Shown in pieces: positions 1 through 64,000 of a stretch of 64,000 bases of DNA (positions are counted from its first letter, which is position 1; the number at the start of each line of letters is the position of its first letter). The stretch comes from Candidatus Avelusimicrobium intestinale. GTDB taxonomy: Bacteria > Elusimicrobiota > Elusimicrobia > Elusimicrobiales > Elusimicrobiaceae. Under the pieces are notes generated by a model, which saw only the letters and a program-made list of their open reading frames with translations, was not told where the DNA came from and did not search any database. Position numbers and translations under genes: made by a program. The DNA is taken from the NCBI GenBank assembly GCA_902765225.1, contig CACWYV010000002.1, positions 66,697-130,696 on the forward strand, written 5' to 3'.

Positions 1-1411
1 AGACACACGTGGGATACCCGTTTTTGGGGCTGAAAGACCCCTCGGCCCAATCGGCCGTCCATTCGTCGCTGGCGCAGGGGCGCTCCAACGATACAATCAC
101 TTGCCGGGCACTGACGAACCCCGTGACTACCACGACCCCTTGTTGGACAAACGCCGCTGCCGACAGTTCATACCCGGCTTCTCCGGTAATTCCGCAAGCA
201 CGCAACCGCAAAGAGTAGGCCTCCCCCTGGTCCGGCAAAGTGCCCATATCGGTGATATTATCGTCATCGGCTGCGCGGATAAAATGCTTGACCGCACTCC
301 AGGTTTCCCCCAAATCAACCGATTTTTCCAGCACCAACGTCCCTGACCATGTACCCGAAGTGCGCACCGTCCAATCCGAAGCCGTTTGTATGATAACCGA
401 GGATGTTTCATACCCCAATATCCCCGTTTGATATTGACTTTCCACCGGGTGGGTAAGGCCAAAGCGTCCCCCTACTTGCCGCGGGGAAAACAAGTCAAAA
501 TTACTGGCTAACACGTAGGTAATATCTCCCGTTGCAACCGGGTCCCCTTGGTTAACACCCCCCGATAGTTGTTGTTCAATCACAATAGCCGGCTCATGGA
601 CAAAACTGTCGCGGTAGGTCAATCGCAAGGTAATGCCGTTCCACGCTCCCCCCGTGGCTTGCGGAGATGTAATTTGGATAATACCCCCCAAATTTACCGC
701 CACTACCCCGGATGAACTGAAACGTGTGTTAAAGGCAGAAACACATGCTTCTACATCAAACCCGTAATCTCCGCCCGCAAAAAACAAGGTATCGTTAAAA
801 TAGCCGTACACAAAATAACGGGGGTCTACCACCGGCAAAAAAGACAAGGTGGCCGCCACGCCGTCTGTCTGGATTTCCGTGTCTTGGGTGGCATACACAC
901 GCAATTTACGGGATGTATCGGTATTTTCCAATTGGAACGGCCCAAACCGCACCGCATGCTCCTCCAAGGAAAAACGCCCGGGTGCTATCCGGGTTAACCG
1001 GTAAGGCGGGTAGGCGGGATGGGCCAAAAAGAGCATTTGGTCATATTGGGTATACTGGACATTAGCAACATCCGCCTCCGTGTACGGAGAAGCAATCTCA
1101 TAGGGAATTCCCGCTTCATTGAGTACCCGCCCGGCAGACGTATAGACGCGGATATATCCGTCCCCCAATTCCAACACGTAGGCCTCCGTTTCTCCCACCA
1201 CAAACGGAATCAGCCGGCAGGCCTTGGCGGAATATTTAGCCGCCCCCATATACCCTGTCCCCGGCCGGTTGGAAACCCCGCCTTGCGGATGTACAAAAAA
1301 GTTACGGGCGGTTTTTAACCACGAAGTATACGCCGGACTGTCCACCCGGGCGGCCAACGCCGGGCTGACTTCGCCCCCGGCAAAAGAAGACTGCATCGTG
1401 TGAAAAGCCAT
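1..1411 (-). CDS. Phage tail tubular protein B-like, partial (runs off left edge)
   Basis: The reading frame stays open from an ATG at 1411 down to base 1, so about 470 N-terminal residues are visible and the C-terminus is missing. The N-terminus contains FAGGEVSPALAARVD followed by a segment with NFFVHPQGG and RPGTGYMG, which is typical of podovirus tail/stabilisation proteins in the gp12 (tail tubular B) position. The ATG overlaps the stop of the upstream tail tubular A gene (TAATG), so the two are translationally coupled, as in T7-like and BPP-1-like tail modules. The product would form the lower tail tube or nozzle of the virion. The family call rests on the N-terminal motif and gene order; the rest of the protein is beta-rich and not recognisable by eye. 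Confidence 0.75.
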   Translation of the reverse strand, partial: MAFHTMQSSFAGGEVSPALAARVDSPAYTSWLKTARNFFVHPQGGVSNRPGTGYMGAAKYSAKACRLIPFVVGETEAYVLELGDGYIRVYTSAGRVLNEAGIPYEIASPYTEADVANVQYTQYDQMLFLAHPAYPPYRLTRIAPGRFSLEEHAVRFGPFQLENTDTSRKLRVYATQDTEIQTDGVAATLSFLPVVDPRYFVYGYFNDTLFFAGGDYGFDVEACVSAFNTRFSSSGVVAVNLGGIIQITSPQATGGAWNGITLRLTYRDSFVHEPAIVIEQQLSGGVNQGDPVATGDITYVLASNFDLFSPRQVGGRFGLTHPVESQYQTGILGYETSSVIIQTASDWTVRTSGTWSGTLVLEKSVDLGETWSAVKHFIRAADDDNITDMGTLPDQGEAYSLRLRACGITGEAGYELSAAAFVQQGVVVVTGFVSARQVIVSLERPCASDEWTADWAEGSFSPKNGYPTCV

Positions 1412-1992
1412 TAGCGAACCTCCGTAAACGCATCCGTAGCCGGTACCGTATGAAAGGACTCCGTCGCATTACTGCGGCGTGCTTCGGCCAAACTGAGCGT
1501 ATATTTTTGAAGCAACTGGGCAGCCAACTGCATATCGGCCGACAACACCACCGCCAAATCACACGCCAACGCCAGTGAAAAACATTTTATAAACGCCGGA
1601 TCAAACAGGTTTTCGTCGGTAATACGACAGGTATAATAAGCCCGGGCGTGTTCGGAAGGCGTTAAAATGACCCGGCTATGCAAATCGGGCCGGAAAAACT
1701 CCTGAAACGGCAACCGCTCACGTCCCGTTTCAGATATATTGCGGATAAATAGGGCTTCGCTGGGGTACTTATACGTAAAACGGCCCTGCACATCCGGTTC
1801 GCTTTCCAACAACGCTAGCGGTTCTTCTGCCCCGGCAAACGCCCAATTGTGGGTACGGAGAATCTCATCCCGTACGGGAGCATAAAACAAATTCAACCGA
1901 CGCGCCTTTTCATTTTCCTGTTCCAAGGAAGAAATAGGAGATTGACCCAATTGCGCCAAAGCTAAATTACAGATATGTATTTTTGATATCAT
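1411..1992 (-). CDS. Phage tail tubular protein A-like (gp11 family)
   Basis: This 193-residue protein begins with ICNLALAQLGQSPISSL, continues with an EKARRLNLFY segment and then VRDEILRTHNWAFA. These are the hallmarks of the T7 gp11 tail tubular A / adaptor family, and the length matches T7 gp11. It would link the portal to the tail nozzle. The start is supported by GGAG about 8 bases upstream of the ATG. Its stop overlaps the start of the next tail gene. It lies downstream of a 550-base AT-rich gap that carries a good minus-strand promoter, so the tail genes may be transcribed separately from the capsid genes. Confidence 0.85.
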   Translation of the reverse strand: MISKIHICNLALAQLGQSPISSLEQENEKARRLNLFYAPVRDEILRTHNWAFAGAEEPLALLESEPDVQGRFTYKYPSEALFIRNISETGRERLPFQEFFRPDLHSRVILTPSEHARAYYTCRITDENLFDPAFIKCFSLALACDLAVVLSADMQLAAQLLQKYTLSLAEARRSNATESFHTVPATDAFTEVR

Positions 1993-2294
1993 TTTTTTAA
2001 CTCCATTTTATTTTATATTATTATTTAATATATTTTTAAATTAAAAACTATACTTATATTTAATATTGAATTTATTTTATACTATTTTTTAAATATATTA
2101 TTTTTTATATATATTTTTAACAAAAGATATTTTATTTAAAATTGATATTAATTTTAATTTAATATTTTAAAATTTGATTTTAAAAATGCTGATATTTTAA
2201 TTATTTTTATTTTTAATAGTAATTTTATAGTTATTCATATCCAGTCTGGGAAGACATCAAACGTTTTCAATTTGTTTGCTTAAATGAGGGATGA

Positions 2295-2323
2295 TTTATA
2301 ATCTTTTTTGATTACTTTTTCAA
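2295..2323 (-). promoter_or_regulatory. Promoter for phage tail genes
   Basis: On the minus strand, a -35 box TTGAAA (2318-2323) is followed after exactly 17 bases by a -10 box TATAAA (2295-2300). It points toward the tail tubular genes across the AT-rich region, which could act as a long AT-rich leader. Confidence 0.6.
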
Positions 2324-2416
2324 TAGGTCCGTTTAACCTCCCCCAAGATTCTTTTAAGTCAACGAATGAGGCCCCTTTTCCCCTCCTTTTTTGTCATTTT
2401 TAAGCCGATTTTAAGC

Positions 2417-2441
2417 AAAAACAGCACGGGGTCGTGTTTTT
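2417..2441. terminator. Weak bidirectional hairpin after capsid genes
   Basis: CACG/CGTG closes a 4-base loop, with AAAAA and TTTTT on the outer sides and a small bulge. It can be read in either direction and is a plausible weak terminator for the capsid transcript. Confidence 0.35.
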
Positions 2442-2484
2442 CTTCATCATCCCTTATCGGATTATCCCCCCAACCGCTTTTCCG

Positions 2485-2528
2485 GGGGGAATCGGGCGGG
2501 GGGTAGCCGTCCGATTCCCCCTTTTTTT
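2485..2528 (+). terminator. Strong hairpin with T-run reading plus strand
   Basis: GGGGGAATCGG (2485-2495) pairs perfectly with CCGATTCCCCC (2511-2521) and is followed by seven T on the plus strand. Its polarity is opposite to the flanking phage genes, so it either blocks antisense transcription or serves as a structural hairpin at the end of the capsid transcript. Confidence 0.5.
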
Positions 2529-2542
2529 ATATCAACATCCGG

Positions 2543-2929
2543 TTAGTGCATATCAACGGTATCCGTTAAGAAGCAGGAAACTTTTCCGGCCGTAGCGGCA
2601 GACCCGGTGACCGTGTATTTCGCACGCAAGTAACGTTTCACCCCAGCGGGTACAGCCACTGCCAACAGCTGTTTGCCGGCCGTAAGTGCTGCCGCCAAAA
2701 ACGTGGCAGATGCCAATTCCGTAGCATCCGAAAAGTTGGAATTGGCCGCCGTTTCCAGCGAAACAGTCAAACTGGTCAATGTAGCAAAATCTACATCCAC
2801 CCGGCACAGGGCAAACAAAGCCCCGGGCACGAAGTTCCCGGCCGCCGTTAAATCCACCACATGGGTAGAAGCAGCCGTTGTGGTAACGGCCTGTTCTTCG
2901 GACAATACACCATTTTGATCTAGTAACAT
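2543..2929 (-). CDS. Bbp16-like phage capsid cement protein
   Basis: This 128-residue protein follows the major capsid gene by 9 bases. The N-terminus (LLDQNGVLSEEQAVT), a central LTVSLETAAN segment and a C-terminal KRYLRAKYTVTG segment match what I know of the Bbp16 capsid cement family from Bordetella phage BPP-1. Such proteins decorate and stabilise the capsid shell. An AGGAGG-type ribosome site precedes the start. The identification is from remembered family sequence style plus gene order, so the family is likely but not proven. Confidence 0.72.
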   Translation of the reverse strand: MLLDQNGVLSEEQAVTTTAASTHVVDLTAAGNFVPGALFALCRVDVDFATLTSLTVSLETAANSNFSDATELASATFLAAALTAGKQLLAVAVPAGVKRYLRAKYTVTGSAATAGKVSCFLTDTVDMH

Positions 2930-2938
2930 ATACTCCTC

Positions 2939-3916
2939 CTATTGCACGATGGCTTCCGTATCGGTGATAGCATCACAAATATGGACAGGAATTTCGTTAA
3001 ACGTCATCAACGGACGGGCCGTCAATTGGTCCGGCGTATATTGGACGTTGGAGCGGCTGCTGGCTAACTTGCGTAAAGCCGCCTTGACGGTACGGTTCAT
3101 ATACCATACCGGTTTACCCATGGACAGACTTTGGATGCGTTCTTCCAAATCGCACATCTTATCAATCAGATCGGACGGGATATTGGTCGTATCAATGTTG
3201 CAAATACGGCCGGCGAACCGCCAATCTTGTACAGCCAGCCCCAATTTCCATTCAAAGTATTCCTTATAGGCGGGGTATTCGTTGTTGTTTGCATCAATGT
3301 GGTTGACTAATCCATGGTCCACGCGTTGGATACCGGCTTTGGAGCCCTTGGGAAAGAAGGTAAATACCTTATCCGTATCCCATACCACGAGATAAATGGA
3401 TGAGTTTTTATCCGCGGTGCTGCTACCGGCATTGATGACGTTGCGGGAACTTTCTGCGCCACTTAACTCGCAATAGCGGGCAGCCAGACCGGTAAACCGT
3501 TCCGGGTTTGTGCCCACGTTTCCGTAAATGAGGTTGCCGGCCATGGTGTTGGACATTCCGGCAATAATCGCACGGGATTGCCCCGTACGAACGGCTTCCA
3601 CGTGGCCGCCTTTTTCGGCGACCAGTTTATCTACCACGGAATAGGCAGAGAGCGTACCGTAGGATTCTACCACTACTTTGGTGGTGGCTTTGGCGGGTTC
3701 AATTCCCTGGTAAGCACGGCGCCAAGTTCCTTCCGGAATCCCGGTACGCACGGCATATTCGTGTCCGCTGTCAAGGGAACTTTCGCAAACGATCGCGTCG
3801 CCGATAATATCGTTGGATTGGCTTAATACCTCGGCAATAGCCAATTCTTGGCCCGACGGATCAAACTGTTTGGCGTAATCTACTAAACTGTATTGTTTAT
3901 CAGCAATAATTGCCAT
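2939..3916 (-). CDS. Phage major capsid protein
   Basis: This 325-residue protein sits between a scaffold-like gene and the cement-like gene, the normal place for the major capsid protein. It has the N-terminal arm (SLVDYAKQFDP), an E-loop-like part around residues 65-100 and a long A-domain, as in HK97-fold capsids of BPP-1-like podoviruses. It begins with ATG preceded by AAAGGAGA. No N-terminal prohead protease cleavage signal is obvious, and a separate scaffold gene lies upstream. The assignment rests on size, order and general resemblance to BPP-1 Bbp17. Confidence 0.85.
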   Translation of the reverse strand: MAIIADKQYSLVDYAKQFDPSGQELAIAEVLSQSNDIIGDAIVCESSLDSGHEYAVRTGIPEGTWRRAYQGIEPAKATTKVVVESYGTLSAYSVVDKLVAEKGGHVEAVRTGQSRAIIAGMSNTMAGNLIYGNVGTNPERFTGLAARYCELSGAESSRNVINAGSSTADKNSSIYLVVWDTDKVFTFFPKGSKAGIQRVDHGLVNHIDANNNEYPAYKEYFEWKLGLAVQDWRFAGRICNIDTTNIPSDLIDKMCDLEERIQSLSMGKPVWYMNRTVKAALRKLASSRSNVQYTPDQLTARPLMTFNEIPVHICDAITDTEAIVQ

Positions 3917-3927
3917 ATTTTTCTCCT

Positions 3928-4521
3928 TTAATTTCTTTTTCCGTACAGTGCTTGGGCGAAGGTTTTATCCTGCGGGGCCGACGGCACACCGCCGGCAGAG
4001 GCATCTTCGCTGATGGTACGTCCGATCCCGCTAAGCGTACGGATGATCACGGGATGGTTGCCAAGCCCCGTTTCTTCCAGCAGAGTACGCAACTCCGGGC
4101 CGCCAAACGTGTTGGCCGCGCGCAAAGCAAAAGCAATTTCTTGCTCCAGCCCGGCACCGTATAAGGCACGCGTTTGTTGGGCCCAAGTAGCGGATTGTTG
4201 GTGTTTTTCGTCCAGTTCTGCTTGGGTTTTGCGCTGTGCGCAGGATGCTTCAAAAGCCACTAGTTTTTCAATTTGCTCCGGCGATAATTTTAACTCGGCC
4301 GCTAACCTTTTGAAGGTATCCCAATCAGCACTGGCAAACGAAACACCGTCTGCCGGTTGCAAGTTCTCGTAGGAAAACGAGTCTGGCGAAGGCGGGGTCT
4401 GTGCGCCGGACGATTCCGGCCCAACGGTCGCGTCGGTTTGTACACCGGCACCGGACGGCGCGACAGACTCCGCAGGTAAATCGGTAGGTGAAAGAGTGGA
4501 CGTAGCAGGTATTTCAGGCAT
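3928..4521 (-). CDS. Phage scaffolding-like protein
   Basis: This 197-residue protein lies directly upstream of the capsid gene. Residues 1-50 are rich in Pro, Ser, Thr and Ala and appear disordered. The middle (about 60-110) is strongly helical and charged, as in scaffolds. The C-terminus ends in a short basic segment (ALYGKRN) that could bind the capsid. It overlaps the upstream Bbp19-like gene by 8 bases. The function is inferred from position and composition; no catalytic motif is visible. Confidence 0.6.
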   Translation of the reverse strand: MPEIPATSTLSPTDLPAESVAPSGAGVQTDATVGPESSGAQTPPSPDSFSYENLQPADGVSFASADWDTFKRLAAELKLSPEQIEKLVAFEASCAQRKTQAELDEKHQQSATWAQQTRALYGAGLEQEIAFALRAANTFGGPELRTLLEETGLGNHPVIIRTLSGIGRTISEDASAGGVPSAPQDKTFAQALYGKRN

Positions 4522-4822
4522 GAGTAAGTTCCTCCGTTAAACGGTTGATTTCATTTTGCTGGGAACTGACTTCGGACAAATATTCCCCCCGCATTTGCGC
4601 ATACGCCTGGGAGGAAGCATCCTCTATTTCCGCCAGCAAAAACAGACCAATACTTTGTTGGCCACAATGAAAAGCCGTGGCGGTAGCATCACCGGGCACA
4701 AACGAATGTTGGTGCACACGGCACGCTTGTAACAGCCGCCATAGCAACCGGCGGCCTTGGACCGTTTTTAAAACGGCTTGCACATCACTGGTATTACGTT
4801 TTTTGAGTTGTTTTTCATCCAT
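4514..4822 (-). CDS. Bbp19-like phage protein
   Basis: This 102-residue protein has VLKTVQGRRLLWRLLQACRV, then a Cys-containing FHCGQQSIGLFLLAEI segment. This pattern matches the Bbp19 family found between portal and scaffold genes in BPP-1-like phages. Its molecular role is unknown to me. It is encoded between the portal gene and the scaffold-like gene and overlaps the latter by 8 bases. The C-terminal 35 residues are predicted helical and charged. Confidence 0.65.
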   Translation of the reverse strand: MDEKQLKKRNTSDVQAVLKTVQGRRLLWRLLQACRVHQHSFVPGDATATAFHCGQQSIGLFLLAEIEDASSQAYAQMRGEYLSEVSSQQNEINRLTEELTHA

Positions 4823-4840
4823 AAAAGGTGGGCTTGGGGT

Positions 4841-4878
4841 GGCGGGAAAGCCCCTTAACGTACGGGTACTTTCCCGCC
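4841..4878. repeat. Inverted repeat between portal and Bbp19-like genes
   Basis: GGCGGGAAAG (4841-4850) and CTTTCCCGCC (4869-4878) are perfect inverted copies around an 18-base loop that can pair further (CCC with GGG). It lies in the 109-base gap between two co-directional phage genes and has no T-run, so an RNA processing or stability hairpin is more likely than a terminator. Confidence 0.55.
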
Positions 4879-4931
4879 CCGCGCCGGACCGTAACGCTTA
4901 TAAGGACGCGTCCGGGCGCGGATTTCTCCCT

Positions 4932-6548
4932 TTACTTTTCCGAAAACTCCGCGACGGATGAAACAGCGGAAGTCTCCGCTGTTTCCGTCGGTGTGACGGT
5001 TGTCGTCGCGGACGGGGAACCCGGGTGAGGAACCGGGTCCCCCGTGGGGGATAGGGCTTCCTCTTTGCTTTTAAGTAGCGCGGGGGCGACACCCAAGGCT
5101 TTCAGGCCTTCCTCCAACGCGCATTCGTAGTCTACGCGGCTATGCAGTTCGGGTTTCACCGCCGCCAACGAAGAGGCGTAATTCAGCCCTTGGACTAAAG
5201 AAGATAACCCGGATGCCTTCTGCGCTTGTGCAATCACAGAAACATATTCTATTTTCAACGGAAGACCTTGGATACTTGGCGGCGCAGGCGGCAATAATCC
5301 CTGACGGGCCAACAGATTAAAGGCCCGGTCAATCAGCGGGTCTAGCAGTTCATTTTTTAACCGCTCCAGGACGGGCCCTAACACCAACATTTTTTCCTGG
5401 TGACGTTCGGCCACTTCGGTAGCGGTCATACCGGTATAATTCTGCGCGGTTAAAGATAAAAAAACATCGGCAAAGAATTGGGAGCGGATGGTCGCCCGTA
5501 CCGATTCTATAGCCGCCTCTAACGCAGGCAAATCCGGCTGAACCTGATAGGCCGGTTTTACCGCCCCGTCCGCGGCCCCGTTGTAGCGAGTAATACCGCC
5601 GGGAAGCAAATTGACTTCTCCTTGCACGTTGGCCGATACCATCACGGGCGGATTGGTATTTTTATCCAAAGCCACCAATTTGGTTTTCTGCATTTTCTGC
5701 AGCATCTTCACATCACCCAAACATTTCCACCCCGGTCCTTTACCATAGGCATCGGCGGCGTTACGCACTTCCCAGCGGGCGGCGATGACGGGAAATTCTT
5801 TGTATCCGCCGCGACGCAACAGGTGACCGTCTTCCAAAAAGTATAGGCTGGCAAACGGCATATGTCCGTTATCTTTAAGAAGCGGCGAATGAGAAACGTT
5901 GGGAGTAATCAGGTGAAAAACGGGATACCACTTGTTGGCCCGTTCGTGCGGAGCCACGGCCTGAATTTGGGACGGCAAATTTTCCACGCCAAACGTGTGG
6001 GCTAATTGCTCCGCCGTCATAAAAAACTCGCGGCCGAAACGGTTGACACGACCTTTTTCATCCGTTCCCAAATAGTATTCTCCCACGGTAAACGGCCTGC
6101 AATAGATTCCTTTATCCCGGTCTTCTTCCACCAAAAACGCTGCTGTACCGAAGACGGCAATTTCTTCGTAAAACCCATGCAGTACGCCATAAACGTTACT
6201 TTTGGCAAAAATATCTTCCAACCGTTTTTTGACATCAAAGATCCACTCCCGTGCGCCGGGCAGATCCATCTGCTCCTCGTTAGCGAGCGATAAATCAAAC
6301 CAACTGCGCGCCGGGCTGGTTAACCCCGACATCATCCCCGCACACAATACTTCCACGGCCAAACACGGAGCGGAATCCAGCAAGGTTTTGTGGTCCAGGC
6401 GGCGGCCTTGATTGGGCTGTTGCCCGTCAAAGAAACCGCGGGTGGGCGCTAAATAAGCACCCAGTTCTTTCCAAACGGGCAGCCAGGAGGCACGCTCGTT
6501 TTTGAGTGCGTCGTATTGACGTTTATAATCGGCTTGTAACTGTTTCAT
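4932..6548 (-). CDS. Phage portal (head-tail connector) protein
   Basis: This 538-residue protein is close in length to T7 gp8 (536). The N-terminus contains KNERASWLPVWKELGAYLAP and later CAGMMSGLTSPARSWFDL, both characteristic of podovirus head-to-tail connecting proteins. A conserved TATEVAERHQEK segment lies about residue 375. It forms the dodecameric DNA entry/exit ring of the capsid. The C-terminal 60 residues are Pro/Thr/Glu-rich and likely disordered. It is the first phage gene on the right side, and no terminase gene precedes it. The first ATG lacks a clear ribosome site. Confidence 0.9.
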   Translation of the reverse strand: MKQLQADYKRQYDALKNERASWLPVWKELGAYLAPTRGFFDGQQPNQGRRLDHKTLLDSAPCLAVEVLCAGMMSGLTSPARSWFDLSLANEEQMDLPGAREWIFDVKKRLEDIFAKSNVYGVLHGFYEEIAVFGTAAFLVEEDRDKGIYCRPFTVGEYYLGTDEKGRVNRFGREFFMTAEQLAHTFGVENLPSQIQAVAPHERANKWYPVFHLITPNVSHSPLLKDNGHMPFASLYFLEDGHLLRRGGYKEFPVIAARWEVRNAADAYGKGPGWKCLGDVKMLQKMQKTKLVALDKNTNPPVMVSANVQGEVNLLPGGITRYNGAADGAVKPAYQVQPDLPALEAAIESVRATIRSQFFADVFLSLTAQNYTGMTATEVAERHQEKMLVLGPVLERLKNELLDPLIDRAFNLLARQGLLPPAPPSIQGLPLKIEYVSVIAQAQKASGLSSLVQGLNYASSLAAVKPELHSRVDYECALEEGLKALGVAPALLKSKEEALSPTGDPVPHPGSPSATTTVTPTETAETSAVSSVAEFSEK

Positions 6549-6612
6549 AATATGTAAAAAGAAAGCACGGAGAAAATAAATTTACTACTATATAAGAGAT
6601 AGGGAGGATACT

Positions 6613-6795
6613 ATGGCCGGACTAGTGGTGATTTTTTTGTTTGCGGTACTGATGTTCGTACCGATGTGTTATATTGTGATACGTAAGATATTTCCCAAAA
6701 GCAGCAAACGTATGACGTTGGGGGTCACGTTATTATTGACGATACTGCTGATGACCGGGCTGACCATATGGCTAGCCGGTGCCAAAGCCGTCTAA
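6613..6795 (+). CDS. Small two-helix membrane protein
   Basis: This 60-residue protein has two hydrophobic segments (about residues 3-21 and 36-54) separated by a basic loop (RKIFPKSSKR), so both ends probably lie on the outside. An AGGGAGGA ribosome site sits 6 bases before the ATG, and a TATATAAG box lies just upstream. The gene is divergent from the phage portal gene and is followed by about 220 bases without a gene. I do not recognise a family. It could be a host gene or a phage-border gene. Confidence 0.65.
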   Translation: MAGLVVIFLFAVLMFVPMCYIVIRKIFPKSSKRMTLGVTLLLTILLMTGLTIWLAGAKAV

Positions 6796-7019
6796 TAAGA
6801 CGTCCTACACCCAAACGCAAAACACCCCAAAGGTGTCTCCGCAACTGCTTAAATTAAATGGAAAATAAAGGAAAGAATGCTACTTATGGGCTCATTTTAG
6901 CATAAATAGCGCAACTTGTCAACTATTTTTCAATCTCACGACGAGAAATTACTTTTCATACTACATAAATCCCGGATTGAGTCGTTTCGGGGTGTGCATT
7001 CGCTGCCAAAGCAAACGGA

Positions 7020-7565
7020 TTACCACTCTTTGTAGGCTTCCAGTAGAATAGGTAACTGGCGGGCGTCTTTGGATTTATCCACCACCACTTGTTTACGTTG
7101 CGGATTTAGAATACATACATGTTCAAAGCAATTTTTAAGTAACCACTGGGAAGCCCGTTGGCCGCACCCCACCATCACCCCCGCTGGACCCATTTCCGCT
7201 TCCACCCGCTTGCGGTAATAGGCGGAAAAAAGCGGGAAAGTACGCTCAAAAGCTTCCGTGTAGGGGCGGTAATAGGGAGCGGAGAATGTCCACAACAAAA
7301 TATATTTGTGATTCCCCGTCAAATAGCGTTTGAAATGACTGTCCCCATTTAAACTTTGGTAAACTTCGTCTGGGATATTCAAAACGCTTACCTCTTTGAG
7401 TTGCGTCGTATCTCCCACGCTTCCCCCCATATGTACCGGAGTAGAGGAATCCCATTTCACTAAATTGGGCACATCAAATTTGTCAAAACAATACATTCCC
7501 AAAGAGAATGCACAGATGAGAAATACCCACGTTTCCCCTTTTTGCAACTGTTCTTTTAAACGCAT
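7020..7565 (-). CDS. Hypothetical membrane-anchored protein
   Basis: This protein of 181 residues has an N-terminal membrane segment (WVFLICAFSLGMYCF) and a C-terminal soluble domain containing YILLWTFSAPYYRPYTEAF and, later, a Cys/His part (FEHVCILNPQ). The soluble part is faintly reminiscent of a thioredoxin-like fold, but no CxxC is present, so I make no functional claim. The frame can be extended upstream to a TTG at 7607. I prefer the ATG at 7565 because a promoter (TTGAAA-17-TACAAT, 7598-7626) falls over the TTG. An AGGAG lies 12 bases before the ATG, which is somewhat far. Confidence 0.6.
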   Translation of the reverse strand: MRLKEQLQKGETWVFLICAFSLGMYCFDKFDVPNLVKWDSSTPVHMGGSVGDTTQLKEVSVLNIPDEVYQSLNGDSHFKRYLTGNHKYILLWTFSAPYYRPYTEAFERTFPLFSAYYRKRVEAEMGPAGVMVGCGQRASQWLLKNCFEHVCILNPQRKQVVVDKSKDARQLPILLEAYKEW

Positions 7566-7597
7566 ACGCCCAACATACTCCTGTGTGTACTGCTGGT

Positions 7598-7626
7598 ATT
7601 GTAACAAAAAATTATCCCCGTTTCAA
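7598..7626 (-). promoter_or_regulatory. Promoter for the membrane protein at 7020-7565
   Basis: On the minus strand TTGAAA (7621-7626) and TACAAT (7598-7603) are separated by exactly 17 bases. The placement excludes the upstream TTG as start codon. Confidence 0.6.
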
Positions 7627-7676
7627 AAACTGCGTTTCCTTTCCTCCCCCAAATATACTACAATATAGAAGTAAGA

Positions 7677-7692
7677 AGCGGACGCGTCCGCT
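7677..7692. repeat. 16-base perfect palindrome in the ppdK leader
   Basis: AGCGGACGCGTCCGCT is a perfect palindrome placed a few bases after a TACAAT -10 box (7659-7664) and about 36 bases before the ppdK start. It could be an operator or a 5'-end hairpin that stabilises the ppdK transcript. Confidence 0.5.
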
Positions 7693-7728
7693 GCAGTTTT
7701 ATTTTATCTAGGAGAACACAACTAAACT

Positions 7729-10515
7729 ATGGTAAAGAAAACCGTAAAAAAAGCGGCCAAAAAAACGGCCGCCAAGAAAGCAACAAAATACATTTATTCC
7801 TTCGGGGCTGGTAAAGCCGAAGGCAACGGAAAAATGAAAGAACTGTTAGGTGGCAAGGGGGCCAACTTGGCGGAAATGTCCGGCCAATTAAAATTACCCG
7901 TTCCTCCCGGTTTCACCATTACTACCGAAGTCTGCACCTACTACTGGAACAACAAACGCACTTATCCGAAATCTTTACAAGCCGATGTACTGGCTAACTT
8001 GCACGAAGTAGAACGCAAAGCCAAAAAAGTGTTCGGTTCCGAAACGAACCCGCTGTTGGTTTCCGTGCGCTCCGGTGCGCGTGCTTCCATGCCGGGTATG
8101 ATGGAAACTATTTTGAACATCGGACTGACCGAAAAAACCATCCCGGGTATGATCGCCAAAACCGGTGATGCCCGCTTTGTGTATGATGCTTACCGCCGCT
8201 TAATTATGATGTACAGCGACGTAGTCATGGAAAAAGCCGCCGGTATTGAACCCAAAGACGGCGAAGGCATCCGCAAAATTTTAGACGGCATGATGGGAGA
8301 TGTAAAAGAAAAATTACACGTCAAGGACGATACACAAATCCCGGCCGAAGAATTGAAAAAACTGTGCGTAGAATTTAAAAAGACCGTCAAAAAAGTACTC
8401 AAGAAAGAGTTCCCGGATGACCCGATGGAACAACTGTGGGGTGCTATCGGCGCGGTGTTTGCCTCGTGGAACGGCAAACGCGCCATCGCCTACCGCAACA
8501 TTGAAAACATCCCGCACGATTGGGGTACAGCCGTCAACGTTCAAACCATGGTATTCGGTAATATGGGTGATGACAGTGCCACCGGTGTGGCCTTTACCCG
8601 CAACCCGGGCAACGGCGACAGCCACTTTTACGGCGAATACTTAATCAACGCTCAAGGGGAAGACGTCGTGGCAGGTATCCGCACTCCCTCCCCGATGAAT
8701 AAATGGTCAGCCAACGCCCACTCCAAGAACCTGCCCACGTTGGAAAAAGTAATGCCCAAAGTGTACAAGGAATTGGACTCCATCCAAAAGAAATTGGAAA
8801 AACACTTCCACGATATGTTGGACATTGAATTTACCATTGAAAACAAAACGCTGTGGATGCTTCAGTGCCGCGTCGGTAAACGCAACGGTACAGCCGCCGT
8901 ACAAATGGCGTTGGACATGGTGAAAGAACGCCTTATCACCAAGGAAGAAGCCGTTTTGCGTGTGACACCTGCACAACTGGGAGAATTACTCTTGCCCGCC
9001 ATTGACCCGAAGGCCGAAGCCGGTGCCAAGCCGGTAGCCCAGGGGCTTCCTGCCGGTCCGGGCGGTGCGTGCGGTAAAATTGTATTCAATTCCGTAGACG
9101 CAATTGAAGCCCAAGAAAAAGGCATCAACGCTATTTTAGTGCGCGAGGAAACCAACCCCGAAGACATTGAAGGGATGCGTGCGGCGGCAGGTATTTTGAC
9201 CCAACGCGGCGGCATGACTTCCCACGCAGCGCTCGTGGCGCGCGGTTGGGGTAAATGCTGCATTGTGGGTTGCGGCGAATTGGAAATTGACCTCACCAAG
9301 AAAACCGTCAAAATGGGCGGAAAAACGTATAAGGAAGGCGACGAAATCACCTTAAACGGAACCAAAGGATACGTCTATGCGGGCGCTTTAAAGATGTTAG
9401 CCGCCGGCGAAGGCAACAAAAACTTGGCCAACTTTTTAGCCCTGTGCGATAAAGTACGCACGCTCAAAGTCCGCGCCAATGCCGATACGGAAGACGACGC
9501 TATCAAAGCGCGCAAATTCGGGGCCGAAGGGATCGGGCTTTTCCGCATTGAACACATGTTCTACGGCAAAAATTCCGACAAGCCGCTTTTCATCTTGCGC
9601 AAAATGATTCTTTCCGGCAGCGAAGCCGAACGCAAAGCCGCGGTCAATGAACTTTTCCCGCACATGAAAAAGGAAATCAAGGCCACGTTAAAAGCCATGG
9701 CCGGACATAGCGTAACCGTACGCTTGATGGACCCGCCGCTTCACGAATTCGTGCCGACCTTGCCCGAAAAACAGCAAGAATTGGCCAAAGCGTTGGGCAT
9801 CTCCATGGCAGTCTTTAAGGAACGTGCCGCCGGATTACATGAAGTCAACCCGATGATGGGACACCGCGGTATTCGCTTGGGTGTAACCTATCCGGAAATC
9901 ACCACCATGCAATCGCGCGCGATTTTTGAATCTGCCGCCGAGCTGATTAAAGAAGGCATTAAGGCCATCCCGGAAGTGATGATTCCGCTCACCTGTGATG
10001 TAAACGAAATTATCACCCAGAAAAAGCTCATCCGTGCCGCTTACGAAGAAGTCGTTGCTAAAACGAAGGTAAAAAACCTCAATTACTCCGTAGGTACGAT
10101 GATTGAAATTCCCCGCGCAGCCGTTCTGGCTTATGAAGTGGCGTCGGAAGCGGATTTCTTCTCGTTCGGCACCAACGACCTCACGCAAATGACGTTTGGT
10201 TTCTCGCGCGACGATATCGGAGCGTTCTTACCGGAATACCTCAAACAAGGTATCTTGGAAAACGACCCGTTCCAAACGCTGGACCAACGCGGCGTAGGGA
10301 TGCTGATTGAACACGCCGTAGCCGAAGGGCGCGAACAAAAACCGAATCTCAAAATCGGTATCTGCGGCGAACACGGCGGCGACCCGGCCAGTGTGGAATT
10401 CTGCCACCGCGAAGGATTCACCTATGTGTCCTGCTCGGCCTTCCGCGTGCCGATAGCGCGTTTGGCTGCCGCACAAGCTGCCGCCAAAGACGTGCTTGCG
10501 CACAAAAAGAAATAA
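7729..10515 (+). CDS. ppdK: Pyruvate, phosphate dikinase
   Basis: This 928-residue enzyme interconverts phosphoenolpyruvate, AMP and PPi with pyruvate, ATP and Pi. The order is an N-terminal ATP-grasp nucleotide domain, a swivelling phosphohistidine domain with GGMTSHAALVARGWG (catalytic His499) and a C-terminal PEP/pyruvate TIM barrel with the signature ICGEHGGDP (catalytic Cys879). It is slightly longer than usual because of a Lys/Ala-rich leader of about 23 residues (MVKKTVKKAAKKTAAKKAT). Such PPi-linked glycolysis is common in fermentative anaerobes. A promoter with TACAAT and a palindromic leader precede it, and a strong terminator follows. Confidence 0.97.
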   Translation: MVKKTVKKAAKKTAAKKATKYIYSFGAGKAEGNGKMKELLGGKGANLAEMSGQLKLPVPPGFTITTEVCTYYWNNKRTYPKSLQADVLANLHEVERKAKKVFGSETNPLLVSVRSGARASMPGMMETILNIGLTEKTIPGMIAKTGDARFVYDAYRRLIMMYSDVVMEKAAGIEPKDGEGIRKILDGMMGDVKEKLHVKDDTQIPAEELKKLCVEFKKTVKKVLKKEFPDDPMEQLWGAIGAVFASWNGKRAIAYRNIENIPHDWGTAVNVQTMVFGNMGDDSATGVAFTRNPGNGDSHFYGEYLINAQGEDVVAGIRTPSPMNKWSANAHSKNLPTLEKVMPKVYKELDSIQKKLEKHFHDMLDIEFTIENKTLWMLQCRVGKRNGTAAVQMALDMVKERLITKEEAVLRVTPAQLGELLLPAIDPKAEAGAKPVAQGLPAGPGGACGKIVFNSVDAIEAQEKGINAILVREETNPEDIEGMRAAAGILTQRGGMTSHAALVARGWGKCCIVGCGELEIDLTKKTVKMGGKTYKEGDEITLNGTKGYVYAGALKMLAAGEGNKNLANFLALCDKVRTLKVRANADTEDDAIKARKFGAEGIGLFRIEHMFYGKNSDKPLFILRKMILSGSEAERKAAVNELFPHMKKEIKATLKAMAGHSVTVRLMDPPLHEFVPTLPEKQQELAKALGISMAVFKERAAGLHEVNPMMGHRGIRLGVTYPEITTMQSRAIFESAAELIKEGIKAIPEVMIPLTCDVNEIITQKKLIRAAYEEVVAKTKVKNLNYSVGTMIEIPRAAVLAYEVASEADFFSFGTNDLTQMTFGFSRDDIGAFLPEYLKQGILENDPFQTLDQRGVGMLIEHAVAEGREQKPNLKIGICGEHGGDPASVEFCHREGFTYVSCSAFRVPIARLAAAQAAAKDVLAHKKK

Positions 10516-10537
10516 ACTCAGTTGTTTAGATGACCTA

Positions 10538-10571
10538 GCGGCCCAAACTTTTTAGTTTGGGCCGCTGTTTT
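10538..10571 (+). terminator. Rho-independent terminator of ppdK
   Basis: GCGGCCCAAAC (10538-10548) pairs perfectly with GTTTGGGCCGC (10555-10565), followed by TGTTTTC. Confidence 0.9.
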
Positions 10572-10589
10572 CACACGGATAGCAAACGG

Positions 10590-10630
10590 TTTCTAGGTCC
10601 TTTGACCTAGAAAGTAATAGGTCCTTTTTT
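10590..10630. repeat. TAGGTCC repeat element, copy A
   Basis: TTTCTAGGTC and GACCTAGAAA form a perfect hairpin around CTTT (10590-10613), followed by AATAGGTCCTTTTTT. The TAGGTCCTTT core recurs at 27390-27429 and 51561-51595, always in intergenic DNA and always with an inverted partner. Confidence 0.55.
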
Positions 10631-10789
10631 CAGTCAATCTGGGCCTTGTAAAAATACCGATAGTCTGTTATGCTATAAGGTAAGGTGGTTTGCGGTTACC
10701 GCAAAAAGATAGGCGCCATTGATGACCTTTTACAAACCGGTACAACTTGGCGATACTATCAACACGATAATACAACGGAGGAACCCTTT

Positions 10790-11371
10790 ATGAAGAAATA
10801 TATCATTTTAATGTTGGCAGTTGTATCTGTCGGCGTATTGTGTGGAACTTCCCGCGCCGGTACGGACCCCAAAGAAACGCAGGAGACACTGACCCATAAA
10901 ATTCTTGGCTTAGTGGTTCAAATGGATGAAGCGGCGGATGATGACAATATGCCCCTGGTCATTGAAACGGCTAGCGCAATTAAGGGAGAAGTCAAAAAAC
11001 TACAAGGGAAAACAACCCCGCAACAACGCCAACAGGTGGCACTGATCCAAGTGGCCACGAATGACGGCTACGAGGACAGGTACACACCGGGTTATGCCCT
11101 ATTTCGTGCGGCTTTTGCCGACGAGTTTTTAGCATTGGCGCGGGTAATCAACGGGGAAAAAACATTGGCGGACACCATTCGTGAGAACCCTTCCTTGGCC
11201 CAAGACGGCGGGGTAGTAGGGTACCTGCAGGGAAAAGTAAAATATATGAATGTTCGCTATCTTCCTATTGCCGAGGCCTTCAAACGGTGGAAAAATTGTG
11301 CCTATGAGGTGGCTGCCGCTCAAAAAGAAGGCGTTGTAGCCAAATCGCCGAAAGACTTTTGTGGCAAATAG
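10790..11371 (+). CDS. Secreted protein of unknown function
   Basis: This 193-residue protein starts at 10790, where GGAGGAACCC lies just before the ATG; the open frame upstream is not needed. A signal peptide (MKKYIILMLAVVSVGVLCG, cleavage near residue 24) is followed by a mostly helical, Gln/Glu-rich domain with two Cys near the C-terminus (Cys at about residues 170 and 191) that could form a disulphide. It is a single-gene unit with its own promoter (TTGTAA-17-TATGCT, about 10647-10675) and terminator. I do not recognise a family. Confidence 0.7.
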   Translation: MKKYIILMLAVVSVGVLCGTSRAGTDPKETQETLTHKILGLVVQMDEAADDDNMPLVIETASAIKGEVKKLQGKTTPQQRQQVALIQVATNDGYEDRYTPGYALFRAAFADEFLALARVINGEKTLADTIRENPSLAQDGGVVGYLQGKVKYMNVRYLPIAEAFKRWKNCAYEVAAAQKEGVVAKSPKDFCGK

Positions 11372-11408
11372 GGAAAGTTGTAATATTTCGCCCATTCTTT
11401 AAGGTTTC

Positions 11409-11442
11409 AAAACCGCTTTAGATTTTCCTAAGGCGGTTTTTT
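11409..11442 (+). terminator. Rho-independent terminator
   Basis: AAAACCGCTTTA pairs with TAAGGCGGTTTT, followed by TT, right after the secreted protein gene. Confidence 0.85.
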
Positions 11443-11579
11443 ATGCAATTCCAAATCCAGTTTTAGACCATACATCATTCAATATTCAATTCCGAATCCT
11501 TCTCTTTTATCGTATGTAGTATCGCCACCAAAATTCTCTGTGCGCCATTATAAAACTTATCTGCCATTGGATGCTTGAT

Positions 11580-11826
11580 TTGCACCCGGGTTTGTTTTTT
11601 ATTACAATGATTGAGTAGTCAAATTTGGATTATTTGTTGGAAGTGCAGGGAAAGCCTGCGCAGCGCCGGGTGCCGCTAGGCACGAGGCACATTTCCGTCC
11701 AGCGAATAATCGTCTGCTTTTGCCTGTTCCCGCGGGAACAGGCAGGCGGCGGTTATTGCACGAGTTACGGAAATGGCTCAGGCGATAATGTGCCGCTTTT
11801 TTTGCGCTTTCCAAACGGAGACAAAT
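11580..11826 (+). promoter_or_regulatory. Promoter and structured leader (candidate attenuator) of a prepilin gene
   Basis: A promoter TTGCAC (11580-11585), 17-base spacer, TACAAT (11603-11608) starts a leader of about 210 bases. The leader can form small hairpins at 11645-11659 and 11670-11683. It can also form a large structure in which ATTTCCGT (11691-11698) pairs with ACGGAAAT (11767-11774) and a perfect 24-base palindrome (11721-11744) forms the tip. An alternative stem, GCGGC..TTAT (11746-11756) with ATAA..GCCGC (11785-11796), is followed by seven T and would be a terminator just before the ribosome site (ACGGAG, 11815-11820). The two folds share bases and exclude each other. The stretch 11443-11579 shows no gene or clear signal. 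Confidence 0.5.
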
Positions 11827-12321
11827 ATGCAAAACACAAAAACCGGTTTTACCCTGATAGAGTTGCTCGTCGTTGTCCTCATCATCGGCATTTTGGCGAG
11901 TATCGCTTTGCCGCAATACAAAATGGCCGTCGCCAAAAGCCGCTACGCCGCGTTAAAACCGCTAGTGCAGGCCCTCGCCACCGCCGAAGAACAATATTTC
12001 ATGGCCAATAACCAATACACGGACCAAATGAGTGAATTATCCCTAGAAATACCGGGCACCCCTTTACCGGATTCAGATAACTATCGGTCCTTTGGAAACG
12101 GTAAATATTGTTCCATAACTATTGGCAGTGCTGTCAACCAATACCTGTATTGCAAAGATTCCTCCGTCGGCTTATCCTACGGAAAGAAACTGGTAAGGAA
12201 CAAAAATTATTTCTGTGTCCCCTACTCGGATTCTTCCTACTATCAAATAGCCAAGAAAATTTGCCAAAACGAAACAAACAATACGTTGGATGAAAACGGT
12301 TCCTGGTATTCCTATCAGTAA
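11827..12321 (+). CDS. Type IV prepilin, orphan major-pilin candidate
   Basis: This 164-residue protein starts at 11827 after ACGGAG. It has a short basic leader ending in KTG, then the class III signal [17 protein letters not shown] with Glu5, giving a typical type IVa prepilin cleaved by PilD after Gly. The C-terminal part has four or more Cys and a GKYCSITIG segment that fits the C-terminal beta-sheet and disulphide loop of pilins. It lies alone with a long structured leader, about 20 kb from the pilus operon. Its hydrophobic helix is identical in sequence to that of the prepilin at 30245-30832, but the codons differ, so the two are old paralogs. It could be the main pilus subunit. Confidence 0.85.
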   Translation: MQNTKTGFTLIELLVVVLIIGILASIALPQYKMAVAKSRYAALKPLVQALATAEEQYFMANNQYTDQMSELSLEIPGTPLPDSDNYRSFGNGKYCSITIGSAVNQYLYCKDSSVGLSYGKKLVRNKNYFCVPYSDSSYYQIAKKICQNETNNTLDENGSWYSYQ

Positions 12322-12347
12322 CAAACTTCCTCCCCTCCGTAAGCTGT

Positions 12348-12376
12348 TTGACCCGTTGCCCATTATTTACTACAAT
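12348..12376 (+). promoter_or_regulatory. gmk promoter, leaderless start
   Basis: TTGACC (12348-12353), 17 bases, TACAAT (12371-12376). The gmk ATG begins only 6 bases after the -10 box, so transcription should start at or next to the start codon. Confidence 0.7.
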
Positions 12377-12382
12377 AGGTAT

Positions 12383-12979
12383 ATGAGGGCTTTTCCCATT
12401 ATTGTATCGTCTCCGTCCGGGGCGGGAAAGACGACCATTATTGACGCAGTTTTAAAACGCAACAAAACGGTGGCACGTGTTGTTACTGCCACCACCCGTG
12501 CCCCGCGCAAAGGCGAAAAAAACGGAAAGGATTATCACTTTTGGACGATTAAACAATTTGAACAAGCCATCAAAAAAAACCAAATGTTGGAGTGGGCGCA
12601 AGTGCACACGTCGTACTACGGTATCCCCAAAAAATCCGTGGACGATTTGCTAAAAAAGAACATCTGCCCCATTTTGGTCATTGACGTACAGGGGGCGCGT
12701 ACCGTCCAAAAACTATATCCGCAAGCGGTTTTGGTCTTTATTATTCCGCCCAGTTTAAAGGAATTAAAAAAACGCATTTTGGGCCGCCGTGATAACACCC
12801 AAGATATTGAACTGCGGTTGGAAACCGCCAAGAAAGAAGTACAGGAATTAGACCGCTACCATTATGTACTACTCAATGCCGATTTAAAAAAAGCCATTGA
12901 AGATATGGCCGGCATTGTAACGGCGGAACAGTGCCGGGTAGCCAGGCAAGATTTAAAAAAGATTAAAAATCTGAAGTAA
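12383..12979 (+). CDS. gmk: Guanylate kinase
   Basis: This 198-residue enzyme phosphorylates GMP to GDP with ATP. The P-loop SPSGAGKTT lies at residues 10-18. The GMP-binding segment TTRAPRKGEKNGKDYHFW and the YGIPKKSVDD segment are intact, and the length is normal for the family. I chose the ATG at 12383 because it gives the standard N-terminus and lies 6 bases after a strong promoter; upstream in-frame codons would lie inside that promoter. There is no ribosome site, consistent with a leaderless transcript. It is followed by rpoZ, a common pairing. Confidence 0.95.
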   Translation: MRAFPIIVSSPSGAGKTTIIDAVLKRNKTVARVVTATTRAPRKGEKNGKDYHFWTIKQFEQAIKKNQMLEWAQVHTSYYGIPKKSVDDLLKKNICPILVIDVQGARTVQKLYPQAVLVFIIPPSLKELKKRILGRRDNTQDIELRLETAKKEVQELDRYHYVLLNADLKKAIEDMAGIVTAEQCRVARQDLKKIKNLK

Positions 12980-12994
12980 CGACGAGGGAGAAAT

Positions 12995-13291
12995 ATGTCC
13001 GTAGAAAACGAGAAAGAACTAGATGCCAAATTGATGAATTTTGACGGAGACCGCTATGACGTAGTCGTGTTGGCTTCCATGTGGGCTAAACAACTGCGCA
13101 AAAAAAACGAATATAAAAACCAACCGCATGCCGTCGTCATCAAGGTGGCCTTGGATGATATTTTATCGGGCCGCGTATCCAAAGAAGATGTCCTGCGCGT
13201 GAGCAAAGACAACCTGGAAAAGGAACTCAAAGCGCAAGAAGCCGCCCGCTTAGAAGCGGAACGCAAAGCCAAAGAACCCATGCGATTATAA
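12995..13291 (+). CDS. rpoZ: RNA polymerase omega subunit
   Basis: This 98-residue protein contains DRYDVVVLASMWAKQLRKK, the conserved omega core that clamps the beta-prime C-terminus. It follows gmk by 15 bases with GAGGGAGA as ribosome site, the usual gmk-rpoZ arrangement. The C-terminal 25 residues are a Lys/Glu/Ala-rich helix. Its stop overlaps the next start (TAATG). Confidence 0.85.
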   Translation: MSVENEKELDAKLMNFDGDRYDVVVLASMWAKQLRKKNEYKNQPHAVVIKVALDDILSGRVSKEDVLRVSKDNLEKELKAQEAARLEAERKAKEPMRL

Positions 13292-14181
13292 TGAAACCTT
13301 CTACCGTGCGCCAGCTGGCAGGCGAGTTAAAACACTTCCTGCGAGCCCAGGACGAAGACGAACTCATTTCTACGGCGGCCCCGACACAAACGGCGGCCGT
13401 TGTAGTTTCGCAAACGGAAAAGGCCGTTACCCGGCAATCGTTGCCACCCATGTCGGAAAATTCCACCCTGCAAGTAGATTTCCCCCGGGCCGACAAACTG
13501 GCTCCCCGGCATGCCGTCCCGGCACAAGAAACGGGTTCTACCCTTCTGACTACTTCCCAAAAACAAGCCGCCTTACAAACGTTGGCTGACACCATTAAGC
13601 AATGTACCCGTTGCCCGTTAGGGGCCACCCGTTTACACGCCGTTCCCGGGGAAGGGAACGTAGATGCCGACGTCATGTTCATCGGCGAGGGCCCCGGATA
13701 TGATGAGGACCGCCAAGGCCGCCCGTTTGTGGGCCGCGCCGGGCAATTGTTAGATAAAATGATTATTGCCATGGGACTCACGCGGGAACAAGTGTTTATT
13801 GCCAACATCGCCAAATGCCACCCCATGACCGACCCCCAACACCCCGAAAAACACGGAAACGACCGCGCCCCCAACGCCGGAGAAATTGCCTGTTGCCGCA
13901 AATATCTAGAACAGCAAATTGCCATCATTTGCCCCAAATACATTGTGGCGCTGGGCGGCGTATCGGCCAAGGCACTTATTTCGGATGCTAAATCCTTGGG
14001 AGCCCTGCGCGGACAGTTCTATAACTTGCGTTTAGACAGTGTTGCACTGCCCCGCCCCGTTCAAATTTTAGCCACATTCCACCCGGCGGCCCTGTTACGC
14101 AACCCCAATTGGAAAAAGGACGCCTGGAAAGATTTACAGATGGTTATGGCCCGGCTGGGGCTCAAAGGTGCCACCAAGTAA
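13291..14181 (+). CDS. Uracil-DNA glycosylase, family 4 (iron-sulfur)
   Basis: This 296-residue protein removes uracil from DNA. The catalytic domain occupies about residues 95-296. It shows CTRCPLG (Cys105, Cys108), GEGPGYDEDRQGRPFVGRAG, KCHP (Cys176), CC (201-202) and the C-terminal HPAALLRNP motif. The four cysteines fit the 4Fe-4S site of family 4 enzymes. Residues 1-95 are a low-complexity Thr/Ala/Pro-rich extension of unknown use, as in some homologs fused or adjacent to replication genes. It is coupled to rpoZ and followed by priA with a 2-base gap. Confidence 0.92.
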   Translation: MKPSTVRQLAGELKHFLRAQDEDELISTAAPTQTAAVVVSQTEKAVTRQSLPPMSENSTLQVDFPRADKLAPRHAVPAQETGSTLLTTSQKQAALQTLADTIKQCTRCPLGATRLHAVPGEGNVDADVMFIGEGPGYDEDRQGRPFVGRAGQLLDKMIIAMGLTREQVFIANIAKCHPMTDPQHPEKHGNDRAPNAGEIACCRKYLEQQIAIICPKYIVALGGVSAKALISDAKSLGALRGQFYNLRLDSVALPRPVQILATFHPAALLRNPNWKKDAWKDLQMVMARLGLKGATK

Positions 14182-14183
14182 TT

Positions 14184-16151
14184 ATGTTCTGCCAAGTAGC
14201 ATTTGATGTACCGTTAGACCGCACGTTTGATTACCGCGTACCCGACGAATTAGTCGGTAAAATCCGCCCCGGTATGCGCGTAACGGCTCCTTTCGGGCGG
14301 GTGCTGACGGGCGGCATTGTAACCCAAGTGACCGAAATATCCGCCGCACCGTCCCACGTTACATTAAAAGAAATTGCTTCCCTGGTGGATAAACAACCGC
14401 TGTTCGGATCAGACTTATTTCCGTTGGCCCAATTTATCAAAAACCGTTGGGGCGGCCCCATCGGGCAAATTTTGGGAGCGTTACTTCCAACAGCTCCTTA
14501 CGTCAAACTTCCCCCGCCGCCGGCAGATTTTTCACCGTCCGTTACTCAACCGCCTTATACGCTAACTGCTTCCCAACAAAACGCCTTACATACCTTGGAA
14601 ACCTTGCCTGCGTATGAATTTCATCCGTTTCTGTTGGACGGGCCGTGCGGCTTTGGCAAGACAGAAACCGTCTTGCGGGCCGCCGCACGGGCTATAAACG
14701 GGTATGGTCAAGTATTAGTAACGGTACCCGATATCGCCGCTGCTCATCAACTGATCGCCGAAGCGGAAAAACGTTTCGGAGCGGAAAACGTATATGCCTG
14801 GCACAGCCGGACGCCGACCAGCCATAAGAAAAAACAATTTGCCGCTATTTCATCGGGCCGTCCGTGCGTGGTCATCGGCACGCGTTCAGCCGTACTGCTG
14901 CCATTTAAAAATTTGCGGTTAGCGGCCCTATTGGAAGAAGGGGACGATAACTACAAACAAGAAGAAAATAAACCCTACTTCCACGCGCGGGATGTGTTAT
15001 TTTTCCGTTCCCAAATGCACGGGAGCACACTCCTATTAGTATCCGCCACTCCCAGCATAGAAACGCAAGTACAGGCCCAAAACGGGCAAATCCGGCGCTT
15101 ATCATTTACTTCACCCGTTCCGGGACACGGCTTCACCCCGCAAATCAAACTAAGCGGGAAAAAAGGTTCCCAGTCGCGCTTTTTATCCGATTTACTGGTT
15201 GCCGAACTGACTGAAAATTTACGCCGCAAGGAAACTTCCCTATTGATACTCAACCGTTTAGGGTATGCCGGTGCGTATGCGTGTTTAAATTGCGGAGCGT
15301 ATGCACGGTGTAAAAAATGCGGCGGTCTGTTGGCACACGAAAAAACAACCGCCGGCGAAACCTTGGTCTGCAAAAAATGCGGGGCACGGGAATCCTTGGA
15401 ACAGGAATGCCCCAAATGCCACAATTTAGTGTTTAAATCCCGCGGCGGCGGTACGCAAAAAATTGCGGCCGATTTAACTAAACTTTTTCCGCAAGCAAAA
15501 ATCTTGCGGCTGGAATCCGATACACTCAAAACAAAAAGCGGACAAGGATTTGAAGCCCTACACGCCCTACCGCACGGCACAGCCGATATCATTATCGGCA
15601 CCCGGGTAGCGGCGGGGGCGCTTCGCGGGGCTAAAATCAGTTTGGCTGCCGTACTGGATGCCGAAGTGGAACTGGCCGGAACCGATTACCGCGTCACGGA
15701 AAAATTTACGCGGCTTCTGTTTGACTTACGCGGAAGCGTCTCGGGCGTACGCGGGGGCCGCTTACTGATTCAAACCGCCGACCAAGACGCCTACGACTAC
15801 GCCCCCGTCTTCGCCGGCAGTTATACGGATGCCGCCGATACCGAAACGGCCCTTCGTGAAAGTTTTCATTATCCTCCTTTCGTCCATTTGTTCAAAATGA
15901 CGCTTAAATCTAAAGAAATGCCCCTTTTGCAGGCCGATACAACCCGTTTGCAAAAACTATGCACCCCTCTCTGTCTGGAAATCCTGGGGCCGGTATGGTG
16001 CGCCAAGAGAACCGACACACTTAAAAAACAATATCTTCTGTTCAAGACGGATGAAGCGCGCCGGGCCGATTTGCTGGCCGCGTTGGACACATTTGCGCCG
16101 TCCAAAAAAGTAACGGTAAAATTGGCGGCAGACCCGTATGATTTTTATTAA
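14184..16151 (+). CDS. priA: Primosomal protein N' (PriA), divergent helicase core
   Basis: This 655-residue protein has the N-terminal DNA-binding domain typical of PriA (VAFDVPLDRTFDYRVP at residues 5-20). It retains a Walker A motif (GPCGFGKTE, 153-161) and the eight-Cys zinc region (CLNCGAYARCKKCGG and CKKCGARESLEQECPKC). The YKQEENKPYFHARD segment is conserved. Motif II, normally DEEHD, reads LLEEGDD (249-255), so the Walker B Asp and the His are replaced. The usual QVAGRAGR motif VI is also degenerate (LFDLRG followed by SGVRGG). It may act in replication restart without full helicase activity. I start it at 14184, three bases after the glycosylase stop. Confidence 0.88.
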   Translation: MFCQVAFDVPLDRTFDYRVPDELVGKIRPGMRVTAPFGRVLTGGIVTQVTEISAAPSHVTLKEIASLVDKQPLFGSDLFPLAQFIKNRWGGPIGQILGALLPTAPYVKLPPPPADFSPSVTQPPYTLTASQQNALHTLETLPAYEFHPFLLDGPCGFGKTETVLRAAARAINGYGQVLVTVPDIAAAHQLIAEAEKRFGAENVYAWHSRTPTSHKKKQFAAISSGRPCVVIGTRSAVLLPFKNLRLAALLEEGDDNYKQEENKPYFHARDVLFFRSQMHGSTLLLVSATPSIETQVQAQNGQIRRLSFTSPVPGHGFTPQIKLSGKKGSQSRFLSDLLVAELTENLRRKETSLLILNRLGYAGAYACLNCGAYARCKKCGGLLAHEKTTAGETLVCKKCGARESLEQECPKCHNLVFKSRGGGTQKIAADLTKLFPQAKILRLESDTLKTKSGQGFEALHALPHGTADIIIGTRVAAGALRGAKISLAAVLDAEVELAGTDYRVTEKFTRLLFDLRGSVSGVRGGRLLIQTADQDAYDYAPVFAGSYTDAADTETALRESFHYPPFVHLFKMTLKSKEMPLLQADTTRLQKLCTPLCLEILGPVWCAKRTDTLKKQYLLFKTDEARRADLLAALDTFAPSKKVTVKLAADPYDFY

Positions 16152-16207
16152 GCAAAGAAAAGTGTCAAATCTTGTATTTCTGCGCCCGACCCGTGATACA
16201 GGTTTGA

Positions 16208-16213
16208 TATAAT
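16208..16213 (+). promoter_or_regulatory. -10 box, leaderless start of small membrane gene
   Basis: A perfect TATAAT ends 6 bases before the ATG at 16220. No clear -35 box and no ribosome site are present. Confidence 0.5.
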
Positions 16214-16219
16214 ATAAAT

Positions 16220-16486
16220 ATGCTTATTTTTATTTTCGTATGTTTTATTTTTTTGGCCATAGGTATGGACATCATCACAAAGAGAGAAAATGATAAAAAC
16301 GAAAGCATCCAGGAAATCGTTGACGTCGTAGATTCCCGTGTTCTATTTCTTTCTTTTTTGATGTGTATTGGCCTTGTGTGGCAGTTGGTGGGAGAAAAAG
16401 CGCCCAACTTATTGTATGTGTTGGCACCGCTGATTTGTATTGTTCATTTATTCATATTTAAGCATCTGAAGAAAAAGGACAAGTAA
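16220..16486 (+). CDS. Small membrane protein of unknown function
   Basis: This 88-residue protein has an N-terminal membrane helix (residues 1-16, LIFIFVCFIFLAIG), a charged middle (residues 19-36, Lys/Glu/Asp-rich) and two more hydrophobic segments near 39-53 and 62-78, then a Lys-rich tail. It begins 6 bases after a TATAAT box. It is followed 50 bases later by the DUF805-like gene. I do not recognise a family. Confidence 0.6.
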   Translation: MLIFIFVCFIFLAIGMDIITKRENDKNESIQEIVDVVDSRVLFLSFLMCIGLVWQLVGEKAPNLLYVLAPLICIVHLFIFKHLKKKDK

Positions 16487-16536
16487 CCCTTGATGAATTT
16501 TGAAGTTAGTTAACCCGTGAATAAAAGGAGCCATAT

Positions 16537-17067
16537 ATGTTGAAACATTTATTCAGTTTTTCTTCCCGCGCCAACCGGACAGAATTTCTATTTTGGAGTT
16601 TAATCCTCGCTATTGTTTCTTTAGTATCCTACCCTCTTTTTGATAATTACAATTCGTATATTGTGTGGATATTTCATGCTTTGATGTCTTTGACAACGCT
16701 CTGGTTTTGGTACGCTTTATGTGTACGCCGATTCCATGATTGCAATTATTCCGGGTGGTGGGTATTGATATTTTTTCTGTGTCGTGGTATTTCTTTCGCT
16801 TTTTCTGCAGGTTCTGGCGTGTGGATGGTAGATATAGCATTTGTTTTAGTCAATGGAACACCCGGAGAAAATCGCTTTGGCACATATACAAAATATTACT
16901 ACCCTGCTTGGATGGAAAAGAAAGTTATATGGACAATTGGTTTGATAATGTGGATTATATTATCGACTGCAAGTAATATGATGTCTTACTCTGCGCACCA
17001 CAAACAAATACCGCAGCAGCAACAACAAATACAGCTTACAGTTCCAACTCAACAAAACCCATTTTAG
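16537..17067 (+). CDS. DUF805-family inner membrane protein
   Basis: This 176-residue protein has the DUF805 hallmarks: SRANRTEFLFWSLIL near the N-terminus and CVRRFHDCNYSGWWVLIFF in the middle, matching the family's RR-HD-SGWW pattern. About four membrane helices are visible. The C-terminus is Gln/Pro-rich and likely soluble. AAAAGGAG lies 7 bases before the ATG. The function of the family is not established. It precedes tyrS by 9 bases and may be co-transcribed with it. Confidence 0.8.
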   Translation: MLKHLFSFSSRANRTEFLFWSLILAIVSLVSYPLFDNYNSYIVWIFHALMSLTTLWFWYALCVRRFHDCNYSGWWVLIFFLCRGISFAFSAGSGVWMVDIAFVLVNGTPGENRFGTYTKYYYPAWMEKKVIWTIGLIMWIILSTASNMMSYSAHHKQIPQQQQQIQLTVPTQQNPF

Positions 17068-17076
17068 GAGTTTTTT

Positions 17077-18237
17077 ATGACAATTGATGAACAAATTTCT
17101 TTTTTAACACGCGGATGCGTGGATATAGTTTCCAAGGCGGACCTCGCCAAAAAATTGGAAAGCGGCAAAACGCTGCTCGTAAAACTCGGTTGCGACCCAA
17201 CCAGTGCTGATTTGCATTTGGGCCACAGTGTGGCGCTGTCGCTCATGCGGCGGTTTCAGGACGCCGGGCATAAAGCCGTGCTTGTCATTGGCGACTTTAC
17301 GGCCGCCATCGGCGACCCGTCCGGCCGTGATTCTACCCGGCCTGTACTCGGACGGGAACAAATTCTCCAAAATGCTAAAACATATACGGAACAGGCTTTC
17401 AAGGTTTTAGACCCTGCCAAAACGGAAATCCGCTTCAACAGCCAGTGGTTAGATCCCTTTGTACACGGAACTGACCTGTTGCAAACACTGCAAAAAATCA
17501 CCGTCGCTCAAGTATTGGAGCGCGACGATTTCAAAAAACGTCTGGCCGCGGGAAACCCCATTAGCATGTTGGAAGTCTTGTACAGTTTATTTCAAGGGCA
17601 GGATTCCGTTGCGTTGAAAGCCGACATAGAATTGGGCGGCACAGACCAAATTTTCAACCTGCTCGTCGGCAGGCAATTGCAAAAAAACAACGGCCAAGAG
17701 CCGCAAGTGGCCCTCACCGTACCACTATTGGTGGGATTAGACGGCGTGAAAAAAATGTCCAAATCGTACGGCAATTACGTGGGGCTTAATGATGAACCCC
17801 ATGATATGTTTGGCAAACTAATGTCTATCCCCGACGAACTGATGCCCATGTACTACGAATTGCTGACCAACGAAAACGTGGCCGACATCAAAGCCATGCA
17901 CCCCATGGCCGCCAAGAAAAAACTGGCCGGGATTTTAGTGGCCCGTTTCCACGGGGAACAAGCCGCCCAAGCCGCGTTGGCTCATTTTGAACAGGTGTTC
18001 TCCAAAAAGGAACTCCCCGACGATATCCCCCCTTTCACTCCGGAACCGGGAGCCACCTTATCGGCGGTGTTGTTTGCTGCCGGAGCCGCCGCCAGCAAAA
18101 ACAAAGCGCGCGGACTGATTGAGCAGGGGGCTGTACGTTTAAACGGTCAACGGTTGGCGCAAGACGGACCCTTTACGTTTGAAAACGGAGACGTACTACA
18201 AGCCGGTAAACGGCACTTTATCAAACTGGTTAAATAA
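17077..18237 (+). CDS. tyrS: Tyrosyl-tRNA synthetase
   Basis: This 386-residue class I aminoacyl-tRNA synthetase charges tRNA-Tyr. HLGH (47-50) and KMSKS (226-230) are both present, as are the tyrosine-site segments GDFTAAIGDPSG and GGTDQ. An S4-type RNA-binding domain occupies the C-terminus (about residues 320-386, with KARGLIEQGAVRLNGQ). It is of the TyrS type with HxGH and an S4 domain as in many non-enteric bacteria. AGGAG lies 6 bases before the ATG. The next gene, mltG, begins one base after its stop. Confidence 0.96.
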   Translation: MTIDEQISFLTRGCVDIVSKADLAKKLESGKTLLVKLGCDPTSADLHLGHSVALSLMRRFQDAGHKAVLVIGDFTAAIGDPSGRDSTRPVLGREQILQNAKTYTEQAFKVLDPAKTEIRFNSQWLDPFVHGTDLLQTLQKITVAQVLERDDFKKRLAAGNPISMLEVLYSLFQGQDSVALKADIELGGTDQIFNLLVGRQLQKNNGQEPQVALTVPLLVGLDGVKKMSKSYGNYVGLNDEPHDMFGKLMSIPDELMPMYYELLTNENVADIKAMHPMAAKKKLAGILVARFHGEQAAQAALAHFEQVFSKKELPDDIPPFTPEPGATLSAVLFAAGAAASKNKARGLIEQGAVRLNGQRLAQDGPFTFENGDVLQAGKRHFIKLVK

Positions 18238-18238
18238 C

Positions 18239-19183
18239 ATGAAAAAAGGGATTGGGATACTTTTACTGATAGGCCTTATTTGGGGCATTTCGTACTACAG
18301 AAACGATGGAAAAGGCCGCCCGGTACTGGTGACTATCGCGCCGGGCCAAAGCGGCTCGTCCGCAGCCAAACAACTCAAGAGCCGGGGTATTATCCGCAGT
18401 CAGAGTCTTTTTAAATTGGCCCTTAAATTAAACGGCGGGTTGCCGGCGGGCTCTTTTGATTTGCGGCCCAAAATGTCGGAATTCCAAGCCCTCAAATGCA
18501 TGAAAGACGGCCGTTGCACCCACTACGAAAAAATTACTTTTTTGGAAGGTTGGCGCAGCGAAGAAATGGCCGAAGAATTGGCTTCACACAGCATTACGGA
18601 CGGGAACGAATTTTTACGTATGGTAAGGCAACAAAAACTGGAAGGACACCTCTTTCCGTCCACTTATTTGTTTACGCTGAATATGCCCGCCAAAAAAGTA
18701 GTACAGGAAATGACTGCCCAGTACGAAAAAAATATACGCCCGTTATTTACGCAATATCCCTCTAAACTCACCGAACAACAAGTGCTTACCTTGGCCTCTA
18801 TTGTAGAGCGCGAGGCCGTATTGGCCGACGAAAAGCCCAAAATTGCCGCCGTGTACCTCAACCGGTTTGAAATCGGCAAGCGTTTAGAAGCCGATCCCAC
18901 CGTCCAGTACGCGTTGGGATATGATTTGGGCTCCAACCGTTATTGGAAAAAACGGTTATTGTTTAAAGATTTAAAGATTGATTCACCGTACAATACGTAC
19001 CGCCGTTCTGGTTTACCGCCGGGGCCTATTTGCAACCCCAGTGCGGCCTCTGTCCAAGCCGTGTTACGGCCGACTCCTAATTTTAACGCGTTATATTTTG
19101 TGGCCGATTCGGGCGGACGGCACGTATTTGCCCGCCATTACGACGAGCATCAACGCAACATTAAGCGCATCCGCGGTCAATAG
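18239..19183 (+). CDS. mltG: Endolytic murein transglycosylase MltG
   Basis: This 314-residue protein cleaves nascent peptidoglycan glycan strands in the periplasm. One N-terminal membrane helix (residues 5-20) anchors it. A LysM-like/YceG N-domain is followed by EGWRSEEMAEEL and the catalytic segment LASIVEREA, whose Glu is the general acid. The C-terminal YNTYRRSGLPPGPICNPS motif is diagnostic of MltG/YceG. The ATG lies one base after the tyrS stop, so translation is probably coupled. A perfect 32-base palindromic terminator follows. Confidence 0.95.
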   Translation: MKKGIGILLLIGLIWGISYYRNDGKGRPVLVTIAPGQSGSSAAKQLKSRGIIRSQSLFKLALKLNGGLPAGSFDLRPKMSEFQALKCMKDGRCTHYEKITFLEGWRSEEMAEELASHSITDGNEFLRMVRQQKLEGHLFPSTYLFTLNMPAKKVVQEMTAQYEKNIRPLFTQYPSKLTEQQVLTLASIVEREAVLADEKPKIAAVYLNRFEIGKRLEADPTVQYALGYDLGSNRYWKKRLLFKDLKIDSPYNTYRRSGLPPGPICNPSAASVQAVLRPTPNFNALYFVADSGGRHVFARHYDEHQRNIKRIRGQ

Positions 19184-19197
19184 GCCCGCCTAATAAA

Positions 19198-19247
19198 AAG
19201 ATTCCGTACCCAAATGATGTCATTCTCCGCACTTGATGCGGAATCTT
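19198..19247. repeat. REP-like palindromic unit
   Basis: AAGATTCCG (19198-19206) and CGGAATCTT (19239-19247) are inverted copies. The right half also contains CCGC-ACTTGAT-GCGG. Sequences of the form CATTCTCCGCACTTGATGCGG occur as dispersed extragenic palindromes in many bacteria. No transposase is nearby. Confidence 0.5.
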
Positions 19248-19301
19248 TCCTCTTGTACAAAACGAAAGAAACGACGAGGACCAGAAATCCAAACTTACCA
19301 A

Positions 19302-19333
19302 AAGAAAACCCCGGTTTAAACCGGGGTTTTCTT
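19302..19333. terminator. Bidirectional terminator between mltG and the autotransporter
   Basis: A perfect 32-base palindrome (AAGAAAACCCCGGTTT and its complement) with A-rich and T-rich flanks lies between two convergent genes and can stop transcription in both directions. Confidence 0.9.
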
Positions 19334-19349
19334 CTCTATCAAAAACTTC

Positions 19350-22300
19350 TTAGAATTGGAACGAGATGTTAATCTCACCACCAAAGCCGCGCCGTTTACC
19401 CACTTGCCCGTAAACCACTAACTGAGACAAGATCGGCAAGGGCAGTTCTTCGTTCTGGTATTTCAAGCCCACTTGCCCGCGGCCGCTGAGCCCTTTGAGC
19501 GAGGCGTCGTCGTTGCTTATGTCCAGCACTTGTACTTTAGATGCTCCAGCAAACTCGTACAAGACGGATGCACCCAACGACGGAACTAGCCCACTGAACA
19601 TCCAATCTTCAAAGGCCACTTCCGTACCGGCACGCAAGGTTAAGCTCTGCATGGCTTCATATTTGATATTTTGGCCCAAACTGTCGGTCATGCTGTCTTT
19701 CGCTTTGCGGAACGCATTCAGCCGGGCGAAGATTTCCCAGTTTTGCAGCGGTTGTTCTACGATACCACCCATAAAGCCGTAATACATACCTTTAGCACGC
19801 AACGTGGATAGTAATTCGGCCGAGTTGAAATCTGCCTTCAAATAGCCGACTTCCACGTCCCCTTCCAAGCGGCCGGTATCGCTGTAGTGATAGGATACCA
19901 TCAACCCGCCGCCAAAGGCATTGGCAGAACCGTCGGCCTTAATCGGGTACGTTTCGTAAGAACCGTGGACATATTTGGCAAAGAGTCCCATCATAAAGTC
20001 AGGCGCCAATTTTTTCCACCAACCGGCTTGTACCAAGGCGGAATTTAAGTCAAATCCGCTACCGGTTTCGTAACGTGTTTTGTGGTAACCGCTGTTGATA
20101 AACGTGTTACTTTCGGCATCCGCCGTCCAGGCGTCTTGGAAAGCCGTGCTTAACATATCCGGTCCTTCGGACACAAGCGCCAAACCAACAATCGGTAACG
20201 AACCATAAACTTCCGCGTTATTTTGGTCCTTGTAGCCACTCATTACCCAACCGATAGTCGAATTGTCCACCTTGACAGGTGTCAAATCGTAAGTAAACAA
20301 GCCAACTCTCTTTTGTGCCAAGCCAAGGGAGTTATCAAAAACCTCGGTCCGTTCACCATTTTGCAAAAGGGTCAAGTCAGCCGCTGTTTGCGTGCGGATA
20401 ATTTCCGTACCGGCATTTTCCCGACCCATAGCCGACGGGTCCATCGTCACCAACGCTTCCACTCCGTTAAAATCAAAGTTGATACGGGTATCCCAATCGG
20501 CATTAATTTGCCAGGTGGGGTTAAAACCTCCGAACTGGCCCTTGCTGTGATAGGTCACAAAAGAGCCGTTATTCCCAACCCGGTCAAAAATTAAGTGGTT
20601 GGTTTTCAGTCCTAGCTCGTCATTGAACACAGCATTACCACCAAACAATAGCGCATCATTTGCCAAGGTAGCATTCCCTCGCAGAATCACGGTATTGTTC
20701 CCCGTAATAGCATTGGTTGTTTTCAGATCGGCTCCCACTACGTATCCTGCATAGAGCGTACCATCAAAATGGGAATTTTCCAATACAATGGTGTTGTTGC
20801 TGGCCGAGTACACATCATCCAACGGTTCGGGTGTTTCTGAACTACTATCCGCAATCACTTCCGCGCAGGAAGAGCCATCCGTTCCACAATCAAACACTGT
20901 TGTGTAAATAGTATTTCCATCCTTATATACGTGCGTCTGCGTAAAATGGGTTTCCGTCCCGGAGGCCGTTTCCACATCTTTGGTTCCCCACGTGTAGTAA
21001 TTGATTTCCTTCATCTCTCCGGCAATACCGCCAAAGATGTTAGCCGTTACGCTGGAATTAGCAATGTGGATGGTGTTACCATCTGCATTGGTACCGCCGT
21101 TGGCCCAAATTTCTTCTGCGGGAACGCTACCCGTAATTAACTCCCCAGTATCCGAACTAAATTGCGGGCCCGTTTCCAACGAGGTATCTATCTGGCGGGT
21201 ATAGTCAAACGCCGCACCACCGTATATAAACCCTAAATTGGTTTTCAATGTACCGGGATCAGATACTACTGTTTCATCATAATCCAAAGAAAAGCCATGT
21301 GGAGTCGGTTCCCTGATAGGAACAGGAACCGTAAACAAATTCTGGTTTTGCAAGCTGGCTATATCAAGCTGTACATTCTTAAATTCATCTTCTTCATTCT
21401 CGGCTCGTGTCCAAAGCTTGCTTTGAAAACTATTCCCCATCCCACGCGCAACAGTCAAATTAGTTATTTCTTCTAACAGGACCGTATTGTCATTAGACAC
21501 CCCAGCCCAGTTCAACCCGGCTCCGATTTCGTCCAGGTTTAACGGATTGTTAAAGTGGCCTAAATATAATTCGTTTCCGGACATCTGTGCGTTGATAGGG
21601 GTGCCCTTCAACACCAATAAACCGTCCTTGGCCGCTTGTAAACGTCCCCCGCTTACAGAAGAATTGTCTATGTACACGCTGTTATTATACGCGTTAACAG
21701 AATACCCTTCTGCGCCATACACGGAACCAACTACCACAGAAAGATTAGACAAAACTACAGTATTATTCGTAACAGAACCGGTGGCCACGGATCCCTGATA
21801 AACCGTCCACCCGGGAACCCCACCGTATATATCCCCGTACACGGTAGAATGGTCCACATTAACTGTATTACCCGTTGAATGCTCACCGCCATATCCTCCT
21901 ACCACTCCCTTGCTGTGGTAGTGATCCACGTCCGAATCAGCAACCGTAATAAGCGAATTGTTGGTAATGTTAACCGTGTTGTAATTAGCCGTTATAGAAA
22001 TAGGTACTATCGGCACACCGTCTTCATAGTCGCTATCCTTTATCAAAAAGTTTTTGGCATAACCGCCATAGACACCGCTTGTAACCGTAGAGCCGTCAAT
22101 ATTCACTGTGTTATAATCTGCATGGCCATTGGCGTAGTTGGTAAACCCACCTATTACATATCCCCCTGCGCCAAAGTAAACTGTTCTATTGGTCCCTTCA
22201 ACTATCTGTTCTGTCGTCCCCACCATTGGAGATTCGGAAATATAGGAACCATTTAAAATATTAACCGTGTTATAATTGGCCGTACCGGAACTCAAACGCA

Positions 22301-22721
22301 AATCCAATTCCCTAAGCAGTGCCGCACCGCCGATAGCCGTGCGGGCCGTGACGGAAGAGTTATCAATCGTCAACGTGTTACCGTTAGCAAATGCATCATA
22401 CACCGCACCGCCGGCCACAAAATCTCCGCCGCTGTGCCAAAGACTTGCGTAGTTCGTCGGGGCAACCGTCAACATACTGCCATCCGTACTGCGGATAGTC
22501 AGCGAGTTGTTGTTCGCATTCCCAAACAAACTCCCACCGCCGATCAAGTACCCTAAACCATTGTAGTCGTGATCAAGTACGCGGATTTGACTACCGAGAT
22601 TGTCAAGATTCCAGTTAGGCGCCAAAGGATTTTGCGACCACCCAACTGAAACGAAAGAAAGAATAAAACACAAAGTAAGACCAAGAGAACTGATGTACTG
22701 CAACACACGGTTTTTTGTCAT
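19350..22721 (-). CDS. Autotransporter-type surface protein
   Basis: This 1123-residue protein has a signal peptide (residues 1-29). A long passenger follows with many repeats of the type NTVNI/NTV-L preceded by YN, each about 25-50 residues apart, as expected of a right-handed beta-helix. The last 270 residues or so resemble a type V autotransporter barrel: alternating aromatic strands, VGYLKADFNS, VGLKYQNEELPL and a final strand ending in Phe (GGEINISFQF). It would be exported through Sec and its passenger displayed at the cell surface. GGGAG lies 9 bases before the ATG. Passenger function is unknown; adhesion is a guess. It is probably a monocistronic gene. Confidence 0.85.
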   Translation of the reverse strand: MTKNRVLQYISSLGLTLCFILSFVSVGWSQNPLAPNWNLDNLGSQIRVLDHDYNGLGYLIGGGSLFGNANNNSLTIRSTDGSMLTVAPTNYASLWHSGGDFVAGGAVYDAFANGNTLTIDNSSVTARTAIGGAALLRELDLRLSSGTANYNTVNILNGSYISESPMVGTTEQIVEGTNRTVYFGAGGYVIGGFTNYANGHADYNTVNIDGSTVTSGVYGGYAKNFLIKDSDYEDGVPIVPISITANYNTVNITNNSLITVADSDVDHYHSKGVVGGYGGEHSTGNTVNVDHSTVYGDIYGGVPGWTVYQGSVATGSVTNNTVVLSNLSVVVGSVYGAEGYSVNAYNNSVYIDNSSVSGGRLQAAKDGLLVLKGTPINAQMSGNELYLGHFNNPLNLDEIGAGLNWAGVSNDNTVLLEEITNLTVARGMGNSFQSKLWTRAENEEDEFKNVQLDIASLQNQNLFTVPVPIREPTPHGFSLDYDETVVSDPGTLKTNLGFIYGGAAFDYTRQIDTSLETGPQFSSDTGELITGSVPAEEIWANGGTNADGNTIHIANSSVTANIFGGIAGEMKEINYYTWGTKDVETASGTETHFTQTHVYKDGNTIYTTVFDCGTDGSSCAEVIADSSSETPEPLDDVYSASNNTIVLENSHFDGTLYAGYVVGADLKTTNAITGNNTVILRGNATLANDALLFGGNAVFNDELGLKTNHLIFDRVGNNGSFVTYHSKGQFGGFNPTWQINADWDTRINFDFNGVEALVTMDPSAMGRENAGTEIIRTQTAADLTLLQNGERTEVFDNSLGLAQKRVGLFTYDLTPVKVDNSTIGWVMSGYKDQNNAEVYGSLPIVGLALVSEGPDMLSTAFQDAWTADAESNTFINSGYHKTRYETGSGFDLNSALVQAGWWKKLAPDFMMGLFAKYVHGSYETYPIKADGSANAFGGGLMVSYHYSDTGRLEGDVEVGYLKADFNSAELLSTLRAKGMYYGFMGGIVEQPLQNWEIFARLNAFRKAKDSMTDSLGQNIKYEAMQSLTLRAGTEVAFEDWMFSGLVPSLGASVLYEFAGASKVQVLDISNDDASLKGLSGRGQVGLKYQNEELPLPILSQLVVYGQVGKRRGFGGEINISFQF

Positions 22722-22746
22722 CTGTTCGTGCTCCCAAAATAAGTGA

Positions 22747-22775
22747 TTTGATACTTATGTATTTACTGTATCAAA
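22747..22775. repeat. Inverted repeat upstream of the autotransporter
   Basis: TTTGATAC (22747-22754) and GTATCAAA (22768-22775) are perfect inverted copies 13 bases apart, just before the autotransporter start and just after the methyltransferase stop. It may be an operator. Confidence 0.35.
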
Positions 22776-22785
22776 AAAACAAGGG

Positions 22786-24852
22786 CTAGTCAACAAAAGT
22801 TTTTAGGGTAGCAGCCCGTGTTTCCGGGGCAGAAAAACCGAACAAGATACAAACCAGCCGGTCTATTTGTTGTTGCAGGTGAGTAACCAACCGCTTGTTC
22901 CGACGGCGCTTGGCCTCGTAAATGCGTTGGGCCAACCGTTCCAGCCGGTGCTGAATGGCGGGCGGAGCCACCGGGATGGGGATTTCCCGCAGCGGGGCGG
23001 AATATAACTCCAAGAGACGGCCTTTTCGTTTGCCTTTGTAACACAACCACGCATAATACGGGGCAGAATTGAGCAAGGCCAGTAAGTACCACAACGTAAA
23101 CGGCTGACGGGGCGAAGCAATAAAATAGACATCGGAACTGGCATACCACGAACCATCACTATACGCAAACGTATTGGACAACGTCCGGTGCGGAACAACT
23201 ATTTTTTCCGCCTCAAAATTCATCCGCCGCCGCACTGAACCAAACCAGTATTTCCCTTGGGCCAATTGCTTATCAATGCCATTATTGTTTTGTTTACGGG
23301 CTAATAATTCTTCTTTAAATTGCGCCAGATGTGCCAGTAAGTGTTCATAACGAGAAAAATCAGTATTGCGGTCGTTGGGATAAAAGAAATCAATTAAGTA
23401 CAAGTGTGGTTTGGCGGCGGCTACATAAGAAGAAATATCGGAGTTTTTAAAAAAAGGTTTTACCTTTTTTCGCTCAGCCGCGTTGAGGGCAAGCGTTTGT
23501 TTTTCTTCCGAGGTCAAAATAAAAGCCCGGTCGCACCCCGTCATAAGTCCGTTGGAAATTTGCGCCACATCCGCCAAACGGTAAGATACACCTGCCATTT
23601 TGTGTAGAGCCGTTTGTAAATCAGCCGTCTGCGGGTGCGTGTTTAAAAATAAATCCCGTCCCCCAAATAATTCGTCCTGCGTACACGTTCCGCCGCAAGT
23701 GTAACACGGGCGTGATGCGTCCTTGCCGGGAGAAAACACCGTTATCAAATTGTGCTGGCCTTTTGCCCGCCGGAACAATTTTTCCTCACCGAAATCAACT
23801 AACCGCAGCACACAGGCTGTTTCGTGCAAACGCTTGCGCAACGTATAGGCACCGGCAGCCTGGGCAAAATAAGACGTCGTCAATAATCCCGCTACACCCG
23901 ACGGCTTTACAATTTCAAAAGCCAAATGGAAAAACAAATATAACAAATCACTTTTAGGAGCCAACCACGGTGCCCAGCGCGGATTTTGGCGAAGCACGGT
24001 AAAAATTTCCTTGTGATTTTTCTGGCCGACATACGGCGGATTGGCCAAGTAAATATCAAAGCCGCCGCGGGCAAAAACTTCGGGACATTTTTTCCACCAC
24101 ACCGGATGCGGATAACCGCTCAATGCATCTAACACAAAAAAATGCTCCCCTACTACGGGCCGAGAAACACCGTGTGCCCGCAACGTCAAGATCATCCGCA
24201 AACGCATATCCGCTACGGCTTGCGGGTTAATATCGGCCGCGTATAAATTGCGGGCCGCGAGGTCTTGGAGTAACTGTGCATAGTTCAGGGACGGATTTAA
24301 TCTGCGCCGAAATTCCGCCAATTCTAACCAAAACGGAATCAACAGCCCTCCCGCCCCGCACGCAGGATCACACACCGTCACGCGCGCAAGGGCTCTATCG
24401 GCTTGAGAACGCTTTTCAGCAGGAATTTGCGCCGGATCCGGTTGTGTGGCCGTTGGCGGCAACCATTGTTGCCGTTGCAACCACACCCGTAACGTTTCCC
24501 GGGCTAAACGTCGGGCAGTATCAAACGGTGTATAAAAAATACCGCGGGATGCGGCATTTTCCGTATTTTCATACTCCCCAATGTGCCCTATCATTTCCGG
24601 CGTCAAAGCCCCATCCGTTCCTTCTTTCCCGACGGGAATATCAGTCAAAACAGCTTGCAACGCCCGACTCACGCGGGAAGATAACGAAGGATGTGTTGAG
24701 AAAAAGGACCCTAAAGAAGTTATATCCGTGTCCGGCGCAGACGTCTGCAGCCAGGTGCGTACTACCGCCCGGCGCAGTACAGAACCGGCCTCTTGCCGCG
24801 TGAACCGGGCGGGCTCCAAAACACGCTGCAAACGAGCCATCAACCGGTGCAT
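22786..24852 (-). CDS. Eco57I-type adenine-specific DNA methyltransferase, no nuclease seen
   Basis: This 688-residue protein has S-adenosylmethionine motif I (CDPACGAGGLL, residues 161-171) and the catalytic NPPY (271-274) of N6-adenine methyltransferases, in the Eco57I arrangement. The C-terminal half (about 420-688) is a TaqI-like target-recognition domain, ending in a basic coiled region (RIYEAKRRRNKR). Residues 1-130 are helical with no PD-ExK nuclease motif, and no restriction gene lies nearby, so it looks like a solo methyltransferase. A Cys-rich CYTCGGTC is odd. It follows the ChaN-like gene by 6 bases, which suggests co-transcription. Confidence 0.85.
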   Translation of the reverse strand: MHRLMARLQRVLEPARFTRQEAGSVLRRAVVRTWLQTSAPDTDITSLGSFFSTHPSLSSRVSRALQAVLTDIPVGKEGTDGALTPEMIGHIGEYENTENAASRGIFYTPFDTARRLARETLRVWLQRQQWLPPTATQPDPAQIPAEKRSQADRALARVTVCDPACGAGGLLIPFWLELAEFRRRLNPSLNYAQLLQDLAARNLYAADINPQAVADMRLRMILTLRAHGVSRPVVGEHFFVLDALSGYPHPVWWKKCPEVFARGGFDIYLANPPYVGQKNHKEIFTVLRQNPRWAPWLAPKSDLLYLFFHLAFEIVKPSGVAGLLTTSYFAQAAGAYTLRKRLHETACVLRLVDFGEEKLFRRAKGQHNLITVFSPGKDASRPCYTCGGTCTQDELFGGRDLFLNTHPQTADLQTALHKMAGVSYRLADVAQISNGLMTGCDRAFILTSEEKQTLALNAAERKKVKPFFKNSDISSYVAAAKPHLYLIDFFYPNDRNTDFSRYEHLLAHLAQFKEELLARKQNNNGIDKQLAQGKYWFGSVRRRMNFEAEKIVVPHRTLSNTFAYSDGSWYASSDVYFIASPRQPFTLWYLLALLNSAPYYAWLCYKGKRKGRLLELYSAPLREIPIPVAPPAIQHRLERLAQRIYEAKRRRNKRLVTHLQQQIDRLVCILFGFSAPETRAATLKTFVD

Positions 24853-24858
24853 AGCGGG

Positions 24859-26094
24859 TTACTCTCCGGTCAGATTCACCTGTGGGGGAAAATCAAATAT
24901 TGTATTGTTTGCCCACTCAAACGTCTGAGGCAACCGCGGAACTTTTAGTTGCACATCAAACCCGGCCAGCCGGGTAAGTTCCGGGTCATTAAATTGGAGA
25001 ATTCTATCGTCGGCAAACATTCCAAAGGTACTCGTATCAAAAGGGGAAGACTCTGTGGTTGCCCACCCATTTCCTCCCGTCAAATATGTGGGATACATCA
25101 TAACGACAAACGGGTTCAATTCGCTCAATTGGTTCCCCAAGGAATACGGCCAATCGTATCCCATATGCGCTTCTCCTCCGTAAACAACGATAAGTGCATC
25201 CGGAACATTTTCGTGTGCATTTAAAATCAACTCCATCCAACGCGCATTCCGCAAGCGCATTCCCTCAAAACTGGACCACACATTACAATCTCCATCCGTT
25301 ACAACGGACACATTTTTCTGCACAAAATCGGGTTCCAAACCTACCACAGGTATCCCCATCAACCGGGCAATCTCCCAGGCGGGAAAGTAACTGGGATGCG
25401 GCAACGGAGCACGATGAGTTCCCATCCATATGGCTCGAGCGGGCAGAAACTCTGTTAGTAATATAATACTGCGAGTGGGATTGCGTTGCCGAATCTCCCG
25501 GAGTAATTTGACCACGTTGAGTGCGATTTCCGGATGGCCGTGCATTTCCCCTATGAGCAAAAAGCGAGTTTGCTGCGGAATCTGTTCCGCCAGCCAAGCC
25601 AAATCTTGGTCTTGCGGGTGGAAAATAGAAGTTTTAGCCCGGGAAAAATCGTACAGTCGGCCTTGAATCAACTCTTGCCGTTTCTGTATGACCGGCAGAA
25701 ATTGTGTACTGCGGCGGTTGATTTGCGATAAGAAATAAGGGGTTACCTGCTCATCCGTAAGAAAAGATTTGTTCGGGTATAATTCTGCCGCCGAGGATAC
25801 TTTCAGCAACTTATTCACATATTGAGAACTAATCGGCACCGCCAGACTGGTCAAAAACCGCCTCGCTAACGGATATTGCTGTTTGGCAAGTAAGGATTCC
25901 AGCCCGCTGCGTGCGGTACGCTCCGCCAGCGCACGGGCAATCTGGCCGGACATGGCCGCATCCAACGGTTGGCCCACTTTCAAAAGTTGCCGAAGTGAGG
26001 ACGACTGGGGCGGGATACCCGCTTGCAGGGTAACGGCAACCAACAGACAAATCACACATCCTATTCCCCGTTTCCAAATACGGTTTATGCTCAT
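24859..26094 (-). CDS. Secreted ChaN/EreA-like protein, copy 2
   Basis: This 411-residue protein starts at 26094, where the ATG overlaps the upstream stop (ATGA) and GAGGAGA precedes it; the longer frame is not needed. It has a signal peptide (residues 1-25). The core shows FLLIGEMHGHPE (GEMHGH at 182-187), LLTEFLPA, an ALIVVYGGEAHMGYD segment and LQFNDPELTRL near the end. GE-H and G-H histidine/glutamate motifs are typical of the ChaN, erythromycin esterase and TIKI superfamily of metal- or haem-binding proteins. The function is unknown. It is a tandem paralog of the next gene, with which it shares a common layout. Confidence 0.65.
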   Translation of the reverse strand: MSINRIWKRGIGCVICLLVAVTLQAGIPPQSSSLRQLLKVGQPLDAAMSGQIARALAERTARSGLESLLAKQQYPLARRFLTSLAVPISSQYVNKLLKVSSAAELYPNKSFLTDEQVTPYFLSQINRRSTQFLPVIQKRQELIQGRLYDFSRAKTSIFHPQDQDLAWLAEQIPQQTRFLLIGEMHGHPEIALNVVKLLREIRQRNPTRSIILLTEFLPARAIWMGTHRAPLPHPSYFPAWEIARLMGIPVVGLEPDFVQKNVSVVTDGDCNVWSSFEGMRLRNARWMELILNAHENVPDALIVVYGGEAHMGYDWPYSLGNQLSELNPFVVMMYPTYLTGGNGWATTESSPFDTSTFGMFADDRILQFNDPELTRLAGFDVQLKVPRLPQTFEWANNTIFDFPPQVNLTGE

Positions 26095-27299
26095 TGATCT
26101 TCTCCTCGGATTTCTTCCCTTTGCGGAACTTTTTCCTCTGGTATACACCAACGTATATCTGCCCCGAACAGACGGCTTAATTCCGGGTCGTCAAACTGCA
26201 CCCAACGATCGTAAATAAATTTTTCTTCCGTTACCACGTCAAATAAGTCCCGAGGTTCTCCCCGTTTTGCCAACACTGCTTCTACAAAAGGGCGCGGCGG
26301 ATACAAGTCCACTACCAGTGTCCTCGGTCCGGCCAAAACATTCCCCAACGAATCCGGCTCCGCATAACTCACGTGTCCGCTTCCGGCGTAAATAATAAAT
26401 AAGGCATCGGGATATTTTTGACGGAAACGTTGAATGGTGTTGAGCCACGCCCTGTTACGCAGACGCACCCCTTCCAACGAACTCCAAACCCGACGGCGGG
26501 GATCTATGACTACGTCCCAAAGTTCCGATTCGTCCGTTAACAGCAAACTGACAGGATTATGAAACACGAACCCGGGTTCTAACCCTCCCCCAATCATGTG
26601 GTTTTTGTCCGCTTCTCCAAACACATCAAAGTATGCTCGCCAATCAAAGAACAAATCGTACTCCATCAAGGAGGCCCCTTCCGCCGGCAAAAACTCTGTC
26701 AAAAAGACAATTTGTTTTTCCTCCCCGTGTACACGACGGATTTCGCGCAGCAAGCGGGCCACCACCGGCGGAGTTTCCGGAATGTGACTTTCCCCTAACA
26801 ACACATAATCCTTCCCCAATGTTTCTTTGGCTAAATATTCCCAATCGTGTTGCGGGGACGGCGGCATCGGTTTACGCGCGGCATGAAAATCCGGCTCCCG
26901 TTGTTTTATTTCCTCCATCCGCCGGTCCATCCGTGGCAATTTCCGCGCCAAGGCACGGTTCTGTTGAGAAAGAAAATACAAGGCAATTTGCTTCTGATTT
27001 AAAAAATCAGGGTACCCAAACTCTTGGCTCGTTGCCTTTAACGGCAGGCTGAGGGACCGACCCGCAAGTTCCCCGCTTTTAATTGCGAAGTACGGATATT
27101 CCACCTGAGCCCGCATGGCTTGCATATAAGACCGCTGAACGCGCTCAGTCAACACACGATCCAAGTTGGCCGGTACGCGGTGGGCCAACCGGCCGGTCGC
27201 TTTTACCGCCCTTAGCCAAGGCTGTTGCGCCTCCCCGGTTCCCGCCATCAAAAATAGCGCAACAAATACTAAAATCCATCTCGTTTTTTTAAAATACAT
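26091..27299 (-). CDS. Secreted ChaN/EreA-like protein, copy 1
   Basis: This 402-residue protein has a signal peptide (residues 1-24). It shares motifs with its downstream neighbour in the same order: YVLLGESHIPE (GESH at 169-172), FLTEFLPAEG, VWSSLEGVRLRNRAW, ALFIIYAGSGHVSY and VQFDDPELSRL. The overall similarity is moderate, so the duplication is old. The His/Glu positions fit the ChaN/EreA/TIKI superfamily. The gene is first in a probable operon of this pair plus a DNA methyltransferase, with a TACAAT -10 box at 27361-27366. Substrate and role are unknown. Confidence 0.65.
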   Translation of the reverse strand: MYFKKTRWILVFVALFLMAGTGEAQQPWLRAVKATGRLAHRVPANLDRVLTERVQRSYMQAMRAQVEYPYFAIKSGELAGRSLSLPLKATSQEFGYPDFLNQKQIALYFLSQQNRALARKLPRMDRRMEEIKQREPDFHAARKPMPPSPQHDWEYLAKETLGKDYVLLGESHIPETPPVVARLLREIRRVHGEEKQIVFLTEFLPAEGASLMEYDLFFDWRAYFDVFGEADKNHMIGGGLEPGFVFHNPVSLLLTDESELWDVVIDPRRRVWSSLEGVRLRNRAWLNTIQRFRQKYPDALFIIYAGSGHVSYAEPDSLGNVLAGPRTLVVDLYPPRPFVEAVLAKRGEPRDLFDVVTEEKFIYDRWVQFDDPELSRLFGADIRWCIPEEKVPQREEIRGEDQ

Positions 27300-27389
27300 G
27301 TATCTTTGTTCCCTAACAAAAACTCCACTTTTGGGAGCGAGTGAAGAAACCCTCTCTCCAATTGTAGTTAAAATACGGGCCGCAACGCC

Positions 27390-27429
27390 ATAGGTCCTTT
27401 GGCCCTTTTTAGGGGGCCAAAAGTCCTAT
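27390..27429. repeat. TAGGTCC repeat element, copy B
   Basis: ATAGGTCCTTTGGCCC and GGGGGCCAAAAGTCCTAT form an imperfect hairpin around TTTTTA. The core matches copies at 10590-10630 and 51561-51595. Confidence 0.55.
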
Positions 27430-27436
27430 ACTCAAA

Positions 27437-27467
27437 ATACGCGGCCTTATGATGTAAGGCCGCGTAT
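27437..27467 (-). terminator. Hairpin after lon
   Basis: ATACGCGGCCTTA (27437-27449) and TAAGGCCGCGTAT (27455-27467) are a perfect 13-base stem. A T-rich stretch follows on the minus strand, though the T-run is weak. Confidence 0.7.
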
Positions 27468-27485
27468 CGTTCATATTCTCTTCCC

Positions 27486-30044
27486 TTACCGACGGGCAGA
27501 AACTTTTGTACGCCGTTTTCCACCCGTGGATTGGCCAGACCCTTTTTTCGCTCCCGGCTTACGCGTTACCGCAGATCCACGGCGAAGTTTCGGTGTTTTG
27601 TGGGACAAAACCGTTTTTTTACCCGCCGTTGATTTTTGGGAAACGGCTTTCCGGGTGGCCCGTTTAACCGTTTTATGACCGCCTTTTTTCCCCGCCAACT
27701 TCACCGCAAATTCTTTCCACCCCTCTAAGGCTAAAGGCAACACGTCATCCATGTGCTTGACAGGAATGAGTGTTAATTCTTTGCGCACCCGCTGCGGGAT
27801 TTCGGAAACATCTTTTGCGTTGGTGTGAGGATATAAGATGGTTTTTACCCCCTCGCGGTAAGCCGCTAGGAACTTCTCCTTAATGCCTCCCACCGGAAGC
27901 ACACGGCCCGTAATGGTTACTTCCCCCGTCATGGCTAACTGCTTTTTGACCGGGAGTCCGGTCAGCAAACTCACTAACGCGGTGGTAATGACACTCCCCG
28001 CGGACGGACCGTCTTTCGGAACAGCTCCTTCGGGAAAGTGCACGTGGAAATCGGTCTTATCAAAATCCACTTTGCCCCCGTAACCGCGGCTGCGTGCATA
28101 CGTCAGGGCGGCTCGGACGGATTCCTTCATCACATTACCTAACATACCCGTTAAAATCAGTTGTCCTTTGCCCGGCAATTTAGTAGCTTCTATGGACAAG
28201 GTCTCCCCACCCACACTGGTCCAGGCCAGTCCGGTAGCAATCCCCACGCCGTTTTCTTCCGTGGCAAAATTGGCGTAGCGCGGTACTCCCAAAAAATCGT
28301 GTAAGTTGTCCTTGGTTACTACTACTTTTTTGGCCCCTTCCACAATTTTTTTAGCGGCTTTGCGGCACAACGAACCGATTTCGCGGTCCAAATTGCGCAC
28401 ACCGGCTTCACGCACATACTCCCGCATCAGTAACGCTACCACATCCCGCGCAATTTCCACCTGTCCCGGCTTCAACCCGTGGGCTTTTAACTGTTTGGGT
28501 AACAAATAGTTATCCACAATATCGTGTTTTTCGTAATCGGTGTATCCGTCAAATTCAATAATCTCCAACCGGTCACGCAGCGTCGTTGGGATGTTGCTAA
28601 GCGAGTTGGCTGTTGTAATAAACAATACTTTGGATACATCAAACGGTACATCCAAAAAGTGATCCACAAACTCTTTATTCTGTTCCGGGTCCAACAACTC
28701 CAGTAGCGCCGCTGCCGGATCACCACGCCAATCGGACCCCATTTTGTCAATTTCATCCAACAGAAAAACAGGATTGGCACTTTTGGCTTTACTCAACCCT
28801 TGGATGATACGTCCGGGCATGGAACCAATGTATGTACGACGGTGGCCGCGAATTTCGCTTTCGTCCCGAACGCCGCCTAAAGACATCCGCACAAATTTCC
28901 GCCCGATGGCCCGCGCAATAGATTTGGCTAACGAAGTCTTTCCTACACCGGGAGCCCCTGTAAAACACAGCACCGGCCCGCGCAAGCCGTTGGTTAATTT
29001 GCTAACAGCTAAATATTCCAAAATACGCGTTTTGGGTTTTTCCAAACCAAAATGATCTTCGTCTAAAATTTGTTTGGCTTTTGTTAAATCCAAGACATCT
29101 TCCGTGGTTTTGTTCCACGGCATATCTAACAGCCAATCCAAATACGTACGGGATACCGTTGCCTCCGGCGAGAAAGGAGCCATCTTAGACAAACGTTCTA
29201 TTTCTTTTTCGGCGGCTTCTTTGGCGTGCGGCGGCAACCCGTTCTTTTTGATTTTGGCGCGCATGTCATCCAATTCTTTTTGGAAATCGTCCTTTTGGCT
29301 CAGTTCCTTTTGGATGGCTTTCATTTGTTCGTTCAAATAGTACTCTTTTTGGTTTTTCTCAATTTGCGCGCGGACTTTGGAGTGGATTTTTTCTTCCAAG
29401 CCTAAAATTTCCACTTCGCTGGTAATCAGTTTTAAAATTTTTTCCAAACGGTTTTTAACGTGCACCGCTTCCAAAATTTCCTGCCGTTTGGAGGTCTTGA
29501 CGACCATATTGGAAGCCACGGTATCGGCCAATTTGGAAGCATCGTTGATTTGGCGTAGAAAAGAAACCCCTTCAACGGCAATCCGGTTGGACACGCGGGC
29601 ATAGTGGTCAAACTCATCCAATACTTTACGCATGAGCGCTTGCACCACCGGGGAGCGGTCATCTTCTTCCTCCACGTATTCCACGTGGGCAAACCAGGAC
29701 CCCATTTCCGTGTTAAACGTCAGCGTATCTACCCGTGCCCGCACAATCCCTTGTAAAAAAACTTTCATAGAGCCGTCGGGCATTTTTAAACTTTGCGTAA
29801 TTTGCGAAATCACCCCAAAATGGTAAATGTCTTGCTCGCGCGGATCATCCACTTCCGCATTTTTCTGGGAAACGGCCAGCACATATTTTTCGGGCGTAGC
29901 TAAGGCTAATTCTACCGCCGCCACGGACTTGGCACGGTCCACCGACAGAGGCAAACTCATGCCGGGGAACATCACTACATCGCGTATGGCAATCGCGGGA
30001 ACATAGGTGGGTACGGAAATAGTTGTTTTTCTGATTTCTTCCAT
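27486..30044 (-). CDS. lon: ATP-dependent protease Lon
   Basis: This 852-residue protein is a Lon protease that degrades misfolded and regulatory proteins in the cytoplasm. The order is the N-terminal substrate domain, a coiled region, an AAA+ module with GAPGVGKTS (Lys369) and LLDEIDKMG, and a C-terminal protease domain with the catalytic dyad Ser681 (KDGPSAGS) and Lys724 (GIKEK). After the normal end (about residue 785) there is an unusual tail of about 68 residues, very rich in Lys, Arg, Ser, Thr and Gly. GAGGAGA precedes the ATG. A promoter and a strong leader inverted repeat lie upstream. Confidence 0.97.
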
Positions 30045-30061
30045 AAATTTCTCCTCATCTG

Positions 30062-30098
30062 TAACGCGGAAACGTTTTTTACCCCCGTTTGCGCGTTA
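30062..30098. repeat. Inverted repeat in the lon leader
   Basis: TAACGCG-G-AAACG (30062-30074) and CGTTT-G-CGCGTTA (30086-30098) form a 12-pair stem with one mismatch around an 11-base loop, lying between the lon promoter and its ribosome site. It is not the CIRCE element. It may be an operator or a temperature-sensitive RNA hairpin. Confidence 0.6.
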
Positions 30099-30112
30099 TG
30101 CGTGTTGGGTAT

Positions 30113-30141
30113 ATTGTATCAAATTGATTGAAAGTTAGCAA
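30113..30141 (-). promoter_or_regulatory. lon promoter
   Basis: On the minus strand TTGCTA (30136-30141), 17 bases, TACAAT (30113-30118). It places the transcript start about 65 bases before the ATG and includes the inverted repeat in the leader. Confidence 0.65.
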
Positions 30142-30183
30142 GATTTACTATTGATTGCTAATTTTAAAACAACCCAGAAAAAA

Positions 30184-30217
30184 GCCACACCCTAAAAAAT
30201 TTATCAGCGGGTGTGGC
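30184..30217 (-). terminator. Terminator of the prepilin at 30245-30832
   Basis: On the minus strand GCCACACCC and GGGTGTGGC form a 9-base stem around a 16-base loop, followed by TTTTTT. Confidence 0.75.
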
Positions 30218-30244
30218 ACGCGAAACGTACAAATGATTATCTAC

Positions 30245-30832
30245 TCATTGCAAAATAACAACATCTTCATTAAGCAATTGCTGCCACATTCGGCAAACTT
30301 CCGGATTGCCGCCCCTGCCATAAAGGCCGCCTTCCGTGGCACATACATAGGCCCAACCATCACTCGCCTCCCATGATACATAAAACTGGGATTGGTCCTG
30401 GTCAAAAATGATATTTATATGGGCATGTTCCATTCCTGCTGTTACATCCCAACGATTTCCATCGGCATCTATGGCATCTGCTGAGTTTCCAACTCTGTCT
30501 GAGAAAGTAGAAGCGACATCTATAGTCGGCTCGTAGGGAACATATCCATAGGTGGGATTGCCGTTGTGTCTCAAATTTCCCGTCAGAGCCCATTGGAGCC
30601 CAGGCGGATTTAATTGGCTCAGTTCTATCTCACGTTGAAACGCACGTATGTTTTGTACCACCCTAGACAAACGGGCCTTGGTAACGGCCTTTCTGTATTG
30701 GGGTACGGCAATAGAGGCCAATATACCAATGATGAGCACCACAACCAATAATTCAATGAGTGTGAAACCTCTTTTGTTATTACGCCGAACTGCCCGGAGC
30801 ACCTGACTGTTGTGACCGTTTTCTTGTGTCAT
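30245..30832 (-). CDS. Type IV prepilin, second orphan
   Basis: This 195-residue protein has a basic leader (residues 1-21, ending in NKRG), then the class III signal [14 protein letters not shown] with Glu5. The rest is a globular head with two C-terminal Cys (about residues 167 and 183) that can form the pilin disulphide loop. GAGGAGG lies before the ATG, and it has its own terminator. It lies between lon and clpP, apart from the pilus operon. The longer-than-usual leader of 21 residues is a little odd. It is a paralog of the prepilin at 11827-12321. Confidence 0.85.
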
Positions 30833-30892
30833 CTATCCCTCCTCTTACCAAAAGGCCTTCCCCACTAAGAGGAGGCCCCTTGTCCTTTTAAA

Positions 30893-31480
30893 TTATTTCT
30901 TCAGTTCCAAGACCTCGTCAATGAGGCCATACGCCTTGGCCTCCTGCGCCGACATATAGTAATTGCGTTCGCTGTCCTGACGGATTTTTTCTTTATCCTG
31001 TCCGGTGTGCTTGGCCAAAATATCCAATAAGTGCTCCTTGTTGTCACGCAGTTCACGGGCTTCAATTTCAATATCTGTCACCTGCCCGGAGATACCGCCA
31101 CCCCAAATGAGCGGTTGGTGAATCATAATTCGCGCGTGCGGCAAGGCATAGCGTTTGCCTTTAGAGCCCGCAGCCAGCAACACCGCGCCGAAACTCATTG
31201 CTTGCCCCATACAAATGGTGGTAATGGGCGCTTTGATAAACTGCATGGTGTCATAGATCGCCAACCCCGCCGTGACCAAACCGCCGGGAGAGTTGATGTA
31301 AAGGTTAATTTCCCGGGTAGGATCGTCAGCATCCAAGTACAACAGTTGGGCAATAATCATGTTGGCGCTGGCAGTATCCACTTCACCTTCGCGGCCGCCT
31401 ACAAAAATAATACGGTCTTTGAGCAGGCGGGAAAAAATATCATAACCGACGTTTTTTTCAATAATAGTAGGTATAATCAT
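30893..31480 (-). CDS. clpP: ATP-dependent Clp protease proteolytic subunit, Asn in the catalytic triad
   Basis: This 195-residue protein forms the ClpP peptidase barrel used by ClpX or ClpA. The Ser96 site is GQAMSFGA rather than the usual GQAASMGA, and His121 lies in IMIHQP. The third triad residue, normally Asp in ERD, is Asn173 ([12 protein letters not shown]; codon AAT on the coding strand). Listeria ClpP1 is a known S-H-N example. The rest, including YINSPGG and DTMQFIK, is standard. The ATG begins 6 bases after a TACAAT box and has no ribosome site. No clpX lies next to it. Confidence 0.95.
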
Positions 31481-31486
31481 GCCTAT

Positions 31487-31514
31487 ATTGTAGTATATTT
31501 TAGGTGAGTTGCAA
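31487..31514 (-). promoter_or_regulatory. clpP promoter, leaderless start
   Basis: On the minus strand TTGCAA (31509-31514), 16 bases, TACAAT (31487-31492), then 6 bases to the ATG. No ribosome site exists. Confidence 0.65.
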
Positions 31515-31528
31515 CAGGAATTTGACGA

Positions 31529-32884
31529 TTATTGCGCGTTGAGCCAATCCCAAAAGCGGTCTTCAAAATTGGAAACGGAATTATACCGGTAAGCACGGCC
31601 GAGGGCCTGTTCTGCCGTGTAGTGATTGTAGACCACTTTTCCGCTACCATCTTTAACCAAAAATCCGGTGGACGGATCACGCCGTTGCTCGCCCCGGGCT
31701 GCCAACTTGGTAAATTGTTCAAATTGCATGCGGTTGGAAGGAGACATCCCGCCCGACGGATTGAGTAAAAACCGCACCATGGCAAATGCCTGGAAATACC
31801 ACTCTTGCACCTGTTTTTTTTCTTCGGCCGCCTTTAACGAATTTTCTTGCATAAAACGGGCAAACGGCATCAATGCAACCGAAGTCTCTTTCTTGCGGGT
31901 CCGGTGCCGGGGCTCTCTCCCCATCCCGCTGCGGTGGGACTTCCCGAACGTTCCGTTAAACGCCTTGCTACCCAATCCACTACGTTTTTGCCGGCGGCCG
32001 CGCTGGAAATTAAGCGTGCGCAAATCTTCGGACCAAGCCCCCCCTTGCATACCGGCAGATTGGTCTTCCATAAACACCGCCAGTCCCTCATCCAACCAAA
32101 GCGGCGTCATTAATTCACCCGTTTTCTGCGGATCAAAAAATTGTTGGGTGAAAATATGTGTAAGTTCGTGGGTAAAAACTTCCTGCAATTCCCGTGTTTT
32201 ACCGGGCTCGTCATACACCACAATTTCTCCGCGCGTCGGATAAGCCATCGCACGCGACCAACCGCGTGCATTGGGCTCGTAACGCTGGTAAGCATCCCGG
32301 TCCTGATATACAAATACCCGCACCCGGCCGGACATCATCCACGGGATAAAACGCCGTAAAGTTTGGTAAGCGTTTTCAAACGTCATAGCCATGTTAGAAG
32401 AAGAAATACCGGACGAACGTTTTTGGGTATAAATATCAAAGTGGGTACTCTTGGAAAATATCCATTTTACGCCCGGGCGAAATTCACTGGGGTTAAATTG
32501 GACCCGCTTGACAGGTGACGGGGAATGGGAACGCATTACCTTTACTGCCGCGGGCGAAGATTGGCTGACAACCACCGGCTGCGTGGAAACGGATACCGGC
32601 GTGTGCACTTGACGGGTGGGAGAAGACACAAAAGCAGAACGCAACGCGTTCTGCTGCTCAATATAATTTTCCCACTTGGCCACCCGTTTGGCTTGTTGGG
32701 AAGAAGACCCATTTGTTGTGTCATCCGACACTTCTTGCGGGGCATGGTGAATCAAAGAAGGGAACGCCCAACCGACACCGGAAACCGGCGCAGCGGCGTA
32801 CCCCCACCTAGCGCACCCGAAAACGACACTCCCGGCCGCTACTAGTATTCGGATATGCCATTTACCGCCTGTTACCTTAAACAT
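31529..32884 (-). CDS. Secreted gluzincin-type zinc peptidase (peptidase MA-like)
   Basis: This 451-residue protein has a signal peptide (about residues 1-32), a low-complexity Ser/Gln/Val linker (about 50-130) and a peptidase MA-like domain. The zinc site is FTHELTHIFTQ (His239, Glu240, His243), and the third ligand is likely Glu267 in WLDEGLAVFME. A basic insertion with Gly/Arg (about 295-335) precedes the C-terminal domain. It is the last gene of the T4P operon, 9 bases after the PilX-like gene, with no clear ribosome site. A role in pilus or surface protein processing is conceivable but unproven. Confidence 0.75.
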   Translation of the reverse strand: MFKVTGGKWHIRILVAAGSVVFGCARWGYAAAPVSGVGWAFPSLIHHAPQEVSDDTTNGSSSQQAKRVAKWENYIEQQNALRSAFVSSPTRQVHTPVSVSTQPVVVSQSSPAAVKVMRSHSPSPVKRVQFNPSEFRPGVKWIFSKSTHFDIYTQKRSSGISSSNMAMTFENAYQTLRRFIPWMMSGRVRVFVYQDRDAYQRYEPNARGWSRAMAYPTRGEIVVYDEPGKTRELQEVFTHELTHIFTQQFFDPQKTGELMTPLWLDEGLAVFMEDQSAGMQGGAWSEDLRTLNFQRGRRQKRSGLGSKAFNGTFGKSHRSGMGREPRHRTRKKETSVALMPFARFMQENSLKAAEEKKQVQEWYFQAFAMVRFLLNPSGGMSPSNRMQFEQFTKLAARGEQRRDPSTGFLVKDGSGKVVYNHYTAEQALGRAYRYNSVSNFEDRFWDWLNAQ

Positions 32885-32893
32885 GAAAATAAA

Positions 32894-33340
32894 CTAGAAT
32901 GACACCAACGGATTATTCTGGTTATCGTGCAACTCGTAGGTCACCCGGCACGGAGAATTTGAGTTATTTTCATCCTCACGAGCCATGTGCGCAACCACCG
33001 TGTATGTGATTCCCTCTATATTACCGGGAAGAGTACAGGTATAATCCCTTACCATGCTGGCATCAGGACAATGATTTTCAGCATCGCGAACTCCATTACA
33101 GTAGAAGACGCAATCATCAAGATCTCTCTGAAATTCTCTCGGTAGCTTGAGATTCATCCACCCGTTCACTTGGGATTGGCAAGTTTCAATGAGCATCTGG
33201 CTGGACACAGCACGACGCGTCAACCGGGCACTGGATACACGGGATAAACTGGCCCGCAACAAAAGCGTAGCCATACCCACCAAAATAGCGGCAACTAAAA
33301 TGACTTGTAATAAAGCAGCTCCTTTGTTGTTTCTTAACAT
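32894..33340 (-). CDS. PilX/GspK-like minor pilin
   Basis: This 148-residue protein begins with a short positive leader NNKG and a hydrophobic helix (ALLQVILVAAILVGMATLLLR) without the Glu5 typical of major pilins, as in PilX/GspK-type minor pilins. Position 5 after Gly is not Glu. Six Cys lie in the globular part. I start it at the ATG at 33340 with AAGGGG 7 bases upstream; a TTG 21 bases further up is possible. It ends the run of pseudopilin genes. Confidence 0.7.
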   Translation of the reverse strand: MLRNNKGAALLQVILVAAILVGMATLLLRASLSRVSSARLTRRAVSSQMLIETCQSQVNGWMNLKLPREFQRDLDDCVFYCNGVRDAENHCPDASMVRDYTCTLPGNIEGITYTVVAHMAREDENNSNSPCRVTYELHDNQNNPLVSF

Positions 33341-33372
33341 ATTATTCCCCTTCTCGTTCAATTAGCAGGACT

Positions 33373-34185
33373 TTACCACTGCACTACCCCATTGGGCACA
33401 AAGAAAGTCTCTTCGGCCACTTCATTGACAACAGGCGAACTGGGCGTTTCCAGGATCAAATGAACCCGCAACTGCGAGCCCAAACTTTGGCGCGTTTCGT
33501 TTGTAAGTGTTTCCGCGCTATAGGGGTTTTGTTGGCAAGGCAAGCCTTGAGCGTTTATACAGCCGTCATCTATCTGGAACAACGGAACCGGATACCGGAA
33601 CATATGATCGGCCAATGGAATCATAGCATCACTGGGAATGTATTTCACATGATGAAGCACGGTCGTGATCGTTCCCGTATTTTGGTCCGTCTCCGGACAA
33701 TCCGGCACACCATCCGTAATGGGCAAAGCATAGTCCCCATCCGCATTCGGAAATATAGAGTTCTCTACACGGGTAATAGTCCCGCCATCTCTTGCTCCTC
33801 CGGGAAGGAGAGCCCCTCCGTTGGCTTGCTGCGTAACAGTTCCGGGATAGAAACAATAGCGGATACTTCGCACGCCCTCATTTCCCACGGGTTGGTTGTC
33901 TAGCCCAAGCCCTTCTACCAACATCAACAACGGAATAGGATCGCGACCTTCCGAAATAGTCCCAATAGGCCCACGCACATATAACACCCGGTTGGCACGT
34001 TGTATATCGTGGCGAATTTGACGGAGCCCCAGAGATAAACTATTGCGTAACATAATTTTGCTACGGCCCACTCCACTCTCACGCGACGCAGCCGTTGTCA
34101 AGGAAACAAGTGCCACCCCGATGATTCCTACAATCATGATGGCCAATAAAATCTCTGTTAATGTAAAACCTTTTTTGTTTATCAT
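33373..34185 (-). CDS. PilW-like minor pilin
   Basis: This 270-residue protein has the class III signal KKGFTLTEILLAIMIVG with Glu5. The long globular domain with several Cys pairs fits the PilW/GspJ position in a minor pilin set. Its ATG overlaps the stop of the PilV-like gene (ATGA), so the two are translationally coupled. The head has Asp/Gly-rich loops. In known systems, PilV, PilW and PilX form the tip complex that starts pilus assembly. Confidence 0.75.
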   Translation of the reverse strand: MINKKGFTLTEILLAIMIVGIIGVALVSLTTAASRESGVGRSKIMLRNSLSLGLRQIRHDIQRANRVLYVRGPIGTISEGRDPIPLLMLVEGLGLDNQPVGNEGVRSIRYCFYPGTVTQQANGGALLPGGARDGGTITRVENSIFPNADGDYALPITDGVPDCPETDQNTGTITTVLHHVKYIPSDAMIPLADHMFRYPVPLFQIDDGCINAQGLPCQQNPYSAETLTNETRQSLGSQLRVHLILETPSSPVVNEVAEETFFVPNGVVQW

Positions 34186-34685
34186 AAAGTCTGTCCGTTA
34201 CACGAAATTTGAAATGTAACCTGCCGTTCCTGGGGCAAATGATCGCCATATTTGCTGTTATCAAAAGGTATCCCCCCCTGATTAACGTTGTGGACCGTCT
34301 CTATGGTATAGGTAAAAGCACCCGTTTCACAAATGGCTGGCAACATACAACGTATGTCATACGTCGCCTCTTGTTGGGCAACTCCATTCTCCTCCACATT
34401 GAGCGGATTATGGCCCACACTCGCACTTGAGCACAAGCCGTCTCGCAAACCTTGCGGCAAATTGTTTATTTCTGTAGGGGTAAGTCCATTATATAACTGC
34501 AAACTGGCTTGGGCCCGTTCTACCGCTAATATCATTTCTTCCCGAATATCCGGCTGAGAGGATTTGCGGGAAATGGAAAGAAGCACCCCAAACGTAGCCG
34601 CCGCTACCATGGCCAAAATACCCAGAGCAATCAACCCTTCCAAAACTGTTACACCCGTTTTACTTTTAATGAGCCGGTTCATCAT
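34182..34685 (-). CDS. PilV-like minor pilin
   Basis: This 167-residue protein has KTGVTVLEGLIALGILA: the cleavage Gly is followed by VTVLE, so Glu5 is kept but Phe1 is replaced by Val. This is typical of PilV/GspI-like pseudopilins. GAGGAG precedes two successive ATG codons; I use the first. Four Cys are in the head domain. It overlaps the PilW-like gene by 4 bases. Confidence 0.75.
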   Translation of the reverse strand: MMNRLIKSKTGVTVLEGLIALGILAMVAAATFGVLLSISRKSSQPDIREEMILAVERAQASLQLYNGLTPTEINNLPQGLRDGLCSSASVGHNPLNVEENGVAQQEATYDIRCMLPAICETGAFTYTIETVHNVNQGGIPFDNSKYGDHLPQERQVTFQISCNGQTL

Positions 34686-34703
34686 GTATCTACTCCTCTA
34701 AAA

Positions 34704-35339
34704 TTAATCCTCGTACGTATCGAGCGCTTCCATCCGCCCGTCCACATACAGGAATCCTTTATCCAGCGTGTATTTAGCCCCTGCCAAAGGCTCCGATGCA
34801 CCAAATGCAGTGGCAAAGTACGCATCACAGTTAGGATCGTTATTAATACAATCAGCATCCGCCGGTTGCAAATTCGCCGGATCATTCACCTCATCCAATT
34901 CAGGAGCCTTGTATGTACAAAACTTATACGGAAGACCCACGAAATCTTTATAGGACAAATACCCACATGCAAACAACTGACTGGCTTGGTTCGCGGCCAC
35001 CAATTGGTTATTTCGAGCAGTAGCCGTATCCAGATTGCGCAACGGCACGCCGGAAGCCCCCGGCGTCATGCATGCTTCCGGATTATTCGCTTGGGCAACG
35101 GCATAAATTGGATTATTACCATTCAAATCCGTAGGGGTAAAACAAGTCCTCAGGCGAAAACCACGGCTATCGCGGCGGTAATTTTTAACCGCTTCCGCTA
35201 ACTTTTTGACAGCCACACGCGCTTGTCCGTTGCGCACATCAAAACGGACCGCCCGGTATGCAGGTACCGCAAACGAAAGAACCAAGGCCACCAACAAAAC
35301 AACCGCCAACATCTCCATTAATGTAAAACCTTTTTTCAT
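34704..35339 (-). CDS. Pseudopilin (FimT/GspH-like)
   Basis: This 211-residue protein begins MKKGFTLMEMLAVVLLVALVL, a class III signal with Glu5. I start at 35339, where GGAGGGGGAG lies upstream, rather than at the longer frame. The head is Cys-rich (6 or more) and contains LDKGFLYVDGRMEALD at the end. It is one of six consecutive prepilin-type genes in the pilus operon. Confidence 0.8.
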   Translation of the reverse strand: MKKGFTLMEMLAVVLLVALVLSFAVPAYRAVRFDVRNGQARVAVKKLAEAVKNYRRDSRGFRLRTCFTPTDLNGNNPIYAVAQANNPEACMTPGASGVPLRNLDTATARNNQLVAANQASQLFACGYLSYKDFVGLPYKFCTYKAPELDEVNDPANLQPADADCINNDPNCDAYFATAFGASEPLAGAKYTLDKGFLYVDGRMEALDTYED

Positions 35340-35343
35340 ACGC

Positions 35344-35871
35344 TTACGCTCCCCCTCCAAAAGTCTCACGCTCACCGGTCGCGTTTACACAGAAACTGTA
35401 ATTAGTCTTATAACGGTCCAACACCCGGGGATTATTATTTCGGCCTGTCATACACGCCAACGGGACAAATCCAACCGGCGGGGTACTGCAAATGTCCGGT
35501 TCCGTCCGTCCGTTGCAAACAAAAAACTGTACCCATTCATCCGACCAGCCGCCATTTTCCAAAAAACCGCACAAAATCATCATCTGCGGCACATTTTCAG
35601 CCCCCTCCTCCGTTGCCGGACTGCACACAACGGCCGCCCCGGCCGCCACTGTTACGTTGGCCATTTCTCCCGACATAACATTCGCAACCGGGTACTCCAA
35701 CCGGAAGCGCTGAACAGCCCCCGCCAACGCGCGGGTACGGGTGCGGGCCGATTCCATACGGGCCTCCGCAGCCGAATTACGGTACGAAATGGTGGCAAAA
35801 ACGGCTAACAATCCCACAATTGTGGCCGCAATGAGTAATTCAAGTAAGGTAAATCCTCTTTTATTTTTCAT
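35344..35871 (-). CDS. Pseudopilin
   Basis: This 175-residue protein has KRGFTLLELLIAATIVGLLA with Glu5, a standard class III prepilin signal, and a head with six Cys and a C-terminal Gly-rich end (TFGGGA). TAGAGG lies before the ATG. It is 4 bases from the next pseudopilin gene. It could be a subunit or a tip protein; the family member cannot be told by eye. Confidence 0.8.
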   Translation of the reverse strand: MKNKRGFTLLELLIAATIVGLLAVFATISYRNSAAEARMESARTRTRALAGAVQRFRLEYPVANVMSGEMANVTVAAGAAVVCSPATEEGAENVPQMMILCGFLENGGWSDEWVQFFVCNGRTEPDICSTPPVGFVPLACMTGRNNNPRVLDRYKTNYSFCVNATGERETFGGGA

Positions 35872-35925
35872 AAAATCCTCTACCTATAGTATGGCAGAAT
35901 CTGACGAAATTTGCAAGGGGTCCTT

Positions 35926-36525
35926 CTAATCTTCATCAGCTATTCGGCCAATGAGACCGTTTTCAAATATTTGTGCCCCTCGGTACGTATTCTGAGCAAC
36001 ACGGGTAGCTCCGGCATCATTGTCCAACATACACGCTACAATTCCTTGATTACAACACCCTTGGGTAACATTCTGCGGGCATATGAAAAATTCATACCCC
36101 TTGTATGTATTTCCGTTATCAAACGGTAAAGGCTGTAAATATCCGCGGGAAAATAACGCCCTAAGACGCTCCTCGTGAGTCATTGCGTTTAATTCTCTAT
36201 TTAACGAATTGGCCCACGGATCGTTTCCTTCTTCTCCCAAATCCGTTTGCATAGCCACCGTCAACTGTACGGGTGTACCTCCCGCCGGAAATACCTTCAA
36301 TTGACTCTGGCCTCCGGCCGATACCTCTACAGTAGGTTGGGCAGCCAAATCAGCCCGCAAAGCCTGCACCGCGGAAGCCACCTCAACCAACACTCCTTGC
36401 GCCGCCAGGTACATACTCCGGTCTTGTGCACGGCGGTATGCAGGCGCTGCAAACATCAATACAGACACGGCAATTACAACAACAATTAACACTTCCAGTA
36501 AGGTGAAACCTGTTTTGTTTTGCAT
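35926..36525 (-). CDS. Pseudopilin (GspG/PilE-like)
   Basis: This 199-residue protein starts at 36525 (GAGGAACT before ATG). It begins MQNKTGFTLLEVLIVVVIAVSVL, a class III signal with Glu5. The head contains FPAGGTPVQLT and Cys pairs (CPQ and CC) near the C-terminus. It is the first pilin-type gene after PilC in the operon, a common place for a major pilin or GspG-like pseudopilin. Confidence 0.8.
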   Translation of the reverse strand: MQNKTGFTLLEVLIVVVIAVSVLMFAAPAYRRAQDRSMYLAAQGVLVEVASAVQALRADLAAQPTVEVSAGGQSQLKVFPAGGTPVQLTVAMQTDLGEEGNDPWANSLNRELNAMTHEERLRALFSRGYLQPLPFDNGNTYKGYEFFICPQNVTQGCCNQGIVACMLDNDAGATRVAQNTYRGAQIFENGLIGRIADED

Positions 36526-36535
36526 AGTTCCTCGC

Positions 36536-37762
36536 TCAACTGCCGCCACCGATTTGGGACAGTTTGAAAATCGGTAAGAAAATAGACGCCACAATGATAC
36601 CAATTAAAGAACCGACGCCTACAATCAAAATAGGGTCAATGACCGCCGAAAAGCGGGCGATAAACTGGTCCACGTTGTCGGCATAAAATTTAGACAGGGT
36701 GGCAATAATACCCGGCAACTTACCGGACTCTTCCCCCATCAGCATCATTTCTGTCATTAATCCGGGGAAAACACCCGTCGCCCGGAAAGAATCCGAAATG
36801 GATTTTCCCGCAGCCACTTCCGCGCGGACCAATTTGAGTGCGTTGCGAATGATTACGTTGCTGTCAAACGAATCTTCCAACACCAAAATAGCATTCAAAA
36901 TGGTTACCCCGCTGCGTAGCAACGTAGAGAGCGTGGAAAGCATGCGATCGTAGTAAATATTTTTAATGAAATTACCAAAAATCGGCATAGCCAACAGGAA
37001 TGAATGCCACCGTTTTTGTCCGTCCGTTGTCTTGATGTAAAAACGAAACGTAACAAAAGCAAAAATAGCTGCAATAATCAGCAAGATTCCGTTATTGACC
37101 AAAAATCCGGAAACATTTAATACCATAACGGTAATAATCGGCAGGTCAATGTTAAAATCTTTAAAGATCTGGGCAAACGTCGGCACGATGCCGATAACGA
37201 AGTAAACTAACACACCCACAGACGCCAAACCCAAAATACACGGATAGGTAACGGCCGTGATAATCTTACTCTTCATGCCTTCCTGCATTTTGGTGTACAA
37301 CGCCACCTGCATGAGCGTATCGGCCAGCTGCCCTCCCAATTCCCCGGCTTCTACCAGAGACAACCAAATGTGGCTGAACGTCCGGGGATGGTGCCCCAAG
37401 GCCTCGTGAAGGGATTGACCGCCGGCAATATCTTTGGCCACTTGCGTCAGCACGTACCCGAGTGTTGCGTTGGAGGCATATTCCCCAAGCAGCGATACCG
37501 CACGTACCAACGGCACACCGCCGGCAATCAGCGTGGATAGCTGTTCAGCAAAAAAGGCCAACACGTGGCCCGGCACTTTTCCGCCGCGCTTACGGGTGCT
37601 GTTTCCCCGGCCGAACCACCCGCCGGCCCCTTCTTTTACTTCCAACACCAGGTAACCCTTATTCTGTAGGGCCAAAATAACTTTTTCTCTGTTATCCGAC
37701 GAAATGGTTCCCCGTATGGTCTCCCCGTCGGCATCTTTGACCGTATAACTGTATTTTTGCAT
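36536..37762 (-). CDS. pilC: Type IV pilus inner-membrane platform PilC (GspF family)
   Basis: This 408-residue protein has two T2SSF/PilC domains, each with an LSTLIAGGVPL-type helix and EAGE/GEESG motifs, and three or four membrane helices. It forms the inner-membrane platform that couples the PilB motor to the growing pilus. It lies directly downstream of pilB. The start is preceded by AAAGGAAAT. Confidence 0.93.
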   Translation of the reverse strand: MQKYSYTVKDADGETIRGTISSDNREKVILALQNKGYLVLEVKEGAGGWFGRGNSTRKRGGKVPGHVLAFFAEQLSTLIAGGVPLVRAVSLLGEYASNATLGYVLTQVAKDIAGGQSLHEALGHHPRTFSHIWLSLVEAGELGGQLADTLMQVALYTKMQEGMKSKIITAVTYPCILGLASVGVLVYFVIGIVPTFAQIFKDFNIDLPIITVMVLNVSGFLVNNGILLIIAAIFAFVTFRFYIKTTDGQKRWHSFLLAMPIFGNFIKNIYYDRMLSTLSTLLRSGVTILNAILVLEDSFDSNVIIRNALKLVRAEVAAGKSISDSFRATGVFPGLMTEMMLMGEESGKLPGIIATLSKFYADNVDQFIARFSAVIDPILIVGVGSLIGIIVASIFLPIFKLSQIGGGS

Positions 37763-37819
37763 AGATTTCCTTTCCGTCCGTTGGGATTAGGACGCGCAAC
37801 CAACCGCGCCCGTAGCAAA

Positions 37820-39556
37820 CTATTCGTCCGACGTGGTAATAGACAATATCTCATCCACCGTCGTCTGACCACGAATAACCTTGCGCCAACCGTTGGCACG
37901 TAAATTAAGTGCCCCGGATTGCACAGCCGCTTTCTTTAATTCCACCAAATCTTGCGTTTTGTAAATAATATTACGCATTTCTTCCGTCATACGGAAAACT
38001 TCGTAAATAGCACGGCGGCCCATAAACCCCGTACCGAAACACCGCGGGCACCCCACGGATTTGAAAAAAGTCCACGAATTTTGATCCCGCGGGTTTAAAT
38101 GCCCTTCCTGGATAATCCGCGCCAAAGTGGCGTGATCCGGAATATGAGGCACTTTGCAGTAAGGACACAAAATACGTACCAAGCGCTGCGCCGCCACCAA
38201 CGCTAATGAACTAGCCAACAAGAACGGTTCCATTCCCATATCAATCAGACGCGGGATGGCCCCCAACGCTTCGTTTGTGTGCAAGGTGGATAACACCAAG
38301 TGACCGGTAAGGGCCGCCTTTAAGCACGCCTCGGCCGTTTCGTTATCGCGCACCTCCCCCACCAGAATCACATCCGGGTCCTGACGCAAGAAAGAACGCA
38401 ACCCCGCCGCAAAAGTAAGCCCAATAGCCGGCTTCACCTGTACCTGGCTGATACCGGCCAGTTTATATTCCACCGGGTCTTCCAACGTCATAAAGTTTAA
38501 TTCCGGCGTGCGAATGGTGGTCAGCACGGCATTTAAGGTAGTAGATTTACCGGAACCCGTCGGTCCCGTCAAGAAAATGAGTCCGTGCGGTAAATTGGCC
38601 GCATCCAAGAAGGCTTTCTTCTGCTCCGGTTCAAACCCCAGTTTATCAACGTTCATCTCGCCGGTACCCTTATCCAAAATACGAAGCACCAGCTTTTCGC
38701 CGTACACCGCCGGACATACAGACACACGGACCTCAATGGAGCGGTTCTGGTACCGGATAGTAAATGAACCGTCCTGCGGCAAGCGTTTCTCGGCAATATC
38801 CAATTTAGACAAAATTTTAATACGGGAAATAATAGCATTGACAGACTCTTTGGCCGGAGGCGTACGTTCATACAAAGAACCGTCTATGCGGAAACGAAGC
38901 GAAACCCGCTCGTCAAATAATTCCAAGTGAATATCAGATGTACGTTCCGAAATGGCCTGGCGCAAAATGGCGTTTACTTGCTTGACATATTGGGAAGTGG
39001 AGGGTACCACTTTATCCAAATCCAAGATTCCCACATCTACGTCCGTTTCGTTACTCTCGGAAGCCATGTTGTCTTCTTGCGGTTTGGCTGCCTCGTTCAT
39101 GACTTCTTCCAACAAGTTCTTGTTGGAATAGAACATATCCATGGCCCGCAACAACTGGCTTTTGCTGGTAATAAACGGCTGTACTTGCTTACCCGACATC
39201 ACTTTAATATTTTCCAATAAATAAAGGTTCGTCGGATCCAAAACGGCCACTGCCAAGACGTCATCTTCTATAAATAGCGGTAAAACTAAATTTTCGCGTG
39301 CAAATTTGTCGGGAATAATCTTTTGAAGATTTTGTTCACGTTCAGGTAATAAAATCCCGTTTTCTTTAGAAGCGTAGGGAACAGAAAAATGTTTAGATAG
39401 CGCAATCGTTACTTGTTCTTCCGAAGCAAAACCCAGTCTAACAACGGCGTCCGCAAACGAAAGATCATTTTGTTTTGAATACAACTGCACCCGTTTGACC
39501 TGTTCGTCGGTCAACGTGCCCTGATCTACCAAAATTTCATGTAACAATTTGGCCAT
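37820..39556 (-). CDS. pilB: Type IV pilus assembly ATPase PilB (GspE family)
   Basis: This 578-residue motor has an N-terminal GspE N domain, then Walker A GPTGSGKST (331-339), an Asp box, Walker B (DPDVILVGEVRD) and a tetracysteine zinc site (CPYCKVPH followed by CPRCFGTG). The zinc site is characteristic of PilB/GspE extension motors and absent from PilT. It powers pilus polymerisation from the cytoplasm. The SD is GAGGG 7 bases before the ATG. No pilT gene is in the window. Confidence 0.95.
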   Translation of the reverse strand: MAKLLHEILVDQGTLTDEQVKRVQLYSKQNDLSFADAVVRLGFASEEQVTIALSKHFSVPYASKENGILLPEREQNLQKIIPDKFARENLVLPLFIEDDVLAVAVLDPTNLYLLENIKVMSGKQVQPFITSKSQLLRAMDMFYSNKNLLEEVMNEAAKPQEDNMASESNETDVDVGILDLDKVVPSTSQYVKQVNAILRQAISERTSDIHLELFDERVSLRFRIDGSLYERTPPAKESVNAIISRIKILSKLDIAEKRLPQDGSFTIRYQNRSIEVRVSVCPAVYGEKLVLRILDKGTGEMNVDKLGFEPEQKKAFLDAANLPHGLIFLTGPTGSGKSTTLNAVLTTIRTPELNFMTLEDPVEYKLAGISQVQVKPAIGLTFAAGLRSFLRQDPDVILVGEVRDNETAEACLKAALTGHLVLSTLHTNEALGAIPRLIDMGMEPFLLASSLALVAAQRLVRILCPYCKVPHIPDHATLARIIQEGHLNPRDQNSWTFFKSVGCPRCFGTGFMGRRAIYEVFRMTEEMRNIIYKTQDLVELKKAAVQSGALNLRANGWRKVIRGQTTVDEILSITTSDE

Positions 39557-39582
39557 TTCCTAACCCTCTGTAAACGACTACC

Positions 39583-39616
39583 AAGCGTCTGCTCTTGCTG
39601 CCAAGAGCAGACGCTT
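39583..39616. repeat. Intercistronic hairpin between pilQ and pilB
   Basis: AAGCGTCTGCTCTTG (39583-39597) and CAAGAGCAGACGCTT (39602-39616) are perfectly complementary around a CTGC loop. No T-run follows on either strand, so it is a candidate processing or stability hairpin within the pilus operon rather than a terminator. Confidence 0.7.
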
Positions 39617-39629
39617 TCAAAAACACCGT

Positions 39630-41192
39630 TTATTCCGCCAAGATAGTCGGCGTAATAAAGATAACTAAATCCGTCGTACTCTTGGACGTACTCTTGCTGG
39701 TAAACAACCATCCCAGCACCGGGATATCACCCAAGAGCGGTACTTTGCGGATCTGTTCCGTTTCGCGGGAAGTTAACAATCCGCCGATAACTACCGTCTG
39801 TCCGTTTTTCACACGAACGAGTGTGGAAGCGGCACGGGTGGTAGTATCTTTCGTATTGTCAAACCCGGAACTGACCAAGTCCGAATAAGAAGGCTGCACG
39901 TACAACGTTACGTACCCTTCCCGGTTGACTTGCGGGGTAACTTGCAACGTCAAACCAACGCGTTTACGTTCGGCAGACGAGGAGGACAAAGAACCGCTGG
40001 AATACCCCGTCGTAGTGGTGAAACCCACTGTTGCATCCGTAGAAGTCGTGATAGTAGCCGTTTTGTTGTTCAAGGTAACCACTTTCGGTTTACCCAAGAA
40101 CTTGGCTTCCCCGCGCGTCAACATGCTCTTGAGCACAATGTTAAACGCCGAGAAATCCAACAGCCCGGCCGAATCTTCCCCTTGTTGGCTGTTGCCGGAA
40201 CTACCGGAACCGCCACCGGAACCACCGGAACCGTTCCCATTATCCACTTCGTCCTTGCTGGGGAAAATGAAATTCCACCCTTTAATACCTTCCCCTTTGA
40301 TATATTCCAAGGTAACTTTACGTTTCGGGGCTGTAGCCGACAACATGGTTCCGTCGCCACCACCATACTCAAAACCTAAGCTCAAACCGCTGGTCTTGCT
40401 GACTTCCACGATTTGGGCTTCAATCAAGATTTGCGGAGGCCGGATATCCAATTCAGCCAAAATATTTTCCACTTGCGGGAATACTTCGGCCACGTCCGTA
40501 ATGATCAGTTTGTTGGTGCGGGCATCTACAGCAATGTGTCCCACCGGGGAAAGCATACTCTGAATAATGCCCGTGATTTCGGCACCGCCGGCAGTTCCGC
40601 CGTTGTTGGCACCGGGCACACCCGTGCCGGCAGGCGCACCGCCACCGCTGGCACCGTTGCTGGCGGAAACGTCTTGCGGCATGATGTTGTTCATTTCACT
40701 GGAGGCAGAACCGATTCCTTGCAGCGAGATGTAACTGAGCGTATAAATCTTAGTGATCGTGTCGGGCGCATCATTAGAGCGTTTGGTGACCACATAACTG
40801 TCGCTCTTACCGATCCGCTGGTACGCTAAACCATGTACACGCAGTAACGTGTCCAAAGCCTCCCGCACCGTGACCCGGGTCAGCGAAGCCGTCACTTTTT
40901 TATTCGCGAACTCTTCGCTCATAATAAAGTTAATCTTGGCTTGCGTAGTAATACTGTTCAAGAACACCGATATCGGTACGTTGGACACCCGGATGGATAC
41001 TTTCCGCTCTAACGGGGAAGCTTCCTCCGCGTCCTTGTACAAGTCGGTCTCTCCGGACAGTTTTACCGTCGTATCTTCCGAAACGGTAATAGTGTTGTCG
41101 CTCGGTAAGGTTTGACGCTCTTGCGCCGTTACCGTACTCACCAAACCCAACACAGTCATACCTGTCAGCACAACTGCTAAACGATTTTTCAT
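39630..41192 (-). CDS. pilQ: Outer-membrane secretin (PilQ/GspD family)
   Basis: This 520-residue protein has a signal peptide (residues 1-23). An STN-like domain (KVSIRVSNVPISVFLNSI and RVTVREALDTLL) follows, then an N-domain with VDARTNKLIITD, a Gly/Ser-rich low-complexity loop (NGNGSGGSGGGSG), and the secretin pore (VPLLGDIPVLGWLF near the C-terminus). It forms the ring through which the pilus exits. It is somewhat short compared with Pseudomonas PilQ because it lacks AMIN domains. It is the fifth gene of the operon. Confidence 0.92.
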   Translation of the reverse strand: MKNRLAVVLTGMTVLGLVSTVTAQERQTLPSDNTITVSEDTTVKLSGETDLYKDAEEASPLERKVSIRVSNVPISVFLNSITTQAKINFIMSEEFANKKVTASLTRVTVREALDTLLRVHGLAYQRIGKSDSYVVTKRSNDAPDTITKIYTLSYISLQGIGSASSEMNNIMPQDVSASNGASGGGAPAGTGVPGANNGGTAGGAEITGIIQSMLSPVGHIAVDARTNKLIITDVAEVFPQVENILAELDIRPPQILIEAQIVEVSKTSGLSLGFEYGGGDGTMLSATAPKRKVTLEYIKGEGIKGWNFIFPSKDEVDNGNGSGGSGGGSGSSGNSQQGEDSAGLLDFSAFNIVLKSMLTRGEAKFLGKPKVVTLNNKTATITTSTDATVGFTTTTGYSSGSLSSSSAERKRVGLTLQVTPQVNREGYVTLYVQPSYSDLVSSGFDNTKDTTTRAASTLVRVKNGQTVVIGGLLTSRETEQIRKVPLLGDIPVLGWLFTSKSTSKSTTDLVIFITPTILAE

Positions 41193-41217
41193 AAGCCTCC
41201 TATGAATTTTTTTAAAA

Positions 41218-41751
41218 CTACAGCTCTACTTTCTTCCTAAATTGATGCCCTTTATACGTAAATATCACTTCCTCGGGCGTCACATCTACAATCGTTGCCC
41301 CGTGGATCGTGTTTCCAACCGTATAAATCTTATCCCCGATAAAGACTTCTTTACCGATAAGTCCGCCAATGTGAATTTTGTTGCGAACTTCCTTAGTCGG
41401 GTCTTTGAGTCTTTCCAGTTCCGCCAGATATGCCAGCCTTTTTCTTTCTTTCTCGGCTCTTTCGGCGGCTTCTTTGCGTTTACGTTCGTCCTCAATGGCT
41501 TTAAGACGTTTGCGTTCCTGTTCTTTTAACCACAACACATCATCCGGTGACAACATCGGATCCCGTTTGTTCTTAGGGTTGAAGGAAACGACTTCCCGCT
41601 TGGGTCCCGTCGGTCCGGCGGCGGCATCTCCTTCTTGAACGGCTTCTTCCTCTGCGGCAACTCCTCCGGCCGGTTTAGCAGCCTGTTGCGCCCGTAAGGG
41701 GAAAATCCCTACCGTTAGTAACGCCAAAAAAACGACAGCTACTTTCTTCAT
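41218..41751 (-). CDS. PilP/GspC-like alignment protein
   Basis: This 177-residue protein has a signal peptide (residues 1-21), an Ala/Glu/Gly-rich linker, an NKRDPM segment that recalls the RDPF motif of PilP, and a long charged coiled coil (about residues 75-115, with repeated KERKR). A C-terminal beta domain follows (IHIGGLIGKEVFIGDKIYTV). It would link the inner-membrane PilM-N-O complex to the secretin, whose gene is next. Sequence identity to PilP is weak, so the name is based on position and layout. Confidence 0.65.
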   Translation of the reverse strand: MKKVAVVFLALLTVGIFPLRAQQAAKPAGGVAAEEEAVQEGDAAAGPTGPKREVVSFNPKNKRDPMLSPDDVLWLKEQERKRLKAIEDERKRKEAAERAEKERKRLAYLAELERLKDPTKEVRNKIHIGGLIGKEVFIGDKIYTVGNTIHGATIVDVTPEEVIFTYKGHQFRKKVEL

Positions 41752-41752
41752 A

Positions 41753-42400
41753 TTATTTTTCCCCCTTTTTTATCTTTTCCATTAATTGGTCATAATCTTT
41801 AAACATTTGTTTACTGATAATGCGCTCATTCGGGAAAGCCGTATTGACACGAATGGAAATCTTGTTAAGACCGATATTCTCTATATCGGTATCTTTATCC
41901 AACGTAAATTCAGATACCTTGAGGTAGTCCGGTTGATTTTCTAATTCAGTCAACACTTTAATAAAATCTTTAAAATTAGCCGAAAACCCCACCGTACGGG
42001 ACGCTATTACACTGCCGGCTCCGGACGTTTCCGTCTGTTGTTCGGCTATATTGCGGACAATCCCCAACTTATCAAATTCCTCAATCAATTTTCCCCGCAA
42101 CCACTCCCCTTTTTCATCCGCAGAGGGAAATTGCGGTTCCAACGTGATTAACAATTCTTTGCTGCTCACATATTCTTTTTCACTGGAACGCTGCACCTGA
42201 AGAGACGAAATTTGAGTTTGGTAATTGTTAATCTGTTCTTCAAATTTTCCGGCAGCCATCTTCCACGCCACAAGAATAGCAACTAAAGCCACAAACTGTT
42301 TGAGAAACAACTTGGCGTTCCCTTCTTGCATGACCGTCTTGATATCCTGAAAGCCCTGTTGCAACGCCAGCACATATTTATTATTCTTCCATTTATTCAT
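41753..42400 (-). CDS. pilO: PilO-like inner membrane protein
   Basis: This 215-residue protein has one membrane helix (about residues 32-48), then a coiled coil and a ferredoxin-like beta domain. It is placed between the PilM-PilN fusion and PilP-like genes, as PilO always is. It would form a heterodimer with the PilN part. Adjacent genes are separated by only a few bases. Confidence 0.75.
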   Translation of the reverse strand: MNKWKNNKYVLALQQGFQDIKTVMQEGNAKLFLKQFVALVAILVAWKMAAGKFEEQINNYQTQISSLQVQRSSEKEYVSSKELLITLEPQFPSADEKGEWLRGKLIEEFDKLGIVRNIAEQQTETSGAGSVIASRTVGFSANFKDFIKVLTELENQPDYLKVSEFTLDKDTDIENIGLNKISIRVNTAFPNERIISKQMFKDYDQLMEKIKKGEK

Positions 42401-42403
42401 ACG

Positions 42404-43990
42404 TTAACGCCCTCCCGCTTTACTGCACGTTAAGTGGAAACTGGTGGGGGCTGTATCTTTCTGCTTTTCCCCCGTTGCCCCGGCAATCGTTCCGTAACTG
42501 ATGCGCGCCTTATCGCCGCAGATTTGTTTGATAGTGGGTTGTTGGGATAATGTTTTCTGGAACTTGTCTCCCAAACTGACGTCCACCGTTCCTCTCTTGC
42601 CCGACTTAATAAACCCGTCCAACACAATGGAACGTGCTTCCGAATTATTCCCCGGGAAAGCATCCGTATAGGACATTTTGGTAATCCACATTTCAGCCGG
42701 AAGCGCATTGAGTACATCTTCCAACCAAGGAAGAATCTTGTTGCGGTACGATACCAACCCCTGCAGATTATTATTTTGGGATTTTATTTTATTTAAATTA
42801 TTCTGAATTTCCGTACCCGATTTTCCTTTAAAATCCTCTACCTGCACCTTATGCGTAGCCTCGGCACGTTTGAATTCGGCGGCTTTGGCACGCACTTTCC
42901 AAAATCCATGCCCAATCACACCCAATATGATCAGGATGACCACCAACATCACTTTCCACGCCGTTAAACTGGCACTAAACTCATACGCACTCAAACGCGT
43001 ACCTTTTGTAAAGTCCACATCCGGTGTTTTTTGGTCATAAAACTTAATGCTGGCCCCAATGGCCGCCACTTCACCCACCGCACGCGTTTCAATGCCGTAC
43101 ACTTCTTTCAAATTCCACTTACGCACCGGTTTTTTAGAATCGGCTTCCAGCGGCGACACCCACTGATCCAAATCCACCCCGGTCAACACAGCTTCTTCAA
43201 AAGGATCTTTTTCCAATTGTTTCGCGATAAATTCCGTGCAGTTGGTAATTTCAAAACGGCGTCGCTCGGCCGGAATAGGCCCAGAGACTTCCACTTCACG
43301 CAAGAGCACGGGAGCGTTTTCGTTGAGGAACACAAAGTTGGCCATATCTTTGCCGAAGAAAGAATAAATGCGGCCTCCGTTCCCCACAGCTTCTTTATCG
43401 CTGTCGCTAAACGCACGGCTCAAAGACAAACTGGACGGCTCTACCGATACCAATTCCAATCCGCAAGATTTTAATCCTTTACGTAACCGTTCCACAATTT
43501 GCTGGGTGGTCATCGTAAAGACGACGCCCAAGCGTTTCTGTTTGGTAGTTGCGGTTTCAAATTCGTATACATGGTAAGCGTATTCGGCTTTTTCAAACGG
43601 GAAATGGATGTACTTACGTGCTTGGAGCGGAATAGATTCCTTCCACATCTTACGCTCAATGGAAGCAGGAATGACAAAATGGCGTAACAAACAGAAAGCC
43701 GGAGCTAAACTGACGACCACCCGGTTTGTTTTCCATTTTTTCTTGGTCATGACCTTACCAATAGATTCAGTCCAGTTGTCCAGCGCAAAAAAGGACTCAT
43801 TCAAATCCAATGGTTTCAGCAGCGCCCGGTCCACGCCGGATACGGGAACCCGCACCAACGATTCCAAAACAACACCCCGGTCTTTCTTGGAAGTTTGGGC
43901 CATGTAAATTTCATCTAACCCGATGTAAATTCCCAAACAATCCGGGTGCGCATTCATGTTCTTACCAATTAATGTCTCCAACACGTCCAT
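42404..43990 (-). CDS. PilM-PilN fusion (GspL-like layout)
   Basis: This 528-residue protein fuses two pilus parts. Residues 1-340 look like PilM, an actin-like ATPase (LGIYIGLDEIYMAQTS for the phosphate-1 loop, VVVSLAPAFCLLRHF, SVEPSSLSLSRAF). Residues 344-364 form a membrane helix, and the rest looks like PilN: a coiled coil and a WLEDVLNALPAEMWITKM segment. The layout equals GspL of type II secretion. It probably links the cytoplasmic PilB motor to the periplasmic complex. GGGGGGAGGA precedes the ATG. Confidence 0.8.
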   Translation of the reverse strand: MDVLETLIGKNMNAHPDCLGIYIGLDEIYMAQTSKKDRGVVLESLVRVPVSGVDRALLKPLDLNESFFALDNWTESIGKVMTKKKWKTNRVVVSLAPAFCLLRHFVIPASIERKMWKESIPLQARKYIHFPFEKAEYAYHVYEFETATTKQKRLGVVFTMTTQQIVERLRKGLKSCGLELVSVEPSSLSLSRAFSDSDKEAVGNGGRIYSFFGKDMANFVFLNENAPVLLREVEVSGPIPAERRRFEITNCTEFIAKQLEKDPFEEAVLTGVDLDQWVSPLEADSKKPVRKWNLKEVYGIETRAVGEVAAIGASIKFYDQKTPDVDFTKGTRLSAYEFSASLTAWKVMLVVILIILGVIGHGFWKVRAKAAEFKRAEATHKVQVEDFKGKSGTEIQNNLNKIKSQNNNLQGLVSYRNKILPWLEDVLNALPAEMWITKMSYTDAFPGNNSEARSIVLDGFIKSGKRGTVDVSLGDKFQKTLSQQPTIKQICGDKARISYGTIAGATGEKQKDTAPTSFHLTCSKAGGR

Positions 43991-44020
43991 AAATCCTCCC
44001 CCCCTTTTTTTGACCCGTTT

Positions 44021-45838
44021 TTATTGATTATAGCTGTCCTCGTATGGAGTATCATACGGATTACTTGCCGGCGGATAAGTACCGCTCGACGTGGCAGCCG
44101 GGTTACCCGCTAACGGATCGGATCCGTCGTCTTCCTCAATAATCGTCCGGTTGGTAACCTTGCGGGTTATGGTTGTGGTGGTAGCGGAAGAACTGGCAAC
44201 GGAAGAACGAACCGTGCGCATTTTGCGGCCCGGTTTGGTCCACAGACGGGCTGTTGAATAATCCCGCGTATCTTCCTCTTGCACAACCGTTTGTTCCTCT
44301 TTGGGTTTGCCGCAAGATTCATCTTCGCAAACGGCTTTCTTTACTTCGGCACATTTGACGAGTAGCCGCCGGCGCACGGTTTTCTTTTGACCTTTTACAT
44401 CCGTGGCCGTCAACACCAACGTATATTTGCCGCAGGGCAGTTCCGGCCCGATAATACCTTTCCGGCCGTTCCACAAAATTTGGTGATAAACAGGGGTAAA
44501 CCCTTCCAACTGCCGCACAATGTAGTATTTACCGTCCGCGCCATGTTGCACCACGTGCAACACCCAATTATCCAACGCGTCCACAGTCTCCAATACGGAG
44601 AAATCAATGACAAACGCTTCACCCAGCGCCCGGTCAATCGCGTGGCACAGCGGCACTACCGCCATACTTAAGAGCGGTGCCTTCTCGCCCTGTTCGTTCT
44701 TTTCTAAAATCGTAGGCAGTTTGGCATCGTAATCAAATACTAACGCCAAGCCGCGCAAATTGGCAAAGCGGGCCGGCGGTTCCTCATCGGCAAGCCCCAT
44801 ATTATAGTGGAGTTTCCCTTGTGAAATACCGCGGTTGAGTAAGTACGAATTGACAGCCATGGCTTGACGAATACCCGTCAAGTTAACGTCATCCGTATAA
44901 GAACCGGGCGGCAAAATAACGTAAGCGGAACCTTGTGTCAAGGCAAGCAGCTCATAAATGCTATTCAGTAACGGCAACGCTTCCGGCCGGAATCCGGCTT
45001 TGCGGTCAAAAATGACTTCGGGATCAATGTCCAAGGCATCGGGGCGATCATCCCGCATGTAAAGTTGTACGCCCTTGGTATCTTTAATTTGGTTGACAGC
45101 AGCCTCGGTCATGCTGGCAATTTTTTGTTGCGTGTACAAGGAACGGGCCTCAATGGCTTTGTTAGAAGTTAAATCCACAAAAGCCGAGGTCGTGGAATCC
45201 CCCGTAGTGGTAGTGGTCATCATGTCATCCCGTGCGGCTTTGGGCTGCTGGGCCAGGTCCCCGGTGGTAGTCACCGTGATGGTTTCACTGCTCACCGTAA
45301 TACTGCCTTGCGGGGCACGTCCCTCAATTTGGGCTACGGCTTCTTCCTGGGCGGCTAACCGGCGGGCTTCAATTTGAGCCGTTAAAGCTTGTTGTTGTGC
45401 ATCCACCGAATCCAATATATCTTGTTGGGCGGCGGCGGCCGCTTCTTTTTGCGCTTGCAGCTGGGCGGCTTGCGCTTCGGCGGCTTCGCGTACTTGTTCT
45501 TGCGCTTGCGCTACGGCCGCTTCCGCGGTGCTGTCCAATTTTTTTACTTCCCCTTCCTGAAAACTCACATCCACTTCTACCGGAGATTGAATTCCCCCTA
45601 CCCGGTTGTGAATCATTTCAATATATTTCGTCGCTTGGGCCACTTCTTCCGGATTACCGTTGAGTAACACATCAATGAAATAATCCATGGCCTTTTCATC
45701 TTTCTGCTCTTGGTAGAGCGAAATACCTTTGGCCAGTTGCTTAGACGGCGTAGCAGCCGAAGCCACCACTCCGCTTACCAACCAACAACCCACCAAAAAA
45801 ACTGCCAGACATTTACTGATTTTAATTGACTGTATCAT
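44021..45838 (-). CDS. Periplasmic TPR/coiled-coil/OmpA-like protein of the pilus operon
   Basis: This 605-residue protein has a signal peptide (residues 1-28), one TPR-like repeat (about 30-80) and an Ala/Gln/Glu-rich coiled coil (about 95-170). An OmpA-C-like peptidoglycan-binding part follows (FRPEALPLLNSIYELL and RQAMAVNSYLLNRGI, about 283-350), then a FlgD-like Ig domain (PCGKYTLVLTATDVKGQ) and a Thr/Ser-rich acidic tail. It is the first gene of the operon. It may anchor the pilus machinery to the wall. Its exact equivalent in other systems is unknown to me. Confidence 0.55.
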   Translation of the reverse strand: MIQSIKISKCLAVFLVGCWLVSGVVASAATPSKQLAKGISLYQEQKDEKAMDYFIDVLLNGNPEEVAQATKYIEMIHNRVGGIQSPVEVDVSFQEGEVKKLDSTAEAAVAQAQEQVREAAEAQAAQLQAQKEAAAAAQQDILDSVDAQQQALTAQIEARRLAAQEEAVAQIEGRAPQGSITVSSETITVTTTGDLAQQPKAARDDMMTTTTTGDSTTSAFVDLTSNKAIEARSLYTQQKIASMTEAAVNQIKDTKGVQLYMRDDRPDALDIDPEVIFDRKAGFRPEALPLLNSIYELLALTQGSAYVILPPGSYTDDVNLTGIRQAMAVNSYLLNRGISQGKLHYNMGLADEEPPARFANLRGLALVFDYDAKLPTILEKNEQGEKAPLLSMAVVPLCHAIDRALGEAFVIDFSVLETVDALDNWVLHVVQHGADGKYYIVRQLEGFTPVYHQILWNGRKGIIGPELPCGKYTLVLTATDVKGQKKTVRRRLLVKCAEVKKAVCEDESCGKPKEEQTVVQEEDTRDYSTARLWTKPGRKMRTVRSSVASSSATTTTITRKVTNRTIIEEDDGSDPLAGNPAATSSGTYPPASNPYDTPYEDSYNQ

Positions 45839-45898
45839 GAGCTATCCTATTTAAAATATAATTTGCAATTTGCAATTTCCTAATAACCAGATACTAGC

Positions 45899-45926
45899 AT
45901 TATAGCAATTTAGCACGATTTGTAAA
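45899..45926 (-). promoter_or_regulatory. Promoter of the type IV pilus operon
   Basis: On the minus strand TTTACA (45921-45926), 16 bases, TATAAT (45899-45904). The leader contains a direct repeat (TTGCAAATTGCAA) and AGGATA before the ATG. It probably drives 45838 to 31529. Confidence 0.75.
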
Positions 45927-45944
45927 CAGGGTTTTTAAAATTTT

Positions 45945-48560
45945 TTACTTTTTTCGCTCCAATGCTTTCAACCGCGCCAGCGCGACTTCGTTCCCCGGAT
46001 AATAGAACAAGGCATTTTGCAAACACCGCATAGCCCCGGAAATATCCTCTGCCTTGTAAAACAATGTGGACAAAGCCAAGTTGGCCCAAAGATCATCGGG
46101 GTGCCGGGCCAATACTTGCTCCAATATCTCTTTGGATTTAATATCATTCCCCGCCAAAGAAAGGACACGGGCCAACAAAATATCCCCGTTGGTATCATCC
46201 GGATATTGTTCCCGGTAATGCTCCAAATTTCCACGTAAACGCTGTTGGTAGAAGGCTGACATTTTTTCAAAACGGGTTACCTTGTCTTGATATTTTTGCA
46301 ACAACTTGGCCTGGGCCAAAATTTCCGGTTTTTCCGTTTCCGCAGCATACAGTTGTTCCAACCGATGCAACAGTTCCCGGTCCAATGTGTTGACCACCAA
46401 TCCCCGCTTGTACGTATTTTTGGTGTATTCTACCTCACCTAATTTGCCATAAATTTCGCCCACGCGGTGCCACAAATCTGTCTGATATGGGAACAATTCC
46501 AACCCGCGCTCCAATAATGCCATTTCTTCACTGCCGGCGTAAATAACATTTTCATACAGCAACTGCGCCAACAACCCGTACGTCTGCAAGTGATAGGGAT
46601 GCAACCGCAAATGGTCTGCTAAATAATGCACGGCCTTTTTGGTATCTTTGGCCCCTAACGCCGCCAAAGCGGAGTGAAAGTAAACCTCCTCGTAGTAAGC
46701 AGCAGCGGAAGCTGTTTTTTCATAAACGGCCAGAGCTTCTTTATATCTTCGTTGGCCCAGTAACATATTTCCCAACCGGAATCCTGCCTCCGTGTTGGCC
46801 GGATATAGTGAAAGCGCCGCCGATAAATCTTTTTCGGCCTGAGTATAATTTTCTTGGGCCACGGCTTTCTGGCCGGAGAAAAAGCGATATTCGCTATTGA
46901 GCCAAATGACTTGCCAAACAATGACCGCACCCGCCAAAGCCACGATTAGCAAAGCCACCGTTTTGGTAAACGGATTGGCCTGCACCGGAACGCGTAACTC
47001 TTCTTTTCCCACGCCGCTGACTTCCGCCCCTACCAACCACCAGAAAATAAATGCCGGCACTACCGCCTGCAAAGAAATGTTTAGCAAATTATCCACCAAC
47101 ATCCCCAAAATACCGCAGAACAGGGCCTGTAATAATTGTTTTTTATCTCCTTCTTTTTTATGTACGGCGAAATCGCGCACTTCCAAAAATAGCACCATAA
47201 ACATAAACAGGAACAATCCCACACCCACAATGCCGCCTTGCGCCAGTTGGAATAAGACCTCGTTGTGCGGAGCGTGGGTCAGCGTTTTTAATTCCCGCAA
47301 ATTAGGATACTGTAATAATGTTTTGGGCTGATACCGCGTGAAAGCCAGTTGGAAATTCCCCAATCCGCTGCCGAGCACCGGACGCGCCAAAAAGATTTCT
47401 TTGGCCACATCCCACATAAACAACCGCTGGTGCATGGATTGGAAAATAGCATCTTTATCAACATTAAGGGTAAAATTAGCCGGTGTAACTTGGGTGAGTT
47501 CCCGCGCACAAGCGGCGACCGGATTGGAAACATCTTTCCCGTCCACATACACAGACCCCCATCCCACACCTATCGCCAGCAACGCCAGTAAAAACACACG
47601 TCCGCGGCGGCTCCAAATCAGTGCCCGCAACGTGCCGAACATCCACATCATGATGAGCGCGCACACCGCGCCCAACCAACAAGAACGCGCCAACCCAAAC
47701 GATAAAAACAAAATGTAAACCAAGACTAGCAGACCGTACACCACCCAATCTTTTTTACTTTCCGCCCGCATGTAATACACCAACAAAGCCGGCAACAACA
47801 TGACCACCGCAGAAGATAAAAAGTTAGGATTACCGAAGGTAGAAAAAGCCCGCGAAGCAAATTGGTTAATTTCAAACGGCCACAAAAACTCCAATCCCAA
47901 AGCCTGCAACACACCGTAACAACACGCCAAAAACACCGCAATAAACATCAGTACCAAAATATTCTCCTGCGTCAGTTTCCGCAGCACCCGCACCCCCAAC
48001 CAAATGCCCACGGCCCACAACACCAACGCATACACATCCAGTAACTGCACCCACAAAGCAGGCGAAGATAAATGGGTTTTTATCATCGGGAAGAAATACC
48101 ACAACGCTCCCCACGCCCAAAATAGCAGGATATAATTGGTCTTACTTTCAATCACTCCGGCACAAACGATATTCTTACTGATAATATATGCCCCGACAGA
48201 AACTATCAACAACAAACTGCCATAATTGAGCAGCCCGTAAAACATGGTCTGCCGCAAGGCCTGCGGGGCCGAAGACACGGCGGACAACCACCCTACCACA
48301 CACGCCAACACATACAGAAAAAAAGCCAAGTCAAAAAAAGTTTTGGTAAACTCAATGGTTTGCGTACGCAAGAACTTAACAGCCAGCGTTCCGTAGATAA
48401 GCGCAATCAACACATAAAGCAAACTGTTTTGGATAAAAAAAGGATTCGCCGTTAAATCGGTATAAAACAAAAGCGGCACCATCAGGAAACACATTACCAA
48501 CAGTACACGAATAATTTTCATATATACCGTTTCTTTGGATGCCTTGGTTAAATTCAACAT
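45945..48560 (-). CDS. O-antigen ligase-like (Wzy_C) membrane protein with TPR domain
   Basis: This 871-residue protein starts at 48560, with GGGGGGA 4 bases before the ATG. The first half has about 10-12 membrane helices with the periplasmic loop motif LARPVLGSGLGNFQ and HAPHNEVLFQLAQGG of the Wzy_C/WaaL/PglL family. The second half (about residues 570-860) is a run of TPR repeats (for example TEAGFRLGNMLLGQRRYKEALAVYEK). Such fusions include bactoprenol-linked glycan polymerases, ligases and pilin O-oligosaccharyltransferases. The substrate cannot be told. Its position between pilus genes and htpX is suggestive but not proof of pilin glycosylation. Confidence 0.82.
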   Translation of the reverse strand: MLNLTKASKETVYMKIIRVLLVMCFLMVPLLFYTDLTANPFFIQNSLLYVLIALIYGTLAVKFLRTQTIEFTKTFFDLAFFLYVLACVVGWLSAVSSAPQALRQTMFYGLLNYGSLLLIVSVGAYIISKNIVCAGVIESKTNYILLFWAWGALWYFFPMIKTHLSSPALWVQLLDVYALVLWAVGIWLGVRVLRKLTQENILVLMFIAVFLACCYGVLQALGLEFLWPFEINQFASRAFSTFGNPNFLSSAVVMLLPALLVYYMRAESKKDWVVYGLLVLVYILFLSFGLARSCWLGAVCALIMMWMFGTLRALIWSRRGRVFLLALLAIGVGWGSVYVDGKDVSNPVAACARELTQVTPANFTLNVDKDAIFQSMHQRLFMWDVAKEIFLARPVLGSGLGNFQLAFTRYQPKTLLQYPNLRELKTLTHAPHNEVLFQLAQGGIVGVGLFLFMFMVLFLEVRDFAVHKKEGDKKQLLQALFCGILGMLVDNLLNISLQAVVPAFIFWWLVGAEVSGVGKEELRVPVQANPFTKTVALLIVALAGAVIVWQVIWLNSEYRFFSGQKAVAQENYTQAEKDLSAALSLYPANTEAGFRLGNMLLGQRRYKEALAVYEKTASAAAYYEEVYFHSALAALGAKDTKKAVHYLADHLRLHPYHLQTYGLLAQLLYENVIYAGSEEMALLERGLELFPYQTDLWHRVGEIYGKLGEVEYTKNTYKRGLVVNTLDRELLHRLEQLYAAETEKPEILAQAKLLQKYQDKVTRFEKMSAFYQQRLRGNLEHYREQYPDDTNGDILLARVLSLAGNDIKSKEILEQVLARHPDDLWANLALSTLFYKAEDISGAMRCLQNALFYYPGNEVALARLKALERKK

Positions 48561-48582
48561 AAATCCCCCCGGAATTTTCCAC

Positions 48583-49671
48583 TTACATTGTAGTTTTTGA
48601 AGCGGATTTAGACAAGTGTTTTCTACGGCGAATGCCAGACTTACGGGGTGAAAACATACCGTCCATATCGTTGAGCGCACGGATACGGTCTTCTATCGGC
48701 GGGTGAGAACGGTACAAGCCGCTAAACCAACCAAACCAAGTGGTTTCTTTGGCAGGCGTTTCAATACACAGCGCCCCTAAAAGGGCTGTCCGGTCCAACG
48801 CTTCAATCCGGCTGTCCATGCTGATACGCCACAAAGCTTTAGCCAACGCACGCGGGTGGCGCGTCATCAACGCGGCGTCCGCATCCGCTAATTGTTCGCG
48901 CGTGCGGGATAATCCCAAACGCAGTAGCGGGGCTACCACATATCCGTACATCAGTAACACCCACCCGATATATGCCAAAAAACCAAACGGCTGCCGGATG
49001 CGCGATATGGATAGGTCACCTTCCTCGTAAATATCATCCTTTTCGTGGATGTAAAAAAAATACTCTCCCACAAAAGTAAAGAAAGCCAAACACGTTACCA
49101 GCACCGTCATGGTGCGTGTATCTTGGTTGCGGATGTGTGCCAATTCGTGTGCTAAAACGGCTTCCAGTTGCACACGGTCCAAATTGGCCAGCAACCCCTT
49201 GGATACAACAATGGCACAGTTTTCCGGGCTGGTACCGACGGAAAACGCATTGAGGGAATTATCCTCCAGCAGATACAAACGCGGGACCACATCTCCCGTG
49301 CGAATGCATAAATTTTCCAACAACACATACGTATCATGAGCGTCCCATTTGAGTAATAGCCGCACCCCGGACAAACGTCCTAAAATTAATTCCGCTCCCT
49401 CTTTCAAGGCCAGATGTGCCCAAAAGGCAGAGATGCCCAAACACAACGGCAGTAACCAACTGCAGGCTTGTAGGGTTTGCATCCAAGCATGCATCATCAC
49501 ACTGCCCCACGTGAACACATTGGTCGGACGGAAATAAGCCAGCACTCCCCCCAACACAAAAAAGCCAAACGTAGCTAAATACGTAAACGCAAGGGTAGAT
49601 AACGCGAACAGTATAATAAACCACGCACTGCGGCGACGGTTCCGGCTAATATGAGCGTAGGCAACTGCCAT
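48583..49671 (-). CDS. HtpX-like M48 zinc metalloprotease, copy 2
   Basis: This 362-residue protein starts at 49671 (TAATG overlap with the upstream gene; GAGGAG before it). It has two N-terminal membrane helices, the zinc site HELAH (175-179) followed by RNQDTRT, two more helices after it and the M48 SRTREQLADADAALM segment that supplies the third zinc-ligand Glu. It ends in a strongly basic C-terminus. M48 HtpX-type proteases clear damaged membrane proteins. It is a tandem paralog of the gene at 49671-50681. Confidence 0.9.
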   Translation of the reverse strand: MAVAYAHISRNRRRSAWFIILFALSTLAFTYLATFGFFVLGGVLAYFRPTNVFTWGSVMMHAWMQTLQACSWLLPLCLGISAFWAHLALKEGAELILGRLSGVRLLLKWDAHDTYVLLENLCIRTGDVVPRLYLLEDNSLNAFSVGTSPENCAIVVSKGLLANLDRVQLEAVLAHELAHIRNQDTRTMTVLVTCLAFFTFVGEYFFYIHEKDDIYEEGDLSISRIRQPFGFLAYIGWVLLMYGYVVAPLLRLGLSRTREQLADADAALMTRHPRALAKALWRISMDSRIEALDRTALLGALCIETPAKETTWFGWFSGLYRSHPPIEDRIRALNDMDGMFSPRKSGIRRRKHLSKSASKTTM

Positions 49672-50681
49672 TAGTTGACTCCTCGGTATCCGTGATCCAT
49701 TTCTTCCAAAACGGCGATGCGTTTTTGAATGGGAGGATGCGTGGCCAGCAATCCCGAGATGGCTGAAAATAAACCGGCCTGGGCCAACGGATTGGCGATG
49801 CACATAGCTGCCATGCTCTCGCGTTTATCCAGCGCTTCCACCCGGCAATCGGAAGCGATTTTCCGCAGCGCACTGGCCAAAGCCAACGGATTGCGCGTCG
49901 TTAAAGCGGCCGTGGCATCGGCTTGGTATTCACGCCGGCGCGAAACAGCTAAGCGCAACAACGGGGCTAATAAATAGCCGTACAACAAACAAGCAAATCC
50001 CAACGCGGCAAATACCAACAACAGCCCTCCGTTCTCTTTTCGTCCGCGGGAATTTCGCACCGCCACGCGCAGTAACCATTCCCCCAAAAAGGTGAAAAAA
50101 GAAATTCCGGCCACGGTAATGAGCATAAGGCGGATATCCCGGTTTTCTACGTGAGCCAGTTCGTGCGCAATGACGCCTTCCAACTCGGCCCGTTCCAACC
50201 GTTTCACGATGCCTTTTGTCAAAGCAACGGACGCGTGGTCCGGATCCCGCCCGGTCGCAAACGCATTTAACGACTCGTCATCTATAATGTAGATACGCGG
50301 CACGGGCAGTCCGCGGGTGATGCATAAATTTTCCACCAAACGATAGATTTCGGGTTGGCTTCTGCGCGTAACCGCAACGGCCTGCGCCGATGAAAGCATC
50401 CACTCATCTCCCGTAAAATAGGAAAACAAAATCCACCCGGCAGCCGTCAGCAAACACAACGGTGTGACTACCGCTGCCCACGAAAGGACCGTCCGTTGGA
50501 ACGTCGTTACCGTCAGCCCATTCCAAGACACCAATGACGGCTCATACCCCTGCCCTTGTGTCAACCACAAGGCCACCCACAGTGTGGCTAATACCAACAC
50601 CGTGAACAGCAAGGGGAAAAGCAAAACAAGCAGCACAGTGCGCCGCTTGTTCTCGTCAATGTGTTCGTAAATAGTAGCCAT
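49671..50681 (-). CDS. HtpX-like M48 zinc metalloprotease, copy 1
   Basis: This 336-residue protein has the HELAH zinc site (173-177) followed by VENRD, VENLC at about 116-120, and AVSRRREYQADATAAL, which provides the third zinc-ligand Glu. Two membrane helices precede the catalytic site and two follow it. The gene follows lemA by 6 bases, the well known lemA-htpX arrangement. Its stop overlaps the ATG of the second copy. Confidence 0.92.
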   Translation of the reverse strand: MATIYEHIDENKRRTVLLVLLFPLLFTVLVLATLWVALWLTQGQGYEPSLVSWNGLTVTTFQRTVLSWAAVVTPLCLLTAAGWILFSYFTGDEWMLSSAQAVAVTRRSQPEIYRLVENLCITRGLPVPRIYIIDDESLNAFATGRDPDHASVALTKGIVKRLERAELEGVIAHELAHVENRDIRLMLITVAGISFFTFLGEWLLRVAVRNSRGRKENGGLLLVFAALGFACLLYGYLLAPLLRLAVSRRREYQADATAALTTRNPLALASALRKIASDCRVEALDKRESMAAMCIANPLAQAGLFSAISGLLATHPPIQKRIAVLEEMDHGYRGVN

Positions 50682-50687
50682 GGACGG

Positions 50688-51257
50688 TTAAAATTTAACG
50701 TTCACAGGTTGGCTGGCTTGCGCTTCTTCCATTTCAAAGAAATTTTGCTTTTCAAAATGGAAACACGCCGCAATGATATTGCTGGGGAAGCTTTCCACCT
50801 GTGTATTTAAAGCCAACACATTTCCGTTGTAAAAACGGCGGGCGGCTTGGATTTTGTCTTCCGTATCGCGCAGTTCCCGTTGAAGTTCAATAAAGTTTTC
50901 ATTGGCTTTCAAAGCGGGGTAATTTTCGCTTAAGGCAAAAACCGATTTGAGCGCACCGGACAGTATATTTTCCGACTGGGCTAACTTCTTCATATCTTCG
51001 GGGTTGACTGCCATAGCCATGTTGCGGGCCTTAATGACGTTTTCCAACGTCTTTCCTTCGTGCGCCGCATATCCTTTAACGGTTTCCACCAAGTTAGGGA
51101 TTAAATCATACCGGCGTTTCATCTGTACTTCAATGTCACTCCAGGCCTCTTTGCTGCGGTTACGAAGCGTAACAAACTTGTTATACGCCATAATCACGTA
51201 CCCCGCCAATCCAACGGCCAACGCTACGACTAGTACAATTATTAGTGTGCTGCTCAT
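50688..51257 (-). CDS. lemA: LemA family protein
   Basis: This 189-residue protein has an N-terminal membrane helix, followed by YNKFVTLRNRSKEAWSDIEVQMKRRYDLIPNLVETVKGYA, the LemA core, then ALKSVFALSENYPALKANENF and ELRDTEDKIQAARRFYNGNV. LemA is a helical-bundle protein of unclear role, often paired with HtpX. AAGGAG precedes the ATG. A strong promoter lies upstream, so lemA plus two htpX-like genes form one unit. Confidence 0.95.
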   Translation of the reverse strand: MSSTLIIVLVVALAVGLAGYVIMAYNKFVTLRNRSKEAWSDIEVQMKRRYDLIPNLVETVKGYAAHEGKTLENVIKARNMAMAVNPEDMKKLAQSENILSGALKSVFALSENYPALKANENFIELQRELRDTEDKIQAARRFYNGNVLALNTQVESFPSNIIAACFHFEKQNFFEMEEAQASQPVNVKF

Positions 51258-51310
51258 TTTTTTCTCCTTGGTTTTCCCTTTATAAACGGGATTGATATGC
51301 CAACAGTAGT

Positions 51311-51339
51311 ATTATAAAAATCTTTCCCGGATTTGTAAA
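51311..51339 (-). promoter_or_regulatory. Promoter of the lemA-htpX-like operon
   Basis: On the minus strand TTTACA (51334-51339), 17 bases, TATAAT (51311-51316). Confidence 0.8.
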
Positions 51340-51359
51340 GTAAATTTTAACGCCCTTTT

Positions 51360-51525
51360 TTATTCTGCTTTTCCGTTAGGGAAAGCCCGGCCTGTAGCCA
51401 CGATGTTGCTAACGTAATTAATCACTTCTACGGCCTCCCAGGGTGTCCCTGCGGGGGTTATATACCCGACAATAAAGAAACCCCGGATACAAACAAACAT
51501 AAAATAATTAAAAGATAATTTTTCA
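51360..51525 (-). pseudogene. Small secreted protein gene, probably frameshifted
   Basis: From an ATG at 51525 the frame encodes a signal peptide-like start (MKNYLLIILCLFVSGVSLLS) and stops two codons later. Another frame then continues as GYITPAGTPWEAVEVINYVS and on to a stop at 51360. A single-base indel near 51460-51470 would join the two into a 55-residue secreted peptide. It is either a broken gene or an assembly error. Confidence is low because the peptide is short. Confidence 0.35.
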
Positions 51526-51560
51526 TGAGAATATGGTAATACAATTTCTCCCCACCCACA

Positions 51561-51595
51561 AGGGCCAAAGGACCTATCTTTCAACTAGGTCCTTT
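51561..51595. repeat. TAGGTCC repeat element, copy C
   Basis: AGGGCCAAAGGACCTA and TAGGTCCTTT form an inverted pair with a 9-base loop. The core matches copies at 10590-10630 and 27390-27429. Confidence 0.55.
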
Positions 51596-51687
51596 CTATC
51601 AAATAAATTTTTTCCCTCTTGCGTTTAAGTAACAGAATAATGCTATAATGGAGTTATCTTCGCACCTTACTATTCAAGGAGATTTTT

Positions 51688-53007
51688 ATGACACAAACAA
51701 CACCCCCTGCCGTCAAACAAAAACAACCTGCCGGGCTTTACCTATTGTTTGCTACCGAAATGTGGGAACGGTTTAGTTTTTACTCGCTAAAAGCCTTGTT
51801 TGTTCTGTACCTGACAAAGGAACTTTTACTTTCTACCGAACAGGCCAGCAGTTATTACGGAAATTTGATGAGTTTAATTTTTCTCTCGCCGTTAATCGGC
51901 GGATATATAGCCGATAAATGGCTCGGCAAGCGCGCCTCTATTATTGTAGGGGGCATTTGTATTGCGCTGGGACAGTTGTGCATGGGCCAAGGGTCGTTAC
52001 CTGCCGTGTGGGTAGCCATGGGACTAATTATCATAGGTAACGGATTTTTTAAACCGAATATTTCCAGTATCGTCGGCGATTTGTACGAAAAGAATGACTC
52101 CCGGCGCGACGGCGGCTTTACGATTTTTTACATGGGCATCAACTTGGGCTCGTTTTTAGCCGGACTCATAGCCGGGACGTTGGCACACCACTTCGGTTGG
52201 GTATATGGTTTTGGTTCGGCGGCGGTGGGAATGATTATCGGGCTGGGATTATTCATTTGGGGGAAAGATAAATACTTACAGGGCAAAGGTAAAGCCCCCA
52301 AAGAATATATTAAGGAGAACGCAACGAAAGCCGTTTCCAACGCCCCGTTAACCAAAGAAGAAAAGCAGCGGATCGCCGTTATTTTTATCATGGCGTTTTT
52401 TACAATTTTCTTCTGGGCTATCTTTGAACAGAAAGGGGCCGCCCTGAACCTGATTGCCGACCAACACGTCAACCGCGTTATTCACTTTTTCGGAAAACCG
52501 TTTGAAATCCCGACGGCGTGGTTCCAATCCATTAACCCGCTTTTTATTATGCTCTTTGCCCCGGTTGTTTCCAAACTGTGGGTCCATTTGGGTAAAAAGG
52601 GGAAAGATTTAAGCGTGCCCGCCAAATTTATGGTGGCCTTTTGGTTAATTGCTACAGGGTACGTTATTTTGCTGCTGTCCACCTGGGCGTGTGGCGATAA
52701 CAAAATGGGAATCTGGTGGATTGTGGGAGCTTACTTCATGTTTACCATGGGCGAATTGTGTTTATCGCCGGTGGGGCTATCCATGGTTACCAAATTATCC
52801 CCGGCCAAGTTTATATCGCTTTTTATGGGCATTTGGTTCCTAGCCACGTCTATCGCCGGGAAATTGGCAGGATTGTATTCCGGTCAATTAAGCAAAATGT
52901 CCCTGCAACAATTCTTTACTTGGCCGGTCATTGTACCGATTTGCGCCTCGCTCGTGTTATTGGTACTCATCAAACCCATTAAGAAATGGATGAACGGAAT
53001 ACAGTAG
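51688..53007 (+). CDS. POT-family proton-coupled di/tripeptide transporter
   Basis: This 439-residue inner membrane protein has about 11-12 helices. It shows the POT signature near the N-terminus, EMWERFSFYSLKALFVLYL, and FFKPNISSIVGDLYEK plus FYMGINLGSFLAGLIAG, which match the PTR2 family patterns. It imports peptides with protons. It is somewhat shorter than many homologs (about 490). AAGGAG precedes the ATG, with a TATAAT box upstream. Next to it are pepT and several proteases, which fits peptide use. Confidence 0.93.
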   Translation: MTQTTPPAVKQKQPAGLYLLFATEMWERFSFYSLKALFVLYLTKELLLSTEQASSYYGNLMSLIFLSPLIGGYIADKWLGKRASIIVGGICIALGQLCMGQGSLPAVWVAMGLIIIGNGFFKPNISSIVGDLYEKNDSRRDGGFTIFYMGINLGSFLAGLIAGTLAHHFGWVYGFGSAAVGMIIGLGLFIWGKDKYLQGKGKAPKEYIKENATKAVSNAPLTKEEKQRIAVIFIMAFFTIFFWAIFEQKGAALNLIADQHVNRVIHFFGKPFEIPTAWFQSINPLFIMLFAPVVSKLWVHLGKKGKDLSVPAKFMVAFWLIATGYVILLLSTWACGDNKMGIWWIVGAYFMFTMGELCLSPVGLSMVTKLSPAKFISLFMGIWFLATSIAGKLAGLYSGQLSKMSLQQFFTWPVIVPICASLVLLVLIKPIKKWMNGIQ

Positions 53008-53033
53008 TTCGTTTTACACTCCACTAAAACACA

Positions 53034-53063
53034 ACAAACCCCCGGAAATATCCGGGGGTTTGT
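53034..53063. terminator. Terminator between transporter and lipoprotein genes
   Basis: ACAAACCCCCGGA and TCCGGGGGTTTGT form a perfect 13-base stem around AATA, between convergent genes. Confidence 0.85.
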
Positions 53064-53083
53064 GTCCTGTACGGTAAAAATTT

Positions 53084-53554
53084 TTACTCTCTATCGTGGC
53101 TGCCGTAGCGTCCCACATCCACCGGCACGGGAATTTCCGTTCCCATCGGACCTTCAAAATACATCGTGCCCGTAAGGTGGTAATCCAACGTAGCGCTGTC
53201 CATGCTGATAAGCCCGATCAGTTTGTTGCTCAAGCGGGTCATCGGCACGACCAATTTCATTTTAGCGTTCTTGGTGGCAGCCGGCTCAATACGAATATCC
53301 TGCAATGTCACGTTAGCCATGGTCTCATCATTGACGGTCAATTTTCCGTCAAAACGTTTCAACACGGCGGCTTGTTTGCGGCTCATATTCGTAATCGTTA
53401 ACAACGCATCAAAACGGAACACCGTCAAACTGTAGTCCGTCAACTCTACGCTTTTCAACGCATACTTACAATTGGCAAAGCTTTTGGCTTCCTGCACATG
53501 TGCGCAAGCCCCTAATAAGCCCACACCCACTAAACACAAAATAAGTTTTTTCAT
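53084..53554 (-). CDS. LEA type 2-like lipoprotein
   Basis: This 156-residue protein starts at 53554 (AGGAGGT before the ATG). It has a lipoprotein signal with lipobox LLGAC (Cys18), then a beta-rich domain (VELTDYSLTVFRFDALLTITN) of the LEA2/water-stress type, with NM and VPM patterns. Such domains act as small lipid- or protein-binding modules. It is divergent from pepT, and the two genes share an AT-rich promoter region (attgtataat). Confidence 0.7.
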   Translation of the reverse strand: MKKLILCLVGVGLLGACAHVQEAKSFANCKYALKSVELTDYSLTVFRFDALLTITNMSRKQAAVLKRFDGKLTVNDETMANVTLQDIRIEPAATKNAKMKLVVPMTRLSNKLIGLISMDSATLDYHLTGTMYFEGPMGTEIPVPVDVGRYGSHDRE

Positions 53555-53620
53555 ACAACCTCCTAAAAATAACTCCTCAAATAATTGTATAATAAATAAA
53601 GAATAATTTGGAGAAAAATC

Positions 53621-54856
53621 ATGAATCATTTACAACAACAAATTTACGACCGTTTTGTCCGTTATATTTCCACCGATACCACCAGCAACCCGGAAAGTTC
53701 TTCCGTACCGACGACTTCTTCCCAAATTTCCTTTGCCCATTCCTTGGCACAAGAAATGAAAAAAGTCGGTTTCCAGGAAGTGGAGGTAGATGAATACGGT
53801 ATTGCAACCGGGGTCCTTCCCGCTAATACGGATCATCCCGCCCCCACCATTGGCTGGTTCGCCCACATGGATACAGTATGCGATTACAACGGTAAAGATA
53901 TCCGTCCTATTTTGCATGAAAATTACGACGGAGGGACTTTAACAATTAACGCCGAAAAGAAAATGTTTCTCTCCCCCCAAACGGCTCCCAATTTAAAATT
54001 ATGCGTAGGAGACAGCATTGTCACCGCCGACGGAAACACCCTGTTAGGCGCGGATGACAAAATCGGCATTGCAATTATCATGACATTGGCGGAGTATTTC
54101 ACCCAACACCCGGAAATTAAACACGGCCCGTTAAAAGCCGCTTTTACGATTGATGAGGAAACCGGTACGGGTATTGGATATTTTGATGTGGAACGTTTTG
54201 CCGCCGATTTTGCTTATACGGTGGACGGGGCTCTTTTAGGGGACATTGATTGCGGAAACTTTAATGCCGATTCCTTTGTACTCACAATTACGGGCAAATC
54301 TTGCCATCCCGGTTCGGCCAAAGGATTTATGGCCAACCCGGTCCGCATTGCGGCAGACATTGTGTCTTCCTGGCCGGAAAATCAACTTCCCGAAACAACC
54401 GAAGGGGAAGAGGGTTTTATTTTGTTTAAAGATGTTACCGGCGGGTTGGATCGCGCCGAAGTACAGGGGTTAGTGCGCGAACACGATTTAACCAAATTTG
54501 AACAATATAAAAAAGATCTGTTAGCCTTGATAGAGGAAAAACGGGCTAAGTATCCGGCCGCCACCATCCAGGTGGAATTCAAGAAGCAATACCGCAATAT
54601 GCGCGAAGTGTTGCGTGAACAACCTAAAGCCATGGAACTCTTGGAAGGAGCCCTCCAGGAAAATAACATTCAGTACCGTCTGACCCAAGCGCGTGGCGGG
54701 ACCGACGGGGCCCAGTTGTCCTTACGCGGACTTCCGACCCCCAATATCTTTGCCGGGTATGAAAACCCGCACGGCCCGTACGAATGGTTAAGCATGAACT
54801 GGGCCGAAAAGGCATTCCACATTCTGCGCACGATTGCCGAAAACGCCGTTAAATAG
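53621..54856 (+). CDS. pepT: Peptidase T (tripeptide aminopeptidase)
   Basis: This 411-residue M20 zinc enzyme removes the N-terminal residue of tripeptides in the cytoplasm. Zinc ligand and catalytic residues are visible: AHMDTV (His82, Asp84), LGADDKIG, DEETGTG and, near the C-terminus, RGGTDGAQLSLRGLPTPN. The length equals the family norm. GGAG lies 7 bases before the ATG. It lies near a peptide transporter, which supplies its substrates. Confidence 0.95.
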   Translation: MNHLQQQIYDRFVRYISTDTTSNPESSSVPTTSSQISFAHSLAQEMKKVGFQEVEVDEYGIATGVLPANTDHPAPTIGWFAHMDTVCDYNGKDIRPILHENYDGGTLTINAEKKMFLSPQTAPNLKLCVGDSIVTADGNTLLGADDKIGIAIIMTLAEYFTQHPEIKHGPLKAAFTIDEETGTGIGYFDVERFAADFAYTVDGALLGDIDCGNFNADSFVLTITGKSCHPGSAKGFMANPVRIAADIVSSWPENQLPETTEGEEGFILFKDVTGGLDRAEVQGLVREHDLTKFEQYKKDLLALIEEKRAKYPAATIQVEFKKQYRNMREVLREQPKAMELLEGALQENNIQYRLTQARGGTDGAQLSLRGLPTPNIFAGYENPHGPYEWLSMNWAEKAFHILRTIAENAVK

Positions 54857-54870
54857 GCAAAAATCTAGCA

Positions 54871-54904
54871 AAAATACCCCGGGTCTAATAACCCGGGGTA
54901 TTTT
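54871..54904. terminator. Terminator between pepT and the serine protease
   Basis: AAAATACCCCGGGT and ACCCGGGGTATTTT form a perfect 14-base stem around CTAATA, between convergent genes. Confidence 0.9.
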
Positions 54905-54937
54905 ATGCGTACCCAATCTGCCGCACCGGTTCCCGTC

Positions 54938-55945
54938 TTACTGCCTAAGCGGAGCCCGGACGATATGTTTAACCAAAGTTTGGAAATCCACCTCTTTTCC
55001 CGTCGGCTTGATAAATCCGTTTTCCGCCCCGATGGTACGCACACCGGGCACATGAGTGCGGATAAAATTTAAGGTAGAGCCGTTGAACCCGGTAAACAAA
55101 AAATGTTCATTGGCATTTTGCAATGTCACCACCGTTTTCCCGTCCTCATTTTGGAAGGATGCATTGCCGTCTGCCCCATACCACATAGCCGATACAACAC
55201 CCACTAAATCTCCCCGGTCCGTAAACACGCCGCCGCCGGAATTACCACGCCGCACTTGCAACACCGGGGAAATAAAATGCCGCAATTCTTTCACAAAAAA
55301 GACCCCGTTGGAAGACGGTACATACGAGATCACCCCCTCTGTCACCCGCGGAATGACAATCCGCGGCAAAAACCGCGCGTCCGGCAAATTAACCGCACCA
55401 ATCAACCGGATATTATCGGCCCTCAACTGGGCTTTGGCTTCCGGGCTTTCGGCTAGCAGTCTGTTAAATTGGGACCGCGTGACGGGCAGCCACTGTCCCT
55501 CGCGTTGCACTTCGTACTTATATTCAGCCGTTTGCGGGTCCAACTTAATTAGTGCCACATCCACACTGCTGATGCGGTTTTGACCGGGGAAAAATCCCTC
55601 ATAAATAAACACCTTTCTATCCGTTGGCGAATGATTGATCCGCACCGTTTGACGCAATTTTTCTTCCGCCAGCGTTATCTGCACCGTACACGGATAACTA
55701 TCGCGACAGGCCGAATACACACAATGCGCCGCCGTTAGGAACCAATGGGGATGAATACGTACGGCCTGACAATTATACGTCCACGCTTGTCCGGCTCCGG
55801 CCTGATCCGTCCGCCAGGTAACAATTTCTTTCTGAATCAAAAAGGCATCCTCCCGCACGCTGACAGGCTCGGGATCCGTTTCCAAAGCCCACCCCCACAC
55901 AGGCAGTAACAAACAACCGCAAAATAGTACACGTAAAATTCTCAT
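54938..55945 (-). CDS. Secreted trypsin-like serine protease
   Basis: This 335-residue protein starts at 55945; a signal peptide (residues 1-20) follows. The trypsin-like triad is His74 (LTAAHCV), Asp129 (VDVALIKL) and Ser236 (RRGNSGGGVF). Cys pairs (for example Cys75, Cys80, Cys86) could form disulphides. It is a periplasmic or exported endopeptidase. The ATG begins 6 bases after a TACACT box and has no ribosome site. It may assist in feeding peptides to the transporter, but that is inference. Confidence 0.88.
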   Translation of the reverse strand: MRILRVLFCGCLLLPVWGWALETDPEPVSVREDAFLIQKEIVTWRTDQAGAGQAWTYNCQAVRIHPHWFLTAAHCVYSACRDSYPCTVQITLAEEKLRQTVRINHSPTDRKVFIYEGFFPGQNRISSVDVALIKLDPQTAEYKYEVQREGQWLPVTRSQFNRLLAESPEAKAQLRADNIRLIGAVNLPDARFLPRIVIPRVTEGVISYVPSSNGVFFVKELRHFISPVLQVRRGNSGGGVFTDRGDLVGVVSAMWYGADGNASFQNEDGKTVVTLQNANEHFLFTGFNGSTLNFIRTHVPGVRTIGAENGFIKPTGKEVDFQTLVKHIVRAPLRQ

Positions 55946-56023
55946 ACCTACAGTGTATATAAAAAACGCGCCAAAAACCACTCCTTTGTACAAGCCGCTA
56001 CTTTTCCTCTTCTTTAAAAATGA

Positions 56024-57198
<1,175 letters not shown>

Positions 57199-57214
57199 AA
57201 TCTCTTGTTAACAA

Positions 57215-59311
57215 CTAGGATAAATCTATTAAGTGCCAATTCTTTTGGTACAGTTCCTGTAGTTTTTGACGGAACAAAAAATGTTCCGGGCGCGCTAGGG
57301 CCGGGTCCTGCGTTAAAAGTTCGTCGCGGTCCTGGATAGCCCAGTATAAGATATCGCGGTCTTTAAAAATATCGCCCGCTTTAAATTCCAATTCCCCGCT
57401 TTGGCGCGTACCCAAAATTTCCCCCGGGCCGCGCAGTTGCATATCGCGCTCGCCGATTTTAAAACCATCGCGCGTAGCGCAAATAATATCCACCCGTTCT
57501 CCGGCTACACTCCCCGCGTGTTCGCACACTAACAGACAATAACTTTGATGTTCGCCGCGCCCTACGCGCCCGCGCAGTTGGTGTAAACTGGCCAACCCAA
57601 ACCGCTCGGCATTTTCTATGACCATAACGGTAGCGTTTTTGACATCAATGCCCACTTCTATGACGGGCGTGGCCACTAAAATATCGGTTTGATGTGCGGC
57701 AAAATCCGCCATGATTTTTTCTTTTTCGGCCTGTGACATTTGCCCGTGGAGCATCGCCAAACGAAACTGCGGGAATACTTTTTTCAATTTTTCAAATTCT
57801 TCCGTAACGGCTTTGGCAGATACCTTTTCACTTTCTTCAATGAGCGGAAAAACGATATACGCCTGCCGTCCGTTTTGCACTTCCTCACGCACGCGCTCAT
57901 AAGCCAGTTTGGCCGTAGCGGTTTGCGTGACGATGGCTTGGCGGCCCGGCGGTAATTCGCCAATGGTGGACACGTCCAAATCGCCATAGAATGCCAACGC
58001 CAGCGTGCGCGGAATAGGGGTGGCTGTCATCGTCAGCAAATCCAATTTAGCGGTTTTTTCCTTGAGTTTGCTGCGTTGTTTAACACCGAAGCGGTGCTGT
58101 TCGTCAATCACGGCCAAGCGCAGGTTATGAAATTGTACGTCATCTTGAATCACAGCGTGTGTACCAATTAAAATATGCAAACTTCCGTCAGCCAACTCTT
58201 TTAAAATTTTCTTACGCGCGGCGGCCTTGGTACTGCTGGTAAGTACCGCGACTTTCACGGGTAAATCCGCCAACATTTTCTTAAATGTAAAATAATGTTG
58301 TTCCGCCAAAATTTCCGTTGGGGCCATCAAAGCAGCCTGATATCCGTTTTCCACCGCCAAGAGCATAGCGCAAAGGGCAACCACCGTTTTGCCGGAACCG
58401 ACATCTCCTTGCAAAAGACGATTCATCGGACGCGGGGAACACAAGTCGTTAAAAATTTCGTTGATAACTTTCTTTTGGCTGTTTGTAAATCCAAAACCAA
58501 GGCGTTCCCGAAACGGCGTCAGTAAATTCTTTTTAATTTGGTAAGAATAATCTTTGGCTAATACTTTTGTCTGCGTACGTTTAATACCCCACGCCGTGGC
58601 AAGAAGTAAAAATTCCTCGTACGCCAACCGCGCGCGGGCACTTTCCAACTCTGCCAAAGAATGGGGAAAATGAATGGCTTTTAACGCCTGCGGCGCGCTT
58701 AACAGTTTACGTTTGGAAAGCAGGGAAGGCGGCAAAATTTCCGGCTCACTCGCCAAAGAATCTGTTTGCAAGGCCTCGTACACAAAAAGCCGGAATTGTT
58801 TATTTGTAAGTCCCTCGGTAAGCGCATAGATAGGGGTCAAACGTCCGGTATGAAGTTCACTCAGCACATCTTGTGCGGCGTATTGTTCCTCCACCGTAAT
58901 CTTGTTACCGAAAAAATTATTCTTGTTCTCGCGCCGACCGATAACCCACACTTCGTTATTAAGATGAAAATCTTTTTTCAGCACTCCAAACGGGTCAAAC
59001 CGAACCGGGCGGTACATCCGTTTTTTAAACCAAGTACACTCCACTTGCCGCCCCTGTTCGTCTTCCAAAAACGCCTTAAAAATAAGCACACTGCGTGCCG
59101 GAATTTCTTGCGTACGTAAAACACGGCCTTTGAACACAACCAATGCCTCGGAATTATACTCGTTGGGTGGCACCCCCAACCGGCGGTCCTGGTAAGTGCG
59201 CGGGTAGTAGTGTAGCAAATCTTCCACGGTGTGGATTTCCAACCGTTCCAATTGCTTGGCTTTGGCAGGACCGATCCCTTTTAAATATTGGATGTGCGTA
59301 TTGTTGGGCAT
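57215..59311 (-). CDS. recG: ATP-dependent DNA helicase RecG
   Basis: This 698-residue protein has an N-terminal wedge/OB domain, helicase motifs with Walker A GDVGSGKTVV (Lys308), DEQHRFG for motif II, and GRVGRGEHQSYCLL for motif VI, plus the TRP motif region at the C-terminus. It reverses stalled replication forks. The length is the family norm. The ATG begins 6 bases after a TAAAAT box. It is convergent with tgt. Confidence 0.96.
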   Translation of the reverse strand: MPNNTHIQYLKGIGPAKAKQLERLEIHTVEDLLHYYPRTYQDRRLGVPPNEYNSEALVVFKGRVLRTQEIPARSVLIFKAFLEDEQGRQVECTWFKKRMYRPVRFDPFGVLKKDFHLNNEVWVIGRRENKNNFFGNKITVEEQYAAQDVLSELHTGRLTPIYALTEGLTNKQFRLFVYEALQTDSLASEPEILPPSLLSKRKLLSAPQALKAIHFPHSLAELESARARLAYEEFLLLATAWGIKRTQTKVLAKDYSYQIKKNLLTPFRERLGFGFTNSQKKVINEIFNDLCSPRPMNRLLQGDVGSGKTVVALCAMLLAVENGYQAALMAPTEILAEQHYFTFKKMLADLPVKVAVLTSSTKAAARKKILKELADGSLHILIGTHAVIQDDVQFHNLRLAVIDEQHRFGVKQRSKLKEKTAKLDLLTMTATPIPRTLALAFYGDLDVSTIGELPPGRQAIVTQTATAKLAYERVREEVQNGRQAYIVFPLIEESEKVSAKAVTEEFEKLKKVFPQFRLAMLHGQMSQAEKEKIMADFAAHQTDILVATPVIEVGIDVKNATVMVIENAERFGLASLHQLRGRVGRGEHQSYCLLVCEHAGSVAGERVDIICATRDGFKIGERDMQLRGPGEILGTRQSGELEFKAGDIFKDRDILYWAIQDRDELLTQDPALARPEHFLFRQKLQELYQKNWHLIDLS

Positions 59312-59357
59312 ATTCTTATTTTACTAATAATCTCATGGCGGATTTACGCTCGCCGGA

Positions 59358-60674
59358 TTATTTTTGAAAGACATCTTTATCCCTCAGTTTTCGGTGATAC
59401 GTAACGGCAAAGCGGTGGACTTCGTCGCGTATTTCCATTAAAAGATTTAACGCGGGGTCGCCAATGGGCAGTTTGATACTTTCGGCCGCGCCGGGTAAAT
59501 AAATACCTTCGTGCGTTTCCGCCAACGCAATAAACGGGATAAATAGGTCCGCACGTTCAAAGGCGTTAAGTGCTGCCGTGATTTGGCTTTTGCCGCCGTC
59601 TAACAAAATCAAATCGGGTGCGTGCGACGGATCGCGCTTGATTTGGCGAAGCCGCCGGTATACGCTTTCTTCCATCATCGTAAAATCGCTTCCGCCACGC
59701 TCCGGTAATTTGGAACGGATTTTAAAACGGCGGTAATGTTCGTGGTTTTTCTCCCCGTTGATGTAACAAACCATACACCCCACCGCTTCGCGCCCGAACA
59801 GGTGCGAATTATCAAACGCTTCAATGTGCGCAGGTAATTTTTTCATACCGATTACTTCGGCAAGCCGTTTTAATTTATCGGTATTTTGCATAGCGGTGGT
59901 AATTTTTTCTTCTTTAAATTTTCCCACAATTACCCGCTCTTTCATATGGTCTATAGCTTGTAAAAAATTGCGGAAAACCGCCGCGCGTTCGTATTCCAAC
60001 TTGGCGGAATGCTCGTGCATAAGTGCCGTTAATTTTTCGGTAATATCGCCAAACTTTCCCCCCAGAAAATCGGCCATGCGCTGTACAAGTACGCGGTAAT
60101 CTTCATAGGAAATTTTACCGGCACACGGCGCGGGACACTGCCCGGTGTGATAATAAAGGCATGTATTGATTTTTAAGGGAGCCAGCGGTTTTTGGCGTGA
60201 GAAACTCCATTTACACGGCCGAAGCGGCGCATATTGGCTTTTCCATAAAAAACGCATCAAACTCTTCACAATATAGGATTTGGGATACGGCCCGAAGTAT
60301 AAGTCCTTATTTTTTACTACCCGGCGTGTCAGCACTAAACGCGGGTAATCTTCGCTTAAGGTGATTTTAAGGTACGGATAACTCTTGCCGTCTTTCCCCA
60401 TGGAATTGAAAAATGGTTGATACTCTTTAATCAGTTTTTCTTCCAATACGAGCGCGTCACGCTCGCTATCGCACGCGATATAATCAATTTTGGCAATCAG
60501 CGGCAGTAAACTGGGCAACTTCCACCCGCGGGAATACAGGTTGGACTCTTGGAAATACTGCTTCACCCGGTCTGCCAGGTTTTTAGCTTTACCAATATAA
60601 ATAATCACGCCCGATTTATCGCGCATGATATACACGCCGGGCTGTTTGGGTAAAATATCAATTCGCGGGTCCAT
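59358..60674 (-). CDS. uvrC: UvrC excinuclease subunit, short form without HhH domain
   Basis: This 438-residue protein starts at 60674 (MDPRIDILPKQPGVYIM). It has a GIY-YIG domain for the 3' incision (IIYIGKAKNLADRVKQYF), a UVR motif (about 210-245) and an RNase H-like domain with DNSHLFGREAVGCMVCY and LLLDGGKSQITAAL for the 5' incision. It ends at HRKLRDKDVFQK, just where normal UvrC (about 600 residues) continues to the (HhH)2 DNA-binding domain. Nothing downstream looks like the missing part. The longer frame upstream of 60674 is not coding; a -10 box lies 6 bases before this ATG. Confidence 0.9.
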   Translation of the reverse strand: MDPRIDILPKQPGVYIMRDKSGVIIYIGKAKNLADRVKQYFQESNLYSRGWKLPSLLPLIAKIDYIACDSERDALVLEEKLIKEYQPFFNSMGKDGKSYPYLKITLSEDYPRLVLTRRVVKNKDLYFGPYPKSYIVKSLMRFLWKSQYAPLRPCKWSFSRQKPLAPLKINTCLYYHTGQCPAPCAGKISYEDYRVLVQRMADFLGGKFGDITEKLTALMHEHSAKLEYERAAVFRNFLQAIDHMKERVIVGKFKEEKITTAMQNTDKLKRLAEVIGMKKLPAHIEAFDNSHLFGREAVGCMVCYINGEKNHEHYRRFKIRSKLPERGGSDFTMMEESVYRRLRQIKRDPSHAPDLILLDGGKSQITAALNAFERADLFIPFIALAETHEGIYLPGAAESIKLPIGDPALNLLMEIRDEVHRFAVTYHRKLRDKDVFQK

Positions 60675-60757
60675 AGGTATAGTATAACATTTCATCCGGC
60701 TGTGTACCGCGGTTAATCCCCACACGCGAGGGCTAAAAATGTTAAAATAGATAGAAT
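60675..60757. promoter_or_regulatory. Divergent leaderless promoters of uvrC and leuS
   Basis: In this 83-base gap the minus strand has TATACT (60681-60686) 6 bases from the uvrC ATG, and the plus strand has TAAAAT (60743-60748) 9 bases from the leuS ATG. Neither gene has a ribosome site. Confidence 0.5.
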
Positions 60758-63271
60758 ATGAGTACCGATAATTTTCCGCAAATTGACAAAAAGCAACAAA
60801 CCCGCTGGCAAGAAGCAAACCTGTTTGCCAGCCCCAAGATGCCGTCCAACAAAAAGTTTTATTGTTTAGATATGTTTCCGTATCCGTCGGGAGCGGGTTT
60901 ACACGTAGGACATCCGGAAGGATATACGGCCTCGGATATCTTAACACGCTACAAACGCATGAACGGCTATGATGTATTGCATCCTATGGGGTGGGATGCT
61001 TTTGGTCTGCCCGCGGAAAATTACGCCATTGCTACCGGAGTGCACCCCCGCATTACTACCCAGAAGAACATTGATAACTTCCGCCGCCAAATCCAATCCA
61101 TCGGCTTGGCATACGACTGGTCGCGCGAAGTGGATACCACGGACCCGAACTATTACAAATGGACCCAGTGGATTTTTCTGCAACTGTTCAAAAAAGGCCT
61201 CGCCTACGAATCCACCGTGCCGATAAACTGGTGTCCTTCGTGTAAAACAGGACTTGCCAACGAAGAGGTTTTCAACGGCAAGTGCGAACGCTGCGGGCAC
61301 GAAATTGAACGCAAGGCGCTGCGTCAGTGGATTTTAAAAATTACCGCCTACGCCGAGGAATTACTGCAAGGGTTAGACGATTTGGATTGGCCCGAAAGCA
61401 CCTTAACCATGCAAAAAAATTGGATTGGTAAATCTAATGGGGCCAACGTCATTTTTAAATTGGACGGCCATGACGAAACCTTAACGGTTTTTACCACCCG
61501 GCCCGATACACTTTTTGGGGCAACATACATGGTGGTTTCCCCCGAACATCCGCTCTTAAAAACAATCGTAACCCCGGCCCAACGCGCCGCGGTAGAGGCG
61601 TACCAAAAAGAAGCCGCTAAAAAGAGCGATTTGGAACGCGGCGAACTCAATAAAGAGAAAACGGGTGTATTTACCGGAGCGTACGCCGTTAACCCGCTCA
61701 ACGGCCGCAAAATTCCCGTCTGGACGAGTGATTATGTGCTCATGGGTTACGGAACCGGAGCCATTATGGCTGTTCCCGCGCACGACGAGCGTGACTATGC
61801 CTTTGCCAAAAAATTCGGTCTGGAAATTATAGAAGTTATCAAAAGCGAACAAGGCGTGGAAAAAGAAGCCTTCACCGGTGACGGGGAATTAGTAAATTCA
61901 GGTTTCTTAAACGGCTTGCACGTACAGGAAAGCAAAGCCGCCATGATTAAGTGGCTTACCGAACACCACTGCGGGCAAGCCAAAACCACCTACAAACTGC
62001 GTGATTGGGTTTTTGCCCGCCAGCGGTATTGGGGCGAACCGATCCCCGTAGTCCATTGTGAAAAATGTGGCGTCGTACCGTTGCCGGAAAGCGAACTACC
62101 GCTACGTTTACCGGAAGTAGAAAAATTTGAACCGTCCGGCACCGGGGAATCCCCGTTATCAACGGTGGAATCGTGGGTAAACACCACTTGTCCGCACTGC
62201 GGCGGCCCCGCCAAACGCGAAACAAACACCATGCCCCAATGGGCCGGTTCGTGTTGGTATTACTTGCGCTATATGGACCCGCACAATACCGAAAAACTGG
62301 TAGACCCGGCCATTGAAAAAGCCTACGGCCCGGTAGATTGTTATATCGGCGGAGCGGAGCACGCGGTACTGCACTTATTGTACGCACGTTTTTGGCACCG
62401 GGTACTTTATGATTTGGGTATCGTTTCTTCCCCGGAGCCCTTCAAGAAATTACGTCACCAGGGTATGATTTTGGCGTTTTCGTACCGCGACAAAATGGGT
62501 AACTACCACGGATATGACGAAATTGATTTCAAAGACGGAAAGGCCTTTTTGGCCACTACGGGGGAAGAACTCTCCCCGATGGTAGAAAAGATGTCTAAAT
62601 CCAAAAAGAACGTTGTTAATCCCGACGATATTCTCAACCGTTACGGGGCGGATGCCTTCCGCATGTACGAAATGTTTATGGGCCCGTTTGAAGCCAGTAA
62701 ACCGTGGGATATGAAAGGCATTGAAGGGGTATCGCGCTTTTTAAAACGGGTGTACGGTTGGAGCGAAACCGTTACCTTAACCGACGAACCTTGCCCTAAA
62801 AAAAGTGAAATTTTGAAAAATCAAACCATCGTCAAGGTAGGGGACGATATTGAAAATTTCCGTTTTAATACGGCTATTTCTGCCTTGATGGTGTTGTTTA
62901 ATGATTTAAGCAAACTGCCGCAAGTAAACCGCAAAACGTTTGAGACATTCTTGCAACTTTTGCACCCGTTTGCCCCACACATCACCGATGAAATTTGGCA
63001 ACAGCACGGGCATACGGAGTTTCTCTTGCAGACCGCTTGGCCGCAGGCAGACAGCAACCTGTTGCGGGAAGACAGCATAGAACTGGGCGTACAGGTCAAC
63101 GGCAAAGTGCGCGACCGCATTTCCGTTCCCGCCAACGCCACTCGCGAAGCGGTAGAAAAAGCGGCCCTGGCCAGCCCGAAAGTCCAACGCAGTTTGGAAG
63201 GGCTAGAGGTGAAAAAAATTATTGTGGTACCGGGCCGGATGGTCAGTCTGGTGGCCGCACCCCAAAAATAA
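60758..63271 (+). CDS. leuS: Leucyl-tRNA synthetase
   Basis: This 837-residue class I synthetase charges tRNA-Leu. It has HVGH (49-52) and KMSKS (611-615), and the CP1 editing domain with the VFTTRPDTLFGATYMV segment. Two zinc-type Cys clusters (CPSCKTGLANEE with CERCGHE, and CEKCG with CPHCG) are present. The C-terminal anticodon-binding domain is intact. It is a standard-length bacterial LeuRS. It leads a leuS-lptE-holA unit, as in many proteobacteria. Confidence 0.97.
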   Translation: MSTDNFPQIDKKQQTRWQEANLFASPKMPSNKKFYCLDMFPYPSGAGLHVGHPEGYTASDILTRYKRMNGYDVLHPMGWDAFGLPAENYAIATGVHPRITTQKNIDNFRRQIQSIGLAYDWSREVDTTDPNYYKWTQWIFLQLFKKGLAYESTVPINWCPSCKTGLANEEVFNGKCERCGHEIERKALRQWILKITAYAEELLQGLDDLDWPESTLTMQKNWIGKSNGANVIFKLDGHDETLTVFTTRPDTLFGATYMVVSPEHPLLKTIVTPAQRAAVEAYQKEAAKKSDLERGELNKEKTGVFTGAYAVNPLNGRKIPVWTSDYVLMGYGTGAIMAVPAHDERDYAFAKKFGLEIIEVIKSEQGVEKEAFTGDGELVNSGFLNGLHVQESKAAMIKWLTEHHCGQAKTTYKLRDWVFARQRYWGEPIPVVHCEKCGVVPLPESELPLRLPEVEKFEPSGTGESPLSTVESWVNTTCPHCGGPAKRETNTMPQWAGSCWYYLRYMDPHNTEKLVDPAIEKAYGPVDCYIGGAEHAVLHLLYARFWHRVLYDLGIVSSPEPFKKLRHQGMILAFSYRDKMGNYHGYDEIDFKDGKAFLATTGEELSPMVEKMSKSKKNVVNPDDILNRYGADAFRMYEMFMGPFEASKPWDMKGIEGVSRFLKRVYGWSETVTLTDEPCPKKSEILKNQTIVKVGDDIENFRFNTAISALMVLFNDLSKLPQVNRKTFETFLQLLHPFAPHITDEIWQQHGHTEFLLQTAWPQADSNLLREDSIELGVQVNGKVRDRISVPANATREAVEKAALASPKVQRSLEGLEVKKIIVVPGRMVSLVAAPQK

Positions 63272-63281
63272 CGGAGCCCGT

Positions 63282-63863
63282 ATGAAAAAGCTATTACTTA
63301 CCGGTTGTGTCGCCGCCATCTTGGCGGCCTGCGCCAGCGAAGGAACGGTTTACACACCACAGGCGCAAATTATGCCGCAACACATCAAAAAAATTGCGGT
63401 GCGGCAAATTCTTAACAAGACAGAAGTATTTGCCCTGGAAGATAAATTTTATAACGAACTGTATGATGAATTTCTACGCAACGGTTCCTACCAAATCGTA
63501 CCGGAAAACGACGGCGCGGAAGGCGTTGTCGTCACCACGATTTCGCGTTATTTAAACGTACCCGTCCAGTACGACAGCCAACTCATTCCTACCGTTTATA
63601 AGATGAACATTTGGCTGGACGTAGTGTTTATGGATAAAACCACCAACCAACCCGTTTGGCGCGAACCCGCTTTTATGGGCACGCAAATTTACGCCGCATC
63701 CACCTTGCCCGGCGGTATGACCGAAGTCCAAGCGCGCGACGAAGTGTTCGGGCAATTGGCACGGGATATTGTTAAACGGACGGTGGAAGGCTTTGGTTCC
63801 GTCTGGAGCGAAAATAAAAAGAAAGTAATGAATAATCCCCAATATACCACAATTACCGATTGA
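63282..63863 (+). CDS. lptE: LptE-like LPS-assembly lipoprotein
   Basis: This 193-residue protein starts at 63282 (CGGAG before ATG). It has a lipoprotein signal with lipobox LAAC (Cys17), then a small alpha/beta domain with HIKKIAVRQILNKTEVF and LYDEFLRNGSYQIVPEN. It matches the LptE pattern, and its place between leuS and holA is diagnostic. LptE plugs the LptD barrel in the outer membrane. The sequence is divergent from E. coli LptE, so the name rests largely on context. Confidence 0.78.
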   Translation: MKKLLLTGCVAAILAACASEGTVYTPQAQIMPQHIKKIAVRQILNKTEVFALEDKFYNELYDEFLRNGSYQIVPENDGAEGVVVTTISRYLNVPVQYDSQLIPTVYKMNIWLDVVFMDKTTNQPVWREPAFMGTQIYAASTLPGGMTEVQARDEVFGQLARDIVKRTVEGFGSVWSENKKKVMNNPQYTTITD

Positions 63864-63866
63864 CCC

Positions 63867-64000
63867 ATGCCCAAACTGACCGCGGAAAAATTACAGGCCC
63901 AATTGGCCGCCCAAAAAGTATCCCCCGTATATTTGCTGACGGGGGAAGACACCTACCGCAAGCAAGAAATCATCCAAAAAATCCGCGGGGTCTTGCAACC
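63867..64000 (+). CDS. holA: DNA polymerase III delta subunit, partial (runs off right edge)
   Basis: Only the first 44 residues are visible: an ATG at 63867 three bases after the lptE-like stop, then a basic helix and VSPVYLLTGEDTYRKQEII, the conserved N-terminus of HolA, with the family's LLTGEDTYRK-type P-loop remnant. HolA opens the sliding clamp in the clamp loader. The leuS-lptE-holA order supports the call. Confidence 0.85.
   Translation, partial: MPKLTAEKLQAQLAAQKVSPVYLLTGEDTYRKQEIIQKIRGVLQ

Follow-up and report, generated by a model that had tools for sequence, protein, structure and literature searches.

What does a long, strongly folded leader do in front of an orphan type IV prepilin gene of a gut bacterium? 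We addressed this question for a single locus within a 64,000-nucleotide stretch of the genome of Candidatus Avelusimicrobium intestinale (hereafter, the window), where the original prediction was an attenuator or riboswitch leader of the prepilin. Comparison of this leader with its homologues leads us to conclude, with a probability of roughly 0.8, that it is a cis-acting transcription attenuator that represents a new RNA family.

The locus and the structured leader

The gene downstream of the leader encodes a 164-aa type IV prepilin (Pfam N_methyl, 5.5e-8). The putative promoter is sigma-70-like (TTTGCA-18-TACAAT); its match to the consensus is weak (9 of 12 positions), and the -10 hexamer TACAAT recurs at the same place in close homologues. 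Transcription is expected to start near 11614-11616, an inference without transcript data. A strong intrinsic-terminator-like hairpin at 11408-11445 (AAACCGC..GCGGTTTTTT) ends the upstream gene, and therefore the pilin leader probably needs a promoter of its own. A PPDK encoded nearby is 96% identical to that of the rumen MAG RUG11790. An in-frame N-terminal extension of the pilin from the ATG at 11773 was considered and rejected, the close homologue L041 being without that ATG.

The leader is about 190 bases long, and its minimum free energy of -103.8, against -79.2 +/- 4.8 for shuffled sequences (z = -5.1), places its structure far beyond chance. The predicted order of elements, a promoter, a structured stretch and seven T shortly 5' of the ribosome-binding site of the prepilin, is thus present. 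The elements are the following.

11579-11608, + strand: inferred promoter, with the -35-like TTTGCA, an 18-nt spacer and the -10 TACAAT
11618-11811, + strand: whole structured leader, within the limits of the covariance model (178 bits in the window)
11628-11641, + strand: strand 1, the 5' arm of helix P1 (anti-antiterminator), GATTATTTGTTGGA
11643-11661, + strand: hairpin P2, GTGCAGG-GAAAG-CCTGCGC, with two-sided changes in 7 of 7 pairs
11665-11688, + strand: hairpin P3 with an internal loop; outer helix GCC/GGC, inner helix GTGCC/GGCAC
11690-11698, + strand: 5' arm of helix d, pairing with 11767-11775; 9 of 9 pairs covary, 98% paired
11698-11711, + strand: 3' arm of P1, pairing with 11628-11641 and overlapping strand 2
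11705-11717, + strand: strand 2, the 5' arm of helix e (antiterminator)
11721-11744, + strand: apical hairpin f, a perfect 24-base palindrome
11746-11759, + strand: strand 3, comprising the 3' arm of e (11746-11757) and the 5' arm of the terminator T (11746-11750 and 11753-11759)
11767-11775, + strand: 3' arm of d, inside the terminator loop in the OFF fold
11782-11796, + strand: strand 4, the 3' arm of T
11797-11803, + strand: U7 tract, the predicted termination point
11817-11820, + strand: Shine-Dalgarno sequence GGAG
11827-12321, + strand: regulated gene, the orphan prepilin (164 aa, Pfam N_methyl), starting with the ATG at 11827

The palindrome that had drawn attention to the locus is exact (TGCCTGTTCCCG/CGGGAACAGGCA) and caps, as described, the ATTTCCGT/ACGGAAAT stem, the arms of which are those of helix d. 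The alternative stem said to end in the seven T also exists, in a refined form: the conserved terminator is 11746-11759/11782-11796. The third arm of the switch, P1, a perfect 14-bp helix, was absent from that description. The palindrome can be rejected as the functional core because, in a long subclass of the family, hairpin f is swapped for an insert of about 80 nt with two hairpins. In the long-subclass members L105-L154, one of the insert hairpins has a few recurring loops, for example, GGACUAAUUACCC, GAGCUGAUCCCUU and GAAGUCAUGAGCC.

Covariation of the helices

Absence of structural covariation among relatives would have refuted the original prediction; the covariation is massive. In an alignment of 60 sequences (A2), 94.1% of the cells of P2, P3, d, e and f are paired, and two-sided changes occur in 42 of the 46 pairs, with 611 two-sided cells compared to 165 +/- 17 in shuffles, none of 500 of which equalled the observed value; slid partners pair in only 39-45% of cells. 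A second alignment comprises 51 sequences, most of which belong to other genera and families and 50 of which were not used in model building; it gives 93.4% paired cells and 630 two-sided cells. Because both alignments were fitted to the P2/P3/d/e/f structure, they are biased in its favour; the slid and shuffled controls are nevertheless far from the observed values. The alignment used is a realignment to the covariance model, because MAFFT by itself put the 3' arm of d of L037 in the wrong place.

P1 and T lie outside the structure of the model. P1 is paired in 84% of the cells, with covariation that rests in part on one-sided changes, and T in 97.5% for the outer helix and 74% for the inner helix, with compensatory pairs of the types AU/GC/UA (28 two-sided cells) and CG/UA (19). 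Taken whole, the P1/P2/P3/T structure exceeds every shuffle. Across the paired positions, G-U is found in 378 cells and A-C in 95, a ratio of about 4:1, which indicates that the element acts as a + strand RNA rather than as a DNA element.

A predicted three-state switch

The four strands give rise to three pairwise incompatible helices, namely P1 (1:2; 11628-11641/11698-11711), e (2:3; 11705-11717/11746-11757) and T (3:4). In typical members, strands 1 to 4 read UUAUU / AAUAA / UUAUU / AAUAA in the subclass of the window and CUGUU / AACAG / CUGUU / AACAG in the long subclass: the two main subclasses differ in all four strands, which have changed in step, and strands 2 and 3 specific to one class are never seen in the other (0 of 66 and 0 of 54). 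It is difficult to account for such a joint change of four strands if any of the three helices is unimportant. The mutually exclusive terminator and antiterminator folds that were originally proposed for one locus are accordingly kept across the family, as seen in covariation, folding and strand classes alike.

Simulated transcription, which consists of equilibrium calculations rather than kinetics, gives P1 a probability of 0.98-0.99 once 11711 has been transcribed. Helices e and d compete from 11757 on, and at 11779 the probabilities are 0.9 for d, 0.8 for e and 0.04 for P1. In the transcript cut at 11803, P1 reaches 0.99 and T 1.0; at the U-tract, P1+T has -90.7 kcal/mol and d+e -81.0 kcal/mol, a gap of 9.7 kcal/mol. 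In longer read-through RNA, the d+e fold is favoured again, as expected of an ON state. Among the family members cut at their own U-tract, 113 of 154 fold into P1+T, compared to 30 of 462 dinucleotide shuffles; in the remaining 41, P1 and T do not both fold, and a weaker P1 or T is frequent in the long subclass and among distant members. These calculations predict, by inference only, a switch that would be OFF by default and would have a narrow decision window.

The mechanism that we propose is as follows. Formation of P1 (1:2) would allow that of T with its U7 (3:4), so that transcription would end near 11803 and the gene would be OFF. Formation of e (2:3), locked by d and capped by f, would destroy T, so that the polymerase would enter the prepilin gene, which would then be ON. 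P1 would form upon transcription of 11711, and d and e would rival it while the polymerase crosses approximately 11757-11785; the output would be set by whatever holds or opens P1 during this crossing, and the likely sensor, also inferred, is P1-P2-P3 together with the conserved junction residues. The helices, their covariation and incompatibility, the strand on which they act and the association with genes are observed features of the family, whereas termination, the default OFF state and the sensor are deduced without transcript data. The leader meets the criterion of an attenuator with an intrinsic terminator, that is, exclusive terminator and antiterminator folds and a U-tract before the start codon.

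In trp-type attenuators, strands pair 1:2, 2:3 and 3:4. The identical strand logic of the leader brings up ribosome-mediated attenuation by a leader peptide of the trp/his type, which we consider extremely unlikely and reject: a short ATG-started ORF with a Shine-Dalgarno sequence occurs in the first 120 nt of only 13 of the 158 members, no translated leader ORF thus being in evidence, in 71 of the 158 the first 90 nt are devoid of ATG, and at most about 15 nt separate P1 from the expected start site. The leader further differs from the trp/his type in having a conserved P2/P3/d domain.

Another possibility is a structured 5' untranslated region that affects translation or mRNA stability without any termination switch. 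The read-through transcript of the window allows the 5' GGAAGTGC to pair with the GCGCTTTCC adjacent to the Shine-Dalgarno sequence, and this pairing is kept in close relatives. Family-wide, however, it is found at 36 compared to a permuted mean of 28.4 and maximum of 38, that is, not above permutation, and was dropped as a feature of the family; the T stem running straight into the U-tract is, on the contrary, conserved. We regard this explanation as quite unlikely and retain the transcription attenuator.

Distribution and evolution of the family

The leader could not be assigned by eye to any known class in the original prediction, and Infernal searches of the window and 20 loci spanning the subclasses against Rfam 15 likewise yielded no match over the leader at the gathering score and nothing convincing at relaxed E. 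Matches to Leu, Thr and Trp leaders in L107 were set aside because they score below the cut-off and either fall outside the leader or lie on the opposite strand.

A covariance search for the leader in relatives and upstream of other pilins, the check proposed with the original prediction, found homologues at both. There are at least 150 homologues in Elusimicrobiota, counted as distinct aligned copies, with further ones among the matches listed. DNA searches of congeners detected leaders that are 73-84% identical in four genomes. Every one that was examined precedes a lone prepilin gene, either immediately or by a few hundred bases, and the loci differ: the neighbours are gmk (the situation in the window), clpC/kdsC, marC, rimO/kdsA, recR/tadA and a site-2 protease gene (names from reading the translations). 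The R1 covariance model, built from 10 sequences, has matches in 43 of 61 congeners, and the R2 model, built from 60, in 52 of 150 genomes of the phylum. The R2 matches belong to the family of the host and to a second family outside its class (f10), with one weak match in a third (f11); one match is in a named groundwater Elusimicrobia genome. No R2 match was obtained in the listed genomes of a different family of the same order (f2), and no leader match in 32 genomes from other phyla. Several to about 17 copies are present in some genomes, and two tandem leaders precede one gene in L275 and L282. The host genome has six copies, namely those of the window, another prepilin, a staphylococcal-nuclease homologue, a DUF4422-like gene and a lipoprotein-like gene, and one of unclear target.

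The open-access literature, to the extent that it was accessible, contains no description of such a leader, which does not exclude a closed paper or lists of unnamed candidates (e.g., PMC8040213). With respect to Rfam and that literature, this RNA family, which is widespread in gut Elusimicrobiota, is previously uncatalogued.

The presence of the leader varies between congeners. At the gmk site, only the 3' half of the leader is kept in one genome (G072/L146), with a stub resembling a lost pilin, and another congener has unrelated genes there. For 90 of 97 copies the nearest relative belongs to another genome, and for only 7 to the same genome. It follows that the leader is passed on together with its locus, by inheritance or exchange, and does not multiply within a genome.

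Many copies per genome before unrelated accessory genes, richness in palindromes and variable presence among congeners would also be features of a DNA element, either a MITE-like mobile repeat or an attC-kind recombination site carrying accessory genes. Such an element is very unlikely and is rejected on the G-U excess, a one-stranded RNA constraint, and on the lack of spread within genomes; moreover, orientation relative to the gene is fixed in pilin-linked copies. Viral spread is rejected as well: 74 viral contigs share a 16-base exact match, and R2 scores none of them. The preferred reading thus remains an RNA attenuator.

Downstream genes

Among the 158 distinct copies, the mechanically assigned downstream gene is a prepilin in 70, another ORF in 77 and none in 11. 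Given that prepilins account for only about 60 genes in the 1.4-Mb host genome, this amounts to a strong enrichment of prepilins among the targets. Conversely, the leader is found at only 2 of these ~60 prepilins: both are among the 30 best prepilin matches of the genome, a genome-wide search for the leader adds none, and the other prepilins that were read have short or different upstream regions. The non-pilin targets (Pfam; defence models also run) include outer-membrane beta-barrels (7), EcoRI-type and other DNA methyltransferases (5), HsdR (2), glycosyltransferases of several families, SNase and a TRL lipoprotein. In the second family (L252, L255, L256 and L282), leaders lie directly 5' of restriction-modification genes (EcoRI-type methyltransferase, HsdR). 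The attenuator part of the original prediction stands, and the leader is not confined to prepilins: about half of the copies precede prepilins and the rest other genes, so that a pilin-specific function is rejected in favour of the leader of a multi-gene regulon. By comparison only, this target set would resemble the contingency genes of other bacteria.

In most pilin-linked copies, a start codon is found no more than about 60 nt downstream of the model end, mostly with a Shine-Dalgarno sequence; some copies are more than 200 nt from any recognisable gene. The copies without a close downstream gene, along with the ~190-nt terminated and strongly folded product that the OFF state would yield, are compatible with a stand-alone sRNA that uses T as its own terminator, the pilin being read by leakage or from elsewhere. 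The usual proximity of the pilin start codon speaks against this, and the conserved incompatible helices (e vs T, P1 vs e) would be useless to a plain terminated sRNA. We find this alternative unlikely, although it need not exclude an attenuator, which we continue to favour.

The ~60 prepilin-like matches in the host genome are scattered, many of them as single genes. Just 5' of three of these prepilins are poly-T tracts of roughly 40-50 (L313), 12 (L290) and 14 (L292) T, possibly slippage-prone promoter tracts for phase variation. Two others (L297 and L308) are preceded by a short degenerate leader-like sequence (GATTCT..TTTTTGGAA..) with most helices missing, a possible decayed or minimal form.

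Known regulators and candidate signals

The leader has much in common with terminating riboswitches (SAM-I type platforms): a multi-hairpin domain closed by P1, competition between antiterminator and terminator, a U-tract before the Shine-Dalgarno sequence, a multi-gene regulon and, as in some known riboswitches, tandem copies. It differs in having no Rfam class or known ligand, and in that its helix d spans the switch.

T-box leaders are defined by a T-box sequence in the antiterminator just 5' of the terminator together with a specifier stem I. The long subclass has UUGGAACCG, which recalls the T-box UGGNACCGCG, and both involve an antiterminator/terminator switch. The UUGGAACCG-like motif, however, is at the 5' end, inside P1-P2, with its UCC partner within the leader itself; the genes are not aminoacyl-tRNA or amino-acid genes, and there is no Rfam T-box match, such that the T-box criteria are not met.

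The c-di-GMP (GEMM) riboswitches occur before pilins, for example, in Clostridioides, and in both cases a structured leader controls pilin or surface genes. Unlike them, the leader has no match to the GEMM-I/II covariance models. GGDEF and RelA/SpoT proteins are present in the host genome, and GGDEF also in 14 of 15 other leader-bearing genomes; the exception, G154 of the second family, with 8 copies and 90% completeness, has no GGDEF match, which weakens the case for c-di-GMP sensing. Sensing of c-di-AMP is rejected, the host genome being without a diadenylate cyclase (no PF02457 match). The gene set points to no single metabolite, no ligand has been identified, and a small molecule and a protein appear about equally likely as the trigger. 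With somewhat less than even confidence, we suggest a new riboswitch class of gut Elusimicrobiota, with an unknown small-molecule or second-messenger ligand, that jointly switches pilins, outer-membrane proteins, surface glycosyltransferases and DNA methyltransferases or restriction enzymes.

Implications

The leader is a member of a large orphan RNA family with clean covariation, which Rfam lacks and which belongs to a gut phylum that has hardly been studied. About 150 sequences and a consensus are available and the exact pairs for mutation are defined, so that the question of what is sensed is directly testable. That the targets are surface and DNA-modification genes rather than those of one metabolic pathway is an uncommon arrangement among riboswitch-like leaders and may indicate a signalling ligand.
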